The notes beneath the pieces are model-generated. The model ran no database searches and was not told the DNA's origin. It saw only the letters and a list, made by a program, of their open reading frames with translations. Positions 1-64,000 of a stretch of 64,000 bases of DNA are shown in pieces. Position 1 is the stretch's first letter. Every line of letters starts with the position of its first letter. The position numbers were made by a program, and so were the translations under genes. The stretch comes from Microbacterium sp. 10M-3C3 (GTDB lineage Bacteria; Actinomycetota; Actinomycetes; Actinomycetales; Microbacteriaceae). The DNA lies in assembly GCF_003931875.1 (NCBI RefSeq), contig NZ_CP034245.1:2108001-2172000 (forward strand), written 5' to 3'.

Positions 1-1083
1 GTCGCCGCCGCCGACGACGCTGAGGCCGTCGACCTGCGTGAGCGCCTGCGCCACCGCGCGGGTGCCGTCGGCGAAGGGCGCCATCTCGAACACGCCCATC
101 GGGCCGTTCCAGAAGACGGTGCGGCTGTCGCGGATGGCGGCCGCGAAGGCCTCCGCGGTGCGCGGGCCGATGTCCAGGCCCAGGCCCGACGCGCCGAACG
201 GCGTGTCCTCGAGGGCCGTCGCGTCGGCGACGACGTGCTCGGCGTCCGCCGAGAACGACGCCGCGACGACCGCGTCCACGGGGAGCACGATCTCGACGCC
301 GCGCTCGCGAGCGTCGGCGAGGTAGCCCCGCACGGTGTCGATCTGGTCCTTCTCGAGCAGCGAGGATCCCACGGGGTGGCCCTGCGCGGCGAGGAATGTG
401 AACATCATGCCGCCGCCGATGAGCAGGCGGTCGACGCGCGGCAGCAGGTGCTCGATGACCTCGAGCTTGTCGCTGACCTTCGAGCCGCCGAGCACGACCG
501 TGTACGGGCGCTCGGGCTTCTCGGTCAGGCGGTCGAGGACGTCGACCTCCGCCTCGATGAGCAGACCTGCCGCGGAGGGCAGGATCTCGGCGAGGTCGTA
601 CACGCTCGCCTGCTTGCGGTGCACGACGCCGAAGCCGTCGGAGACGAGCGCGTCGCCGAGCTCGGCGAGCTGCTCGGCGAACGCACGGCGCTCCGCATCG
701 TCCTTCGCTGTTTCGCCCGCGTTGAAGCGCAGGTTCTCCAGCACCGCGACGTCGCCGTCGCCGAGGGCGGCGACAGCCTCGTGGGCCGACTCTCCCACGG
801 TGTCGCGGGCGAACGCGACGGGCTTGCCGAGCAGCTCGGACAGCCGCTGGGCGACGGGGGCGAGGGTGTACCGCTCGTCGGGCGCGCCGTCCGGGCGGCC
901 GAGATGCGAGACCACGACGACGCGGGCGCCGGCGTTGATGAGCGTGTTCAGGGTCGGAAGCGACGCGCGCACGCGGCCGTCGTCCGTGATGACCCCGTCC
1001 TTGAGAGGGACGTTGAGGTCACAACGGACGACGACGCGCTTGCCTGCGAGCGACCCCAGGGCGGCGAGGGTGCGCAGTGCCAT
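1..1083 (-). CDS. pgk: phosphoglycerate kinase (3' end outside window)
   Basis: Glycolytic enzyme that transfers the acyl phosphate of 1,3-bisphosphoglycerate to ADP in the cytosol. The first 361 codons are present; about 40 C-terminal residues of a typical 400-residue Pgk lie beyond base 1. Visible motifs are RCDLNVPL (residues 20-27), SHLGRP (59-64), VLGGSKVSDK and GGGMMFTFL in the hinge/ATP region, and VVGGGD at the truncated end, the start of the nucleotide-binding loop. The ATG lies nine bases after the gap stop codon, and that TAA is part of the probable AAGG ribosome site, so translation is likely coupled to gap. Confidence 0.98.
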   Translation of the reverse strand, partial: MALRTLAALGSLAGKRVVVRCDLNVPLKDGVITDDGRVRASLPTLNTLINAGARVVVVSHLGRPDGAPDERYTLAPVAQRLSELLGKPVAFARDTVGESAHEAVAALGDGDVAVLENLRFNAGETAKDDAERRAFAEQLAELGDALVSDGFGVVHRKQASVYDLAEILPSAAGLLIEAEVDVLDRLTEKPERPYTVVLGGSKVSDKLEVIEHLLPRVDRLLIGGGMMFTFLAAQGHPVGSSLLEKDQIDTVRGYLADARERGVEIVLPVDAVVAASFSADAEHVVADATALEDTPFGASGLGLDIGPRTAEAFAAAIRDSRTVFWNGPMGVFEMAPFADGTRAVAQALTQVDGLSVVGGGD

Positions 1084-1092
1084 CGGTGGGCC

Positions 1093-2199
<1,107 letters not shown>

Positions 2200-2208
2200 T
2201 CACGCCGT

Positions 2209-2835
2209 TTACGACAGTACCAGCAGACCCGCGCTCTTCTGGCGGGCGGCGTCGAGGCGCTGGGCCACGTTCTGCCAGTTGGCGATGTTCCACACTGCCT
2301 TGACGTAGTCGGCCTTGACGTTGAGGTAGTCGAGGTAGAAGGCGTGCTCCCACATGTCCAGCTGGAAGACGGGGATCGTGCCCATCGCAGTGTTCGCCTG
2401 CTGGTCGAACAGCTGCTGGATGATGAGCTGCTCGCCGATCGGGTCCCAGCTCAGGACGGCCCAGCCGGAGCCCTGGATGCCGGTCGCGGCCGCGGTGAAG
2501 TGCGCCTGGAACTTCTCGAACGAGCCGAAGAACTCGTCGATCGCGGCCTTCAGCTCGCCCTCGGGCTGCCCGCCGCCCTCCGGCGACAGGTTGGTCCAGA
2601 AGATGGAGTGGTTCACGTGCCCGCCGAGGTTGAACGCGAGGTCCTTCTCGAGCTTGTTGACGTTCGCGAGGTTGCCCGTCTCGCGGGCCTCGGCGAGCTG
2701 CTCCAGAGCGGTGTTCGCGCCGGTCACGTACGCCTGGTGGTGCTTGTCGTGGTGCAGCTGCATGATCTTGCCGCTGATGTGCGGCTCCAGCGCGGAGTAG
2801 TCGTAAGGGAGTTCGGGCAAGGTGTAGGTCGCCAT
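2209..2835 (-). CDS. sodA: superoxide dismutase, Mn/Fe family (Mn-type signature)
   Basis: Converts superoxide to hydrogen peroxide and oxygen. 208 residues from the ATG chosen here; a longer upstream reading exists, but MATYTLPELPYDYSALEPH is the normal N terminus and is preceded by the purine-rich site GGAAGAAGAG. Metal ligands are visible: H28 (LHHDKHH), the histidine of GGHVNHSIFW, and D and H in DMWEHAFYLDY. GGHVNH is the manganese-type form of this motif (iron enzymes usually carry AQxWNH), so Mn or cambialistic use is inferred. The gene sits between whiA and gap with its own promoter and terminator. Confidence 0.97.
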   Translation of the reverse strand: MATYTLPELPYDYSALEPHISGKIMQLHHDKHHQAYVTGANTALEQLAEARETGNLANVNKLEKDLAFNLGGHVNHSIFWTNLSPEGGGQPEGELKAAIDEFFGSFEKFQAHFTAAATGIQGSGWAVLSWDPIGEQLIIQQLFDQQANTAMGTIPVFQLDMWEHAFYLDYLNVKADYVKAVWNIANWQNVAQRLDAARQKSAGLLVLS

Positions 2836-2893
2836 GTTCTCTTCTTCCGTTCGGCGCGCGCCGAGTCCCCGGCGCAGCGAGGGTGACGTCTTC

Positions 2894-2899
2894 ATCCTA
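2894..2899 (-). promoter_or_regulatory. probable -10 box of sodA (TAGGAT)
   Basis: TAGGAT on the minus strand about 58 bases before the sodA ATG. Here the gene also has a Shine-Dalgarno sequence, so a normal leader of about 50 bases is expected. Confidence 0.45.
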
Positions 2900-2958
2900 G
2901 TGAGGGGCAACGCCGGGGCGCCCGGGTTGCTTCCCGTCGCCGGGGGCGGTAGCGGCGC

Positions 2959-3936
2959 TCAGTCCTCGACGCCGGCGGGCACGGCCGCCTCGGTGCCGGG
3001 GATGCCGTCGGTCTCGGCCTTCTTGTCGGCCATGGCGAGCAGTCGTCGGATGCGTCCGGCCACGGCGTCCTTCGTCAGCGGCGGGTCGGCGTGGTGCCCG
3101 AGCTCGTCAAGGCTCGCATCGCGGTGCGCGAGGCGGAGCTCACCCGCCTCCCGCAGGTGCTCGGGCACGGTGTCGCCGAGGATCTCCAGGGCGCGCTCGA
3201 CGCGCGCGCACGCCGCGACGGCCGCCTGCGCCGACCGGCGCAGATTCGCGTCGTCGAAGTTGACGAGCCGGTTGACGCCCGCGCGCACCTCGCGGCGCTG
3301 GCGCATCTGATCCCACTCGGCGGCGGTGCGACGCGCCCCCATCTCGGCCAGGGTCGCGCGGATCGCCTCGCCGTCCCGCACGACGACGCGCGGCACGCCG
3401 CGCACCTCGCGCGCCTTGGCGGGGATGCCGATCCGGTGGGCGGCGCCCACGAGCGCCATCGCCGCCTCCGGCGACGGGCAGGCGATCTCCAGCGACGCGG
3501 AGCGACCAGGGTCGCTGAGGGTGCCGGCGGCCAGGAACGCACCGCGCCACACCGCGGCCAGGTCGGGGCGCGAACCGGTCGTGAGCTTGTTGGGGAGCCC
3601 GCGCACCGGGCGACGACGCTGGTCGAGCAGACCGGTCTGGCGGGCCAGGGTCTCCCCCGCCTCGATGACGCGCACGGCGTAGTGGGCGCCCGTGCGGCTG
3701 CCGGAGCCCTGCACGTGCACGAGCTCGGGACGCACGCCGTACAGTTCCATGATGTCGCGGCCGACGCGGCGGGCCAGCAGGTCGGAGTCGAGCTCGGCCT
3801 CCACCGCGACGCGGCCGGCGATCGAGTGCAGTCCGCCCGAGAACCGCAGGATGGCCGTGAGCTCCGCCACGCGGGCCGTCGGCCGCGGGTCGCGGACGCT
3901 CGTCAGCTCGGCCTTCACGTCGGCGGTCAGCGGCAC
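2959..3936 (-). CDS. whiA: WhiA-type DNA-binding regulator
   Basis: 325-residue WhiA: an N-terminal LAGLIDADG-like domain (from [14 protein letters not shown], with [11 protein letters not shown] near residue 25) and a C-terminal helix-turn-helix ([25 protein letters not shown]). WhiA controls cell division or sporulation genes in actinobacteria, acting with WhiB in Streptomyces. The GTG start has GAGGAG six bases upstream. Only 66 bases separate it from rapZ; the yvcK/cuvA gene that lies between rapZ and whiA in Mycobacterium is absent. Confidence 0.97.
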
Positions 3937-4002
3937 GATGCTCCTCGGGTCAGGCGGCGGGGGGACGACGGTACAGCCTACTCGCGGCCCGCCGAGGGCG
4001 CG

Positions 4003-4890
4003 TCACTCCCGTCCGAGGTCGCGGTGCAGCACCCGGACCGAGACGCCGGGCGTGCCGCGCAGGCGCTCGGCGAGCTCGCGCGCCATGACGACCGAGCGGT
4101 GCTTGCCGCCGGTGCATCCGATGGCCACGACCGAGTGCCGCTTGTTCTCGCGCTGATAGCCCTCGAGCACCGGACGCAGCGCCGCGGCGTAGTTCTCGAG
4201 GAACTCCGCCGCGCCCGGCTGCCCGAGCACCTCGTCGCGGACCGCCGGGTCCTCACCCGTCAGGGCGCGTAGCGCGTCGTTCCAGTAGGGGTTCGGGAGG
4301 AAGCGCATGTCGGCGACCATGTCGACATCGGTGGGCAGGCCGTACTTGAAGCCGAAGCTCATGAGCGTCACGGTATGCCGCGCCGCGCCCGCCTCGCTGA
4401 ACTGCTCGACGACGCGCGTGGTGAGTTGGTGGATGTTCGTCGAGGTCGTGTCGATCAGCACGTCCGCGGCCTCGCGCACGGCGGCGAGCTGGGCACGCTC
4501 GCGCCGGATGCCGTCGAGGATCGTGCGGTCGCCCTGCAGCGGATGCGGCCGCCGCACGGCCTCGAACCGGCGCACGAGCACGTCGTCGGCGGCGTCGAGG
4601 AAGACCACGCGCACCTGCCGCCCGACCCGCAGGTGCTGCATGACCTCGGGGAGGTCCGCGAACAGCTCGCGGCCCCGCACGTCGACCACGACGGCGACCC
4701 GCGGCAGCGCGCCCGCGGCGATCTCGGTCAGCTCGAGCAGCGGCCGCAGCATCTGCGGCGGCAGGTTGTCGACGACGTACCAGTCGAGGTCTTCCAGCGC
4801 GTTCGCGACCGTCGAGCGGCCGGCTCCGGACATGCCCGTGACGATCAGCACCTCGCCCGTGTCGCGGCGCTCCGGATCCGTCATGACCAC
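4003..4890 (-). CDS. rapZ: RapZ/YvcJ-type nucleotide-binding protein
   Basis: P-loop protein of 295 residues. The Walker A motif GMSGAGRST is at about residues 19-27, and the C-terminal domain contains [14 protein letters not shown]. RapZ in E. coli is an adaptor for RNase E acting on GlmZ; in Gram-positives the homologue YvcJ binds and hydrolyses nucleotides, and its target here is not known. Two starts are possible: GTG (used) or the ATG two codons later (MTDPERRDT), which has a GGGGGTGG stretch upstream. Confidence 0.95.
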
Positions 4891-4908
4891 CCCCGTCGGC
4901 TCCCCAGC

Positions 4909-6816
4909 CTATCCGGCGAGATGCGCGTGGATCGATTCGGCGAGCTTCGGGCCGATCCCCGGCAACGCCGTGATCTCCTCGGGACTGGCGTTCTTGAGGG
5001 CCGTCACCGATCCGAAGTGCCGCAGCAGCGCCTTGATCCGTGCGTCGCCGAGCCCCGGCACCTCCGACAGCACGCTCGTGATGTCGCGCTTCCGGCGTCG
5101 GCGCTGGTGCGAGATCGCGAACCGGTGGGCCTCGTCGCGCAGCCGCTGCAGGAGGTACAGGGCCTCGCTCGTGCGCGGGAGGATCACCGGGTAGTCCTCC
5201 CCCGGCAGCCACACCTCCTCGAGGCGCTTGGCGATGCCGCACAGCGCGATCTCCTCGTGCCCCGCGTCGGCGAGGGCGCGCGCGGCGGCGGCGACCTGCG
5301 GCTGCCCGCCGTCGACGACGAGCAGCTGTGGCCGGTACGCGAAGCGCGGGCGCTTGCGGGCGGTCACGACCTCGCCGTCGGCCGTCGCATCCGGCACCTC
5401 GTCCTCCTCGTCGGGACGGTCGAGGTAGGCGAGGCGGCGCATGAGCACCTGGTACAGCGAATCGGTGTCGTCGGTCGTCTCCGGCACGCCGAACGAGCGG
5501 TACTGGTCCTTCCGAGGCAGCCCGTCCTCGAACACGACCATCGAGGCGACGACGTTGGTGCCCGACAGGTGCGACACGTCGAAGCCCTCGATGCGCAGCG
5601 GCGCCTCGGCGAGGTCGAGCGCCTCCTGCAGGTCGGTGAGCGCTTGCGACCGGGCGACGTAGTCGCTCGTGCGGCGCGTCTTGTGCAGCATGAGCGCCTG
5701 CTGCGCGTTGAGCGTCGCGGTCTTCAGGAGCTCGGCCTTGCGCCCGCGCTGGGCCACCTGGATCGAGACGTTCTTGCCGCGCCGCGAGCGCAGCCAGGCC
5801 TCGAGATCGCCGGCGTCGTCGGGCAGCTCCGGCACGAGCACCTGACGCGGGATGTCGGCGGATGCGGCGTCGCCGTACGCGCGTTGGATCACCTGGTCGA
5901 CGAGCTCGGCGCCGGAGATGTCGATCTCCTTCTCGATCGTCGTCGCCCGGACGCCGCGGACGCGCCCGCCGCGGACGACGAAGTGCTGCACGGCGGCGGC
6001 CAGCTCGTCCTCCGCGATGCCGAACAGGTCGGCGTCCGTGTCGCTCGCGAGCACGAGCGCGCTCTTGTTGAGCACCGCGTCGATCGCCTGCAGCTTGTCG
6101 CGGTACTGCGCCGCCGACTCGTAGTCCATCGCCGCCGACGCCTCGCGCATGCGAGCGGTGAGGGCGCGGGTGAAGCGCTGGTCGCCGCCGGCCATGAACG
6201 CGACGAAGTCGTCGACGATCGCGCGGTGCTCCTCGACGCTCACGCGCATCGAGCACGGACCGCCGCACCGACCGATCTGCCCCGGGAAGCACGGACGCCC
6301 CGACTGCATCGCCTTGCGGTACGACGCGTCGCTGCACGTGCGGATCGGGAAGACCTTGATGAGCAGGTCGATCGTGTCGTGCACCGCCCACACCTTCGGG
6401 TACGGGCCGAAGTACTTCGCCCCGGGGATCCGGCGATTGCGCGTCACCATGACGCGGGGCGCCTCATCGGCGAGGGTGATCGCCATGAACGGGTAGGACT
6501 TGTCGTCGCGGTAGCGGACGTTGAACGGGGGATCGAACTCCTTGATCCACATGTACTCCAGCTGCAGCGAGTCGACGTCCGTGGGGACGACCGTCCACTC
6601 GACCGACGTCGCCGTCGTGACCATGCGGCGCGTCCGCTCGTGCAGCGACGACAGCGGCGCGAAGTAGTTCGACAGCCGCGCCCGGAGGTTCTTGGCCTTG
6701 CCGACGTACAGCACCCGGCCCTGCGCGTCGCGGAAGCGGTAGACGCCGGGGTTGGTCGGGATCTCGCCGGGCTTGGGCTTGTAGGGCAGCTGCGACATCC
6801 GCTCTCGCGCAGCCAC
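4909..6816 (-). CDS. uvrC: excinuclease ABC subunit C
   Basis: Dual-incision nuclease of nucleotide excision repair. An N-terminal GIY-YIG domain (NPGVYRF ... [14 protein letters not shown]), a UVR motif near residue 210, an RNase H-like endonuclease domain with [17 protein letters not shown], and C-terminal helix-hairpin-helix repeats ([25 protein letters not shown]). The GTG start lies one base after the uvrA stop and has AAGGCGG upstream inside uvrA, so coupling is likely. ATG at 6798 ([12 protein letters not shown]) aligns better with remembered homologues and is the alternative. Confidence 0.97.
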
Positions 6817-6817
6817 C

Positions 6818-9727
<2,910 letters not shown>

Positions 9728-9733
9728 CGCACA

Positions 9734-9739
9734 ATTCTA
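9734..9739 (-). promoter_or_regulatory. leaderless-type -10 box of uvrA (TAGAAT)
   Basis: TAGAAT ends six bases before the uvrA GTG. Transcription would begin on the start codon. Confidence 0.7.
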
Positions 9740-9792
9740 GGTGTGGCCTCCGACACGGGCTCCGGGGTTCGCGTCGGGCGCACGCGGCGACG

Positions 9793-10230
9793 TCAGGTCC
9801 GGGGGCCCGCGAAGGGCGTGAGACCGTCGCGGAGCGCCGTCACGGCCTCGATGGTCAGCCCGGTGCGGGCCATGATCTCCACCGGCACGCGCAGCGCCTC
9901 GCGCCGCAGCATCCGCCCCTCCTCGGTGAGGGAGATCTCGAGCACCCGCTCGTCTGCGGCGCTGCGTCCGCGCGTGACCCGGCCCTGCGCCTCGAGCCGC
10001 TTCACGAGCGGGGAGAGCGTCGCGGGCTCCATCGCGAGCGTGGCGGCGAGCTCGCCGAGCGCCTGCGGCGACCGCTCCCACAGCGCGAGCATGACGAGAT
10101 ACTGCGGATGCGTCAGCCCGAGCGGCTCGAGCACCGGCCGGTACAGCGACACGACGTTGCGCGCGGCCGTGACGATCGCGAAGCACAGCTGGTTCTCGAG
10201 CGCGAGCGGATCGACCTCGATCGTCGGCAT
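9793..10230 (-). CDS. MarR-family regulator, OhrR-like
   Basis: 145 residues from the ATG preceded by GGGAGGGG; an ATG twelve bases further out would put that site inside the gene. NQLCFAIVTAARNV carries a lone reactive cysteine, C16, at the place of the OhrR peroxide sensor, and Y30 matches one of its partner tyrosines. The second partner is histidine (LTHPQY instead of LTYPQY) and the FALY tyrosine is valine, so peroxide sensing may differ from classic OhrR. The winged helix includes PATLSPLVKRLEAQGRVTR. No ohr gene is adjacent, unlike the pair at 53.7 kb. It shares a 32-base promoter region with the plus-strand gene at 10263. Confidence 0.9.
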   Translation of the reverse strand: MPTIEVDPLALENQLCFAIVTAARNVVSLYRPVLEPLGLTHPQYLVMLALWERSPQALGELAATLAMEPATLSPLVKRLEAQGRVTRGRSAADERVLEISLTEEGRMLRREALRVPVEIMARTGLTIEAVTALRDGLTPFAGPRT

Positions 10231-10249
10231 CGCCCCTCCCATTCGTCAG

Positions 10250-10256
10250 TACACTA
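10250..10256. promoter_or_regulatory. two divergent -10 boxes overlapping in TACACTA
   Basis: Read forwards, TACACT (10250-10255) ends seven bases before the ATG at 10263. Read backwards, TAGTGT (10256-10251) lies upstream of the OhrR-like gene. The two boxes share five bases, so polymerase can probably occupy only one direction at a time. Confidence 0.5.
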
Positions 10257-10262
10257 ATAATC

Positions 10263-10499
10263 ATGGCACGAAAGAACGGTGATGCGCGGCCGCTGCGCGA
10301 ACGTGTCGCCGAGGCGGGCGGCTGGTACCAGTACCTGAACACGCGTCTTATCCGCGTTGCGGGGCCCGCCTCCGTCGGTCCCTACGAGACGACACCCGAA
10401 CCGTCGCGCGCGGAGCGGGCGTGCCCGCTGTGCGGCCAGGCCATGTCTGAGCACACGTTCGACCGCTCGGGGCCGAAGCCCCTCATGCACTGCCCCTGA
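10263..10499 (+). CDS. small zinc-ribbon-like protein, unknown function
   Basis: 78 residues. Basic N-terminal half (RKNGDARPLRERVAEAGGWYQYL), then CPLCG at residues 54-58 and a terminal HCP, which could hold a metal with H64 or C77. No signal peptide or membrane segment. It appears leaderless. Product family not recognised with certainty; I believe close relatives exist in Microbacteriaceae. Its position opposite an OhrR-like regulator suggests redox-linked control, which is inference. Confidence 0.7.
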   Translation: MARKNGDARPLRERVAEAGGWYQYLNTRLIRVAGPASVGPYETTPEPSRAERACPLCGQAMSEHTFDRSGPKPLMHCP

Positions 10500-10511
10500 G
10501 CGCGCTTCTGA

Positions 10512-10944
10512 TCAGCCCAGGCGCACGCGACCGTCGTCGTCGAGCGGCCAACCCGGATTGACCGCGATCTCCCACGGGTGGCCGTCGGGGTCGACGAAGA
10601 CGCCCGAGTAGCCGCCCCACGCGGTGGGAGCACCGGGACGGGCGAGCCGCGCGCCGGCGGCCTCTGCGGCCGCCAGGACGGCGTCGACCTCGGCGGGCGT
10701 CCGGACGTTGTGCGCGAGGGTCACGCCGCCCCAGCCGCCGCCGTCGACGACGCCGGAGTCGTCCGCGAGCGCGGCGCGGCTCCACAGCGCGAGCACGGAG
10801 CCGCCCAGGTCGTAGAAGGCGACCTCGCCCTCGACGGACGACGCGTGCCGGCGCCAGCCGAGCGCCGCGTAGAACGCGATCGCACGCTCGAGGTCGGCGA
10901 CGCCCAGCGTCAGGAGGCTCAGCCGTTGGGCGAAGAGCGCCTGA

Positions 10945-10952
<8 letters not shown>
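10512..10952 (-). CDS. VOC-family (glyoxalase/dioxygenase fold) protein
   Basis: 146 residues with two beta-alpha-beta-beta-beta halves: [25 protein letters not shown] at the start and [23 protein letters not shown] near the end, the usual VOC signature. Substrate unknown. Its ATG lies inside the end of uvrB (eight-base overlap, same strand), so it is probably translated from the uvrB transcript. Confidence 0.9.
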
Positions 10953-13026
<2,074 letters not shown>

Positions 13027-13032
13027 GATTCC

Positions 13033-13038
13033 AGCGTA
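13033..13038 (-). promoter_or_regulatory. leaderless-type -10 box of uvrB (TACGCT)
   Basis: TACGCT, then GGAATC, then the uvrB ATG. Confidence 0.7.
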
Positions 13039-13086
13039 GGCGCGGCCACCGACACGGCGGCCGGCGTTCGCCGAGCGCGATGCGCG

Positions 13087-13683
13087 TCAGGCGGACAGGC
13101 GCTCCCACAGCTCGTCGGTGCGGCGGAGCGTGTCCTCGATCGTGCCGGACGTGTCGATCACGACGTCGGCCAGGCGCAGCCGCTCATCGTCGCCGACCTG
13201 CGAGCCGATCCTCGCGAGCGCGTCCTCCCGGGTCATGCCGCGGCGACGGACCAGCCGCTCGGCGCGCACGTCCGCCGGCGCGTGCGCGACGACCACGAGC
13301 TCCCACGGATCGTGCGCGCGCGCCTCGGCGAGCAGCGGCACGTCGTAGACCACCACCGCCGCCGGGTCGCGCGCGAACGCGGCCGCGAAGCGGCGCTGGG
13401 ACTGCGCGCGCACGGCGGGGTGGACGAGCGCGTTCAGTCGGGAGAGGCGCTCGGGATTCCCGAACACCCGACGTCCGAGCTCCGCGCGGTCGAGCGCCCC
13501 GTCGGGACGGAGGACGTCGGCGCCGAACTCGGCGGCGATCGCGGCGAGCACGGGCGAGCCGGGCGCCTGCACGTCGCGGACGATCGCATCCGCGTCGACG
13601 ATGACGGCGCCGTGCTCGGCCAGCCGCGCGGCGATCGTGGACTTGCCCGACGCGATGCCGCCGGTGAGTGCGATCAGAGGCAT
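13087..13683 (-). CDS. coaE: dephospho-CoA kinase
   Basis: Last step of coenzyme A synthesis: ATP-dependent 3'-phosphorylation of dephospho-CoA. 198 residues with P-loop LTGGIASGKST (residues 6-16), VDADAIVRDV, the lid segment HPAVRAQSQRRFAAA, and VVYDVPLLAEAR. It normally neighbours uvrB in actinobacteria, as here. AATGCT ends six bases before the ATG, a weaker version of the leaderless box. Confidence 0.96.
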   Translation of the reverse strand: MPLIALTGGIASGKSTIAARLAEHGAVIVDADAIVRDVQAPGSPVLAAIAAEFGADVLRPDGALDRAELGRRVFGNPERLSRLNALVHPAVRAQSQRRFAAAFARDPAAVVVYDVPLLAEARAHDPWELVVVAHAPADVRAERLVRRRGMTREDALARIGSQVGDDERLRLADVVIDTSGTIEDTLRRTDELWERLSA

Positions 13684-13723
13684 GATCCGAGCATTCCATG
13701 CCGTGTGCCGCTCGGCCGTGCAC

Positions 13724-13729
13724 TACGCT
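13724..13729 (+). promoter_or_regulatory. possible -10 box of the receiver gene (TACGCT)
   Basis: TACGCT about 50 bases before the ATG at 13780; that gene also has a GAGG ribosome site, so a short leader is expected. Confidence 0.4.
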
Positions 13730-13779
13730 TCGACCAGAGCCGCCGGATACCCGAGCACCGACGGAGTGCCGAGGTACCG

Positions 13780-14148
13780 ATGTCCACCCCCGCCGTCGCC
13801 GTCGTCGTCGAGGACGACGCCGACATCCGCTCCCTCCTGTCGGCCGTGCTCGAGCAGTGCGGTCTCGCCGTGCAGACGGCAGCCGACGGGCTCGCCGGCG
13901 TCGAGCTCGTGCGCGCGCACACGCCCGTCATCACGACGCTCGACGTGAGCATGCCCGGCATCGACGGCTTCGAGACGGCGCGCCGCATCCGCGAGTTCAG
14001 CGACACGCACATCTTCATGGTGACCGCGCGCGCCGACGACGAGCACATCCGCCGCGGGCGCGAGGCCGGTGCGGACGACTACATCCTGAAGCCCTTCCGC
14101 CCGCGCGAGCTGCGGGCACGCGTGCAGGCGATCGTCGCCGCGGCCTGA
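13780..14148 (+). CDS. stand-alone receiver (CheY-like) response regulator
   Basis: 122 residues consisting only of a receiver domain. Acidic pocket E11-D12-D13, phosphoacceptor D55 (TTLDVSMPGIDG), switch T82 (VTARAD) and K104 (YILKPF) are all present. There is no DNA-binding output, so it acts by protein contact or as a phosphate sink. GAGG lies five bases before the ATG. It converges, with a seven-base gap, on the degenerate-GGDEF gene that is coupled to a histidine kinase; that kinase is the likely but unproven partner. Confidence 0.93.
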   Translation: MSTPAVAVVVEDDADIRSLLSAVLEQCGLAVQTAADGLAGVELVRAHTPVITTLDVSMPGIDGFETARRIREFSDTHIFMVTARADDEHIRRGREAGADDYILKPFRPRELRARVQAIVAAA

Positions 14149-14155
14149 CGCCGGG

Positions 14156-15319
14156 TCAGGCGTCGGCGAGGATCACCGAGGCGTCGGAGCTCGTGGCCGA
14201 GCGCCGCGCGGCGTCCGCGGCCGCGGCGACGAGGGCGTCGAAGTCGTAACCGGTGCGGTCGGTGAGAGCGATGCCGACGCCGACGACGGGGATCGCCGAC
14301 AGGCCCAGACCGCCGAAGTCTTCGAGCAGCTGCCGCTGGAGGATCCCCGCGGTGCGGCGCACGTCGGAGAACGAGGTCGTGATGAACGCGGACAGGAGCG
14401 TCGTCGGCCCGCCCTCGCCCACCAGTGAGGCACTCGGCGCGTCGCGACGCAGGATGCGTCGCCAGGCTTCGGCGACGGCGTCGGCCTCGCCGGGGCCGAA
14501 CGCGACGCCGAGCCGGTGCAGATCGTCGATGCGCACCGCCATCACGCACATCGTCTCGCCCTTGCGCTGCGTGCGCTCGAGGAGGGTCTTCGCCGCCGAG
14601 CGGAAGGAATCGGCCGTGAGCACGCCGTCGAGGGCGACCTCGATCGTGTACGTGTCGCGCTGCCCGCGCAGGCCCGACTCCCCCGCCCGCAGCACGGAGG
14701 TCGTCACGACCGCCACGATCGTCAGCACGATCGTGAGCACCGACGTCGGCCCCGAGTCGAACCACGTCCGGAACACCTCGGACTCCGGGCCGGCGATGAG
14801 GAAGAAGACCGTGCGCGCGAGGAAGAACACCGCCTCCACGACCAGCACGACGGTGAGCCCGATCGCGTTCCACTGGGCGGCGAGCGCGCCGCGACGGGTC
14901 TCCAGCGCGCCGAGCGACGCGAGGACGGCGTTGCCGAGGAACATCGGCACCGCACCGGCCCAGTCCCCGCCCCCGGGGCCGGCCAGCAAGGCCGAGGCCG
15001 TTACGACGACCTCGATCGCGGCGAGGACGACCGCGGGCACGCGCAACGACCGGCGGTTGAAGGCGAGAGCCCCGAGCCAGATGAATCCGGCCGTCGCGAC
15101 GAAGCCGGCGTTGCCGACCGCGACGGCGACGAACGCGGTCCGGTCGATCGACCACACCAGATAGGACGAGACGGTGATGGTGCCCGCGAGGTACGCGACC
15201 GACCACAGCCGCCCGGCGGCCCCGTCGTTGCGCAGCAACGTCTCCACGAGATAGAGCACGGTGCACACGATGATGACCAGCGCCGTGACGAGTGTGATGG
15301 TGAACAGATCGATGGTCAT
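14156..15319 (-). CDS. membrane protein with degenerate GGDEF domain
   Basis: 387 residues. About seven hydrophobic segments fill residues 5-220 (for example TITLVTALVIIVCTVLYLV and VLTIVLTIVAVVTTSVL). The cytoplasmic part from about 230 follows a GGDEF fold: MCVMAVRIDDLHRLGVAFGPGEADAV, then VGEGGPTTLL where the GGDEF loop should be, then VGVGIALTD and FDALVAAAADAAR. The catalytic GG(D/E)EF residues are missing, so cyclase activity is not expected; a sensory or scaffold role is inferred. The ATG overlaps the histidine kinase stop as ATGA. Confidence 0.85.
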   Translation of the reverse strand: MTIDLFTITLVTALVIIVCTVLYLVETLLRNDGAAGRLWSVAYLAGTITVSSYLVWSIDRTAFVAVAVGNAGFVATAGFIWLGALAFNRRSLRVPAVVLAAIEVVVTASALLAGPGGGDWAGAVPMFLGNAVLASLGALETRRGALAAQWNAIGLTVVLVVEAVFFLARTVFFLIAGPESEVFRTWFDSGPTSVLTIVLTIVAVVTTSVLRAGESGLRGQRDTYTIEVALDGVLTADSFRSAAKTLLERTQRKGETMCVMAVRIDDLHRLGVAFGPGEADAVAEAWRRILRRDAPSASLVGEGGPTTLLSAFITTSFSDVRRTAGILQRQLLEDFGGLGLSAIPVVGVGIALTDRTGYDFDALVAAAADAARRSATSSDASVILADA

Positions 15320-16953
15320 GGCCGCTCCCCCTCCGGCTGCAGCGGGACGCGCACTGTGAAGGTGGCGCCCGCTCCGGGCCGGCTCTGCACGAAGATCTCA
15401 CCGCCGTGGGCGCGCACGAGATCGCGGCTGATCGCGAGGCCGAGGCCCGATCCGTGCGTCGACGAGTTGCGCACCGCGTCGGCCCGGAAGAACCGTTCGA
15501 ACAGCATCGGCTGCTCGTCGAGGGCGATTCCGGGCCCGTCATCGCTGACCGACAGCCACGCGTCCACGCCGTCGCCGCTGACGGCGACCTGCACCGACCC
15601 GCCGTCGCGGTGGTACTTCACGGCGTTGCTGAGCAGATTGTCGACGACCTGACGGATGCGGTGGGGGTCGACGCGCGCGACGACCGGAGCGGCCGTCTCC
15701 CCGCGCACGTCGATGTGGCGCTCAGCCGCCCGGGGGGCGATCGACTCGATCGCCGCCGTGACGATGCCGACCAGATCGACGTCCTCCGGCCGCAGCACGA
15801 GCCCGACGCCGTGGCGGGTCACGTCGGAGATGGCGAGGATGTCGGTGACGAGTTCGAGCAGGCGCTCGGCGTTGCGCTCGGCCACGGCGAGGTCACGGCG
15901 AGTGCTCTCGGGCAGCTCGCCGTCGAGCGCGAGCTCGAGGTAGCCCAGGATCGACGTCAGCGGCGTCCGCAGCTCGTGCGACACGGAGGCGACGAGGTCC
16001 TCCCGGGCGCGCAGCGCCTGGACTTCCGCCGTCACGTCCTGCGACACGACGACGGTTCCGCCCGCGCCGCCGTCCAGGTCGTGCAGCGGGCGGGCGGTCA
16101 CGCTGAGCGCGCGTCGGCCCGGGCCGGGCGGCCCATACCAGACGAGCTCCTTCTCGAACGCCTCCCCCCGTCGGGCCCGCGCCAGCGGCGCCCCGTCGGC
16201 GGCCACGGGCGTCTCGCCGTCGCGCGCGAACATCGGCAGCTGCGCACCGCCGTGATCGGTCGCGCCCTGCAGGCGCGCGTGCGCCTCGTTCGTGAAGACG
16301 AGATCGCCGGTGGGGGTGATGCGGATGACGCCGAACTCGACGGCGTCGAGGACCTCCGTCACGAGGTCCTCCTGCCGCCGCGCGCGCGCGACGGAGTGCT
16401 GCAGCTGACGGGCCTGCTTGTCCAGCAGCTCCCGCTGCGCGGCGCTGCGGCGCGAGGCCAGGGCGGCGATCGTCGCCAGGGCTGCGATCGTGACGGGCAG
16501 CAGCACGGTCGGAGTGGCGACGGTCTGCGTCGCATCCGACACGGTGAGCACCACGAGGAGGACCGTGATAGCGCCCACTCCCACCACGACGCCCGGGATC
16601 GCGAAGATGACGGCGATCCACATCGCCGGGAACGCCCACAGCAGGCCGATGCCCGCGGCGTCGGTGCCCTCGCGGAGGAACGCGATGGCGATGACGTCGA
16701 CGATGGGGAGGACTGCCGTCGCCACGTGGGGCAGCCGCTTCCACGGAACGAGGATCGCGGCTCCCGTGGCGCCGTAGACAAGGGAGAGCCCGATCACGAA
16801 GGAGGCCTGCGCGTCGATCTGCCCGAACGTGAGCGCGGCCAGCGAAGCCACCAGGACGACTCCGGCCAGGAGCACCTGATTCAACAGGACGGTGCGGTCG
16901 CGCGTGCTGTCCTCGATGCGCGCGCGTCGCTCCTCCTCCGAGAGCCACGCCAT
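15316..16953 (-). CDS. membrane sensor histidine kinase with PAS domain
   Basis: 545 residues from ATG 16953 (MAWLSEEERR). A hydrophobic block of about six segments (residues 24-165), a coiled linker, a PAS-like region (about 197-310, FGVIRITPTGDLVFTNEAHARL), HisKA with H326 in SVSHELRTPLTSILGYLEL, and HATPase boxes NLLSNAVKYH, SDDGPGI and GSGLGLAISRDL. An upstream in-frame codon at 17007 is less likely because TACTGT sits seven bases before 16953. No dedicated DNA-binding regulator is adjacent; the nearest receiver is the stand-alone one at 13780. Confidence 0.95.
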   Translation of the reverse strand: MAWLSEEERRARIEDSTRDRTVLLNQVLLAGVVLVASLAALTFGQIDAQASFVIGLSLVYGATGAAILVPWKRLPHVATAVLPIVDVIAIAFLREGTDAAGIGLLWAFPAMWIAVIFAIPGVVVGVGAITVLLVVLTVSDATQTVATPTVLLPVTIAALATIAALASRRSAAQRELLDKQARQLQHSVARARRQEDLVTEVLDAVEFGVIRITPTGDLVFTNEAHARLQGATDHGGAQLPMFARDGETPVAADGAPLARARRGEAFEKELVWYGPPGPGRRALSVTARPLHDLDGGAGGTVVVSQDVTAEVQALRAREDLVASVSHELRTPLTSILGYLELALDGELPESTRRDLAVAERNAERLLELVTDILAISDVTRHGVGLVLRPEDVDLVGIVTAAIESIAPRAAERHIDVRGETAAPVVARVDPHRIRQVVDNLLSNAVKYHRDGGSVQVAVSGDGVDAWLSVSDDGPGIALDEQPMLFERFFRADAVRNSSTHGSGLGLAISRDLVRAHGGEIFVQSRPGAGATFTVRVPLQPEGERP

Positions 16954-16960
16954 GTCGATG

Positions 16961-16966
16961 ACAGTA
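16961..16966 (-). promoter_or_regulatory. leaderless-type -10 box of the histidine kinase (TACTGT)
   Basis: TACTGT ends seven bases before the ATG at 16953 and supports that start over the longer reading. Confidence 0.5.
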
Positions 16967-16981
16967 GCGGGTCTGCGACCG

Positions 16982-17524
16982 TCAGCCGCGCAACGCGGAT
17001 GCCTCACTGCGCCAGCGCGCCCACTGCACCCAGGGGTCGCTCACCCCCGCCGCCAGCGCGGCGATGTGCGCGTCGAGCTGTGGAGACCGCCGGAACCACT
17101 CGCTCCCCGCCCAGCGCAGGTCGGCGAACTGCTCGTGCCGCCGCCGTTCGACACCGCGGTCGCCCCTCTCGAGCGCGAGCAGATCGTCGTGCCGGATGGC
17201 GGCGAAGCGCTGACGCGGGTTCGCGGTCGTGCCGATCTTCACGCGGTCGCGGTAGGCGAGGTAGTACACGACGTCGACGCGGGGCGCGGACAGGTCGTCG
17301 TCGGGCACGTCGGCCAGCCGCCACTCGCACACCGCGCACAGCCATCCGCTCGGCCATCGCACCCCGAGACGCGACCCGCACGCACGGCACGGCGTGGGTG
17401 CGACGTCGGTCACGCCGTGAGCGCGGTCGTGCCACTCGGCGACCACCGCCGCGTGATGCGCACACAGGCCGACCGGTGCGGCCGCCTCGGGCGGCTGCGG
17501 GCAGTCGGGCACGATGCACTCCAC
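16982..17524 (-). CDS. zinc-ribbon plus GIY-YIG (T5orf172-like) protein
   Basis: 180 residues from GTG 17524. Two cysteine clusters come first: C3, C8, C21, H24 and C46, C49, C63, C66, which look like two zinc sites. The C-terminal half resembles the T5orf172/MUG113 branch of GIY-YIG nucleases: VVYYLAYRDRVKIGTT (85-100), R106, E126, H130 and the GSEWF end. The frame stays open far upstream, but TACGCT six bases before the GTG fixes the start. Nuclease activity and DNA target are inferred; no restriction or mobile partner is adjacent. Confidence 0.8.
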   Translation of the reverse strand: MECIVPDCPQPPEAAAPVGLCAHHAAVVAEWHDRAHGVTDVAPTPCRACGSRLGVRWPSGWLCAVCEWRLADVPDDDLSAPRVDVVYYLAYRDRVKIGTTANPRQRFAAIRHDDLLALERGDRGVERRRHEQFADLRWAGSEWFRRSPQLDAHIAALAAGVSDPWVQWARWRSEASALRG

Positions 17525-17530
17525 GTCGCG

Positions 17531-17536
17531 AGCGTA
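17531..17536 (-). promoter_or_regulatory. leaderless-type -10 box (TACGCT) of the GIY-YIG gene
   Basis: TACGCT, six bases (CGCGAC), then GTG at 17524. Confidence 0.65.
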
Positions 17537-17556
17537 GGCGCGGCCGCCGACATCCG

Positions 17557-18756
17557 TCAGACGCGGCGCAGCGCGACGGCCGCGACGACGCCGGCGACGA
17601 CGAACAGCGCGATCACCGCCGCAACGAACGCCGGCCACCCGACCTCGGAGAACACCCATCCGAGCGCCCAGCCGAACAGGCTCGACCCGCCGTAGTAGCC
17701 CAGGTAGTACAGCGACGACGCCTGCGCGCGCGTCCCGGCGGGGGCTGCGACGGGCGCCCAGCCCGACGCGATCGCGTGCGCTGCGAAGAAGCCCGCCGTG
17801 AAGACGACGAGCCCGGCGATGATCGCGACCAGATCCGGCACGAACATCAGCGCGAGCCCGGCGATGCCGACGCCGATGGAGCCGAGCAGCACCGGCAGCC
17901 GCCCGCGGGCGGACGCGAGGGCGCCCGCCCACGGCGAGCACACCGTGCCGGCGAGGTATGCCGCGAACAGCAGCGTCACGAGCCACGCCGGCGCACCGAA
18001 CGGTGGTGCGGCGAGGTGGAAGCCGAGGTAGTTGTAGACGGCGACGAAGCCGCCCATGAGGAGGAAGGCCTGCACGTACAGCGCGCGCTGCGGCGCGGAC
18101 GCGAGGTTTCGCAGCAGCCGCGTGCCGATGTGCGGGCCGCGCTCGCTGCGGACGCGGAGCGGCACGAACCCCCGCGCGCGCGGCACGAGCCACACGAACA
18201 GGGCGGCGGATGCGGCGCACACCCCCGCCACTGCCCACACTCCGGCGCGCCACTGCGCGATGTCGGCGATGGGCCCGGAGATGAGACGGCCGGCGAGGCC
18301 GCCGACGGTCGTGCCCGCGATGTAGCTCCCCGCCGCCGCGGCGGCATGCCCGGCGTCCACCTCCTCGCTCAGGTAGGCCAGCGCGACCGCGGGGACGGCG
18401 CCGAGAGCCGCGCCCTCGAGGATGCGGATCGCGAGGAACGGGACGATGTCGGTCGCGAACGGGGCGACGAGGCCGAGGAGGCTCGCCACGACGACGCCGC
18501 ACGCCATCGCCGGCACCCGGCCGATGCGGTCGGCGATCACCGACCACGGGAGGACGGCGAAGGCCAGCCCGACGGTCGCGGCCGAGACCGACAGCGCGGC
18601 CGTCGCGGGGGCGACCGCGAAGTCCGCGGAGATGAGGGGCAGGACCGCCTGCGGCGAGTACAGCTGCGCGAACGTCGCGACGCCGGCGAAGAACAGTCCG
18701 GCGAGCAGGCGACGGTACTCGCGAGTTCCCGGCAGATGTCCGGTGAAGTCGCTCAC
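17557..18756 (-). CDS. MFS transporter, YnfM-like
   Basis: About 399 residues with twelve hydrophobic segments. The loop after segment 2 reads SVIADRIGRVPAM, the MFS motif A region, and SYIAGTTVGGLAGRLISGPIAD is typical of the YnfM/arabinose-efflux branch. Substrate unknown. GTG codons occur at 18759 and 18756; TACCGT lies six bases before the second, so that one is chosen. Confidence 0.9.
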   Translation of the reverse strand: MSDFTGHLPGTREYRRLLAGLFFAGVATFAQLYSPQAVLPLISADFAVAPATAALSVSAATVGLAFAVLPWSVIADRIGRVPAMACGVVVASLLGLVAPFATDIVPFLAIRILEGAALGAVPAVALAYLSEEVDAGHAAAAAGSYIAGTTVGGLAGRLISGPIADIAQWRAGVWAVAGVCAASAALFVWLVPRARGFVPLRVRSERGPHIGTRLLRNLASAPQRALYVQAFLLMGGFVAVYNYLGFHLAAPPFGAPAWLVTLLFAAYLAGTVCSPWAGALASARGRLPVLLGSIGVGIAGLALMFVPDLVAIIAGLVVFTAGFFAAHAIASGWAPVAAPAGTRAQASSLYYLGYYGGSSLFGWALGWVFSEVGWPAFVAAVIALFVVAGVVAAVALRRV

Positions 18757-18762
18757 CACTTC

Positions 18763-18768
18763 ACGGTA
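18763..18768 (-). promoter_or_regulatory. leaderless-type -10 box of the MFS gene (TACCGT)
   Basis: TACCGT ends six bases before GTG 18756; relative to GTG 18759 the spacing would be three, so it discriminates between the two starts. Confidence 0.55.
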
Positions 18769-18791
18769 GGCGATGCGGCGGTTGCGTCCGA

Positions 18792-18956
18792 TCAGCCCGC
18801 GACGAGAGCCGCCGCGTCGGCGATCTCCGGTTCACCGGGGAAGTCGACGCCTCCCATCACGAGGCTCGTGATGACGAGAGTGAAGACGAGGGCGATCGCG
18901 GCGAACAGGATCGCCGCGCCCAGGAGGCTCAGGATGATGGGGAGTCGGGCTACCAT
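18792..18956 (-). CDS. 54-residue membrane protein, unknown
   Basis: Short open frame beginning MVARLPIILSLLGAAILF and ending PEIADAAALVAG. One long hydrophobic helix (about residues 5-35), then an acidic tail. It fills the space between the MFS gene and the next plus-strand gene. No clear ribosome site; CAGACT six bases upstream is only a weak leaderless box. It looks coding by its hydrophobic design, but I cannot name a family. Confidence 0.5.
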   Translation of the reverse strand: MVARLPIILSLLGAAILFAAIALVFTLVITSLVMGGVDFPGEPEIADAAALVAG

Positions 18957-19028
18957 GCACCGAGTCTGCCTGCGGGCGAGGCTGCGGACGAGCGCTTGCG
19001 CCGCATCCGCGGGCCCGCTAGCCGCCGC

Positions 19029-19034
19029 TAGCGT
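19029..19034 (+). promoter_or_regulatory. leaderless-type -10 box (TAGCGT)
   Basis: TAGCGT, GGGGGC, then ATG at 19041. Confidence 0.65.
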
Positions 19035-19040
19035 GGGGGC

Positions 19041-19328
19041 ATGACCTCCGCCCTGCAGCGTCGCGCGTCCCGCGAGCCCCGTCCGGCGGGAGTGCTCGGC
19101 TGGACGGCTTTCGTCGCCGCGTGCGTCGCCTTCCTCATCGGCTGGCTCCCGGTCGCCGGCCTGGTGCTGGGCGCCGCGGCGCTCGTGCTGTCGGCCGTGG
19201 CGCTGTTCCAGCGCCGCCCCGTGTGGATGGGTCTTCTCGGCCTCATCCTCGGCGGGCTGGCCACCGTGACCGGGCTCGTCACGACGATCGGACTCGTCGC
19301 GCTGCTGAACTTGCCGACCGCGCCCTGA
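19041..19328 (+). CDS. small two- to three-helix membrane protein (DUF4190-like)
   Basis: 95 residues: a basic N terminus (LQRRASREPRP), then hydrophobic stretches FVAACVAFLIGWLPVAGLVLG and LLGLILGGLATVTGLVTTIGLV. The alternation of glycine-rich helices is like DUF4190 proteins, but function is unknown. A strong hairpin terminator follows the stop by five bases. Confidence 0.75.
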   Translation: MTSALQRRASREPRPAGVLGWTAFVAACVAFLIGWLPVAGLVLGAAALVLSAVALFQRRPVWMGLLGLILGGLATVTGLVTTIGLVALLNLPTAP

Positions 19329-19333
19329 GACGG

Positions 19334-19369
19334 CGAAGGGCCGGAACCCTCGCGGGTTCCGGCCCTTCG
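19334..19369. terminator. bidirectional hairpin terminator between the 95-residue gene and rpsA
   Basis: Perfect sixteen-base-pair stem with a four-base loop (TCGC). It lies between convergent genes ending at 19328 (plus) and 19385 (minus) and can end both transcripts. Confidence 0.9.
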
Positions 19370-19384
19370 TGCGGTGCTACGGGA

Positions 19385-20845
19385 TCAGCGACCCGACAGC
19401 TTCTCGCGCAGAGCGGCGAGAGCGGCGTCGTCGGCCAGGGTGCCGCCCGAGGACGACTCCGAGGTGTACGAGCCACCGGCCGACGGGACGTCGGCGCCAC
19501 CGGCGTTGTTCGCCTCGGCCTCGAGGGCCTTGGCGACGGCAGCCTTGTGGGCCTCCCAGCGAGCCTGGGCGGCGGCGTACTCCTGCTCCCACTTCTCGCG
19601 CTGCTCGTCGAAGCCTTCGAGCCAAGCGTTGGTCTCCGGGTCGAAGCCCTCGGGGTACTTGTACTCCCCGCGCTCGTCGTACTCGGTGACCATGCCGTAC
19701 AGGGCCGGGTCGAACTCGGTGCCGTAAGGGTCGACCGACTCGTTGGCCTGCTTGAGCGACAGCGAGATGCGGCGACGCTCGAGGTCGATGTCGATGATCT
19801 TGACGAAGACCTCTTCGCCGACCGACACGACCTGCTCGGCCAGCTCGACGTGGCGGCCCGACAGCTCGGAGATGTGCACGAGACCCTCGATGCCGTCCGC
19901 GACGCGCACGAACGCACCGAACGGAACGAGCTTGGTGACCTTGCCCGGTGCGATCTGGCCGATCGCGTGGGTGCGGGCGAAGACCTGCCACGGGTCCTCC
20001 TGCGTCGCCTTCAGCGACAGCGAGACGCGCTCGCGGTCGAGGTCGACCTCGAGGATCTCGACGGTGACCTCCTGGCCCACCTCGACGACCTCGGAGGCGT
20101 GCTCGATGTGCTTCCAGGAGAGCTCGGAGACGTGCACGAGGCCGTCCACGCCGCCCAGGTCGACGAACGCGCCGAAGTTGACGATCGAGGACACCGTGCC
20201 CTTGCGGACCTGGCCCTTGTGCAGGTTGTTGAGGAAGTTCGAGCGGGACTCGGACTGCGTCTGCTCGAGGAGCGCACGGCGCGACAGGACCACGTTGTTG
20301 CGGTTCTTGTCGAGCTCGAGGATCTTCGCCTCGATCTCCTGGCCGAGGTACGGCGTGAGGTCGCGGACGCGGCGCAGCTCGATGAGCGAGGCCGGCAGGA
20401 AGCCACGGAGGCCGATGTCGACGATGAGGCCGCCCTTGACGACCTCGATCACGGAGCCGGTGACGACACCGTCGTTCTCCTTGATCTTCTCCACGTCGCC
20501 CCACGCGCGCTCGTACTGCGCACGCTTCTTCGACAGGATGAGGCGGCCTTCTTTGTCCTCCTTCTGGAGAACCAGCGCCTCGACGTGGTCGCCGACGTTG
20601 ACGACCTCGTTGGGGTCGACGTCGTGCTTGATGGAGAGCTCGCGCGAGGGGATGACACCCTCGGTCTTGTAACCGACGTCGAGGAGCACCTCGTCGCGGT
20701 CGATCTTCACCACGGTGCCCTCGATGAGGTCGCCGTCGTTGAAGAACTTCAGGGTCTTCTCGACCGCGGCCAGGAAGTCCTCGGCAGATCCGATGTCGTT
20801 GATCGCGACCTGCTTGGTGGCCGGGGCGGTCGTTGCGGTAGTCAT
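19385..20845 (-). CDS. rpsA: 30S ribosomal protein S1
   Basis: 486 residues starting MTTATTAPATKQVAIND. Four S1 RNA-binding repeats, the usual actinobacterial number, begin near residues 38 (GDLIEGTVVKIDRDEVLLDVG), 122, 205 (KGTVSSIVNFGAFVDLGGVDGLVH) and 290 (GKVTKLVPFGAFVRVADGIEGLVH), then an acidic, glycine- and serine-rich tail. It binds mRNA on the 30S subunit during initiation. The frame is open for 60 codons upstream, but this ATG matches the family. Confidence 0.97.
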   Translation of the reverse strand: MTTATTAPATKQVAINDIGSAEDFLAAVEKTLKFFNDGDLIEGTVVKIDRDEVLLDVGYKTEGVIPSRELSIKHDVDPNEVVNVGDHVEALVLQKEDKEGRLILSKKRAQYERAWGDVEKIKENDGVVTGSVIEVVKGGLIVDIGLRGFLPASLIELRRVRDLTPYLGQEIEAKILELDKNRNNVVLSRRALLEQTQSESRSNFLNNLHKGQVRKGTVSSIVNFGAFVDLGGVDGLVHVSELSWKHIEHASEVVEVGQEVTVEILEVDLDRERVSLSLKATQEDPWQVFARTHAIGQIAPGKVTKLVPFGAFVRVADGIEGLVHISELSGRHVELAEQVVSVGEEVFVKIIDIDLERRRISLSLKQANESVDPYGTEFDPALYGMVTEYDERGEYKYPEGFDPETNAWLEGFDEQREKWEQEYAAAQARWEAHKAAVAKALEAEANNAGGADVPSAGGSYTSESSSGGTLADDAALAALREKLSGR

Positions 20846-21039
20846 GTAGTGGGTTGTCCTATAAGGGGTTGTGTCGGGCTTCGACTCAGCGCTCCCCCGG
20901 ACGGAACCGGGTTCCCGCGGCCCCGCCCGCGCAAGCGCGAACGGATGCCTCGAGCCGAAGCGAAGCGGATTGTTGTCAAGCGATGTCACTCCCGGCGAAG
21001 GCCGGGCATGCGGAACGAGCCACACGAGTGACGCTCCAG

Positions 21040-21045
21040 AGTATC
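21040..21045 (-). promoter_or_regulatory. possible -10 box of rpsA (GATACT) with a long leader
   Basis: GATACT is the only AT-rich hexamer upstream of rpsA that fits. It would give a leader of roughly 190 bases (20846-21035). S1 controls its own mRNA in E. coli; whether this leader does so is unknown. Confidence 0.3.
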
Positions 21046-21090
21046 AAACACCGGGGCCCCGCGAAATGTTCCGCCTCGCGGCGGGCGCCC

Positions 21091-22389
21091 TCAGAACGGC
21101 GGGTCGCCCGGCGGCGGCTCCGGCGGCGGACGGAACGTCGGCGTTCGACGCTCGGGTTCGACAAGGTAGCGGCGCCCGAGGGGCGAGATCCATTCGATGA
21201 CGCCGTCCGGCCGTTGTCGGACGCCCCATCCGCCGTGGTGCTTGACGATGTGGTGGTTCTCGCAGAGCGGCGCGAGGTTGGTCAGCTCGGTGCGGCCGCC
21301 CTCCGACCACGGCACCTGGTGATCGATGTGGCACAGCCGGGCGGGCACGTTGCATCCGGGGGCGAGGCAGCGTTCGGCGCGCCATCTCACGAGCCGTCGC
21401 AGATCGGCGGGTGGACGGTAGAGGTCACGCCCGACGGAGAGGACGACTCCGGTCTCGGGGTGTGTGATCACGCGCATCCAGCTCGTCGCGACGCCGCACA
21501 GCTCACGCGCCTTCGCAAGGGGGATCGGCCCGACGCCTTCGACGCTCGCCGGCCCCGCCGAGGCGGCGAGGTCGTCGTCCAGGAGGGAGAGCGCCGGCAC
21601 CGTGACGGCCACGGTCGCCCGCACTCCGCGCACCTCGTCGGGGTGCGCGGCGACCTCACCGTCGATGAGCAGGTCGCACGCGATGTCGGCTCGCAGCTGA
21701 TCCATCGTGCGGTCGTCATCCGGCCGGTCGGCGAAGACGCGCGCTTCCCCGTCGAGCCGGTTCATGATCGCGCGCGCTTCGACCACAGGCACGTGCAGCA
21801 GCAGCCACCCCATGCCGTCGTCGGACGGCTCGAGGATGACCCGCCGCCGGGCGAGCGCCTCTCGGCTCCGCTGGTCCAGCGTCGCAGACCGCACCGTGTC
21901 GACGAGCGCCCGCAGCCGACGGCGGAAGGTGCCGAGCGGGCACGATTCAGCGAGCTCGAGCGCGGTGGGTATGACCACGTCCCGCAGCTCGGGCTCGACG
22001 GCGTCGACGAGCTCGACGAACAGTTCTGCGTGCTGCGCCGTCGTGCGGCCGCCGTGGAGCGCGTCGAGCGCCGCGGGGTATCTCTCGGTCAGCGCGTGTG
22101 CGGTGTGCAGCAGTCGCGCGGCGGTGTGCTCGGTGAGCTGCAGCGCGGCGGCCAGCTCGAGACGCAGCGATCGCTCGATCAGTTCGGGCGCGGCGCCGCG
22201 GAAGGGATGCGGGGAAGCCATGGCCTCGCGACGGTACTCCGCGATCCGCTCGAAGCGCTCGGCGGCGAACACGGCGAGCATCACCGAGGAGTCCTGCACC
22301 CACGCCAGCGCGTCGATGCCGGGCTCGCCGATCGTCGGGTCCCGCACCACGTCGGGTTCGGGCCCCCACTCCTCCGGCTCGCTGAACAT
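21091..22389 (-). CDS. DUF222 / HNH endonuclease (13E12 repeat family)
   Basis: 432 residues. An N-terminal DUF222 helical domain (about 50-300) is followed by an HNH domain: CLAPGC then CHIDHQVPWSEGG and NLAPLCENHHIVKHHGGW, giving paired cysteines and HxDH...N...H. This family is abundant in high-GC actinobacteria and often multi-copy; its biological role is not established. Proline-rich C terminus. TAGCGT lies six bases before the ATG. Confidence 0.93.
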   Translation of the reverse strand: MFSEPEEWGPEPDVVRDPTIGEPGIDALAWVQDSSVMLAVFAAERFERIAEYRREAMASPHPFRGAAPELIERSLRLELAAALQLTEHTAARLLHTAHALTERYPAALDALHGGRTTAQHAELFVELVDAVEPELRDVVIPTALELAESCPLGTFRRRLRALVDTVRSATLDQRSREALARRRVILEPSDDGMGWLLLHVPVVEARAIMNRLDGEARVFADRPDDDRTMDQLRADIACDLLIDGEVAAHPDEVRGVRATVAVTVPALSLLDDDLAASAGPASVEGVGPIPLAKARELCGVATSWMRVITHPETGVVLSVGRDLYRPPADLRRLVRWRAERCLAPGCNVPARLCHIDHQVPWSEGGRTELTNLAPLCENHHIVKHHGGWGVRQRPDGVIEWISPLGRRYLVEPERRTPTFRPPPEPPPGDPPF

Positions 22390-22395
22390 GACCCC

Positions 22396-22401
22396 ACGCT
22401 A
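22396..22401 (-). promoter_or_regulatory. leaderless-type -10 box of the HNH gene (TAGCGT)
   Basis: TAGCGT, GGGGTC, then ATG at 22389. Confidence 0.6.
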
Positions 22402-22474
22402 GCGAGGGCCTCCGACACCGCCGGTGGACAACGAGGCGAGCGGCGAGCGCGGCGTTTCTCGGCGCAGCGGGCGT

Positions 22475-23716
22475 CTATCGAGCGAGGACGGCGCGGGCGG
22501 CCCGCTCCCCCGACACGAGCGCGCCCTGGATCGACGCCGTGGTGCGGTGATCGCCCGCGACGACGACCCGCTCGGCGACCCGGCGGCGCCGGAGCGGTCG
22601 CAACGGAGGTGTCTGCGCCGGGAGCGCGGCGGGGATGTCATCGCGACGCACAAGCTCCCACCGCGCCGCATCCGCTCGCCACATGCGCGCGAGCTGCGCG
22701 CGCACCACCGTCTCGCTCGGAGCATCGCGGGGATCGAACACGCACGACGCCTGCAGGAGATGGCGGCCGGGCGCCGCGTACGAGGGCGCCGTGTGCGACA
22801 GGACCGCGGAGTTGACGACCGGCCCGCTGCGCGTGCCGTCCACGCGGAGGAACGCCGACGGGGAGGGCGGCTCATCGAGCGCGAACCACCACGTCTGCAG
22901 CCCGCGCAAGACGGGAGGCGCGATCGGCACGAGCGCGCCGGCGCTCTCGGGCGACACCGCGACCACGACATCGGCCGCGCGCACGGCGTCGGCGCCCTCG
23001 ACGGCGATCGTCACCGCGTTCCCCGTCGTGCTCACCCCCGTGACGCGGTGCCCGAGCCGGATGTCGGCCCCGGCCGCGCGGGCACGCTCGGCGAGCTGGT
23101 CCGGCAGTGCGCGGATGCCGCGCGCCGGCACACCGGGCGCGCCGAGCGCGAACATCCGCACGAGCAGGCGGACGAAGTTGTCGGAGGTCTCCCCCGTCGT
23201 GTCGGCGACCACGCCCGCGAGAAACGGCTCGAGCACCGCGGTGCGCAGCGGGCCGTGCAGACCGACGCGGTCCCACGCCGCAGAAAGCGTGCGGTCCTCC
23301 CCCGCCAGGACGGTGCGCGGCCCGATGAGCGCCGGAGCGAGCCATCGCGCCACCGCCAAGACCTCGCGCGGCCGCACGAGATCACTCCGAAGGGTGGCGG
23401 GCAGGAGACGTGGATGGCGGAGCGGGTGGGCGAGCGTGGCGATCGTGCGCGCGCGGGCGACCTCGACGCCGACCGGGAACGGCCGCAGCGCGAGGGCCGC
23501 GGTGTCGACGTGCCTGCGCACGGCGGGATAGGCGGGGTTCAGGACGTGGAACCCCCGGTCGACGAGGAAGCCGTCGACCGCATCGGTACGCTCGCGACCG
23601 CCCACCGCATCCCCGGCCTCGAGCACGACGACGTCGCGGCCGGCCTCGGCGAGCAGGGCAGCCGCGAGGAGGCCGGCGAGACCGGCGCCCACCACGACCA
23701 CGTCATGCGACTGCAC
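22475..23716 (-). CDS. FAD-dependent amine-oxidase/desaturase-like oxidoreductase
   Basis: 413 residues from GTG 23716 (QSHDVVVVGAG). Dinucleotide-binding VVVVGAGLAGL, then VVVLEAGDAVGGRERT, the Rossmann pattern of amine oxidases, protoporphyrinogen oxidase and phytoene desaturase. The C-terminal FAD motif is VVVAGDHRTTASIQGALVSGERAA. Substrate unknown; no carotenoid or haem genes are nearby. A GTG at 23737 would extend it by seven residues, but the TACGCT box fits 23716 and the terminator of the upstream gene overlaps the longer start. Confidence 0.88.
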   Translation of the reverse strand: MQSHDVVVVGAGLAGLLAAALLAEAGRDVVVLEAGDAVGGRERTDAVDGFLVDRGFHVLNPAYPAVRRHVDTAALALRPFPVGVEVARARTIATLAHPLRHPRLLPATLRSDLVRPREVLAVARWLAPALIGPRTVLAGEDRTLSAAWDRVGLHGPLRTAVLEPFLAGVVADTTGETSDNFVRLLVRMFALGAPGVPARGIRALPDQLAERARAAGADIRLGHRVTGVSTTGNAVTIAVEGADAVRAADVVVAVSPESAGALVPIAPPVLRGLQTWWFALDEPPSPSAFLRVDGTRSGPVVNSAVLSHTAPSYAAPGRHLLQASCVFDPRDAPSETVVRAQLARMWRADAARWELVRRDDIPAALPAQTPPLRPLRRRRVAERVVVAGDHRTTASIQGALVSGERAARAVLAR

Positions 23717-23722
23717 ATGCCG

Positions 23723-23728
23723 AGCGTA
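23723..23728 (-). promoter_or_regulatory. leaderless-type -10 box of the FAD oxidoreductase (TACGCT)
   Basis: TACGCT, CGGCAT, then GTG 23716. The expected -35 region falls inside the adjacent terminator hairpin. Confidence 0.6.
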
Positions 23729-23738
23729 CGGCGTCACG

Positions 23739-23770
23739 ACGAAGCCCCCCGCGCGGGCGGGGGGCTTCGT
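23739..23770 (-). terminator. hairpin terminator after the transglycosylase-like gene
   Basis: Fourteen-base-pair stem (ACGAAGCCCCCCGC and its complement) with a GCGG loop, eleven bases after the stop at 23782. Confidence 0.85.
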
Positions 23771-23781
23771 TCAGCGCAGAC

Positions 23782-24756
23782 TCAGTACCAGCCGACGGAC
23801 TGCGAGTGGTTCCACGCGCCGCACGGGTCGCCGTAGCGGCCGGAGATGTAGCCGAGGCCCCACGAGATCTGCGTCGCGGCGCTCGTCTGCCAGTCGGCGC
23901 CGGCAGAGGACATCTTGCTGCCGGGGAGCGCCTGCGGGATGCCATAGGCACCGCTCGGGTTGGACGCGTTGACCCGCCAGCCGGACTCCTTGTTCCACAG
24001 CGACACGAGGCACGAGAACTGGTCGTCGCCCCAGCCGCGGGAGGCGAGCATGCCGCGGGCGGTCGCCTGGGCGCCGGCCGGACTGTTGTCGCCGGTCGCC
24101 GCCACGACGGGCACCGGAGCGGAGTTGCCGCTGCCGCGCGAGACGGGCGCGGCCTTCTTCGCGGCGGCGGCCGCGGCGGCCTCCGCCTCCTGGCGAGCCT
24201 TCTCGGCGGCCGCCGCGGCCTCTTCGGCCTTCTTGCGCTCGATCGCGCCGTCCAGGCTGCCCCGCAGCGACGCGACGCGGTTGTCGACCGAGGCCACGAG
24301 CTCGGCGACGTCCTCGGTGAGCGCCGGGACGAACGGCGCGGGCAGCTCGTCGGCGTTCTCGAGCCGGTCGACGGCCGTCTGCAGCGCCGCGACGTCCACG
24401 GTCGGGTTCGGGTCGCCGACATCGAGTCCGGATGCGGCGATGTCGGACTGCACGGTCGCCGCGGCCTGCACAGCGGTGCCGGCGGCGGTCAGCGCCGCCT
24501 GGGCTTCAGCCGCCGCATCCGCCTCGGGCGTGAGGGCGGGCTGCACCTCGACCGGCGCCTGGTACGACGCGAGCGCGAACGACGCGAGCTGCGGCTGCGC
24601 CGAGGCCTGCGGCGCGGGCGCGGTGCCGGTCATCGCGGCCGCGCAGATCACTCCGAGAGCGAGCCCGCCGACGATGAGGACGGGGCGGCGGCGGCTGCGA
24701 CGCTCGGCCTCGCGGCGGTTGCGGCGGGTGGGGACGGAAGACGTGTTGGTGCGCAT
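23782..24756 (-). CDS. secreted transglycosylase-like cell-wall protein (paralogue 1)
   Basis: 324 residues. Basic N terminus and hydrophobic segment VLIVGGLALGVICAAAMTG (25-43) as export signal, an alanine-rich region, a charged coiled coil (GAIERKKAEEAAAAAEKARQ), and a C-terminal lysozyme/transglycosylase-like domain with NKESGWR (probable catalytic glutamate), SGAYGIPQALPGSKM and the terminal HSQSVGWY. Two cysteines (FSCLVS, GDPCGAW) may form a disulfide. Closely similar in plan and C-terminal sequence to the protein at 29858. Upstream sequence suggests MtrA-type control. Confidence 0.9.
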   Translation of the reverse strand: MRTNTSSVPTRRNRREAERRSRRRPVLIVGGLALGVICAAAMTGTAPAPQASAQPQLASFALASYQAPVEVQPALTPEADAAAEAQAALTAAGTAVQAAATVQSDIAASGLDVGDPNPTVDVAALQTAVDRLENADELPAPFVPALTEDVAELVASVDNRVASLRGSLDGAIERKKAEEAAAAAEKARQEAEAAAAAAAKKAAPVSRGSGNSAPVPVVAATGDNSPAGAQATARGMLASRGWGDDQFSCLVSLWNKESGWRVNASNPSGAYGIPQALPGSKMSSAGADWQTSAATQISWGLGYISGRYGDPCGAWNHSQSVGWY

Positions 24757-24783
24757 GAAGACTGGTTCCGTATCGGGGGGAAA

Positions 24784-24801
24784 ACGCCCTCGGGCGGGCG
24801 T
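24784..24801 (-). other. terminator-like hairpin in the leader of the transglycosylase gene
   Basis: On the minus strand ACGCCC/GGGCGT pair around a six-base loop and are followed by TTTTCCCCCC, 27 bases before the ATG. It may attenuate or simply structure the leader. No recognisable c-di-AMP (ydaO) riboswitch core precedes it. Confidence 0.35.
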
Positions 24802-24819
24802 CTCCGATCCGCGGAGGCG

Positions 24820-24866
24820 GACATAAGTCCCACAGCCTGACAGCCGTTACCTGAACGTTACCTGGA
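24820..24866 (-). promoter_or_regulatory. candidate activator site (two GTAACG repeats) and -10 box
   Basis: Two copies of TNCAGGTAACG lie eleven bases apart (24845-24855 and 24856-24866, read on the minus strand), one helical turn, as expected for an OmpR-family dimer. TTATGT/TATGTC (24820-24826) lies downstream at -10 distance. In Corynebacterium, MtrA binds GTAAC-type repeats before cell-wall hydrolase genes; assignment to MtrA here is inference. Confidence 0.5.
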
Positions 24867-24952
24867 CGCCTGTGGAGAACCGGGCGGAGGGAAGCCCGGT
24901 CGGATGCCGCAGATCGCACCGAAAGACCCCCGATCGCGGCGATCATGGAGAG

Positions 24953-25285
24953 ATGAGCATGGGCATGCGCGACACCCCCGGCGGACCGTTCGTCGTGACG
25001 CTCGTCGTGGACCTGCCGATCACCAAACCCGATGCTCTGGAGGTGATCGCGTTCGTGTCGGACGGCGAGGTCGAGCACGCCCGCACCGCCTACCCCCGTG
25101 TCGGACTCGCCCCGCACGTGTGGGCCGAGGTCGCCATCCCGAAGTTCGCCGACCCGCCGCCCCTCGCCGTCGACGTCTGCTCGGACGCGTCGCTCGCGCT
25201 GGCCCGCGCGCACGCCCGCCGGCTCGCCGAGGCCCTCGAGCGCGTGGGCTGGACCATCCGCGATCCGCGGCCCGGCGAGGCGTGA
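24953..25285 (+). CDS. hypothetical protein, 110 residues
   Basis: Starts MSMGMRDTPGGPFVVTLVVDLPI. The body is mixed alpha/beta with a C-terminal helix (ALARAHARRLAEALERVGW). No signal peptide, membrane segment or motif I recognise. Three in-frame ATGs (24953, 24959, 24965) follow GGAGAG; 24959 has the best spacing. The reading frame shows strong third-position GC, so it is probably real. It lies between two minus-strand genes. Confidence 0.65.
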   Translation: MSMGMRDTPGGPFVVTLVVDLPITKPDALEVIAFVSDGEVEHARTAYPRVGLAPHVWAEVAIPKFADPPPLAVDVCSDASLALARAHARRLAEALERVGWTIRDPRPGEA

Positions 25286-25303
25286 CGCGCCGGTCGTAGG
25301 AGT

Positions 25304-26998
25304 TCAGCGGCCGCTGCGGCGCGCGATCACGCCCGCGAGCATCGCGTGCAGGAGCGGCAGGACGGACACGGCCATGAGGACGCCGCCGAACACGGCGTCC
25401 TCGATCCGCAGCACCGCCCCCGCCACGAGCAGCCCCGCGAACAGCACGGCGGAGACGACGCGACGGCCCATCCGCTCGAGGTCGCGCGCGCGACGGTCGA
25501 GCTTGGGCGTCTGCACACTCACCCGGCCGTCCTCGATCCGGTCGGCCAGCGCATCGAGGCGGCGCGGCAGGCGCGCCGCGAGCGTCGCGACCGACCCCGC
25601 CTCCCGGAGGGCCGCCGACACGACGTTCCCGCTCTCCTCGCGGATGAGCCGCTGGGCGTAGGGCTCGACCGCGTCCCAGATGTTGAAGGCCGGGTCCAGC
25701 GCGCTGCACATGCCGGAGGTCAGCGACATCGCGCGCACGATCAGCAGGAAGTTCTCCGGCAGCTGGAACGGCAGCGCGCGCACCGTGTCGCCGAACTCGA
25801 TGGCGAACGCCCGGAACTCGCGCGGGTCGACCTCCTGCAGCTCGGCGAAGCCCATGCCGCCGAAGCGGGCGAACAGCTGGGTCATCGCGCGCTCGAGCTC
25901 GGCGGTGTCGGCCGAGGGCAGCAGCACGCCCACGTCGCGGATGCCGTCGACCAGGCCCTTGCCGTCGCGCGAGGCGGCTGCGATCAGCGTCCGGCGGAGC
26001 CCGCGGCGCAGATTCGGCGGGACCTGCCCCATCATGCCGAAGTCGATGAACGTGAATCGCCACGTCGGCGCCCCGGGCGCCGCATCCGGACCCGGCGTCA
26101 CGAACACGTTCCCCGGATGCGGATCGGCGTGGAAGTAGCCCCGGTCGAAGAGCTGGTCGAACATGACCGCCGCGAAAGCGCGGGCGACCTCGGTCGGGTC
26201 GATCCCCGCGGCCCGGAGCGCCCCGGTGTCGCTGATCTTGATCGCCGTGACGTCCTGAAGGGTCAGCACGCGACGCGTCGTGCGCTCCCACACCACCTCG
26301 GGCACGGCCACACGCGGATCGGCGGCGAAGTCGACGGCGAAGCGCTCGGCGTTCGCCGCCTCGTGGAGGTAATCGATCTCCTCGAGGCTCGTCGCGGCGA
26401 ACTCCTCCACGAGCTGCGGCATGTCGACGCGGTCGCGCACGAGCTTGACGCGGCTGAGCCATCCGCCGACCTTGCGCAGCGCACGCAGGTCGACCTCGAC
26501 GACCGCGTCGATGCCGGGGCGCTGGATCTTGACGACGGCGTCCGCGAAGCCGGTCTCCGCGGCGTCCTCCGGGAGCAGCCGCGCGCGATGCGCCTGGCCG
26601 AGGGAGGCGGCGGCGACCGGCGTCGGATCGACCCACGCGAACGACTGCTCGAGCGGCCGCCCGAGCTCGCTCTCGGCGAGCGCGCGGATGCGGTCGAAAG
26701 CCACGGGCGGGACCTCGTCCTGCAGCCCCTCCAGCTCCTTGGTCACCTCGGGCGGCAGCACGTCCAGCCGCGAGGACAGGAACTGACCGACCTTGATCAT
26801 GAGGCCGCCGAGGTCGACCGCGAGCACGTGGAAGCGCTGGGCGATTCGCCGCATCCGGCGCGACCGGTTGCGCGCACCGATGCCGGCCAGCCCGAGCCGC
26901 GGCAGGAAGAGCTCGTACCACCACGCCTCGACGAGGTAGCGCGCGGCGAACCGCGTGATGCGGCGGTACCGAGCGCGCATCGCGTAGGCGTCGGTCAT
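25304..26998 (-). CDS. ABC1/UbiB-family atypical kinase
   Basis: 564 residues. KxGQ motif in MIKVGQFLSSRLDVLP (near 65), ATP-site VVKIQRPG, HxDxHPGN in YFHADPHPGNVFV, and DFGMMG. The C terminus has two hydrophobic segments (VLFAGLLVAGAVL, VFGGVLMAVSVLPLL). Family members support quinone or lipid metabolism at the membrane, but the substrate in actinobacteria is unclear. ATG with AAGGAG six bases upstream. Confidence 0.93.
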   Translation of the reverse strand: MTDAYAMRARYRRITRFAARYLVEAWWYELFLPRLGLAGIGARNRSRRMRRIAQRFHVLAVDLGGLMIKVGQFLSSRLDVLPPEVTKELEGLQDEVPPVAFDRIRALAESELGRPLEQSFAWVDPTPVAAASLGQAHRARLLPEDAAETGFADAVVKIQRPGIDAVVEVDLRALRKVGGWLSRVKLVRDRVDMPQLVEEFAATSLEEIDYLHEAANAERFAVDFAADPRVAVPEVVWERTTRRVLTLQDVTAIKISDTGALRAAGIDPTEVARAFAAVMFDQLFDRGYFHADPHPGNVFVTPGPDAAPGAPTWRFTFIDFGMMGQVPPNLRRGLRRTLIAAASRDGKGLVDGIRDVGVLLPSADTAELERAMTQLFARFGGMGFAELQEVDPREFRAFAIEFGDTVRALPFQLPENFLLIVRAMSLTSGMCSALDPAFNIWDAVEPYAQRLIREESGNVVSAALREAGSVATLAARLPRRLDALADRIEDGRVSVQTPKLDRRARDLERMGRRVVSAVLFAGLLVAGAVLRIEDAVFGGVLMAVSVLPLLHAMLAGVIARRSGR

Positions 26999-27050
26999 CG
27001 AGTCTCCTTGATGCCGACGCGCTGCGCGTGCGCGATCGGCGGGCGGCCGC

Positions 27051-27638
27051 TCAATCCTGAGCGAGGATGGAGTAGAGCTTACGGCGGGCCTCTTCGAGGA
27101 CGGCGACCGCTTCCTTCACCTGCTCCGGGCTGCCGGTGCGCCCGACCTGCGCCGCGGCCTGGGCGAGGTCTAGCCCCGCCTTCGGGAGCCCACCGCCGCG
27201 CGCGCTCTCACGCGAGCCGGACGTCTCCCACGGTGCGGGCTTGTCCGCCTCCGCCTCGGCGGCGAAGCGCCCCTCGTCCGTCAGCGAGTACGTCTTGCGC
27301 CCGCCCGACTCCTCAGCCTTCAGGAGGCCCTCGTCGGTGAGCATCTGGAGGGTCGGGTACACCGAGCCGGGGCTCGGCTTCCACGAGCCGCCGCTGCGCT
27401 CGCCGATCTCGGCGATGATCTGGTAGCCGTGCATGGGCTTCTCGAGCAGAAGCGCGAGCACCGCCGCGCGCACGTCGCCGCGAGGCGCGCGCGTGCCGCC
27501 GCCGACCTTCTGGTCGAACATGGTCTTGAACTGCTCGAACGCTTCCATCAGGTTCGGGATCGGCCACGCGTCGCCGGCGCCGCCCGTGCGTCCGCGACCC
27601 GAGCCCGGGAATGCGTCGCCGAAGAACGAATTGCTCAT
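27051..27638 (-). CDS. PadR-family transcriptional regulator
   Basis: 195 residues from the ATG that follows AGGAGG. An unstructured N terminus (SNSFFGDAFPGSGRGR), then the PadR winged helix: VRAAVLALLLEKPMHGYQIIAEIGERSGGSWKPSPGSVYPTLQMLTDEGLL. A short C-terminal helical segment (PEQVKEAVAVLEEARRKLYSIL) may mediate dimerisation. A dyad 34 bases upstream suggests autoregulation; other targets are unknown. Confidence 0.95.
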   Translation of the reverse strand: MSNSFFGDAFPGSGRGRTGGAGDAWPIPNLMEAFEQFKTMFDQKVGGGTRAPRGDVRAAVLALLLEKPMHGYQIIAEIGERSGGSWKPSPGSVYPTLQMLTDEGLLKAEESGGRKTYSLTDEGRFAAEAEADKPAPWETSGSRESARGGGLPKAGLDLAQAAAQVGRTGSPEQVKEAVAVLEEARRKLYSILAQD

Positions 27639-27671
27639 GATGACCTCCTCGTGCCGAGCGTCGATCCGCTC

Positions 27672-27695
27672 AGCGATACATAACGATATATCGCT
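27672..27695. promoter_or_regulatory. probable PadR operator (AGCGATA-N10-TATCGCT)
   Basis: Perfect seven-base inverted repeat around a ten-base centre, with an inner palindrome CGATATATCG (27684-27693). It is the most AT-rich patch in the area and contains TATGTATCGCT-like -10 material for the PadR gene. Confidence 0.6.
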
Positions 27696-27739
27696 CGGAT
27701 CACCTGTGACAGGGGCCCGTCGAGACCCACAGCCGACGC

Positions 27740-28393
27740 TCAGATGTCGCTGAAGTCGTTGCCCGGCGCCTGGATCTGCGACACGGCGTCGCCGTCGAGG
27801 AGGAGCAGGATGAACTCCCGCCCGACCTCCCCCCGGTGCGTCAAGGACGAGGTGTCGGGCACCTCGCGCGGCTGGATCGCCCACGTCGGTGCGTTGAGGT
27901 CGTCTCCGGCGTACTCCTCCCACCCGCCGGCGGCCTCGACGTCCGAGCGCGACGACCCGATCGTGATGCCCTCCGCCGTCTCGAATCGCACGCCGTCCGG
28001 CACGCCCGTCACCGCGATGGAGCCGGTGCCGCCGAGCTCAATCACGCGAACCGCCCCGAAGTCGTACCTCCGTCCCATCTGCATGCCGTTGCCCCACGGG
28101 TCCTCGATCACCGACTCGGTGGGCGCCGATCCGAGGGTGTCCGCGACCACCGCGATCAGCCCCGGCACGTCGTCGTACGACGCCGACTGCGTTCCGATCG
28201 AGATGCCGTCGAGACCGACGACGACGAGCGGCTCCTCGGCAGCGGTCGGGGTCGGCATCGGCGTCGGCGTCGCGCTCGGTGACGGTGTCGCCGCGACGGA
28301 GGTCGGCGCCGCAGCGGGCGCCTGCGCGGTGCAGGCCGCCAGGGCGAGGGCGAGCAGGGCGGCCGCCGGCGCGGCGGTCGGGCGAAGGCGCAC
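27740..28393 (-). CDS. predicted lipoprotein, unknown
   Basis: 217 residues from GTG. Signal peptide MRLRPTAAPAAALLALALAAC with lipobox LAAC (C21), then a proline/threonine/serine linker and a beta-rich domain with two internal repeats: GLDGISIGTQSASYDDVPGL and TAEGITIGSSRSDVEAAGGW. Each resembles the short strand-turn-helix seen in surface lipoproteins that sense or bind ligands. Function unknown. A TAGTCT box lies six bases before the GTG. Confidence 0.85.
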   Translation of the reverse strand: MRLRPTAAPAAALLALALAACTAQAPAAAPTSVAATPSPSATPTPMPTPTAAEEPLVVVGLDGISIGTQSASYDDVPGLIAVVADTLGSAPTESVIEDPWGNGMQMGRRYDFGAVRVIELGGTGSIAVTGVPDGVRFETAEGITIGSSRSDVEAAGGWEEYAGDDLNAPTWAIQPREVPDTSSLTHRGEVGREFILLLLDGDAVSQIQAPGNDFSDI

Positions 28394-28399
28394 GCTCGG

Positions 28400-28427
28400 A
28401 GACTACCCGTCCGATCCCGCATAGCCT
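28400..28427. promoter_or_regulatory. back-to-back leaderless promoters (TAGTCT / TAGCCT)
   Basis: TAGTCT (28405-28400, minus) ends six bases before the lipoprotein GTG, and TAGCCT (28422-28427, plus) ends six bases before the ATG at 28434. Only 40 bases separate the start codons, so each -35 region must lie at or inside the other gene. Confidence 0.65.
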
Positions 28428-28433
28428 GGACGC

Positions 28434-28835
28434 ATGGCGCAGTCGTGGGAGTCCGTCCGTCGCTCCTTCGAGGCCGCGAACGTCGCACACGTGGCGACGC
28501 TCATGCCGGACGGCTCGCCGCACAGCGTGCCGGTGTGGGTGGGGGTCGAAGGCGACGACCTCGCGTTCTTCTCGATCGCCCGCTCCGTCAAGGACCGCAA
28601 CATCCAGGCCGATCCCCGCGTCGCCCTCTCGATCGTCGACCCCGCGAACATGCTGAGCCACGCCGCCGTGCGCGGTCGCGTGCACCGCCGCCTCGAGGGA
28701 GCAGAGGCGATGCCGATCGTCGACCGCATCGCGCGCAAGTACACCGGCAAGCCGTACGACATCCGCACCGGGATCGCCGTCTTCCTCGTCGACCCCGTGC
28801 GCAGCTGGTCGGTGGATTACAGCGGAAGGGAATGA
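28434..28835 (+). CDS. PPOX-class (pyridoxamine-oxidase-fold) flavoprotein
   Basis: 133 residues, split beta-barrel fold: FEAANVAHVATLMPDGSPHSVPVWVGVEGDDLAFFS, then DRNIQADPRVALSIVDP and the end VRSWSVDYSG. In actinobacteria such proteins often use F420 or FMN to reduce varied compounds; cofactor and substrate are unknown here. Starts leaderless. Followed after 55 bases by an aldo/keto reductase. Confidence 0.9.
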   Translation: MAQSWESVRRSFEAANVAHVATLMPDGSPHSVPVWVGVEGDDLAFFSIARSVKDRNIQADPRVALSIVDPANMLSHAAVRGRVHRRLEGAEAMPIVDRIARKYTGKPYDIRTGIAVFLVDPVRSWSVDYSGRE

Positions 28836-28890
28836 CGCCCGCACCTCGGCGCTTCTCGTCCATGGACCACCCCACGAAAGGACCACGACC

Positions 28891-29838
28891 ATGACGCGCA
28901 TCGGCTCGAGCGACCTCGACGTCGCCCCGCTGTCCCTCGGCGGCAACGTCTTCGGCTGGACGGCGGACCGCGAGACCTCCTTCGCGATCCTCGACGCCTT
29001 CCACGCCGGCGGCGGCGACTTCATCGACACCGCGGATGCGTACAGCGCGTGGGTGCCTGGCCACACCGGTGGCGAGAGCGAGACGATCATCGGCGAGTGG
29101 CTCGCCTCGCGTCGGCCGGGGAACGTGGTGGTCGCCACGAAGGTCAGCCAGCACCCGCAGTACCGCGGCCTGTCGGCCGCCAACGTGCGCGCGGCCGCGG
29201 AGGCGTCGCTGCGACGCCTCGGGGTCGACACGATCGACCTCTACTACACGCACTTCGACGACGCCGACACACCGCTCGAGGAGACGGTCGCGGCCTTCGG
29301 CGACCTGGTCACCGACGGGCTCGTCCGCTACACGGCGGTGTCCAACTACAGCCCGGGGCGGATCCGGTCCTGGCTGTCGCTCGCGCAGGCGGCCGGCACA
29401 GCGCAGCCGGTCGCGATCCAGCCCCACTACAACCTCGCGCACCGCAACGACGTCGAGGAGGGCGTCGTGCCGATCGCCGAGGAGTTCGGGCTGTCGCTCG
29501 TCCCCTACTGCGCGCTGGCGAGCGGCTTCTTGACGGGCAAGTACCGGTCGACGGATGCGGCGGGCGGATCGCCGCGCGCGAGCGGCGCCGCGAAGTACGC
29601 CACGCCGCAGGGTCTGCGGCTCATCGACGCCCTCGAGGAGATCGGTCGCGCCCACGGCGCGTCGATCGCCACGACGGCTCTCGCGTGGCTGCGGCAGCAG
29701 CCCACGGTCGCCGCGCCCATCGCGAGCGCCTCGCGCCCCGAGCAGGTCGCCGACCTGCTGGCGAGCACGCGGCTGGACCTGTCCGCCGACGAGCTCCGCC
29801 GGCTCGACGACGTGTCGCGCTGGAGCCCCGCCGACTAG
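28891..29838 (+). CDS. aldo/keto reductase
   Basis: 315-residue (beta/alpha)8 NADPH-dependent reductase. The catalytic tetrad is visible: D46 and Y51 (FIDTADAYS), K84 (VVATKVS) and H121 (YYTHFDD). It belongs to the YajO/Tas-like branch by length and by the end STRLDLSADELRRLDDVS. GAAAGGA lies eight bases before the ATG. Physiological substrate unknown. Confidence 0.95.
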   Translation: MTRIGSSDLDVAPLSLGGNVFGWTADRETSFAILDAFHAGGGDFIDTADAYSAWVPGHTGGESETIIGEWLASRRPGNVVVATKVSQHPQYRGLSAANVRAAAEASLRRLGVDTIDLYYTHFDDADTPLEETVAAFGDLVTDGLVRYTAVSNYSPGRIRSWLSLAQAAGTAQPVAIQPHYNLAHRNDVEEGVVPIAEEFGLSLVPYCALASGFLTGKYRSTDAAGGSPRASGAAKYATPQGLRLIDALEEIGRAHGASIATTALAWLRQQPTVAAPIASASRPEQVADLLASTRLDLSADELRRLDDVSRWSPAD

Positions 29839-29857
29839 GCTCGACGCGGCTTCGGGC

Positions 29858-30766
29858 TCAGTACCAGTTGGTCGCCTGCGAGTGACCCCACGCCGCGCAC
29901 GGCGTCCCGTACGCGCGGGAGATGTAGTCCAGCCCCCACGCGATCTGCGTGCGCGCGCTCGTGGCCCAGTCCGAGCCGAAGCTCGCCATCTTGCTGCCCG
30001 GGAGCGCCTGCGGGATGCCGGTCGCACCGCTGGAGGCGTTGTACGCGCGGTAGTTCCAGCTCGACTCCTTCTGCCACAGGGAGGCGAGGCACGAGAACTG
30101 GCCGTCACCCCAGCCGTACGTGTCGGCGGCGAGCTGGCGCGCAGTCGCCTTCGCCCCCTCGGGGGTGTTGGCGGCGGCGAGGGCCTCGGCCTGGCGCTGT
30201 GCCTCGGCGGCCGCAGCCGCCTCGGCCTTGCGCTGCGCCTCGGCCGCGGCCTGCTCCGCGGCGCGCTGCGACTTCGCGGCCTCGAAGCGCTCGCGCAGCT
30301 CGGTCACGCGCCCGGCGACGACGGAGGTCTGCGTCTCGGTGTCGGCGGCGAGCTCGGGGAACAGCAGCATCGGCACGACATCCGCCCGGGCGAGATCGTC
30401 CGCGGCGCGCTGCAGCGCGGCCGTGTCCACCGCCGCATCCGCGCCGACGTCGAGGCCGGACGCAGCGACCTCGCCGTTCAGCTCGGTCGCGTCGTCCACG
30501 GTGCGCTGCGCGGAGTCCAGGGCGTCGGTCACGTCGGCCGCCGTCGCGGTGAGGCGGTCGGCCGTCGCGAGCGCGGTGGGCACGGCCGCGGCGCCGGCGG
30601 GCGCGGCGGCGGCCGTGACGGCGGCGGCGCCCGCCGCGATCGGGGCGGACGCCGGGGCGGCGGCGAGCCCCGTGGTGGCGAACGCCGCAGCGGCGGCGCC
30701 GGCGCACACGGTGACGGCGAGAAGGGAACGGCGGAGGGCAGAGGTCGACGACGCGACGGAACGCAT
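29858..30766 (-). CDS. secreted transglycosylase-like cell-wall protein (paralogue 2)
   Basis: 302 residues starting MRSVASSTSALRRSLL. Signal peptide to about residue 40, alanine-rich stalk, coiled coil (REAF-like RERFEAAKSQRAAEQAAAEAQ), then the same C-terminal domain as the protein at 23782: WQKESSWNYRAYN, TGIPQALPGSKM, WGLDYISRAYGTPCAAWGHSQ and a terminal NWY. The shared SGLDVG segment in the stalk supports duplication. The leader lacks the GTAACG repeats of its paralogue, so regulation probably differs. Confidence 0.88.
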   Translation of the reverse strand: MRSVASSTSALRRSLLAVTVCAGAAAAAFATTGLAAAPASAPIAAGAAAVTAAAAPAGAAAVPTALATADRLTATAADVTDALDSAQRTVDDATELNGEVAASGLDVGADAAVDTAALQRAADDLARADVVPMLLFPELAADTETQTSVVAGRVTELRERFEAAKSQRAAEQAAAEAQRKAEAAAAAEAQRQAEALAAANTPEGAKATARQLAADTYGWGDGQFSCLASLWQKESSWNYRAYNASSGATGIPQALPGSKMASFGSDWATSARTQIAWGLDYISRAYGTPCAAWGHSQATNWY

Positions 30767-30959
30767 AGGCTTCGGGTGATTCCTCGGGTGATGCAGCGCG
30801 CACGACGGCGCGGTGCCCCTTCGGGCGGGACACGAAGACCCGAGTGTGCACGCGGTTTCTGGACGGCTCGTCGGTGTTCCCTGGACATCCCGTGTGCGCG
30901 AGCACCGCGGGCCGCGCGATGCGCGACGCCGAAAATGCCGGATCAGCGAGCGGAAAAGG

Positions 30960-31660
30960 TCACGGCAGCGCGAGGGCGATCTCGCGTGACCGATCCCATG
31001 GCTCGCTCCAGCCCAACCGGTCGAAGAGCGCGTCCAGGAGCATCCCGGTGAAGCCCCACACGACGTACTCGGCCTCGGGGCGGGCGACGACGAAGCCCGG
31101 TCCGCTGAACTCCCTGCCGTCTCGGCGGATGACGGTGACGCCCCGCCGCGCCGGGTCGAGGAGCTCGGCGACCGGCACGCGGAAGACGGCCGCCGACTCG
31201 GCCTCATCGACCACGCCGACGCGGCTCGGGCGGCGCCACCATCCGAGGACCGGGGTCACCAGGTGCCGGGAGAAGGCGAGCGGGACGGGCGGGAGCGTCC
31301 CCAGGACGTCGACGCCGGCCGGGTCCAGGCCGGTCTCCTCCCGTGCTTCGCGCAGGGCGGTGGCGACCGGGTCATCCTCGCCCGGATCGGCGCGGCCGCC
31401 GGGGAAGGCGACCTGGCCCGCGTGCGAGCGCAACGTCGCGGCCCGAGCGAGCAGCAGCACGTCGAGGTCGCGCGACACCGCCGGATCGGCGGCGTCCCGG
31501 TCGGCGGCGATCGCGTCGAGGACGCCGAACAGCACGAGAATGGACGCCGCCCGCGGGTGCTCGACCGTCGGCAGATCAGGCACGAGGGCGGGACCGGCCG
31601 CCTCGGCGAGCGTGCGCAGCTGCGCACGCGCGTCCGTCGGCCGGTCCGCCCCCGTCGGAC

Positions 31661-31664
<4 letters not shown>
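30960..31664 (-). CDS. Nudix hydrolase, CoA pyrophosphatase-like
   Basis: 234 residues from a GTG that overlaps the pgi stop (GTGA), so it is translated by coupling. The Nudix box runs [20 protein letters not shown] then EETGL, matching GX5EX7[22 protein letters not shown] just upstream is the pattern of the CoA-diphosphatase (NudL/YeaB) subgroup, so cleavage of CoA or related dinucleotides is the best guess. Its pairing with pgi has no obvious logic. Confidence 0.88.
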
Positions 31665-33340
<1,676 letters not shown>

Positions 33341-33346
33341 GGTCTT

Positions 33347-33352
33347 ACGCTA
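33347..33352 (-). promoter_or_regulatory. leaderless-type -10 box of pgi (TAGCGT)
   Basis: TAGCGT, AAGACC, then the pgi GTG. Confidence 0.65.
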
Positions 33353-33952
33353 CCGAGGCGACGGCGCCCGCGGGACGGGTTGCGCATCGCCCCCGGGCCC
33401 GTCGCGCTCGGAGGACACGATCTGCTGCGCGGCGCGGCGCAGCGCCAGGACGAGCGGCTCGGTGAGCACCGTCCCGAGCACGATGTAGCGCACGGCGTCG
33501 TCGGGCGACTCCTCGGGGATGCCGGCGATCTCGCGCTCCGCGATCGTGCGTGCTGCGGCGACATAGGCGTCCAGGACGTCGGGGGGCACCGTGAAGTCCG
33601 CCGCCTCGAGTGTCGCGAGCGCGTGCGCGATCCCGTCGACGAGGCGAGGCTCGACCATCTCCCTCCGACCGCCGAGCCGCTCGTACAGCGCGAACGCGCC
33701 GGCGGTGTCGACCGGGGCATCCGCGCGCGGCGTGACGGCGTCGTGCGCGACGCCGAGGAGGTCGTATCCGGCGGGCGGCTCGTCGAGCGCGGCCACGACA
33801 CGCCGCACGTCGGCGATGCTCACCCCCGCCGCCTGCAGCGCCTTGATGACGCGCAGCCGCTCGGCGTGGCGCGTGTCGTACGCGGCCTGCGTCGCCGACG
33901 TGCGCTCGGCCGCCGGGAGGAGTCCCTCCCGCAGGTAGTACTTGCCGCCCAT
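33350..33952 (-). CDS. MerR-like regulator lacking the first helix
   Basis: 200 residues beginning MGGKYYLREGLLPAAERTS. Normal MerR proteins have about 15 more residues here (first helix of the DNA-binding domain) before the (R/K)YYxREGLLP element. None of the three frames upstream encodes them. The rest of the winged helix is intact (YDTRHAERLRVIKALQAAGVSIADVRRVVAAL), followed by an effector or dimer domain of about 120 residues. Its start codon overlaps that of the divergent DUF4188 gene on the same CATG. DNA binding could be weakened, or translation may start in an unusual way. Confidence 0.8.
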   Translation of the reverse strand: MGGKYYLREGLLPAAERTSATQAAYDTRHAERLRVIKALQAAGVSIADVRRVVAALDEPPAGYDLLGVAHDAVTPRADAPVDTAGAFALYERLGGRREMVEPRLVDGIAHALATLEAADFTVPPDVLDAYVAAARTIAEREIAGIPEESPDDAVRYIVLGTVLTEPLVLALRRAAQQIVSSERDGPGGDAQPVPRAPSPR

Positions 33953-34454
33953 GTCCCGCGTCGTTCCCGGCCGCATGACCCACCAGTACGACGGCGAGCT
34001 CGTCGTCTTCCACATCGGGATGCAGATCAACCGGCCCTGGCGCGTGGACCAGTGGTTCCCCGCCTTCATGGCGATGCCGCGGATGCTGCGGGAGCTCATG
34101 AGCGATCCCGGCTCCGGGCTCCTCGGCTCGCACGTCCTCCTGGGCGCGGGCGGCCCGTACGTCGTGCAGTACTGGTCGTCGATCGACAAGCTGTACGCCT
34201 ACGCCGCGGCGCCCGAGCAGGCGCACCGCCCGGCGTGGACGGCGTTCAACCGCCGCGCGCGGAAGGCGGCGGGGGCCGTCGGCATCTGGCACGAGACGTT
34301 CCTCGTCGAACGCGCCGAGAGCATCTATGTGTCCACGCGCCCGATGGGACTGCCCGGCGCGACACGCGTCGTGCCGATCGGATCGCGTCACGATCGTGCC
34401 CGCGCGCGACTGGCCGACGGGCGCACGACCGGCGCCGCCGAGCCCGCCGCGTGA
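33951..34454 (+). CDS. DUF4188 protein (monooxygenase-like)
   Basis: 167 residues from ATG 33951 (MSRVVPGRMTHQYDGELVV); the PGRxT start is how remembered DUF4188 proteins begin, so this is preferred to ATG 33975. VVFHIGMQINRPWRVDQWFPAFMAMPRMLREL and YVVQYWSSIDKLYAYA are the family core, a dimeric ferredoxin-like fold related to antibiotic monooxygenases. Often found with MerR-type regulators. Substrate unknown. Converges on the acyl-CoA-dehydrogenase-like gene with a three-base gap. Confidence 0.85.
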   Translation: MSRVVPGRMTHQYDGELVVFHIGMQINRPWRVDQWFPAFMAMPRMLRELMSDPGSGLLGSHVLLGAGGPYVVQYWSSIDKLYAYAAAPEQAHRPAWTAFNRRARKAAGAVGIWHETFLVERAESIYVSTRPMGLPGATRVVPIGSRHDRARARLADGRTTGAAEPAA

Positions 34455-34457
34455 GCG

Positions 34458-35579
34458 TCAGGCCGCCGACGCCTCGAGCACCCAGCCGCCGACCACGTCG
34501 GAGGAGAACGGCACCGAGTACGCCATGAGCGCGCCCGCCTGCGCGTCGCGGAAGATGCGCTGGATCGGCGAGGCGACGAGATATCCGCCACCTCCGCCGA
34601 CCGTCACGGCGAGCGCCGCCGCCTTCTTCGCCACCTCGTTCGCGAGCAGCTTCGACTCCGTCGCGGCCGGCATCGCCTCCGGCGAGCGCGTGTCGGCGAG
34701 CCACGCGGCGCGCTCGGCGAGGAGCGCCGCCGCGCTCACCTCGGTCCACACCAGGCCCGTCTGCTGTCGCACCCAGTCGGCGTCGGCGAGCCGCTCGCCG
34801 TTGCGCACGCGCGCCGCGACCGTCGCGAGGGCGTCGAGCGCCGCTTGCGCGATCCCGAGCGAGACGAACGCGAACCCGATCGTGATGAGGTTCGCGTAGT
34901 CCGCCGGCGGCGGCCCGCAGCGGCGCTCCGCGCGCAGCGGCGTGCCGTCGAAGAGGATCGTGCGGCTGCGGGTCGCCCGCATCCCCATGGTCTCGTCGAT
35001 CGGCGGGAAGGACACGGTGTCGTCGACGCTCACGCCGAAGAACGCGGGAGCCCCGTCGATGCGGACGTTCAGGAACAGGTGGTCGGCCGCCTCGGAGCCG
35101 GACACGAAGAGCTTGCGGCCGGTGAGCGTCCACCCGTCCGCCGCCGGCGCGGCGTCCTGCTGCGAGGCGAGGAAGTGATTGCCGCCCGCCGGCTCCGACA
35201 GCGCGTTGGCGAAACGGCGCCCGGCCGCCAGCTCGGCCGCGAAGAACTCCGACTCCTCCGGCGCCGACATCGTCACGAGCGCGTGCGCCGCGCCCAGGTG
35301 CATGAGCCACACCGTCGCGACCGCCGGATGCGACGCCGCGAGCGTGCGCACGACCTCGCCGAGCGTCGCATACGACAGCGCCTCTCCCCCTGCCGCGCGC
35401 GGCAGGAACGCCGCATCCAGGCCGCTCGCCGACAGCGCCCGCAGGTGGTCGAGGGGCAGCCGGGCCGCGGCGTCGTCGGCGGCCGCCGTCGAGGCGAAGC
35501 CCGCCGCGAGCTCGGCGGCGAGGTCGACCCAGCGCTGCTCGTGGGCGGGGATGGCGACGGGCGAGGGACGGCGGAGCAT
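34458..35579 (-). CDS. acyl-CoA dehydrogenase-fold flavoprotein in the purine operon
   Basis: 373 residues with N-terminal helices, a middle beta domain (NALSEPAGGN ... GWTLTGRKLFVSGSEAADHLFL), and a C-terminal helical bundle. The C-terminal YEGT-type motif that often carries the catalytic glutamate reads AYSVPFSS instead, so it may be a flavin monooxygenase or another non-dehydrogenase member (inference). GAAGGA lies six bases before the ATG, and only 16 bases separate it from the upstream permease, so it is the last gene of the operon from 43867. Confidence 0.88.
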   Translation of the reverse strand: MLRRPSPVAIPAHEQRWVDLAAELAAGFASTAAADDAAARLPLDHLRALSASGLDAAFLPRAAGGEALSYATLGEVVRTLAASHPAVATVWLMHLGAAHALVTMSAPEESEFFAAELAAGRRFANALSEPAGGNHFLASQQDAAPAADGWTLTGRKLFVSGSEAADHLFLNVRIDGAPAFFGVSVDDTVSFPPIDETMGMRATRSRTILFDGTPLRAERRCGPPPADYANLITIGFAFVSLGIAQAALDALATVAARVRNGERLADADWVRQQTGLVWTEVSAAALLAERAAWLADTRSPEAMPAATESKLLANEVAKKAAALAVTVGGGGGYLVASPIQRIFRDAQAGALMAYSVPFSSDVVGGWVLEASAA

Positions 35580-35595
35580 GGCGGATCCTTCCGGG

Positions 35596-36510
35596 TCAGG
35601 CAGTGCGCAGCCGCGCCGCGTGACGACGCAGCGCCGCGCGGGAGGTGAGCACGAGGACGATGAGGGTCACGAGGTACGGCAGGGTCGCGTACACCTCGCT
35701 GGGGAGCTGGATCGCGGTGGACTGCGCGAGCAGCGAGAAGGACTGCAGGAAGCCGAACAGCAGCGCGCCCAGCGCGATGCCGATCGGGGTCATGCGTCCC
35801 ATGATGACGATCGCCAGCACGATGTATCCGCGCCCGGCCGTCATGCCGGGCGTGAACGCGCCGATCGAGCCGACGGCGATCGTCGCGCCGGCCAGGCCCG
35901 CGAGGGTGCCGCCGAGCAGCAGCGCGCGCTCGCCGACCGCGCGCGGGCGCACGCCCCGCAGCGCCGCGGAGATCGGGTCGGACCCGACGGCGCGCACCTG
36001 CAGGCCGAAGCGCGTCAAGCGCGCCAGCGCCCACATGAGGACGAGGAGCACGGCGGCGGCGTAGACGACCGGGCTCTGCGCGAACAGCACCGGGCCCGCG
36101 ACCGGGAGGTCGCTGAGGGGGCCGAGGTCGACGCGGCCCAGCGTGTCGACGCTCACGTTCGTGGTTCCCGCGGGCACCCACAGCTGGAAGAGGTAGGTGG
36201 ACAGGCCGAGACCCAGCATCGTCACGGCCACGCCGACGACGATCTCGTTCGCGCGCAGGGCGTACACGAGCGCGTTGACTCCGGCCCCGAGGACGACGCC
36301 GACGACGGCCCCGGCCGCCAGCCCCGCCCACGGCCCGGCGATGCTCGCCGCGTACACGCCCGCGAAGGCGCCGAGGATCATCATGCCCTCGATGCCGAGG
36401 TTCAACCGCCCCGCGCGTTCGACGAAGCCCTCCCCGATGCCGGCGATCACGAGCGGGGCGGCCAGGGCGAGCGCGCCGACCAGGATCGAGATCCACAGCT
36501 CGCCGCTCAT
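35596..36510 (-). CDS. nucleoside ABC transporter permease (YufQ/NupQ-like)
   Basis: 304 residues, about nine hydrophobic segments. GEGFVERAGRLNLGIEGMMILGAFAGVYAA is the hallmark of the BMP-dependent purine nucleoside permeases. Its ATG overlaps the preceding permease stop (ATGA). Works with the other permease, the double ATPase and the BMP lipoprotein. Confidence 0.95.
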   Translation of the reverse strand: MSGELWISILVGALALAAPLVIAGIGEGFVERAGRLNLGIEGMMILGAFAGVYAASIAGPWAGLAAGAVVGVVLGAGVNALVYALRANEIVVGVAVTMLGLGLSTYLFQLWVPAGTTNVSVDTLGRVDLGPLSDLPVAGPVLFAQSPVVYAAAVLLVLMWALARLTRFGLQVRAVGSDPISAALRGVRPRAVGERALLLGGTLAGLAGATIAVGSIGAFTPGMTAGRGYIVLAIVIMGRMTPIGIALGALLFGFLQSFSLLAQSTAIQLPSEVYATLPYLVTLIVLVLTSRAALRRHAARLRTA

Positions 36511-37661
36511 GCGCGCGCCTCCTCGGCGATGACCGGCTCACCCGATGCGGCGAGGGCTCCGGCCGTCTCGTCCGCCCCCAGCGCGCCGTCGTCCGGCGGC
36601 GGGGCGGCCGCGGCGTGCGCGGGGGCGACGAGCCCCGGCCGGGTCGCGGCGACGACCGCGACCCCGAGCAGCAGCACGCCCTTGATGACGTCGGCGATCG
36701 AGGAGGGGACCGTGCCCGTCGCGGACTGCATGCCCACGGCTCCGACGGCGAGGGCGGAGAAGAACACCGCGGCCGCTGCGATGCCCACCGGGAGCAGCCC
36801 GCCCAGCAGGGCCACGGCGAGCCCCGAGAACCCGACGCCGCCCGACACCGAGCCGAGGAGGCGGTCGTTGACGCCCGCCACCTGCATCCATCCGACGACG
36901 CCCGCTCCCGCACCGGAGACGAGCATCGTCGTCAGCACCGTGCGGGTGCGCGTGGCGCCCAGCCGGCGCGCGAGCGCGGGACGCTCGGCGAAGACGCGCA
37001 CGCGCGTCGCGTGCCGGCTCCGCCGCCAGAGCTCGAACACCACGACGGCGACGACCACGAGCAGCACGCCCACGTGCGCGCGCGTCCCCGGCAGCAGGTC
37101 GGGCAGCGCCGCCGCCGCGGGCAGGGCGTCGCTCTGCGGCGTGGCGGTGTTCTCGGGACTCGCGAGCCACGTGCGCAGCGTCCAACCCAAGGATCCGGAT
37201 GCGACGTAGTTCAGCAGCAGCGTCGACAGGATGACGTTGACGCCCCACCGGGCCGCCAGCCACGCTGGAAGAAGAGCGAACAGGGCGCCGCCCAGCGCAC
37301 CGGCCACCGCGCCCACGAGCCAGTACGCCGGAGCGGGAGCGGCATCCCCCAGCGCGCCGCGCATGCCGAACGTCGCCGCGGTCGCGGCGATCGCCCCGAC
37401 GACGACCTGCCCCTCGGCGCCGACGGAGAACACGCCGGCGCGGAGGGCCGGCACGAGTGTGAGGGCGACGATCGCGACCGGGACCGCGCCCACGAGCAGC
37501 TCGCCCACACGGTAGGGCGAGCTCGACACACCCTCGACGAGTCCGCGCAGCCCCACGAGCGGATCCGCGCCGGCCACGAGGATGAGGGCCATCGCGATCG
37601 CCGCGACCACCACGACGACGATCGCGGTGAGCGCGAGGGAGCGCACGCGCGCGCGGTTCAC
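36507..37661 (-). CDS. nucleoside ABC transporter permease (YufP/NupP-like)
   Basis: 384 residues from a GTG overlapping the adenine deaminase stop (GTGA). RAGVFSVGAEGQVVVGAIAATAATF and RWGVNVILSTLLLNYVAS are family motifs. The C-terminal extension of about 45 residues (AAAAPPPDDGALGADETAGALAAS) is polar and probably disordered. Confidence 0.95.
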   Translation of the reverse strand: MNRARVRSLALTAIVVVVVAAIAMALILVAGADPLVGLRGLVEGVSSSPYRVGELLVGAVPVAIVALTLVPALRAGVFSVGAEGQVVVGAIAATAATFGMRGALGDAAPAPAYWLVGAVAGALGGALFALLPAWLAARWGVNVILSTLLLNYVASGSLGWTLRTWLASPENTATPQSDALPAAAALPDLLPGTRAHVGVLLVVVAVVVFELWRRSRHATRVRVFAERPALARRLGATRTRTVLTTMLVSGAGAGVVGWMQVAGVNDRLLGSVSGGVGFSGLAVALLGGLLPVGIAAAAVFFSALAVGAVGMQSATGTVPSSIADVIKGVLLLGVAVVAATRPGLVAPAHAAAAPPPDDGALGADETAGALAASGEPVIAEEARA

Positions 37662-39469
37662 GCGTGCTCCTCGACGTGGCCGCAGGCGTCCACCGGGCCG
37701 GGGACCAGCACGTCGACGAAGCGCTGGGTGGCGGCGTCGATGAGGCCGAGCTCGGTCAGGCCCAGGTCGGGGACGACGTACAGCCCGACGAAGGACAGGA
37801 TGATGTACGGCGACGGGATGCGGCAGCCGAGCGCGTGTGTGGCGGCATGGCCCGCGCGCAGCGCCGCGGCCGTCTCCTCGAACGGCGCGTCGCTCATCAT
37901 GCCGCCCACCGGCAGCGGCACGCGTGCGAGCACCTCCCCGTCGGCGACCGTGACGAAGCCGCCGCCCATGCGGCCGAGCTCCTCGACGGCCAGGCGCATC
38001 GACGCGTCGTCCGCGCCGACGACGGAGATGTTCATGTTCGGGCAGTTCATCGAGATCGCGATCGCGCCCCGCTCGAGGCCGAACCCGCGGACGAAGCCCA
38101 TCGCGGCGAGCGCCTCGCCGTGGTGCCGATCGACCACGGCGATCTTCAGGACGTCCTGCGACGGGTCGGCGGCGACTCCGCCGGCATCCGCGGTCAGCCG
38201 CGCCGTGAACGCGCGCTTGAAGTAGCCGTCGTACATCTCCATCGCCCGCACGTGCACGGGCCCGTCGCCCTCCGGCGCGGGCACCGTGAAGAGGTCGGCG
38301 GGCAGCTCGGCCGGAAGGTGGACGGTGTCGCGAGCCCATGCGGGGATCACGTCGGTGTTGACGAAGGTCGCCGCCCCGTCGCGGGCGACGACGGCACCGG
38401 CCACGACCACGACCGAGGGGCGCGCCTCGGCGAGGTCGGGGATGACGAGGATGTCGGCCAGGCGCGAGGGCGCGAGCACGCCGACCACCTGGTCGAGCCG
38501 GTAGTAGAGGGCGGGCTGGGTCGTGGCCATCCGGTAGGCCAGCTGCGGGTCGACGCCCGCGCGGATCACGGAGCGCACGTGGTGGTCGATGTGGCCCTCG
38601 GTCGACAGGTCGAGGGCGTGCTTGTCGTCGGCGCAGAAGCTCAGCGAGCGCAGCGCGGGGGCGATCGCGTCGAGGTCGGCGAACAGCGGGCCGGTGTTGT
38701 CGGTGAGCGAGGAGCCCATGACGGTGATGCGCGTGCCCAGGCGCACGCGCTCGAGCACCTCGTCGACCGTGCGCGCGTTGTGGTCGTCGCCGATGCCGGC
38801 CGCGAGGTAGCTCCACAGCGACTCCCCCGTCTGCGAAGCGGTGTGACCGGTGAGGCGCCGCCCGGCGACGAGAGCGGCCTGGAACCGTCCGGTGGACAGC
38901 TCGCCGAGATCGAACGGGTTGCTCTCGCCGAGGGTCGCGGTGTCGTCGTCGTTCAGGCGCGCGCGCACGACCTCCTCGACGATGACCTGCCCACCCCGCT
39001 CGAGCTCGTGCGAGGTGGGGGTCGTGGGCGAGACCTGCTCGAAGATGTGCAGCGGGGTCGTCGTCGTGCGCAGCAGATCCATGCCGTCGGTGCCCCACAC
39101 GTTGGCGGCGCCGTTGGGGTCGGTGAGCACGGTCGTGGTGCCGCGCGGCACCGACAGGCGCGCGAGCTCGCCGGGCGTGAGGTTCGTGTACTCGATGTGC
39201 AGGTGCGTATCGATGAATCCGGGCACGACGTGGCTGCCGCGCGCGTCGATCTCCTCGACGCCCTCCCCCGCCGGCGCGTGGTCCCACGGGGTGAGCGCGG
39301 CGATGTGGCGCCCGGCGACGACGACGTCGCGCTCCAGCCACTCCTCGGTGCCGGGCGACTGCACGAGGCCTCCCCGCACGATGAGGTCGGGGCGTGAGAG
39401 GCCCGCCGCCACCGCCCGCAGGCGCGCGAGCTCGTCCGGCGTGGGCAGGAGGGACGTGTAGGCGGTCAT
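37658..39469 (-). CDS. ade: adenine deaminase
   Basis: 603-residue amidohydrolase that converts adenine to hypoxanthine. Metal ligands H89 and H91 in GFIDTHLHIEYTNLTP, the TEGHIDHHVRSV segment, and SMNCPNMNISVVGADDASM plus PVGGMMSDAPFE near the C terminus are typical of Ade. ATG overlaps the ATPase stop (ATGA). In this operon it acts on imported adenine, or on base released from nucleosides. Confidence 0.96.
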   Translation of the reverse strand: MTAYTSLLPTPDELARLRAVAAGLSRPDLIVRGGLVQSPGTEEWLERDVVVAGRHIAALTPWDHAPAGEGVEEIDARGSHVVPGFIDTHLHIEYTNLTPGELARLSVPRGTTTVLTDPNGAANVWGTDGMDLLRTTTTPLHIFEQVSPTTPTSHELERGGQVIVEEVVRARLNDDDTATLGESNPFDLGELSTGRFQAALVAGRRLTGHTASQTGESLWSYLAAGIGDDHNARTVDEVLERVRLGTRITVMGSSLTDNTGPLFADLDAIAPALRSLSFCADDKHALDLSTEGHIDHHVRSVIRAGVDPQLAYRMATTQPALYYRLDQVVGVLAPSRLADILVIPDLAEARPSVVVVAGAVVARDGAATFVNTDVIPAWARDTVHLPAELPADLFTVPAPEGDGPVHVRAMEMYDGYFKRAFTARLTADAGGVAADPSQDVLKIAVVDRHHGEALAAMGFVRGFGLERGAIAISMNCPNMNISVVGADDASMRLAVEELGRMGGGFVTVADGEVLARVPLPVGGMMSDAPFEETAAALRAGHAATHALGCRIPSPYIILSFVGLYVVPDLGLTELGLIDAATQRFVDVLVPGPVDACGHVEEHA

Positions 39470-41058
39470 GCGGACTCCTCGGGGGGTCGCGGTGTGGAGC
39501 GGATGCGGGCCTCGGTCGCCTCGCCGGTCGGGGTGGGGTCGAGGACGCCCGCCATCGCGGCGCCGACGCGCGCGGTGGTGGCCTCGGGGGCGGGCAGGTC
39601 GGCGACCACGCGACCGCTGTAGAGCACGACGACGCGGTCGGCGACGGCGCGGATCTCCTCGAGGTCGTGCGAGGCGACCACGACGGCGGCCCCGGCCTCG
39701 GCGGCGGCGACGAGGCGCTCCCGCACCGCCTGCGCCGCGCGCAGGTCGAGGCCCTGCGACGGACCGTAGGCGAGCACGAGGCGCGGCGCGCCGCTGGGAC
39801 TGTCCGGCCACGCGCGGCCGAGCTCGCGCGCCACGAGGAGCTTCTGCTGGTTGCCGCCGCTCAGACCGCCGGCGGCGAGCGCGGGCACCGCGGGGCGCAC
39901 GTCGAACGCCGTCAGACGCTCGGCGGCGTCCGCCCGGCGCGATGCCCTGTCCGCGCGCCGGCCGCGCAGGCCCCGGGCGACGTCGTACACCTTGAGCGTG
40001 TCGGCGAGCGTCATCGCGGGCACGAGGGCGTTGGCCCGCTCCTCGGGGATCCACGCGACCCCCGCCCGCAGCAGCTCCGCAGCGTCGGGGGCGAGGCGGC
40101 CCGCGACACGCACGGTGCCGGATGCGGGGATCCGCAGTCCGGCGAGCACGTCCAGCAGCACGTCCTGGCCGCTGCCGGCGACGCCGGCGACGCCGACGAT
40201 CTCCCCGGCGCGCACGGTGAGGGTCGCCTCGTCCAGGCGCGTCCCGTTCTCGCCGACGGCGCTCACGGCGCGCGCGTCGACGACGATCTCGCCCGGCGCT
40301 CGCGGCGCGCGCGGGGCGGGCTCGGGGAGGTCCCCGACCATGAGCCGGGCGATCTCGGCGGGCTCGAGCCCGCGGGCCGGCCCCGCGTGGACGCGGCGCC
40401 CATGCGAGAGCACGGTGACGTCGTCGGCGACGGCGCGCACCTCTTCGAGCCGGTGGGTGATGAGCACGATCGCGGTGCCGAGGTCGCACAGCGCGCGGAG
40501 GTGGTCGAACAGTCCGCCCACCTCGAGGGGGCCGAGGCTCGCGGTCGGCTCGTCGAGGATCAGGGTCGTCGCGCCCTCCGCCAGCGCCACCACGATCTCC
40601 CCCAGCTGCCGATGGGCCTGGCTCAGCCGCGCCGTGGGGACGTCGAGGTCGACGGCGACTCCGGCGCGCTCGAGCGCCGCGACGAGGTCGGCACGGGCCG
40701 ACCGGCGGCGGAGCACTCGACGACGGCCCGCCAGCAGGAGGTTCTCGACGAGCGTCAGCTCGCCGACGAGGCTCAGCTGCTGCGGCACGAGGTCCACTCC
40801 CTCGGCGCGCCCGTCCGCGCGGTCGCGCGGCGTGTACGGCCGCCCGCCGAGCTCCAGCTCCCCGGTGTCCGGGCGGTCGACGCCGGCGAGGATCTTGGCG
40901 AGCGTCGACTTGCCGGCGCCGTTCTCCCCGACGAGCGCGTGCACGGCGCCCGGACGCACGACGATGTCGACGTCCTCGAGCGCGCGCACCGAGCCGAACC
41001 GGCGCGAGACCGACCGGGCGACGAGCGCCCGGTCGGTCTGCGCGGACGCGGTCGTCAC
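39466..41058 (-). CDS. double ABC ATPase for nucleoside uptake
   Basis: 530 residues, two ABC domains of the sugar/nucleoside (RbsA, NupO) type. First: GENGAGKST, the signature-like LSQAHRQLGEIVVAL, ILDEPTASLG. Second: GVAGSGQDVLLDVL in place of a canonical Walker A and LSGGNQQKLLVARELG. Such asymmetry is normal for this class. GTG overlaps the BMP stop. Confidence 0.95.
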   Translation of the reverse strand: MTTASAQTDRALVARSVSRRFGSVRALEDVDIVVRPGAVHALVGENGAGKSTLAKILAGVDRPDTGELELGGRPYTPRDRADGRAEGVDLVPQQLSLVGELTLVENLLLAGRRRVLRRRSARADLVAALERAGVAVDLDVPTARLSQAHRQLGEIVVALAEGATTLILDEPTASLGPLEVGGLFDHLRALCDLGTAIVLITHRLEEVRAVADDVTVLSHGRRVHAGPARGLEPAEIARLMVGDLPEPAPRAPRAPGEIVVDARAVSAVGENGTRLDEATLTVRAGEIVGVAGVAGSGQDVLLDVLAGLRIPASGTVRVAGRLAPDAAELLRAGVAWIPEERANALVPAMTLADTLKVYDVARGLRGRRADRASRRADAAERLTAFDVRPAVPALAAGGLSGGNQQKLLVARELGRAWPDSPSGAPRLVLAYGPSQGLDLRAAQAVRERLVAAAEAGAAVVVASHDLEEIRAVADRVVVLYSGRVVADLPAPEATTARVGAAMAGVLDPTPTGEATEARIRSTPRPPEESA

Positions 41059-42071
41059 GGAACGGTCACGCTTCCGTCGGAGATGCCGGCGACGAGCTCG
41101 TCGACCTTCGCGGCCACGTCGGCCGGCACGGCGCCGTCGACGGTGTTGATGTCCTGGAAGACGATGCCGCCGTTGGCGAGCGTGGACGTGACGCCCTTGC
41201 CGCCGAACGTGTCCGCCTTCACCTCGTCGACCCACGCCTTCACGATCGGGTACATGTCGATGTCGACAGTCGACACGTTGGTCTTGAGGGCCTCGGCGCC
41301 CGCGGCGGGCGAGACGCCGACCGACAGCGTGCCGGCGCTCGAGGCGGCCGCGCCCACGCCCGCCGCGATGCCGTCGCCGGTCGTGTAGACGAGCTTCGCG
41401 CCCTGGCTGATGAGGCCCGACGTGGCGGACGCGGCGGCCTCGGCGTCGTCGAAGCTGCCGGCGTAGACGACCGGGAGGAGTGTCGCGGAGGGGTTCGCGG
41501 CCGTCACGCCCTGCTGGAAGAACTGGTCGGTGGCCTTGACGAAATCGAGCTCCATGCTCTCCACGCGTCCGATCGGGGTCGCTCCGGTCAGGCCGGCGAT
41601 GTAGCCCGACAGATAGCCGACCTGCGCGGAGTCGTACGTCCACGTCTCGACGTTGTCGGTGTACTTCTCGAGGATGTCCGGGCCGCCCGAGGCGGTGAAG
41701 TGCACGTCGGGGAAGTTCTTCGCGACGGAGAAGATCGCGTCGCCGAGCTCGATGCCGTGGCCGATGACCAGGTCGAAACCCTGGCTGGCGAAGTCGGCGA
41801 CGACCGGCTCGCTCGTCGCCGGGTCGGCCATGCCCTCGCGCAGCTCGTACGTGATCTCCCCTTCGTCCTGCAGCTTCTCGAGCGCGTCGGCGAGGGCCTG
41901 GTTGAAGGCGCCGTCGTTCGCGTTGCCGGGCGTGAGCGCGCCGACGCGGATGACGTCGTCGCCCGCGGCGGCGGCGGGGGCGGAGGAGGCGGCGTTGCCC
42001 GCGCCGGAGCATCCGGCGAGGGCGAGGGCGCCGGCGGCGAGGGCGGCGAGGAGGACGGGACGGGTGCGCAT
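41055..42071 (-). CDS. BMP-family nucleoside-binding lipoprotein
   Basis: 338 residues. Signal peptide with lipobox LAGC (C21), then a Bmp/PnrA fold: VIRVGALTPGNANDGAFNQALADAL, DLVIGHGIELGDAIFSVA, VGYLSGYIAGLTGATPIGRV. Periplasm-side (outer-face) receptor of the importer. GAAAGG seven bases before the ATG. Confidence 0.96.
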   Translation of the reverse strand: MRTRPVLLAALAAGALALAGCSGAGNAASSAPAAAAGDDVIRVGALTPGNANDGAFNQALADALEKLQDEGEITYELREGMADPATSEPVVADFASQGFDLVIGHGIELGDAIFSVAKNFPDVHFTASGGPDILEKYTDNVETWTYDSAQVGYLSGYIAGLTGATPIGRVESMELDFVKATDQFFQQGVTAANPSATLLPVVYAGSFDDAEAAASATSGLISQGAKLVYTTGDGIAAGVGAAASSAGTLSVGVSPAAGAEALKTNVSTVDIDMYPIVKAWVDEVKADTFGGKGVTSTLANGGIVFQDINTVDGAVPADVAAKVDELVAGISDGSVTVP

Positions 42072-42110
42072 GTGCGGCCTTTCGGGTGGTTTCGCGGTGT
42101 GCGGTGGCGG

Positions 42111-42752
42111 TCAGGGACGGGGTGTGACGGTGAAGCCGGGGGCGAGCGTCGCGCCGACGAAGGCGGCGCTGTCGGGCGACCAGTGCGCGAGCACGGCGCC
42201 GGTGGCGACGTCGAAGCACGGGTCGAGACGGACGTGGGCGGGGGCCGCATCCGGATGCAGAGCCGCGTCGTCGACGCACACGGCGGGAGTGCCGTGCACG
42301 TCGCGCACGACACCCTCGCGCGGCAGTCGCCCCTCGCGGGCGAGGCCGATCACGGCCGCGGTGGCGAGGAAGCCGCGGAGGGTGGTGTCGTCGGCGCACG
42401 AGTCAGGGTCCTTGGCGCACCCGCGCGTCCACGCGATCGTGCCGTCGTCGCCGACGTGCACCGCGCTGCGCTGCGTGCCGAAGGGCTCGTCGCCCTGCCC
42501 GATGACGGCGATGAGTACGCGCAGGTCGTCACCGGACCGCTCGATGCGGATGTGCTCGGTGTAGAGGGGCTCGGATTTCGCCCCCGTCACCACGAAGCCG
42601 TCGGGCCAGCCCGCCACGACATCGGCGAGGGCGACGGTCCGGGGCTCGGCGGCGGGTGCGGCAGCGGCGACGGCGGCCACGCCCGCACCGCACACGCCCG
42701 CCACCGCCGCGGCGCACGCGGCGAGGACGAGAAGCGGGCGCGAGCGGATCAT
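42111..42752 (-). CDS. secreted protein of unknown function in the purine operon
   Basis: 213 residues. Signal peptide or N-terminal anchor (PLLVLAACAAAVAGVCGAGVAAVAAAA), then a soluble domain with paired cysteines CAKDPDSC, VCVDD and DPCFDVATG, likely disulfides. No family recognised. The ATG overlaps the adenosine deaminase stop (ATGA), and the BMP gene starts 39 bases later, which ties it to nucleoside uptake; an accessory binding or maturation role is a guess. Confidence 0.85.
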   Translation of the reverse strand: MIRSRPLLVLAACAAAVAGVCGAGVAAVAAAAPAAEPRTVALADVVAGWPDGFVVTGAKSEPLYTEHIRIERSGDDLRVLIAVIGQGDEPFGTQRSAVHVGDDGTIAWTRGCAKDPDSCADDTTLRGFLATAAVIGLAREGRLPREGVVRDVHGTPAVCVDDAALHPDAAPAHVRLDPCFDVATGAVLAHWSPDSAAFVGATLAPGFTVTPRP

Positions 42753-43867
42753 GCCGACGGCACCTCCGCGACGGCCAGACGGCGGGCGGCGTGCTCCAGC
42801 TCGGCGCGCAGCGCGGCCTTGCGATCGTCGTCGGCGAACGACGCCTCGATCGAGCGCGCGGCGAAGCCGATCAGGTCCGTCTCATCGAAGCCGTACTCCG
42901 CCGCGGTGACGGCCCAGTCGGCCTCGAGCGACGACCCCAGGGGCGCCGGATCGTCGGTGTTGAGCGTGACGGAGACGCCGGCGTCGAGCAGGCGCGGCAG
43001 CGGGTGCTCCTCCCACGTGCGGTAGAGGCCCAGGGTGAGGTTCGAGCGCGGGCACACGCCGAGGCTGATGCCGTCGCTGACGAGGCGGGCGATCAGCGCC
43101 GGGTCCTCGACCGCTCGCACACCGTGGTCGATGCGCTCGGCGCCGAGCAGATCGAGCGCGTCCCACACGCCCACGGGGCCGCTGGACTCGCCGGCGTGCA
43201 CCGTGCGCCGCAGGCCCGCCGCCTTCGCACGGGCGAACGCTTCGCGGAACTTCTCCCCCGTGCGCCCCGTGACCTTCTCGTCGCCGTCGACCGAGAGCGC
43301 GATCACTCGGGCCGGGCGTGCGGCCGCGAGCGCGGCGACGGCGTCGTCGGCCGAGGCGGCGGACTGCCCGCGCAGCAGCGAGTAGGCGATGCCGACCGCG
43401 CACAGCCCGTCCTGCTCGGCCTCGTCGAAACCGGCCGCCAGCGCGCGCATGAGCTCGATCTCGCGCCCGCGCCACGCGTTCCAGTGCGTCGGGTTGACGA
43501 TGACGTCGGAGTAGAGGACGCCCGACGCGCTCTGGCGCGCGGCGAAGGCGTACGCCACCCGCGCCGCCTGTGCGGCGGTGCGGACGAGGCCGCACTGCCA
43601 GTCGAGGAAGCGGAGGAAGCCCGAGAGCCCGGCGGCCCCCGCGCCGGCGCCTCCGCCCGTGGTGACCTCGGGCGCGGCGAACGCGTCGTGCGTCGTGATG
43701 TCGAACAGCGTCGCGGCCGGTCCGGGCAGCGCCGCGCCGTTCTCGCGAGCCAGGAGGAGGATGTCGGCGAGCGAGAACGTGCCTTCGAGGTGCACGTGGA
43801 CTTCGGCCTTGGGCAGGGCGCGGATCGTTCCCTCGTCGATCCGCGCGGGCGCCGGGTGTCGGGACAT
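42749..43867 (-). CDS. add: adenosine deaminase
   Basis: 372 residues. Zinc ligands H24 and H26 (AEVHVHLEGT), catalytic TVHAGESSG, and TLNTDDPAP with the metal-binding aspartate. Converts (deoxy)adenosine to (deoxy)inosine; some relatives act on adenine instead, but Ade is present in the same operon. First gene of the operon. Upstream GAAAGAG is a ribosome site, and the ACTTGTTGACAAGT dyad overlaps its probable -35 region. Confidence 0.95.
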   Translation of the reverse strand: MSRHPAPARIDEGTIRALPKAEVHVHLEGTFSLADILLLARENGAALPGPAATLFDITTHDAFAAPEVTTGGGAGAGAAGLSGFLRFLDWQCGLVRTAAQAARVAYAFAARQSASGVLYSDVIVNPTHWNAWRGREIELMRALAAGFDEAEQDGLCAVGIAYSLLRGQSAASADDAVAALAAARPARVIALSVDGDEKVTGRTGEKFREAFARAKAAGLRRTVHAGESSGPVGVWDALDLLGAERIDHGVRAVEDPALIARLVSDGISLGVCPRSNLTLGLYRTWEEHPLPRLLDAGVSVTLNTDDPAPLGSSLEADWAVTAAEYGFDETDLIGFAARSIEASFADDDRKAALRAELEHAARRLAVAEVPSA

Positions 43868-43914
43868 GGAGCTCTTTCGATCGGGTTCGTGTCGTACGGT
43901 AACGAGGGATTCGC

Positions 43915-43928
43915 ACTTGTTGACAAGT
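43915..43928. promoter_or_regulatory. GntR-type operator 1 (ACTTGT-TG-ACAAGT)
   Basis: Perfect six-base inverted repeat. Its minus-strand reading contains TTGTCA, a possible -35 for add, with TACCGT about 19 bases further as -10. Binding here would repress the operon. Confidence 0.65.
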
Positions 43929-44020
43929 TGGAGCGATACCGTTCGAAGGCCGTAACGAGACGGAAACGCTCGGGCATGATCGTGGAGGATGCGGCTCGCC
44001 GCGCCAATTCGCGCCGTAGC

Positions 44021-44034
44021 ACTTGTTCACAAGG
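44021..44034. promoter_or_regulatory. GntR-type operator 2 (ACTTGT-TC-ACAAGG)
   Basis: Second copy of the dyad, 106 bases from the first, overlapping the AAGGAG ribosome site of the deaminase at 44041. Together the two sites frame the divergent promoter region. Confidence 0.65.
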
Positions 44035-44040
44035 AGACAC

Positions 44041-44541
44041 ATGACGATCGACGCCACCCCTGCGCTGTCCGCAGCGGACCTCGCGCTGCTGCGCCAGAGC
44101 ATCGACGTGGCCGAGCGCGCCCGCGCGGCCGGCGCGCACCCGTTCGGCGCCCTCGTCGCCGACGCGTCGGGCGCTGTCGTCAGCTCCGCCGGGAACAACT
44201 CGCTGCCGCCCGAGGGCGACCCCACGCAGCACGCCGAGCTGCGCGCGGTGGCCGCCGCCTTCCGCGCGCTCGGGCCCGACCGCATGGCCGGCACGACGCT
44301 GTTCACGAGCGCCGAGCCGTGCGCGATGTGCTCGGGCGCGGCGTACTGGTGCGGCATCGATCGCGTCGTCTACGCCCTGTCGGAGGAGCGGCTCCTCGTC
44401 CTCACGGGCGACCACCCCGAGAACCCGACGTTCTCGCTCCCGTGCCGCGAGGTGTTCGCACGCGGCCAGCGCCCCATCGAGGTCGTGGGCCCGCTCCTGG
44501 AGGACGAGGCCGCCCGCGCCCACATCGACTTCTGGGTCTAG
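44041..44541 (+). CDS. nucleoside/base deaminase (cytidine-deaminase superfamily)
   Basis: 166 residues; AAGGAG five bases before the ATG. Zinc site H64-A-E66 (TQHAEL) and PCAMC with C94 and C97, the deaminase superfamily signature. Similar in length and motif order to guanine deaminase GuaD and CMP/tRNA-type deaminases. Given the neighbours, a purine base such as guanine is the best guess, not proven. Confidence 0.9.
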   Translation: MTIDATPALSAADLALLRQSIDVAERARAAGAHPFGALVADASGAVVSSAGNNSLPPEGDPTQHAELRAVAAAFRALGPDRMAGTTLFTSAEPCAMCSGAAYWCGIDRVVYALSEERLLVLTGDHPENPTFSLPCREVFARGQRPIEVVGPLLEDEAARAHIDFWV

Positions 44542-45305
44542 CCGCGCGGCACGCCACCCCACGGCGGGCGCACCGTCCGCACGACCGAGTACGACACGAT
44601 GTCGGGGTCGTGGTACTCGCGGCTGTACAGCAGCCGGCGCCCGCTCGCGCCGATCCCGATCACCTCGATCGTCATGACGGGGGTGCCCGGGTCGCGCTCG
44701 AACAGCTCGGCGAGCGGCGCATCCAGCGTCGAGACACCGGGATTCGCGACCTCCCAGATGACCGACTCGCCCCACACGCGAGCGGCGGCGGTGAACACCG
44801 ACTCGTCCGGGTCGACCGGGTCGTCGTAGCCGGGCGGCAGCGGCAGGGCGTCGTCGGCGATCATCGCCACGACGCCGTCGGCGCGCCAGCGCTTGCGCGC
44901 CGCGAGGATCGGCGTCGTCGCGGGCAGCTCCATGGCGGCGCCGACGTCGGCGCCGATCGTGGCGCGCTCGGCCGACAGCGTCTCGACCTCGGCGACGTAG
45001 CCGAGGCGGTCGAGCAGCTCGGTGTGCTCGAACTGCTCCTCCAGGCGCACGCTCAGGCGGAGCGCGATCGGGTCCACCGTCGTCACCGACCCCTGGCGGC
45101 GCCGCACGATGCCCTGCGCCTCGAGCGCCGACATGGCGCGCCGCAGCTGCTGGCGCGTGCACCCCAGCCGCGCGGTCAGATCGAACTCGCCGGGCAGCGG
45201 CGTCCCGGATGCGGCGGCCTCGCGCACGTAGCGCAGCAGGCCGTGCTGCACCCGCAGGCTCTCCCCTTCCGAACGCGGTCGGGGAAGCGGCAGGAATGCG
45301 GTCAC
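44538..45305 (-). CDS. GntR/UTRA-family regulator of the purine locus
   Basis: 255 residues. Winged helix (LRYVREAAASGTPLPGEFDLTARLGCTRQQLRRAMSALEAQGIVRR) and a C-terminal UTRA ligand domain (AMELPATTPILAARKRWRADG ... LLYSREYHDPDIVSYSVVRTV). The likely effector is a purine or nucleoside imported by the system. GTG start with GAGAGG upstream. Its last four bases overlap the convergent deaminase gene. Confidence 0.93.
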   Translation of the reverse strand: MTAFLPLPRPRSEGESLRVQHGLLRYVREAAASGTPLPGEFDLTARLGCTRQQLRRAMSALEAQGIVRRRQGSVTTVDPIALRLSVRLEEQFEHTELLDRLGYVAEVETLSAERATIGADVGAAMELPATTPILAARKRWRADGVVAMIADDALPLPPGYDDPVDPDESVFTAAARVWGESVIWEVANPGVSTLDAPLAELFERDPGTPVMTIEVIGIGASGRRLLYSREYHDPDIVSYSVVRTVRPPWGGVPRG

Positions 45306-45344
45306 GACGGCCTCTCGCTCGCGGCACGGCGTGCCGGTGCCCCC

Positions 45345-45350
45345 ACGCTA
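45345..45350 (-). promoter_or_regulatory. -10 box of the GntR gene (TAGCGT)
   Basis: TAGCGT about 40 bases before the GTG. No start codon follows at six bases, so this one has a leader and a ribosome site. Confidence 0.5.
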
Positions 45351-45373
45351 GCGCGCAAGCGAGGGGCGGCGCG

Positions 45374-45874
45374 TCACCAGCCCATCGAGCCCGGCACGCC
45401 CTTGATCGGACCCGCGATGTCGGGCGTCACCCAGCCGCCGTAGAACCCGCCGGGCTGCGGCTGCACCTCCACGTCGTCGACCAGGCAGCGGTCCATCGGC
45501 CCCGCGTACACCGCGACGCGGTCGGCGAGCACCTCGTAGCCGGGGGCGGGACGGGGGTAGTTCCACGCCGCGGCGGGCCGGGTGACGCCGCCGCCGTGCA
45601 CGTCGAGATACCGCGCGCCGCCCTTGAACTCGCAGAAGGACGCGCCTTCGCCGGGGGTCAGAGCGCCGGCGGCGAAGTCGGCGATCGGCACGTAGTAGAC
45701 GGGAGCGTGGCTGGTCTCCAGCACCCGCACGACGTCGGCGGTGTCGAGGATCACCTCGCCGCCGAGCTCGATCCGCACCCGCCGCGGCACCCGCTCCACG
45801 CGCGGGGGGCGCGGGTAGCTCCACACCGACTCCTGACCGGGCCCGACCGGATCGGGCTGAGGACGACGGCTCAC
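45374..45874 (-). CDS. DUF427 protein
   Basis: 166 residues from a GTG overlapping the SDR stop (GTGA). Core pattern VRIELGGEVILDTADVVRVLETSHAPVYYVP, then FCEFKGGARYLDV and AAAWNYPRPAPG. DUF427 is a small beta-fold of unknown biochemical function, common in actinobacteria. Here it is coupled to a short-chain dehydrogenase. Confidence 0.9.
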   Translation of the reverse strand: MSRRPQPDPVGPGQESVWSYPRPPRVERVPRRVRIELGGEVILDTADVVRVLETSHAPVYYVPIADFAAGALTPGEGASFCEFKGGARYLDVHGGGVTRPAAAWNYPRPAPGYEVLADRVAVYAGPMDRCLVDDVEVQPQPGGFYGGWVTPDIAGPIKGVPGSMGW

Positions 45875-46695
45875 GACAGCCCCACCATCTCGGCGCTGCG
45901 CTCCCACAGCATCTTCGCGAGGCCCGGGTCGTCGGCCAGCCTGCTCGTGCGCGCCGGACGGTTGTTCGCGTAGTACCCGCCCGGCTGCCAGTCCACTCCT
46001 GGCTTGCCGAGCGCGAGCCACGTCAGCCGGGCCCCGCCCCCCTCGACGGGGACCAGCAGACGGCGGCTCACCGGATTGCTGTACACGAACCGCCACGGGC
46101 CCTGCGAGGCCGACGCGAAGCTCGTGGCGACGGCCCCGGGGTGGAACGCGACGGCGTTCACGCCGGTGTCGGCGAATCGGCGGTGCAGCTCCTTCGTGAA
46201 CAGGATGTTCGCGAGCTTGGCGTTGCCGTATGCGCGCGACGCGGAATAGCGACGGCGCCCCTGCAGGTCGTCGATGTCGAAGCGCGAGAAGCGCTGCGCG
46301 GCGACGCTCGAGGTCTGGATGACGCTCGCCGCGCTCTCCTGGAGCCGCGGGAGCAGCAGGTTCGTGAGGAGGAAGCCGCCGAGGTGATTGACCTGGAACG
46401 TCAGCTCGAAGCTGTCGGCGGTCTCCCGCCGCGCGCCGAAGATTCCGCCGGCGTTGTTGGCGAGCACGTCGATGCGCGGGTACTCGGCGAGGAGGGTCTC
46501 CGCGAGCCCGCGCACCTGTGCGAGATCCGCGTAATCGGCGACGTGCCACGGCGCGCCGAGCGGCTCGGCGACGCGTCGCGTCTTGTCGGGGTCGCGCCCG
46601 ACCACGACGACCCGCTCGCCGGCGTCGTGCAGCTGCCTCGCGGACGCGGCGCCGACGCCGTCGCTCGCACCTGTGATCACGATGGTCCGTGCCAC
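45871..46695 (-). CDS. short-chain dehydrogenase/reductase
   Basis: 274 residues. NAD(P) motif TGASDGVG (8-15), VLANNAGG, and active-site YGNAK preceded by TSS. Resembles the retinol-dehydrogenase/WW-oxidoreductase-like branch (GRDPDKTRRVA, FQVNHLGGFLLTNLLLP, HPGAVATSF). GTG start with GAGGAGG upstream. Confidence 0.93.
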   Translation of the reverse strand: MARTIVITGASDGVGAASARQLHDAGERVVVVGRDPDKTRRVAEPLGAPWHVADYADLAQVRGLAETLLAEYPRIDVLANNAGGIFGARRETADSFELTFQVNHLGGFLLTNLLLPRLQESAASVIQTSSVAAQRFSRFDIDDLQGRRRYSASRAYGNAKLANILFTKELHRRFADTGVNAVAFHPGAVATSFASASQGPWRFVYSNPVSRRLLVPVEGGGARLTWLALGKPGVDWQPGGYYANNRPARTSRLADDPGLAKMLWERSAEMVGLS

Positions 46696-46726
46696 CGCTC
46701 CTCCTCGTCCTCGCGTGCCGATCGGG

Positions 46727-47206
46727 TCAGAGATCGATCTTGTCGTTGTCGCCCTCGTAGCGCTCGCCGGTGACCTTGTGCTTCACGAAGGCGATCGCGC
46801 TCGCGATCCGGCCTCCGGGGCTGTCCCAGTATTCCGCGCCCGATGCGTCGACCTTCAGCAGCGCGACCTCGGGGTCCTCCGGGCCGTTCGGGAACCACGC
46901 CTCCAGGCCCGGTCCCCACAGCTCGCGCAGCTTCGCGGTGTCGTCGACGAGCTGGGCCGTGCCCGTGATCGACAGCCACGCGTCCGACGAGCTGAACGAC
47001 ACCCCGACGGCGGCGTCGCGCGCGACGTCCTCGACGGCGGAGGCGTGGCGGCCGATGACGAACCACAGGTCGCCGTCGAACTCGGTCTCCTGCACGGTCA
47101 GCGGGTGGGCGCGCAGCTCGCCGCCGTGGGAGCGGGTCGTCAGCATCGCGAAACGGAACTTCCTCAGCAGCTCGGCGAGCTTGCGCAGCTCATCGGCGTC
47201 GGCCAT
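46727..47206 (-). CDS. general-stress-type PPOX flavoprotein
   Basis: 159 residues from the ATG preceded by GAAAGGA. Pyridoxamine-oxidase fold of the general stress protein 26 group: FRFAMLTTRSHGGELRAHPLTVQETEFDGDLWFVIGRHA, AVGVSFSSSDAWLSITGTAQLV and the terminal VKHKVTGERYEGDNDKIDL. Probably binds FMN or FAD; role in stress inferred from the family. Confidence 0.93.
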   Translation of the reverse strand: MADADELRKLAELLRKFRFAMLTTRSHGGELRAHPLTVQETEFDGDLWFVIGRHASAVEDVARDAAVGVSFSSSDAWLSITGTAQLVDDTAKLRELWGPGLEAWFPNGPEDPEVALLKVDASGAEYWDSPGGRIASAIAFVKHKVTGERYEGDNDKIDL

Positions 47207-47278
47207 GGCGGTGTCCTTTCCGGAGGGGAGTCTCCATCCCACCCCCGACCGCGTGGCCGCCGCCCCGGCTTGACAAGC

Positions 47279-47668
47279 TCAGAGCTCGGCGCTCTCCTCG
47301 TCGGGCACGGGCGTCTGCTGGGACAGCGCCAGACGCCAGTGGCCGCCCTCGCGGGCATACACGCTCGTCATCGCGGCGTCGAACGGCGGCCCGCCGGAGG
47401 CGCGGAACGCCCGTGCGCGGTACACGAACGCCGCGGCCTCCTCGCCGAGCGGGATGAACCGCTCGTCGGTGATCTCGTACGCCGACCACGCCGGGGCGTC
47501 GTCGAGCGAGGCGATGACACGGTCGCGGTCGTACACGTCGCCGTCGGCGAGGATCATGACGGCGTCGTCGGTCATGATCTCGCCGTAGAAGTCGCCGCCC
47601 GAGCCGTCGCACAGGGCCCTCCATCCGGCGTTCTCGAGGCGCAGCAGCTCGGTGAGATCGAAGTCCAT
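47279..47668 (-). CDS. SnoaL/NTF2-fold protein (DUF4440-like)
   Basis: 129 residues. [33 protein letters not shown] and [20 protein letters not shown] are the typical ends of a DUF4440/SnoaL fold. No catalytic residues can be assigned. GATGCT six bases before the ATG is a variant of the leaderless box. Confidence 0.85.
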
Positions 47669-47852
47669 GGCTCCAGCATCCGCCGCGCGGCGCGCCCCGG
47701 CAATCCGCCACGCCCCGCGAGAACTCACGGCGGCTTCCCAGCTTCGCGGGACCATTCTCGGCGCCGCCGTCGTTCTTCTCAATGACGCCGCAGCGTGCAG
47801 CGTCGAAGCCAGCAGAGCGACGCCGCAGCCGGCGGCGTCGACAGGAGGAATC

Positions 47853-48314
47853 GTGACAAGCGAGTACCGCAAGACACCCGAGGCGCTCAGCCGCCTCACG
47901 CCCACCCAGTTCCACGTCACCCAGGAGGAGGGGACGGAGCCGCCCTTCCGCAACCGGTACTGGGACAATCACGAGCCCGGCATCTACGTCGACGTCGTCT
48001 CGGGCGAGCCGCTGTTCTCCTCGACCGACAAGTACGACAGCGGATCGGGCTGGCCGAGCTTCACCCGGCCGATCGATCACGACGCCGTCGTGGAGAGGAC
48101 CGACCGCTCGCTGTGGATGACGCGGACCGAGGTGCGCTCCGCCCACGCCGACAGCCACCTGGGGCACGTCTTCGACGACGGCCCGCGCGAGGCCGGCGGC
48201 CTGCGATACTGCATGAACTCGGCAGCGCTCCGCTTCGTGCCGCTCGCCGAGCTCGAGGAGCAGGGCTACGGCGCCTATCGCACACTGTTCACCGACAAGG
48301 AGATCGCATCATGA
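47853..48314 (+). CDS. msrB: methionine-R-sulfoxide reductase
   Basis: 153 residues; GTG start after [22 protein letters not shown] and the catalytic C120 in [12 protein letters not shown]. The recycling cysteine of many MsrB proteins (SGCGWPSF) is serine here (S65), and the four zinc cysteines are absent, so it is a one-cysteine type that must be reduced directly by a thiol partner. Coupled to msrA. Confidence 0.97.
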
Positions 48315-48868
48315 CCAGCGGACCCACCGACACCGGAGCCGTCACCCGCCTCCCCGGCACCGAGACCGCCGTCCTCGCGGGCGGCTGCTTCTGGGGCGTC
48401 GAGGACCTCATCCGCCGCCAGCCCGGCGTGCTCGACACGCGCGTGGGCTACACGGGCGGCCAGAACGACCACGCGACCTACCGCAACCACCCCGGGCACG
48501 CCGAGGCGGTCGAGATCGTCTTCGACCCCGCGAAGACCACCTATCGCGACATCCTGGCGTTCTTCTTCCAGATCCACGACCCGTCGACCCTGAACCGTCA
48601 GGGCAACGACATCGGCACGAGCTACCGCTCGGCGATCTTCCCGCAGAGCCCCGAGCAGGAGCGGATCGCCCGCGAGACGATCGCCGACGTTGACGCCTCC
48701 GGCCTGTGGCCCGCGCCCGCGGTGACCACGATCGAGCCGGCGGGCCCGTTCTGGGAGGCGGAGCCCGAGCATCAGGACTACCTCGTGCGCGTCCCGCACG
48801 GGTACACGTGCCACTTCGTCCGTCCGGGCTGGGTGCTGCCGCGCAGATCCGAGACGACGAGCGCCTAA
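48311..48868 (+). CDS. msrA: methionine-S-sulfoxide reductase
   Basis: 185 residues; ATG overlaps the msrB stop (ATGA). Catalytic C26 in [10 protein letters not shown], then [28 protein letters not shown] and [27 protein letters not shown]. Repairs the S epimer while MsrB handles the R epimer. A strong terminator follows. Confidence 0.98.
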
Positions 48869-48877
48869 CCCGCTCCC

Positions 48878-48910
48878 CGCGACCCCCGTGCACCACGCAC
48901 GGGGGTCGCG
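48878..48910 (+). terminator. hairpin terminator after msrBA
   Basis: Fourteen-base-pair stem (CGCGACCCCCGTGC and complement) with loop ACCAC, immediately before the promoter box of the polymerase gene. Confidence 0.85.
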
Positions 48911-48924
48911 CCATAGTGGACGCC

Positions 48925-50007
48925 ATGAGCGAGCAAGCCACCGCCCGCCCGTGGGTGCTGCACGTCGACCTCGACCAGTTCATCGCGGCCGTCGAGATCC
49001 TCCGGCGCCCCGACCTCGCGGGGCTCCCCGTCATCGTGGGCGGACGCGGCGACCCCACCGAGCGCGCGGTCGTGTCCACGGCGTCGTACGAAGCCCGCGC
49101 CTTCGGCGTCGGGTCGGGCATGCCGTTGCGCATCGCCGCGCGCAAGATCCCGGATGCGGTGCTCCTCCCCGTCGACGCGCCCGCCTACACGGCGGCGTCC
49201 GAGGAGGTCATGGCGACGCTGCGCTCGCACCCCGGCGCCGTCGTGCAGGTGCTCGGCTGGGACGAGGCGTTCGTCGGCGTCCGCACCGCCGACCCCGAGG
49301 GGACGGCCCGGGTGCTGCAGGCGGAGGTGCTCGCGCGCACCGCGCTGCACTGCAGCGTCGGCATCGGCGACACGCTCGTGCGCGCCAAGAACGCCACCGA
49401 CTTCGGCAAGCCGCGCGGGGTCTTCCGCCTCACGGCCGAGAACTGGCTCGAGGTGCTCGGCGACCGGCCCACGATCGCGCTGTGGGGCATCGGCACGAAG
49501 ATCTCGCGACGCCTCGAGACGCTCGGCATCCGCACGGTGCGCGAGCTCGCGACCGCCGACACCGCGGCGCTCGCCGCCGAGTTCGGGCCGAAAATGGGCC
49601 CGTGGTACCGCACGCTCGGGCGCGGCGAGGGGTCGGCGACCGTCGACGACACCCCGTGGGTGCCGCGCGGACACGGCCGTGAGACGACCTTCCAGACCGA
49701 CGTCACCGATCCCGCCGAGCTCGACCGCGTCGCGCGCGCCCTCGCCGACGACGTGCTCGCGGAGATCGCCGCCGACGGGCGGCCGGTCGTCGGCGTCGGC
49801 CTGAAGGTGCGCTACGCGCCCTTCCTCACCAAGACCTTCACGCGCCGCATCCCGCAGACCTCCGAGCGCGAGCCGGTGATCGCGGCGATCCTGGCGCTCG
49901 TCGGGCGGCTCGAGGAGCGGCCGGTGCGGCTCCTCGGAGTCCGCGCCGAGATGGCGATGCCCGACGACGCCCGCGAGGGGCACACGCCGACGCGCGGCGG
50001 CTGGTGA
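48925..50007 (+). CDS. Y-family DNA polymerase, DinB2-type
   Basis: 360 residues. Catalytic carboxylates D15 (VDLDQFIAAVE) and D113/E114 (GWDEAFVGV); fingers motif STASYEARAFGV; thumb helix-hairpin-helix (LWGIGTKISRRLETLGI); then a little-finger domain to residue 360. The DLDQF form and length match mycobacterial DinB2 rather than the usual DMDAFFASVE of DinB1. The steric-gate position is isoleucine, I20, where DinB2 of M. smegmatis has leucine and most Y-family enzymes phenylalanine or tyrosine. CATAGT lies seven bases before the ATG. Confidence 0.93.
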   Translation: MSEQATARPWVLHVDLDQFIAAVEILRRPDLAGLPVIVGGRGDPTERAVVSTASYEARAFGVGSGMPLRIAARKIPDAVLLPVDAPAYTAASEEVMATLRSHPGAVVQVLGWDEAFVGVRTADPEGTARVLQAEVLARTALHCSVGIGDTLVRAKNATDFGKPRGVFRLTAENWLEVLGDRPTIALWGIGTKISRRLETLGIRTVRELATADTAALAAEFGPKMGPWYRTLGRGEGSATVDDTPWVPRGHGRETTFQTDVTDPAELDRVARALADDVLAEIAADGRPVVGVGLKVRYAPFLTKTFTRRIPQTSEREPVIAAILALVGRLEERPVRLLGVRAEMAMPDDAREGHTPTRGGW

Positions 50008-50031
50008 CGAGCGCGGCGCACGCCGCGCCGG

Positions 50032-50471
50032 TCAGTGCCGCGACACCGTCGCGTCGGCGAGCGCGGGCGGGCACGCGGCCCCGGCGACGCGGCCCGCTCG
50101 AAGTGCCACGGCTCGTTCGCGTACGTACGGCACAGTCCCCACTCCGGGCCGCGCTCGGCGAGCCACTCCTGCGCCGTCGGCGAGCCGATGTCCACGGCCG
50201 CGCCCGTGACGTGCGTGGAGTCCTCGGCGCGCGCGACGTACTGGCGCGCGACGGCCGGCAGCGACGCGTCATCCGCCGTCACGGTCGCGCCCTCGGGGAT
50301 CATCCCGTCGGCCGCGCTCGGGGAGAAGGGGCGCGCGAGCGCCGCCGCGCTCGCGGTCACGACGGCGAGCACGACCGCCGCCAGGAGCGCGGCCACGCAT
50401 ACGCCCAGCACGACGAACGTGGCGGCGCGGATGCGGGAGGGAGGGGTGACGTACGCGGTGGAGGCGTGCAT
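50032..50471 (-). pseudogene. VanY/M15-like D,D-carboxypeptidase, internally deleted and frameshifted
   Basis: From ATG 50471 the frame encodes an N-terminal membrane segment (ATFVVLGVCVAALLAAVVLAVV), then LPAVARQYVARAEDSTHVTGAAVDIG and YANEPWHFERAASPG, the zinc-binding H...D and WH of M15 peptidases. The expected middle (about 45 residues between LPAV and RQYVA, including the substrate-site arginine region) is missing. After SPG the frame runs on into dinB antisense, but one extra base in the C run at 50079-50082 would give ACPPALADATVSRH and a stop at 50032, as in remembered relatives. Deleted and shifted: most likely a decayed gene. Confidence 0.75.
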
Positions 50472-50545
50472 GGCATGAGTCCACGCCGACGTGCGTTGCG
50501 CCGGCGTATCGCGGGACGCATACGCCCCCGATACGCCCGCCCGCC

Positions 50546-50551
50546 TAGCAT
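50546..50551 (+). promoter_or_regulatory. leaderless-type -10 box of the VanR-like gene (TAGCAT)
   Basis: TAGCAT, GGCGGC, then ATG 50558. Confidence 0.65.
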
Positions 50552-50557
50552 GGCGGC

Positions 50558-51235
50558 ATGCGCGTGCTGATCGTCGAGGACGAGCTCTACCTCGCCGAGG
50601 CGATCCGCGACGGCTTCCGCCACGAGGCGATCGCAGCCGACGTCGCCGGCGACGGCGACACGGCACTGGAGAGTCTCGCGGTCAACGCCTACGACGTCGT
50701 GGTCCTCGACCGCGACATCCCCGGGCCCGGTGGCGACACGATTGCGCGCCACCTCGCCGCGACGGGCGGCCCGCGCGTGCTCATGCTCACGGCGGCCGAC
50801 CGCCTCGACGACAAGGTCGAGGGATTCGAGAGCGGCGCCGACGACTACGTCACGAAGCCCTTCGCGCTGCGGGAACTCATCCTGCGGGTGCGTGCGCTGC
50901 ACCGGCGGCCCGCCGCATCCGCCCCGCCCGTCGCCGAGATCGCCGGCGTGCGCGTCGACCGCTTCCGGCGGGAGGTGTGTCGCGACGGGCGCTACGTCGC
51001 CCTCACGCGCAAGCAGTTCGCGGTACTGGAGGTGCTCGTCGACGCCGGCGGCGGGGTCGTCAGCGCGGAGGACCTCCTGGAGCGCGCGTGGGATGCGAAC
51101 GCCGACCCGTTCACGAACGCCGTCCGGATCACGATCTCGACCCTGCGCAAGCGTCTCGGCGAGCCCTGGGTGATCCAGACCGTGCCCGGCGTCGGCTACC
51201 GGATGAGTGCGGACGCGGGCGATGCCGGCCGCTGA
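50558..51235 (+). CDS. OmpR-family response regulator (VanR/CutR-like)
   Basis: 225 residues. Receiver with E7-D8, phosphoacceptor D51 (VVVLDRDIPGPGGD), T78-like switch (LMLTAAD) and K101 (YVTKPFA), then a winged-helix domain (LTRKQFAVLEVLVDAGGGVVSAEDLLERAWD ... IQTVPGVGYRM). The sensor kinase start lies 14 bases inside its end, so the pair is coupled. Confidence 0.96.
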   Translation: MRVLIVEDELYLAEAIRDGFRHEAIAADVAGDGDTALESLAVNAYDVVVLDRDIPGPGGDTIARHLAATGGPRVLMLTAADRLDDKVEGFESGADDYVTKPFALRELILRVRALHRRPAASAPPVAEIAGVRVDRFRREVCRDGRYVALTRKQFAVLEVLVDAGGGVVSAEDLLERAWDANADPFTNAVRITISTLRKRLGEPWVIQTVPGVGYRMSADAGDAGR

Positions 51236-52313
51236 GCGTGCGCCGGGCCTGTCGGTGCGGGTCAAGCTCACGCTCTCCTACGCGGGGTTCCTCCTCGTGG
51301 CGGGGGTCGCGATGGTCGCGGTCGCGGTCTTCACCACGTGGCGCTTCGTGCCCGACGGCAACCTCACGCTGCTGAACGGCATGTGGGTGCCGAACCGCAC
51401 GAACCTGCTCGAGGTCGTCTACAAGTACTCCGGATGGGCGCTGACGGGGCTGCTCGTGTTCGGTCTCGCGGGCGGCTGGGTGCTCGCGGGCCTCGTGCTG
51501 CGCCCGCTTCGGCGCATCACGGATGCGGCGGCCCGCGCGCGCGACGGGGACTGGGACGGGCGCATCGCGCTGGCGGGCCGGAACGACGAGCTGACCGACC
51601 TCGCCGACACCTTCGACGCACTGCTGGACCGCGTGCAGAAGACGATCCGCGCCGAGCGGCGCTTCGCGGCGAACGCGTCGCACGAGCTGCGCACGCCGCT
51701 CACGATCGTGCGCACGCTCGTCGAGGTCGCGCAGACCGGCGACGGCCACGACATCCCCCGCACGCTCGCACGGATCGGCGAGACCAACGATCGGGCGATC
51801 GGCCTGACCGAGGCGCTGCTGGACCTCGCGCGGGCCGAGAGCGGCCGCGGCCTCCGGCGCGAACGCGTCGACCTCGCCGACGCCGGCGCGGCGGCCGTCG
51901 CCGACGCGGCCGAGGAGGCCGCGACACGGCGCATCCGCATCGACACCGATCTGCGGCCCTCCGCCGCGACGGCCGATCCCGGACTCATCGCCCGCCTCGT
52001 CGAGAACCTCGTCCGAAACGCGGTGCGCCACAACCTGCCGGGCGGGCGCGTGCTCGTTGCCACGACCGCGACGGACGAGCACGCGGCCCTCGCGGTCGTG
52101 AACACCGGCGAGTCGATCTCCGCGGACGAGGCGGCGACCCTCGTCGAGCCGTTCGTGCGCGGCGCGGGGCGTGCGCGCCGCGCCGACGGACCGCCGGGGT
52201 CGGGTCTCGGCCTCGCGCTGGTCGATGCGATCGTCCGCACGCATGGCGGCGTCCTGCAGGTGTCGCCGCGCGAGGGCGGCGGTCTTCACGTGCGCGCCCT
52301 GCTGCCCCGCTGA
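51222..52313 (+). CDS. sensor histidine kinase (VanS/CutS-like)
   Basis: 363 residues from ATG 51222. Two membrane segments (about 20-38 and 72-93) around a short extracellular loop of about 35 residues, HAMP, HisKA H154 (FAANASHELRTPLTIVRTL), and HATPase boxes NLVRNAVRHN and GSGLGLALVDAI. With so small a loop, sensing probably occurs in or at the membrane. Partner of the regulator at 50558. Confidence 0.95.
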   Translation: MPAAERAPGLSVRVKLTLSYAGFLLVAGVAMVAVAVFTTWRFVPDGNLTLLNGMWVPNRTNLLEVVYKYSGWALTGLLVFGLAGGWVLAGLVLRPLRRITDAAARARDGDWDGRIALAGRNDELTDLADTFDALLDRVQKTIRAERRFAANASHELRTPLTIVRTLVEVAQTGDGHDIPRTLARIGETNDRAIGLTEALLDLARAESGRGLRRERVDLADAGAAAVADAAEEAATRRIRIDTDLRPSAATADPGLIARLVENLVRNAVRHNLPGGRVLVATTATDEHAALAVVNTGESISADEAATLVEPFVRGAGRARRADGPPGSGLGLALVDAIVRTHGGVLQVSPREGGGLHVRALLPR

Positions 52314-52732
52314 CGCGCACCGACCGCGACGAGCCGGGCGAGCCCGACGAGCACCGCCGCGGCGGTGCCGCCGGCGGTGTTCCACACGATGTCGTCGAGG
52401 TCGGGGATGCGGCCGGGGATACCCGCCTGCGCATACTCGACGGCCGTCGACACCAGCGCGCAGGCGATCGGCGCGACGAGCCACGCACGCCGCGGCAGGA
52501 GTGCCGCGAGCGCCCCGCCCAGCGGCGCGAACAGCACCGCGTTGAACAGGCGTTCGGTCACCGGATAGCCGACGCCGGCGACCAACGGGAGCCGCACGTC
52601 ATCGGCCCACAGCACGAAGTCCGCTCGGAGCGGCCCGACCAGCCCCTGGGGAGCGAGGGTCAGGACTGCGACGGCGACGACGGATGCGGCGAACAGGAGC
52701 GTCCGCAGGATGCGGCTGGCGGGCGTGGACAT
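52286..52732 (-). CDS. VanZ-like membrane protein
   Basis: 148 residues with four hydrophobic segments. ERLFNAVLFAPLGGALAALL and STAVEYAQAGIPGRIPDLDDIVWNTAGG are the VanZ family signature. VanZ gives low-level teicoplanin resistance in enterococci; most relatives have no known role. Its last 28 bases overlap the end of the convergent kinase gene. Confidence 0.93.
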   Translation of the reverse strand: MSTPASRILRTLLFAASVVAVAVLTLAPQGLVGPLRADFVLWADDVRLPLVAGVGYPVTERLFNAVLFAPLGGALAALLPRRAWLVAPIACALVSTAVEYAQAGIPGRIPDLDDIVWNTAGGTAAAVLVGLARLVAVGARQRGSRART

Positions 52733-52774
52733 GCCCCCAGTCCAGCCGGACGCATGTTGCGTGGACGTATGGCG

Positions 52775-53602
52775 TCAGCCCTGCGCGAGCTGGGCGACGT
52801 GATCCCACTTCTCCCAGTTCGCCAGCCGCGCCTCGTAGTCCGGGCGGACGATGGCGAACGCGGAGGCACCGAAGAACACCCGCAGCGGCGGCTCGGCCGC
52901 GTCGACGACCTCGAGCAGCGCCGCGGCCGACGCCGTCGGATCGCCCGCGCCGTTCGCCGACTGCTGCGCACGCTGCTGTGCGCGGCGCTCGCGCGCGGCG
53001 TCGTACGCCGCGATCGGCTCGGCGTGACGGGAGCTCGGCCCCGCCCAGTCGGTCGCGAACCCGCCGGGCTCGACGAGCGTGACGTGGATGCCGAACTCGG
53101 CCACCTCCGCCGCGAGCGCCTGCGAGAAGCCCTCGAGCGCCCACTTCGAGGCGTGGTACGCGCTCAGGTTCGGGAACGCGCTCACCCCGCCGATCGAGGA
53201 GACCTGGATGATGTGGCCGGAGCCCTGCGCGCGCAGGATCGGAAGCGCGGCCTGCGTGACCCAGATCGCCCCGAACACGTTCGTCTCGAGCTGGGCGCGC
53301 AGTTCCGCCTCGCTGAGCTCTTCGGCCATGCCGAACTGGCCGTAGCCGGCGTTGTTGACGACGACGTCCAGCCGGCCGAAGTGCTCCGCCGCGCGCTGCA
53401 CCGCCGCGAAGTCGGCTGCGCGGTCGGTGACGTCGAGCGCGATCGGGAGGAGCGCGTCGCCGAAGCGCTGCGCGAGGTCGTCGAGGCTCGCGACGTCGCG
53501 AGCGGTCGCGGCCACGCGGTCGCCGCGTTCGAGGGCGGCGGTCGTCCATTCGCGTCCGAAGCCGCGCGACGTTCCCGTGATGAACCATGTCTTCTGCGTC
53601 AT
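52775..53602 (-). CDS. short-chain dehydrogenase/reductase
   Basis: 275 residues from ATG 53602 (MTQKTWFITGTSRGFG). NAD(P) motif TGTSRGFG, VVNNAGYG, SSIGG and YHASK catalytic motif. The DR-type pattern FSQALAAEVAEFGIHVTLVEPGGFATDW is common in actinobacterial oxidoreductases of unknown substrate. No Shine-Dalgarno; TACCGT (53628-53633) may be its -10. Divergent from the OhrR gene and sharing its operator region. Confidence 0.93.
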   Translation of the reverse strand: MTQKTWFITGTSRGFGREWTTAALERGDRVAATARDVASLDDLAQRFGDALLPIALDVTDRAADFAAVQRAAEHFGRLDVVVNNAGYGQFGMAEELSEAELRAQLETNVFGAIWVTQAALPILRAQGSGHIIQVSSIGGVSAFPNLSAYHASKWALEGFSQALAAEVAEFGIHVTLVEPGGFATDWAGPSSRHAEPIAAYDAARERRAQQRAQQSANGAGDPTASAAALLEVVDAAEPPLRVFFGASAFAIVRPDYEARLANWEKWDHVAQLAQG

Positions 53603-53646
53603 GGGGGGAATGACGTCGAGGAGTCGCACGGTATTCCCGAACTCAA

Positions 53647-53656
53647 TTGTGCACAA
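53647..53656. promoter_or_regulatory. probable OhrR operator (TTGTGCACAA)
   Basis: Ten-base perfect palindrome between the divergent SDR and OhrR genes. AATTGTG recurs at 53645-53651 and 53660-53666, so two overlapping dimer sites are possible. Confidence 0.5.
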
Positions 53657-53663
53657 CTGAATT

Positions 53664-54122
53664 GTGTGCAACCATCTTTCCGTGCCCGGCATCGACGACA
53701 TGGTGTGCTTCTCGCTGTACTCCGCAAGCCGCGCGACGACGGCCGCGTACCGCCGGGTGCTCGCCCCCTTCGACCTGACCTATCCGCAGTACCTCGTCCT
53801 CGTGTCGCTGTGGACGGAGGGCACGCAGAGCGTCCGCGGCCTCGGGGAGCGTCTCGACCTCGATTCCGGCACGCTCTCGCCGCTGCTGCGCCGCATGGAG
53901 GCGCGTGGCGTCGTCCGCCGGATCCGCCGCACCGACGACGAGCGGGTCGTCGACGTCGAGCTGACCGAGCGCGGCAGTGCGCTGCGCACCGAGATGGCGG
54001 ACGTTCCGGAACGGGTGTTCGCGTGCATGGGGCTCGGCATCGACGCCGCCCGCACGCTGCTGACCTCCCTGCACGAGCTCACCCGCACGGTGCAGGAGAG
54101 AACCGAGGCGCTCGCCTCATGA
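53664..54122 (+). CDS. ohrR: organic hydroperoxide sensor OhrR (MarR family)
   Basis: 152 residues from GTG 53664. Reactive C15 with Y19, Y29 and Y40 at the same positions as in B. subtilis OhrR (DDMVCFSLYSASR, LTYPQYL). Winged helix DSGTLSPLLRRMEARGVVRR. Expected to leave DNA when C15 is oxidised by organic peroxides. GTG 53682 is an alternative start. Its stop overlaps a possible ohr start, so the two form an operon. Confidence 0.92.
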   Translation: MCNHLSVPGIDDMVCFSLYSASRATTAAYRRVLAPFDLTYPQYLVLVSLWTEGTQSVRGLGERLDLDSGTLSPLLRRMEARGVVRRIRRTDDERVVDVELTERGSALRTEMADVPERVFACMGLGIDAARTLLTSLHELTRTVQERTEALAS

Positions 54123-54136
54123 TCGGAAGGACATCG

Positions 54137-54559
54137 ATGGAAGCCATCTACACCGCAGAAGCACTCGCCACCGGCGGCGGCCGCAACGGTCACGTCGCCA
54201 CGAAGGACCGCATCATCGACACCGATGTGCGCGTGCCCGTGGAGATGGGCGGCCCGGGCGGCGCGCCGAACCCCGAGGCGTTCTTCGCGGCGGGCTACGC
54301 GGCGTGCTTCCACGGCGCGCTGCAGGCGGTCGCCCGCGCGCAGAAGGTCGTGATCTCGGACTCGTCGGTCGGCTCCCGCGTCCACTTCGGCGACAACGGC
54401 CAGGGCGGCTACCAGCTCGCCGTCGACCTCGAGGTCGTGCTGCCGGGCATCCCCCACGACCAGGCTCAGGCGCTGGCGGATGCGGCGCACCAGGTGTGCC
54501 CGTACTCGAACGCCACCCGCGGCAACATCGAGGTGAACGTCACCGTCTCGGACGACTGA
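54137..54559 (+). CDS. ohr: organic hydroperoxide resistance protein
   Basis: 140-residue thiol peroxidase of the Ohr/OsmC family. Redox cysteines C57 (GYAACFHGAL) and C121 (VCPYSNATRGN), plus R16 and E48 that gate the active site. Detoxifies fatty acid and other organic hydroperoxides. ATG 54137 with AAGGA six bases upstream is preferred over the overlapping ATG at 54119. Confidence 0.96.
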   Translation: MEAIYTAEALATGGGRNGHVATKDRIIDTDVRVPVEMGGPGGAPNPEAFFAAGYAACFHGALQAVARAQKVVISDSSVGSRVHFGDNGQGGYQLAVDLEVVLPGIPHDQAQALADAAHQVCPYSNATRGNIEVNVTVSDD

Positions 54560-54577
54560 CACCCTCTCTCGCACGAC

Positions 54578-54607
54578 GAAGGCCCGCCGGTCATCCGGCG
54601 GGCCTTC
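54578..54607. terminator. bidirectional hairpin terminator after ohr
   Basis: Thirteen-base-pair stem (GAAGGCCCGCCGG and complement) with loop TCAT, between convergent genes. Confidence 0.9.
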
Positions 54608-54623
54608 TGCGTGCCGCGTGCGG

Positions 54624-54827
54624 TCAGTCGCTGCCGGTCGGCGGGGGCGGTGGGAGCTCATCCAGCTCACCGCCGGCGAGACGCTGCTTGTCCTCCGCGC
54701 TCAGGCCGGCAGAGGCCGCGTCGGCCTTCACCTCGTCGCTGACCGCATCGGTCGGGGGCGCTTCGTCGGCGCGGGCGTCGTCGTCGTCGCGCCGGGGGAT
54801 GTCGCCCCGGTCAGGGTTGTCGCTCAT
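54624..54827 (-). CDS. acidic 67-residue protein, unknown
   Basis: Starts MSDNPDRGDIPRRDDDDARADEAPP and ends ELPPPPPTGSD. Rich in Asp, Glu, Pro and Ala, with a central helix (GLSAEDKQRLAGGELDEL); probably largely disordered. GGAAGGAAA ahead of the ATG is a strong ribosome site, which makes it a convincing gene despite its size. Confidence 0.75.
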   Translation of the reverse strand: MSDNPDRGDIPRRDDDDARADEAPPTDAVSDEVKADAASAGLSAEDKQRLAGGELDELPPPPPTGSD

Positions 54828-54917
54828 GTCGTTTCCTTCCGTCCGTGCAGCGAGCCTCGCCTCCCCCTCCCCCGCCGCGCACCCCCTGGACATCGCCCCG
54901 CTCGCCGCCTACGCGCG

Positions 54918-54923
54918 TACCCT
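54918..54923 (+). promoter_or_regulatory. leaderless-type -10 box (TACCCT) ahead of a 21-codon frame
   Basis: TACCCT, GGAGGC, then ATG 54930. No annotated gene starts there, only the short frame listed next. Confidence 0.5.
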
Positions 54924-54929
54924 GGAGGC

Positions 54930-54995
54930 ATGACATCGCGTGCGCCCCTGGCGCGGACGGAGGTTCCCGGCGCTTCCCGCGCCGGCGAGAGGTAG
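54930..54995 (+). CDS. possible 21-residue leader peptide
   Basis: ATG at the leaderless position after TACCCT, then MTSRAPLARTEVPGASRAGER and a TAG stop. It ends 97 bases before the FBP-domain gene. It could be a leader peptide on that mRNA or a by-product of the promoter; no stalling motif is recognised. Confidence 0.3.
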   Translation: MTSRAPLARTEVPGASRAGER

Positions 54996-55092
54996 CGGCA
55001 TCCGCCCGCACCTCCCCATCCGCGCGCCCGGCCGATCGCCGGGGCGCATCCTTCCTCCGGCGCGCACGCGCGCCCCTGTCGAAAGCGACGTC

Positions 55093-55584
55093 ATGCCTTC
55101 CTTCACCGACGCGGAGATCCGCGCCTCCTTCGTCAACGCCTCGCGCAGCGAGCGTTCGCACATCGTCATCCCGACCGATCTGCCCGCCCTCGACCCGTCC
55201 GAGCGCGAGTTCGTCGGCTGGCGCGACCCCAAGAGCCCGCTCCTCGGCTACGTGCTGGTCCTCCTCGACGGCGCCCTCACGGGCGTCATCCTCAAGCAGA
55301 CCGAGGCGCGGCCGGGCGTCCGCACGCAGTGCGCGTGGTGCGCCGACGTCGAGCTGCGTGTGGACGTGGTGATGTTCGGCGCCCGCCGAGCCGGCACGGC
55401 CGGCCGCCGCGGCGACGCGGTCGGCACCCTCGTGTGCGCGGACTTCGAGTGCAGCGAGAACGTGCGGCGCCGCCGCCCCGAGCCCTACCTCGGCTTCGAC
55501 CACGCGGCGGCGCTCGAGCGACGCATCACGATGCTGCGCGAGAACGTCGAGGGCTTCGTGCGCGACGTGCGCGACAGCGCCTGA
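55093..55584 (+). CDS. FBP-domain (FusB-like, EF-G-binding type) zinc protein
   Basis: 163 residues. A helical first half (FTDAEIRASFVNASRSERSHIVIP) and a treble-clef zinc site: CAWC near residue 79 and CADFEC near 120, then a C-terminal helix (ALERRITMLRENVEGFVRDV). The family includes FusB, which binds elongation factor G and rescues it from fusidic acid; actinobacterial members are uncharacterised. The frame stays open upstream to 54940, but the ATG at 55093 fits the family start. Confidence 0.85.
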   Translation: MPSFTDAEIRASFVNASRSERSHIVIPTDLPALDPSEREFVGWRDPKSPLLGYVLVLLDGALTGVILKQTEARPGVRTQCAWCADVELRVDVVMFGARRAGTAGRRGDAVGTLVCADFECSENVRRRRPEPYLGFDHAAALERRITMLRENVEGFVRDVRDSA

Positions 55585-55677
55585 GCGGCGCCCGCCCCTG
55601 CCCGGCCGGCGCAGCCGCCGTCAACCCCCGGGGCATCCTCCGCGTCCGCGCGAGAGGGTGCCCCGGAAGGGGGACGG

Positions 55678-56703
55678 ATGCAGCAGGCTCGACGTGCCCG
55701 GGTGTCGGTGATCATCCCGGTCAAGGACGACGCGACCGCGCTCGCGGAGTGCCTCCGATCGCTGCGCGGCCAGACGCGCGCGCCCGACGAGGTGCTCGTG
55801 GTCGACAACGCGTCATCCGACGACTCCGCGCGCGTCGCCGCCGCCTTCGGATGCCGCGTGGTCCGCTGCGAGCGGCCGGGCATCCCGGCGGCGAGCGCCG
55901 CCGGCTACGACGCGGCCGCCGGTCACCTGCTCCTGCGCCTGGACGCCGACTGCCGCGCACCCGCGGACTGGATCGAGCGCTGCGTGCGCGCCTTCGCGGC
56001 CGACCCGCGCCTCGGCGCCGCGAGCGGGGCCGCCCGCTTCCCGGGGCGCGGCGGCGCTCTCGCCGCGGCGCTGTATCTCGGCGCGTACGCGTCGGTGTGC
56101 GCGCCGGCGCTCGCGCACCGCCCGCTGTTCGGGTCGAACCTGGCCCTGCGCCGCACGGCGTGGCGGAGCGTCCGTCACCGTGTGCACCGCGACGACCCCG
56201 AGGTGCACGACGACCTCGACCTGGCCTTCCACCTCGGCGAGCGTCACCGCATCGGGCGGCTCCGTGGTGCGCCGATGACGATGTCGGCGCGCCCGTTCGC
56301 CGACGCCGCGGCGTTCGGCCGGCGCATCCGGCGCGGCGGACGGACCGTCGTGATCCACTGGCCGCGCGACTTCCCGCCCGTCCGGGCGACCCGGCTGCTG
56401 CTGCGGCGTCTCCGCGGCGAGCTGTCAACCCCGGGTCCGCACGGCCGCGTCCGGTCACCATGGAGACTCGCGACGGAAGGAGCCGACATGGCGAGCGAGC
56501 TGTCCAAGGGCGACCGGGTGAGCTGGGACACGTCCCAGGGACGCACGCGGGGCGAGGTCGTGGAGAAGAAGACGAAGGACTTCCAGTTCGAGGGGCAGAA
56601 GTTCACCGCATCGAGCGACGAGCCCGCCTACATCGTGAAGTCCGAGAAGACCGGCGCGAAGGCGGCGCACAAGGGCTCGGCCCTGCGCAAGCTCAGCTCC
56701 TGA
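55678..56703 (+). CDS. family 2 glycosyltransferase fused in frame to a DUF2945 (HVA/Tudor) domain
   Basis: 341 residues. Residues 8-250 form a GT-A glycosyltransferase: VSVIIPVKDDATALAECL, VVDNASSDD and the metal-binding DAD at 89-91, then a hydrophobic patch (LAAALYLGAYASVCAPALA). No stop codon separates it from the 71-residue DUF2945 frame, which begins at residue 271 with its own ATG and ribosome site. So both a fusion and a separate small protein can be made. The linker (LSTPGPHGRVRSPWRLATEGAD) has no fold. GAAGGGGG precedes the ATG. Confidence 0.8.
   Translation: MQQARRARVSVIIPVKDDATALAECLRSLRGQTRAPDEVLVVDNASSDDSARVAAAFGCRVVRCERPGIPAASAAGYDAAAGHLLLRLDADCRAPADWIERCVRAFAADPRLGAASGAARFPGRGGALAAALYLGAYASVCAPALAHRPLFGSNLALRRTAWRSVRHRVHRDDPEVHDDLDLAFHLGERHRIGRLRGAPMTMSARPFADAAAFGRRIRRGGRTVVIHWPRDFPPVRATRLLLRRLRGELSTPGPHGRVRSPWRLATEGADMASELSKGDRVSWDTSQGRTRGEVVEKKTKDFQFEGQKFTASSDEPAYIVKSEKTGAKAAHKGSALRKLSS
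56488..56703 (+). CDS. DUF2945 / HVA1 Tudor-like protein
   Basis: 71 residues, MASELSKGDRVSWDTSQGRTRGEVVEKKT onward, matching the small beta-barrel DUF2945 proteins that normally occur alone. AGGAG lies seven bases before the ATG. It shares its reading frame with the upstream glycosyltransferase. Function unknown. Confidence 0.85.
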   Translation: MASELSKGDRVSWDTSQGRTRGEVVEKKTKDFQFEGQKFTASSDEPAYIVKSEKTGAKAAHKGSALRKLSS

Positions 56704-56706
56704 GCC

Positions 56707-58143
56707 TCATGCGTCACGACGCGCGCGCATCTGCGCGAGCGCAAGCGCCATCCGCGGATTCCCCGCGAGCGCGTCCTCGTTCGCCGCGAGGAAGTCCCAG
56801 TAGGCCGTCGTGAACGCGGAGTCGCGGGCCGCCGCATCCGACTCCCACCAGTGCCCCATCTTCTGCAGGTAGGCACCGCCGGAGACATACGGCTTCGTGG
56901 CGACGAGCCCGCCATCGGCCCACTGGCTCATGCCCATGACGTTCGGCACCATCACCCATTCGTACGCGTCGACGAACAGGGCCGAGAACCAGCGGGTGAC
57001 CTCGCGCGGCGCGTAGCCGCGCAGGAGCAGCCAGTTGCCGAGCACCATGAGCCGCTCGATGTGGTGCGCATATCCCCAGCGGTGCACGCGTTCGAGGACG
57101 ACGCGCACCGGCTCCGGCAGGTCGCGGGGGATGCGGCGGCCGGTGTACCAATAGCTCTCGAGCCGGCGGTGCAGCCCGAGCGCGTTCGCGTCGGCGAGTT
57201 CTGGGTGCGCGCGGTACACGCCGCGCATGTACTCGCGCCATCCGATGACCTGCCGGACGAAGCCCTCGCGCGAGGCCAGCGACGCCGACGCATGCTGAGC
57301 CACGGCGTCGGCGACGTCGTGTGCCGTGAGCAGGCCGATGTTCAGCGACGACGAGAGCACGGAGTGGAACAGGAACGGCTCGTCGCGCGCCATCGCGTCC
57401 TCGTACGGCCCGAAGTCGGCGAGCCGTTCGGCGACGAACGCATCGAGCCACGTGCGCGCCTCGTCGGGTGTCACGGGCAGCCAGAACTCGCTCGCGTCGC
57501 CGGGATGCTCGGCGAAGCGCTCGCCGACCTCGGCGATCACGCCCGCCGTGATGCCGTCGTGCTCGGCCGCGGGCAGGGCGGGGACGACGACGCCGCCGCG
57601 CGGCAGCGGCTTGCGGTTGTCGGCGTCGAAGTTCCAGCGCCGTCCCGCCGGCCGCCCGCCGTCCATGAGGAGGCCGGTGCGGCGGCGCTGCCAGCGGTAG
57701 AAGTCCTCCATGCGCGGCGCGGGATGCTCGGCGAACCAGCCGTCGACCTCCTCCGCCGGCGTGAGGAACAGGCCGTCCGGGTAGACGCGCGTGCGCAGGC
57801 CCCACCGCGCGCACAGCGCCGACAGGCGCTCGTCCACGCCCAGGTCGGTCGCGCCCATCCACGCGAGGCCGTCGGGCCGGCGGTCGCGCACGAGGCGTTC
57901 GAGACCGGCCGCGAAGCCCACCCCGTCCGACAGCGGGACGACGCGCACCGTGCGCCCCTCCGCCTCCCACCGCGCCGCGCTGTGGCGCATGGCCGCAAGC
58001 AGCAGCGTGATCTTGTGCTGGTGGTACGGAAGCCGCCGGAACCGATCCTCGGCCTCGACGACGAACAGCTCGTCGATGTCGGGATCCTCGAGCGCCGGAT
58101 GCCGCTCGAACTGCTGGGTCGCGAGGATCAGGGCCGCCTTCAT
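56707..58143 (-). CDS. photolyase/cryptochrome-related protein (FeS-BCP family) without Fe-S cysteines
   Basis: 478 residues. Family landmarks: AALILATQQFERHP start, YHQHKITLLLAAMRH, IGWREYMRGVYRAHPEL, WGYAHHIERLMVLGNW, VDAYEWVMVPNVMGMSQWADGG and TKPYVSGGAYLQKM, i.e. the prokaryotic (6-4) photolyase PhrB type. After QKM the PhrB pattern YCxxC...ACPF is replaced by GHWWESDAAARDSAFTTAYW. The whole protein has one cysteine (C111), so none of the four cluster ligands exists. GACGCT lies six bases before the ATG. Confidence 0.9.
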   Translation of the reverse strand: MKAALILATQQFERHPALEDPDIDELFVVEAEDRFRRLPYHQHKITLLLAAMRHSAARWEAEGRTVRVVPLSDGVGFAAGLERLVRDRRPDGLAWMGATDLGVDERLSALCARWGLRTRVYPDGLFLTPAEEVDGWFAEHPAPRMEDFYRWQRRRTGLLMDGGRPAGRRWNFDADNRKPLPRGGVVVPALPAAEHDGITAGVIAEVGERFAEHPGDASEFWLPVTPDEARTWLDAFVAERLADFGPYEDAMARDEPFLFHSVLSSSLNIGLLTAHDVADAVAQHASASLASREGFVRQVIGWREYMRGVYRAHPELADANALGLHRRLESYWYTGRRIPRDLPEPVRVVLERVHRWGYAHHIERLMVLGNWLLLRGYAPREVTRWFSALFVDAYEWVMVPNVMGMSQWADGGLVATKPYVSGGAYLQKMGHWWESDAAARDSAFTTAYWDFLAANEDALAGNPRMALALAQMRARRDA

Positions 58144-58231
58144 CCGGCCAGCGTCGCAAACCGGCGGCGCCGGCCGGGAGGGCTTGCGCGAGGACGGCGC
58201 CGCCACCCGTGGAGTTTGATTGACTGGGGGC

Positions 58232-58897
58232 ATGGCTGGCACGGCGATGTTCCCGCTCGGCTCGGTGCTCTTCCCGCACACGCCGCTGGCCCTGCGCGTG
58301 TTCGAGGAGCGCTACCTCGTCCTGCTCGGCAGACTCCTCGACGCCGAGAACCCCGAGTTCGGCGTCGTGCTGATCGAACGCGGACGCGAGACCGGCGGCG
58401 GGGAGCAGCGGTTCGGCATCGGCACGCTCGCGCGGCTGACGCGCGTCCTGCCGCAGCAGGATCAGATCTCGCTCGTGGCGCAGGGCACCGACCGCGTCGA
58501 GGTCGTGTCGTGGCTCGATGACGACCCGTATCCGCGGGCCGATCTCCGCGTGCTCCCCGACCTCGAATGGCACGACGGTCTGACACCCCTGCTCGAGGAG
58601 GCGGAGCACATCGTCCGCCGCGTGCTCGGGCGGGCCGGCGACGTGGGCCTCGCCCGCTGGGACCCCGATGTGGAGCTCTCCGACGAGCCGCTCGCGCGGG
58701 CGTGGCAGGTCGCGGCGATCGCTCCGCTGAGCGAGATGGACCGGCTGCAGCTGCTGCGCTCGACGACGCTCGGCGGCCTGCTGCGCGCGACGATCGACCT
58801 CACCCTCGCCGCCGAGCCGTTCCTCGCCGACCCGGCGCCGGACGGCCTCTTCGTCGTCGAGGAGGATGACGACGAGGAAGACGACGACGCGGAGTGA
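58232..58897 (+). CDS. LON substrate-binding-domain protein
   Basis: 221 residues: MFPLGSVLFPHTPLALRVFEERYLVLLGRLL is the N-terminal Lon domain, followed by QRFGIGTLARLTRVLPQQDQISLVAQGTDRVEVV; there is no ATPase or protease part. Ends in an acidic tail (EEDDDEEDDDAE). Role unknown; perhaps a substrate adaptor. ATG 58232 is preferred to GTG 58220; TTGACT six bases upstream is a weak leaderless box. Confidence 0.9.
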   Translation: MAGTAMFPLGSVLFPHTPLALRVFEERYLVLLGRLLDAENPEFGVVLIERGRETGGGEQRFGIGTLARLTRVLPQQDQISLVAQGTDRVEVVSWLDDDPYPRADLRVLPDLEWHDGLTPLLEEAEHIVRRVLGRAGDVGLARWDPDVELSDEPLARAWQVAAIAPLSEMDRLQLLRSTTLGGLLRATIDLTLAAEPFLADPAPDGLFVVEEDDDEEDDDAE

Positions 58898-58903
58898 GCC
58901 CGG

Positions 58904-59410
58904 TCAGACGACCGTGATGTCGACCTGGATCTCGGCGGCGAGCCGCTCGAGCTCGGTGCGCAGCAGGTCGGCATCGAGGGCGGCGGGGCCCACCGCCGAC
59001 ACCGCGGCCTCGAACAGGCGGCCGCCGGCCATCGCCGCGTCGCGCGTCTCGGTCGCCATGCGTTCGATGCTCAAGCCGTGCGCGTGCAGCGCCGCCGAGA
59101 TCTCCCGCACGATCCCCGGACGGTCGTTGCCGAGGATCTCCACGGTCACGCGGCGGGCCGCCGCATCCGGCGTCGCCGCGCTCGCGGGGACGGCCACCGT
59201 CACGATGCCCTCGATCGCGCCGAGCGCGGCGCGCAGGGCATCGGCGCGCTCGCCGGGCACCGACACCTGCACGATGCCCGCGAAGGCACCCCCGAGCTCG
59301 GCGAGCTCGCTGTCCTCCCAGTTGCCGCCGGCCGCGTCGACCGCCGCGGCGACGGCGGCGACGATGCCCGCGCGGTCGTCGCCGACGAGGGTGAGCACGA
59401 GAGTCGTCAT
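58904..59410 (-). CDS. double ACT-domain protein (GcvR-like)
   Basis: 168 residues with two ACT domains: TLVLTLVGDDRAGIVAAVAAAV and RVTVEILGNDRPGIVREISAAL, each with the GDDRAGIV-type ligand loop. Resembles the glycine-cleavage repressor GcvR group; amino acid binding is likely, target unknown. No gcv genes are nearby. Confidence 0.9.
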   Translation of the reverse strand: MTTLVLTLVGDDRAGIVAAVAAAVDAAGGNWEDSELAELGGAFAGIVQVSVPGERADALRAALGAIEGIVTVAVPASAATPDAAARRVTVEILGNDRPGIVREISAALHAHGLSIERMATETRDAAMAGGRLFEAAVSAVGPAALDADLLRTELERLAAEIQVDITVV

Positions 59411-59416
59411 GCGCTC

Positions 59417-59422
59417 AGCGTA
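59417..59422 (-). promoter_or_regulatory. leaderless-type -10 box of the ACT gene (TACGCT)
   Basis: TACGCT, GAGCGC, then ATG 59410. Confidence 0.65.
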
Positions 59423-59435
59423 GCCACGCATGCGC

Positions 59436-59768
59436 TCAGCGGCGATCGGCGCACGCCACGCAGTACTGCGCGGTGGGCCGCACCTCCAGCCGCCCGGCCG
59501 GGATGGGCCGTCCGCAGCCCGCGCAGACGCCGTACGTGCCGTCGTCGACGCGGGCCAGCGCGGCGTCGATGTCCGCGATCTCGGCGAGCGTGCTGCGGCG
59601 GAGCGCGTCCACGCGCGACCACTCCCCCGAGAGCGTCGACCCCTCCGGATCGTGCTCGTCGTCGGCCGTGCCGTCGGCGCGGTCGGCGCGCAGCGACCCC
59701 TCGTCAGCGTCCAGGCGCGCCAGACGGCCCTCGGCCTGCCGCCGCAGGCGCTCCAGCTCGTCGCGCAT
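59436..59768 (-). CDS. DksA/TraR-type C4 zinc finger protein
   Basis: 110 residues. Helical coiled segment (RDELERLRRQAEGRLARL ... LRRSTLAEIADIDAAL) then the DksA/TraR finger CAGC and CVAC around GRPIPAGRLEVRPTAQ. Such proteins can enter the RNA polymerase secondary channel; in actinobacteria this is untested for most. Confidence 0.92.
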   Translation of the reverse strand: MRDELERLRRQAEGRLARLDADEGSLRADRADGTADDEHDPEGSTLSGEWSRVDALRRSTLAEIADIDAALARVDDGTYGVCAGCGRPIPAGRLEVRPTAQYCVACADRR

Positions 59769-59774
59769 CCTCCG

Positions 59775-59822
59775 AGCGTAGGCGCGGCGGCGGACACCGC
59801 GGCCGGCCGCGCCTGAGACACT
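59775..59822. promoter_or_regulatory. divergent leaderless -10 boxes (TACGCT / GACACT)
   Basis: TACGCT (59780-59775, minus) ends six bases before the DksA-like ATG. GACACT (59817-59822, plus) ends six bases before ATG 59829 and is the weaker of the two. Confidence 0.55.
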
Positions 59823-59828
59823 CGACAC

Positions 59829-60851
59829 ATGCGCCTGCCCACGACGATCCGCGCACCGCGCCGCGCGCCCCTCCTGCAGGTCGTGAAGTCGGCCGTCGCG
59901 ACGATCGCGGCGTGGCTCATTGCGGGGTGGCTCGTGCAGGGGCCGCCGCCGGTGTTCGCGGCGATCGCGGCGCTCCTCGTCGTCCAGCCGAGCCTCAACC
60001 AGTCGCTCACCCGCGCGGCCGAGCGCAGCGTCGGGGTGATCCTCGGCGTCCTCATCGCCTCGGCGCTCGGCATCGCGTTCGGGTCGAGCGTGTGGGTCGT
60101 GCTCGGCGCGGCCGCGGTGGCCATCGTCGCCGCCTGGGCGCTGCGCATGACGCCGACCACGAGCAATCAGGTCGCCATCAGCGCGATCCTCGTGCTCGCG
60201 CTCGGCACCGCGACCCCCGGCTACGCGGTCGACCGCATCCTCGAGACGCTCATCGGCGCGGCCATCGGGTTCGTCGTGAACCTCGCGATCGTGCCGCCCG
60301 TCGCGATCGGCCCGGCGCGCACGAGGGTCGACGCCCTCGGCGCCGAGCTGGCCGCCGCGATGGAGCGCCTGGCCGACGCGCTGCAGGAGACGCGGACGCG
60401 CGCGCAGCTCGAGGAGCTGCTCCTGCAGGCGCGACTGCTGCGACCCATGGTCGCCGGTGCGACCGACGCCCTCGGCGACGCGGACGAGTCGCTCACCTTC
60501 AACCCGCTCGGCCGCCGGCATCGCGACGAGCTCGCCCGCGCCCGCGCGACCCTCGACGCGCTGTCGCCGATCGTGACGCAGCTGATCGGCATGACGCGCG
60601 CGGTCTACGACCGGTACGACCCGTCGGTGGCCTCGGAGCCCGCCGTGCGGGCCATCGCCAATCAGCTGCGCCGCGCCGCTCACGACACGCGCGTGCGGGC
60701 GGCCGACACGGCTCGGGAGGCGGCCGACGAACCGCCCGCCCTGACGCGTCCGCTGCAGGTGACGGCGCCCTCGCCCGCGCACTGGGTGCTCATCGGCTCG
60801 CTGCTGGTCGACCTCCGCCGCATCCACGAGAGCCTGGGCGAGCCCGACTGA
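59829..60851 (+). CDS. FUSC-like membrane protein (aromatic acid exporter family)
   Basis: 340 residues. N-terminal half with about six hydrophobic segments (VKSAVATIAAWLIAGWLV, PPVFAAIAALLVVQPSLNQSL, GVILGVLIASALGIAFG, ILETLIGAAIGFVVNLAIVPP), C-terminal helical cytoplasmic domain. The VQPS/G motif is typical of FUSC/ArAE proteins. Substrate unknown. Confidence 0.88.
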   Translation: MRLPTTIRAPRRAPLLQVVKSAVATIAAWLIAGWLVQGPPPVFAAIAALLVVQPSLNQSLTRAAERSVGVILGVLIASALGIAFGSSVWVVLGAAAVAIVAAWALRMTPTTSNQVAISAILVLALGTATPGYAVDRILETLIGAAIGFVVNLAIVPPVAIGPARTRVDALGAELAAAMERLADALQETRTRAQLEELLLQARLLRPMVAGATDALGDADESLTFNPLGRRHRDELARARATLDALSPIVTQLIGMTRAVYDRYDPSVASEPAVRAIANQLRRAAHDTRVRAADTAREAADEPPALTRPLQVTAPSPAHWVLIGSLLVDLRRIHESLGEPD

Positions 60852-60869
60852 CGCGCGGCTTCGGAGCGA

Positions 60870-61505
60870 TCAACCCGCGAGCGCGTCGGCGATGGGGACG
60901 TCTCCGCTGCCGAACCGGATGAAACGGCCGACGGTCCGCGGCTCGACGAGGCTCGCCGCGACCACGGCGGCGACGTCGGCGCGGGACACCCGCCCGTCGC
61001 CCTCGGGGTCGAGCGCGATGCGCCCGGTCGGCGGGTCGAGCGTCAGGGTGCCGGGGCCGAGGATCGTCCACTCCAGCGACGTGCGGCGCAGATGGTCGTC
61101 GGCCGCGAGCTTCGCGACGGCGTAGGGGTGGAAGGAGCTCCCCGGGTCGACCCCGTGGTCGGGGGTCGATCCGATCCACGACACCATGACGTAGCGCTGC
61201 ACGCCGGCGGCGGCCGCGGCGTCCATCGTGCGCATGGCGGCGTCGCGGTCGACGGCGTACGTGCGCTCCGGGCTGCCGCCGCCCGCGCCCGCCGACCACA
61301 CGACCGCGTCGTGGCCGGGGAGGAGGTCGGCGAGATCGTCGCCGCCCTCCAGGTCGCGCACGACCGGTGTCGCGCCGGTCGCGGCGACGTCGTCGACGTG
61401 CGCGGGATCGCGGATGACGGCGGTGACCTCGTCGCCGCGCGCCGTCAGCAGCGGGGCAAGGAGGAGGGCGACCTTGCCGTGACCGCCGATGAGGACGACG
61501 CGCAT
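60870..61505 (-). CDS. NAD(P)-binding, YwnB/SDR-a-type oxidoreductase
   Basis: 211 residues, MRVVLIGGHGKVALLLAPLL (dinucleotide motif GGHGKVA), HDAVVWSAGAGGG, YVMVSWIGS and FHPYAVAKLAADDHL with YxxxK. The shortened atypical SDR form lacks a long C-terminal domain. Its ATG overlaps the stop of the upstream PPOX gene by one base. Confidence 0.92.
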   Translation of the reverse strand: MRVVLIGGHGKVALLLAPLLTARGDEVTAVIRDPAHVDDVAATGATPVVRDLEGGDDLADLLPGHDAVVWSAGAGGGSPERTYAVDRDAAMRTMDAAAAAGVQRYVMVSWIGSTPDHGVDPGSSFHPYAVAKLAADDHLRRTSLEWTILGPGTLTLDPPTGRIALDPEGDGRVSRADVAAVVAASLVEPRTVGRFIRFGSGDVPIADALAG

Positions 61506-61900
61506 CAGTGGCCGCCCGCCGTCTCGATCGACATCTCGAGAATGACGCGGTCGGCACTGTCGGGCGGCGGCTGCTGGCCGGCGTTGCCGTACCGGCGGCC
61601 GAGCTGCACGTAGAACGCGCCCGTGGGGTCGGGCACGACGTCGACCAGACGCCCGCGCACCTCGACGTAGCGGTAGGGGTTCTCGGGGTCGAACACCATG
61701 AGGCTCATCGACGGGTTCGCCTGCAGGTTCCGGAACTTCTGGCGCTTGGTCGTGTGCGTGAAGCGGATGCGGTCGCCCTCGAGCTCGAACCACATCGGGT
61801 TCACCTGCACCGCCCCGTCGGGGCGGACGGTGCCCAGCGCACCGTAGTTCGGGTTCTCCAGCAGGTCGCGGAGGTCGTCGGGGATCGTCGTGACGGTCAT
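61505..61900 (-). CDS. PPOX-class F420-type flavoprotein
   Basis: 131 residues: ENPNYGALGTVRPDGAVQVNPMWFELEGDRIRFTHTTKRQKFRNLQANPSMSLMV is the pattern of actinobacterial PPOX-class F420-dependent oxidoreductases (Rv1155-like). Leaderless start; co-transcribed with the downstream reductase. Confidence 0.93.
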   Translation of the reverse strand: MTVTTIPDDLRDLLENPNYGALGTVRPDGAVQVNPMWFELEGDRIRFTHTTKRQKFRNLQANPSMSLMVFDPENPYRYVEVRGRLVDVVPDPTGAFYVQLGRRYGNAGQQPPPDSADRVILEMSIETAGGH

Positions 61901-61906
61901 GCCTTC

Positions 61907-61912
61907 ACGCTA
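61907..61912 (-). promoter_or_regulatory. leaderless-type -10 box of the PPOX gene (TAGCGT)
   Basis: TAGCGT, GAAGGC, then ATG 61900. Confidence 0.65.
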
Positions 61913-61947
61913 GGCCGCCGCATCCGCACCGGCGGAGGGCTTGACCC

Positions 61948-63054
61948 TCACGCCGTCAGGGGTGCCGATTCGGCCGCGATGGCGGCGGCCACGACGCGGC
62001 CGGCGCGGTTCGCCCCCACCGTGGAGGCCGACGGGCCGTAGCCGATGAAGAACACCCGCGGATCGTCGAGCGAGCGCGAATCGCCCACGCGGAACCCGCC
62101 GTCGGGGGTGCGCAGGCGCAGCGGCGCGAGGTGCTCGAGCGCGGGCCGGAAGCCCGTCGCCCACAGGATCGCGTCGAGCGGGAGGAACGACCCGTCGGGC
62201 ATGCGCGCGCCGTGCTCCTCCAGCCGGGCGAACATCGGCAGCCGGTGCAGGATGCCGCGCTCCTGCGCGCGGCGCGCCCACGGCGTCCAATGCATGCCGG
62301 TGACGGAGATGACGCTTCCCGGCGGAAGCCCGCGTCGCACCTTCTCCTCGACGCCGGCGATCGCCGCGACGCGCGCCGGAACGTCGAAGTCGGCCTCGAT
62401 CCACTCCGGCTCGCGCCGCGTCATCCAGAAGGTGTCGGCGACGTGCGAGATCTCCTCGAGGAGCTGCACGCCCGACACTCCCGCGCCGACGACCGCGACG
62501 CGCTGGCCGGCGAACTCGGCCGCCGAGACGTAGTCGGCCGTGTGCAGCTGCCGGCCGGCGAACCGTTCCTGGCCCGGATAGTGCGGCCAGAACGGCCGGG
62601 TCCACGTGCCCGTCGCGTTGACGACGAAGCGCGTCCGCCACGCGCCGCGGTCGGTCTCGACGACGAGGCGGCCGTGGCGGTCGTCGTCCTCCGCGCGCAC
62701 CGCACGCACCGCGACCGGCCGCTGCACGTCCAGGCCGAACTCCGCCTCGTAGGCGGCGAAGTACGGCGGCAGCACGTCCCGGGCGGCTGCGGCGCGGTCG
62801 GCAAGCGGTACGGGGAAGCCGGGCAGCTCGTGGATGCCGTTGACCGTGGCCATCCGCAGCGACTCCCACCGGTGCTGCCACGCCCCGCCCGGGGCCGCGT
62901 TCGCGTCCAGGACGACGAAGGTTCCGCGGCCCGCCGCATCCGGACCGGTCGCCGGCACGAAGCCGCGGCGCCGCAGGTGATAGGCGCCGGAGAGTCCCGC
63001 CTGACCGGCGCCGATCACGACGACGTCGACATCGCGGGGCGGCGTGCCGGTCAT
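61948..63054 (-). CDS. flavin-containing monooxygenase (CzcO/TrkA-like)
   Basis: 368 residues. FAD motif VVVIGAGQAGLSG at the start, NADPH motif VAVVGAGVSGVQ in the middle, and the FMO/BVMO-type sequence FAGRQLHTADY between them. ATGFRPALEHL near the end closes the FAD site. Substrate unknown. GAGG six bases before the ATG at 63054. Confidence 0.93.
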   Translation of the reverse strand: MTGTPPRDVDVVVIGAGQAGLSGAYHLRRRGFVPATGPDAAGRGTFVVLDANAAPGGAWQHRWESLRMATVNGIHELPGFPVPLADRAAAARDVLPPYFAAYEAEFGLDVQRPVAVRAVRAEDDDRHGRLVVETDRGAWRTRFVVNATGTWTRPFWPHYPGQERFAGRQLHTADYVSAAEFAGQRVAVVGAGVSGVQLLEEISHVADTFWMTRREPEWIEADFDVPARVAAIAGVEEKVRRGLPPGSVISVTGMHWTPWARRAQERGILHRLPMFARLEEHGARMPDGSFLPLDAILWATGFRPALEHLAPLRLRTPDGGFRVGDSRSLDDPRVFFIGYGPSASTVGANRAGRVVAAAIAAESAPLTA

Positions 63055-63082
63055 GCCCGCCTCAACCCGCGATGACCGTGCG

Positions 63083-63474
63083 CTATTCCGTGTCGCCGTC
63101 GACGTACATCCAGCGGCCGCCGCGACGCGCGAACCGGCTGCGCTCGTGCAGCACCCCGCGCGCCTCGCCCCCACGCCAGTGCGCGCGGAACTCGACCTCG
63201 GCGGTGTCGCCGTGCTCGACCGCGTCGATCACCTCGAGCCCGGTCCACGGGTCCGCGGGTCCACATCCACCCGCTCGGGCCGCGTGCGCGGATGCCACGT
63301 GCGCGCGAGGTGCGCCGCATCCCCCCGCGCGAACGCCGTGTAGCGCGAGCGCATGAGGCGCTCGGCCGACGGCGCCGGCTCCCCCGCGAGCAGCGGGCCG
63401 CAGCACCGGGCGAACGCGTCGCCGCTGCCGCACGGGCAGACGGCGGGCGCAGGCGCGGCGGAACCGAACGACAT
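63083..63474 (-). pseudogene. YchJ/SEC-C zinc protein with one-base frameshift
   Basis: The first frame from ATG 63474 encodes the SEC-C motif CPCGSGDAFARCCGP (C13, C15, C24, C25) and the YchJ core AERLMRSRYTAFARGDAAHLARTWHP, then ends RGPGSR and stops. The next frame continues WTGLEVIDAVEHGDTAEVEFRAHWRGG to a stop at 63083, exactly the missing half. One inserted base near 63246-63251 (CCACGGG) restores 130 codons. Both halves look undamaged, so this is a very recent mutation or a sequencing error. Confidence 0.85.
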
Positions 63475-63492
63475 GGCGAGGGGTGCGCGGTG

Positions 63493-63891
63493 TCAGCGCA
63501 TCTCGACGACGACGGTGAAGCGCAGCGGCTCGATGCCGCCCTGCGCGTTCGTGAGCTCGACGTCCGTCGTGCCGGCGGCGAGCGCGCGCACACCCGGGTC
63601 GAACGTCGCGCCGTCCACACGGCCGGGCACGAACTCCGCGACGGAGGGGTCGGACACCTCGCCCGAGTAGCTGTCGACGGGCAGGTCGCCGGTCGTGATG
63701 TTGAGCGACTGGCCGACGATGAGCCGCACCGTCGCACCCTGCAGGTCGTTCGCGGCGCGGCTGACCGGTGCCGCGACGGGTGAGGCGAGCGCCGACTCGT
63801 CGACATCGGACGGCGTGGCCGGCGATGCGCACCCCGCGAGCGCCGCCACCAGCAGTCCACCCGCGAGCACCGCGGCCATCCGTCGCCCCAT
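63493..63891 (-). CDS. predicted lipoprotein, unknown
   Basis: 132 residues. Signal peptide MGRRMAAVLAGGLLVAALAGC with lipobox LAGC (C21), then a beta-rich domain: GATVRLIVGQSLNITTGDL, GEVSDPSVAEFVPG, VRALAAGTTDVELTNAQGG. The pattern is like a bacterial Ig-like (BIG2-type) domain. GATACT six bases before the ATG is a variant of the leaderless box. Confidence 0.82.
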   Translation of the reverse strand: MGRRMAAVLAGGLLVAALAGCASPATPSDVDESALASPVAAPVSRAANDLQGATVRLIVGQSLNITTGDLPVDSYSGEVSDPSVAEFVPGRVDGATFDPGVRALAAGTTDVELTNAQGGIEPLRFTVVVEMR

Positions 63892-63985
63892 CGCGCCAGT
63901 ATCCCACCCCCGTCTCGCAGCTGTGGGAAGCCGCGGCGAACCGCGCCGGCTGTGGACAACGGATGCGACGCGGTGGGGGCGCTTC

Positions 63986-63991
63986 TACCCT
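63986..63991 (+). promoter_or_regulatory. leaderless-type -10 box (TACCCT) at the window edge
   Basis: TACCCT, GGGGGC, then GTG at 63998-64000. It predicts a plus-strand gene whose first codon is the last codon of this window. Confidence 0.55.
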
Positions 63992-63997
63992 GGGGGC

Positions 63998-64000
63998 GTG
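63998..64000 (+). other. predicted start codon (GTG) of the next gene
   Basis: Only the start codon is inside the window; identity of the gene cannot be seen. The prediction rests on the promoter box alone. Confidence 0.45.

Follow-up and report, generated by a model that had tools for sequence, protein, structure and literature searches.

The window, a stretch of 64,000 nucleotides from Microbacterium sp. 10M-3C3, carries at 56707..58143 on the minus strand a gene (478 codons and a stop, starting from the ATG at 58143) whose product we predict, with good confidence, to be an intact prokaryotic (6-4) photolyase that is maintained by selection and is of the cysteine-free kind. Because cluster-free relatives have already been described, the protein appears to be mainly a member of a new, deep Microbacteriaceae branch of a known cluster-free subgroup. 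Judged by sequence comparison, what this branch adds is modest, namely a near-invariant Trp-Trp pair where the YC of the YCxxC motif stood, together with conserved catalytic residues.

The earlier note had described a (6-4)-photolyase-family protein almost from end to end, and this description holds: the Pfam domain PF04244 matches the 478-amino-acid product at 7.8e-54, and both this domain and a PhrB-like fold, as seen in an AlphaFold2 model, span the entire chain. Among solved structures, those closest to it by sequence are PhrB (4dja), which ranks first, Caulobacter Cc(6-4)PL, CryB, SePhrB and a Vibrio protein, while NCBIfam assigns no family to the protein. The closest homolog among the matches listed (the best 120 of 7134) is P0003, a protein of 478 amino acids sharing 97% identity. 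The AlphaFold2 model is a complete two-domain prokaryotic (6-4) photolyase, with confidence down to about 70 at residues 401-420, adjoining the active site; as evidence for stability, such a cluster-free model is weak. The pN/pS ratio of the gene is well under 1. With regard to the neighbouring frames, the one at 55678-56703 (plus strand) runs without a stop from a family-2 glycosyltransferase domain into a Hva1_TUDOR domain close to its end, and represents either a fusion or two separate genes joined in one reading; the frame at 58220-58897 (plus strand), divergent from the photolyase gene, encodes a LON substrate-binding domain alone (PF02190).

The absence of all Fe-S cysteines, with C111 as the only cysteine left in the 478 residues, was confirmed by alignment with PhrB, whose ligands C350, C438, C441 and C454 correspond to P345, W433, D436 and S442, respectively. 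Three of these positions lie in the former cluster loop (residues 430-442, GHWWESDAAARDS; 56818..56856, minus strand), which opens the block GHWWESDAAARDSAFTTAYW (residues 430-449) quoted at the outset, while P345 is encoded at 57109..57111 (minus strand) and is conserved in 120 of 121 aligned rows (the window photolyase and the best 120 of 7134 homolog matches), the remaining row having A. None of these 121 rows shows a cysteine at the four ligand columns or anywhere in residues 425-450; the change is thus genuine and has become fixed in the Microbacteriaceae branch, a replacement and not a misreading, as had been proposed. The tryptophans noticed at the cluster site proved near-invariant: in the pair W432-W433 (56845..56850, minus strand), which takes the place of Y-C in YCxxC, the first position is W in 121/121 rows and the second is W in 118 rows and F in the other 3. 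Such a pair is absent from a second cysteine-free branch, made up of actinobacterial and picocyanobacterial proteins in which the loop is shortened, and is therefore not required for being cluster-free.

Scoring the four cysteine columns in a set of 392 family sequences, picked by similarity and availability and not at random, yielded 223 sequences with all four cysteines, 168 with none and one with a broken frame; six of the cysteine-bearing rows (L187-L192) duplicate loci of the named-genome scan described below, and among the P and L rows some proteins recur in identical or nearly identical form. Within the genus, 44 of 198 Microbacterium genomes have a match, one each, of which 32 are at least 66% identical to the window protein and 12 share 39-44% identity. 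All 12 of the latter (L020, L176-L186) bear the four cysteines, so that the two kinds are divided among the species of a single genus, with no genome of the 198 showing both. Matches were found in 172/398 genomes of the family sample, 75/396 of the order sample and 50/396 of the phylum sample. The second cysteine-free type, with the shortened loop, occurs in Serinicoccus, Ornithinimicrobium, Janibacter, Nocardioides, Aeromicrobium, Phycicoccus and others, these genus names coming from 120 listed homologs, 40 of which were taken into the census. Among 151 genomes of the family to which Cyanobium CACIAM 14 belongs, 82 have a match; 51 copies were examined, of which 45 lack all four cysteines and 6 possess the complete set. 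No cysteine-free member was seen among 50 copies from Pseudomonadota (52 genomes matching of 249 searched), all 50 having the four cysteines. A scan of named genomes returned the four cysteines in 80/80 copies (the best 80 of 586 confirmed stretches), a sample that leans to the cysteine-bearing state because its first sequence was the cysteine-bearing SePhrB and only the best 80 were kept. A cysteine-free-type copy in another genome of the same order (L305, genome G924) gives two overlapping partial matches and seems to have a broken frame.

In a tree built without the cluster columns, 51 cysteine-free rows are separated from 55 cysteine-bearing rows across one branch (SH-aLRT 100). Within the cysteine-free rows the Microbacteriaceae branch separates first, as sister to a group that unites the actinobacterial with the picocyanobacterial rows (98 and 99); the window photolyase shares a clade with 17 cysteine-free rows of the Cyanobium CACIAM 14 family (SH-aLRT 100), in a tree drawn from rows other than PromaPL. 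A larger tree of 176 rows agrees with this one. Both are quick searches supported by SH-aLRT only and, since they are unrooted, loss of the cluster in this half of the family and its gain in the other half look the same on them. Multiple independent changes of the cysteines are needless, a single change being sufficient on both trees for the rows on hand. Homologs, census and tree together rule out a unique protein, and the exceptional status given to it in the earlier note could not be upheld: the cysteine-free form is common across a large described clade, published as subgroup M in PMC9178010 and reported in like terms in PMC9426592 and PMC12082625. Nor does the view of the whole family as FeS-BCP proteins stand, as PMC9178010 treats FeS-BCP as one subtype of the prokaryotic (6-4) photolyases; the window photolyase has none of the four 4Fe-4S cysteines by which this subtype is defined.

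The residues on which repair depends in PhrB, according to PMC4619345, are all present and invariant in the 121 rows. H361 (57061..57063, minus strand) corresponds to PhrB H366, required for (6-4) repair, and is H also in all 176 rows of the larger family alignment; Y419 (56887..56889, minus strand) corresponds to Y424, and Y425 (56869..56871, minus strand) to Y430, required for efficient repair. The electron-donor chain is altered, because Trp342, the distal donor of PhrB, is replaced by Tyr: W332-Y333 (57145..57150, minus strand) lies at the position of PhrB Y341-W342, with W332 in 121/121 rows and the next residue Y in 111, F in 7, S in 2 and C in 1. W385-F386 (56986..56991, minus strand) aligns with the medial donor W390 and with Y391, F386 forming with F390 an Fx3F proximal pair, a pattern discussed in PMC12082625. 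M398 (56950..56952, minus strand; M in 121/121 rows) occupies the FAD N5 position, which is Glu403 in PhrB, a methionine pattern described in PMC9178010. The antenna-selecting D loop, as defined in the same paper, reads R37-L38-P39-Y40 (58024..58035, minus strand). It resembles the R/Q-R-P/R-Y pattern that PMC9178010 ties to an 8-HDF antenna; a deazaflavin of the FO (8-HDF) kind is a putative antenna, proposed with less confidence than the photolyase assignment. The salt bridge E37-R108 of PhrB is absent, the two positions being R34 and G102.

On this basis, FAD would be photoreduced via W385 and either W332 or Y333 and would then pass an electron to the (6-4) lesion, H361 presumably serving as proton donor as its counterpart does in PhrB. 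Solubility of the roof subdomain depends on the cluster in PhrB, whereas here this subdomain would be held together by packed side chains, W432-W433 in the Microbacteriaceae branch and the shortened loop in the other branch, so that no Fe-S cluster would be bound.

It is improbable, in our estimate, that the protein repairs CPDs instead of (6-4) photoproducts. Such a function is guessed in PMC9426592 for the cluster-free Phr2 of picocyanobacteria, that is, for proteins of the same cysteine-free clade in our tree; however, the residues corresponding to the (6-4)-specific H366, Y424 and Y430 of PhrB are invariant here, and the genome (3.39 Mb, single contig), which contains one PF04244 match, encodes at a separate place one PF03441 photolyase. 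Moreover, PMC9178010, with reference to Ma 2019, describes PromaPL as a prokaryotic 6-4 photolyase without a cluster. Still less credence is due to a cryptochrome-like blue-light sensor that has given up repair. CryB, of the same family, is described as regulating genes besides having photolyase activity, but the invariance of the repair residues in 121 rows speaks against such a conversion, and the flanking frames tested gave glycosyltransferase/TUDOR and LON-domain matches and nothing regulatory. Finally, although cysteines reported as indispensable to PhrB (PMC4619345) are missing, a decaying gene or a misread sequence is ruled out for practical purposes by the same state in the 120 homologs listed (best 120 of 7134), by the open frame and by the low pN/pS.

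Returning to the cluster-free (6-4) photolyase and its putative deazaflavin antenna, profile matches identified a fused CofG-CofH FO-synthase-like protein of 804 amino acids outside the window (G000:C1:3131059-3133470, plus strand; L312:112-2526). Its CofG half scores 473.8 bits, above the cut-off, and keeps the motif CRDRCHYC; its CofH half scores 289.5 bits, below the cut-off of 374.1. The radical-SAM motif CX3CX2C was found in the CofH half of none of 30 Microbacterium loci and of none of the 120 homologs listed of 1313 matches, the own copy being included in both counts, while 115 of these 120 show the cysteine motif of CofG. Elsewhere in the genome the CofH model finds only weak matches, namely the CofG half of the same protein and a single place at 7e-4. 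Purifying selection acts on both halves of the fused protein (pN/pS of 0.26 and 0.35, against 0.70 for the linker). In the genus sample (G000-G098), CofGH is present in 22/22 genomes with the cysteine-free photolyase, 0/5 with the cysteine-bearing one and 32/72 with neither; the comparison of the first group with all others gives a Fisher P of 1.7e-7 when genomes are counted as independent despite their kinship, and the association may reflect their shared ancestry. FO is stated in PMC8498797 to need a radical-SAM cluster in both the CofG and the CofH half. That the two Microbacterium proteins form a working pair, in which CofGH would bypass the usual radical-SAM step of CofH in making FO or a chromophore like it, for the photolyase to use as antenna, is a speculative and rather doubtful proposal. 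If true, a single repair module would include two proteins that have each given up an Fe-S cluster. This side lead may matter more than the photolyase finding itself and, should it hold, would have consequences beyond photolyases, given that the same paper presents FO synthesis as a universal two-radical-SAM route.

As for the cluster, PhrB mutants in its ligands were insoluble or not expressed, from which the authors of PMC4619345 concluded that it is needed for stability, and PMC12082625 still calls its function unknown. A natural clade with the repair residues but without the cluster, together with cysteine-bearing relatives in the same genus, would offer a direct comparison for cluster function. 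The cluster-free principle being already in print, the Microbacterium branch adds a convenient system.

No description of this branch was found in the literature searched, whose coverage leaves most subscription journals outside; one paper containing both '6-4 photolyase' and 'Microbacterium' concerns Curtobacterium. Among published relatives, PMC9178010 (NAR 2022) divides 110 sequences into seven subgroups, all with the four cysteines except subgroup M, whose 20 members include Prochlorococcus PromaPL, have no intact W-W-Y-Y donor chain and mostly have Met at N5. PMC9426592 (mBio 2022) describes PromaPL as being without a cluster and the four cysteines as missing from most picocyanobacterial Phr2, and PMC12082625 (JACS 2025) mentions several orthologs that miss the cluster cysteines. 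The window photolyase resembles subgroup M in lacking the cluster cysteines and an intact Trp-Trp-Tyr-Tyr chain and in having Met at FAD N5, its residues being Y333, W385, F386, F390 and M398. It differs from its actinobacterial and picocyanobacterial cysteine-free relatives in its full-length loop with MGxWW, where theirs is shortened and reads GSNYxxKMSDxxxGxWxxxWD. In contrast to the FeS-BCP proteins, namely PhrB of Agrobacterium fabrum (4dja), Caulobacter Cc(6-4)PL (9hnk), CryB and SePhrB, the window protein is devoid of all four 4Fe-4S ligands, has R-L-P-Y and not Y-V-G-H in the D loop and Fx3F and not Yx3Y, and carries Met for Glu403 and Tyr for Trp342. SePhrB of Synechococcus elongatus (8ijy), unlike the window photolyase, has kept its Fe-S cluster.
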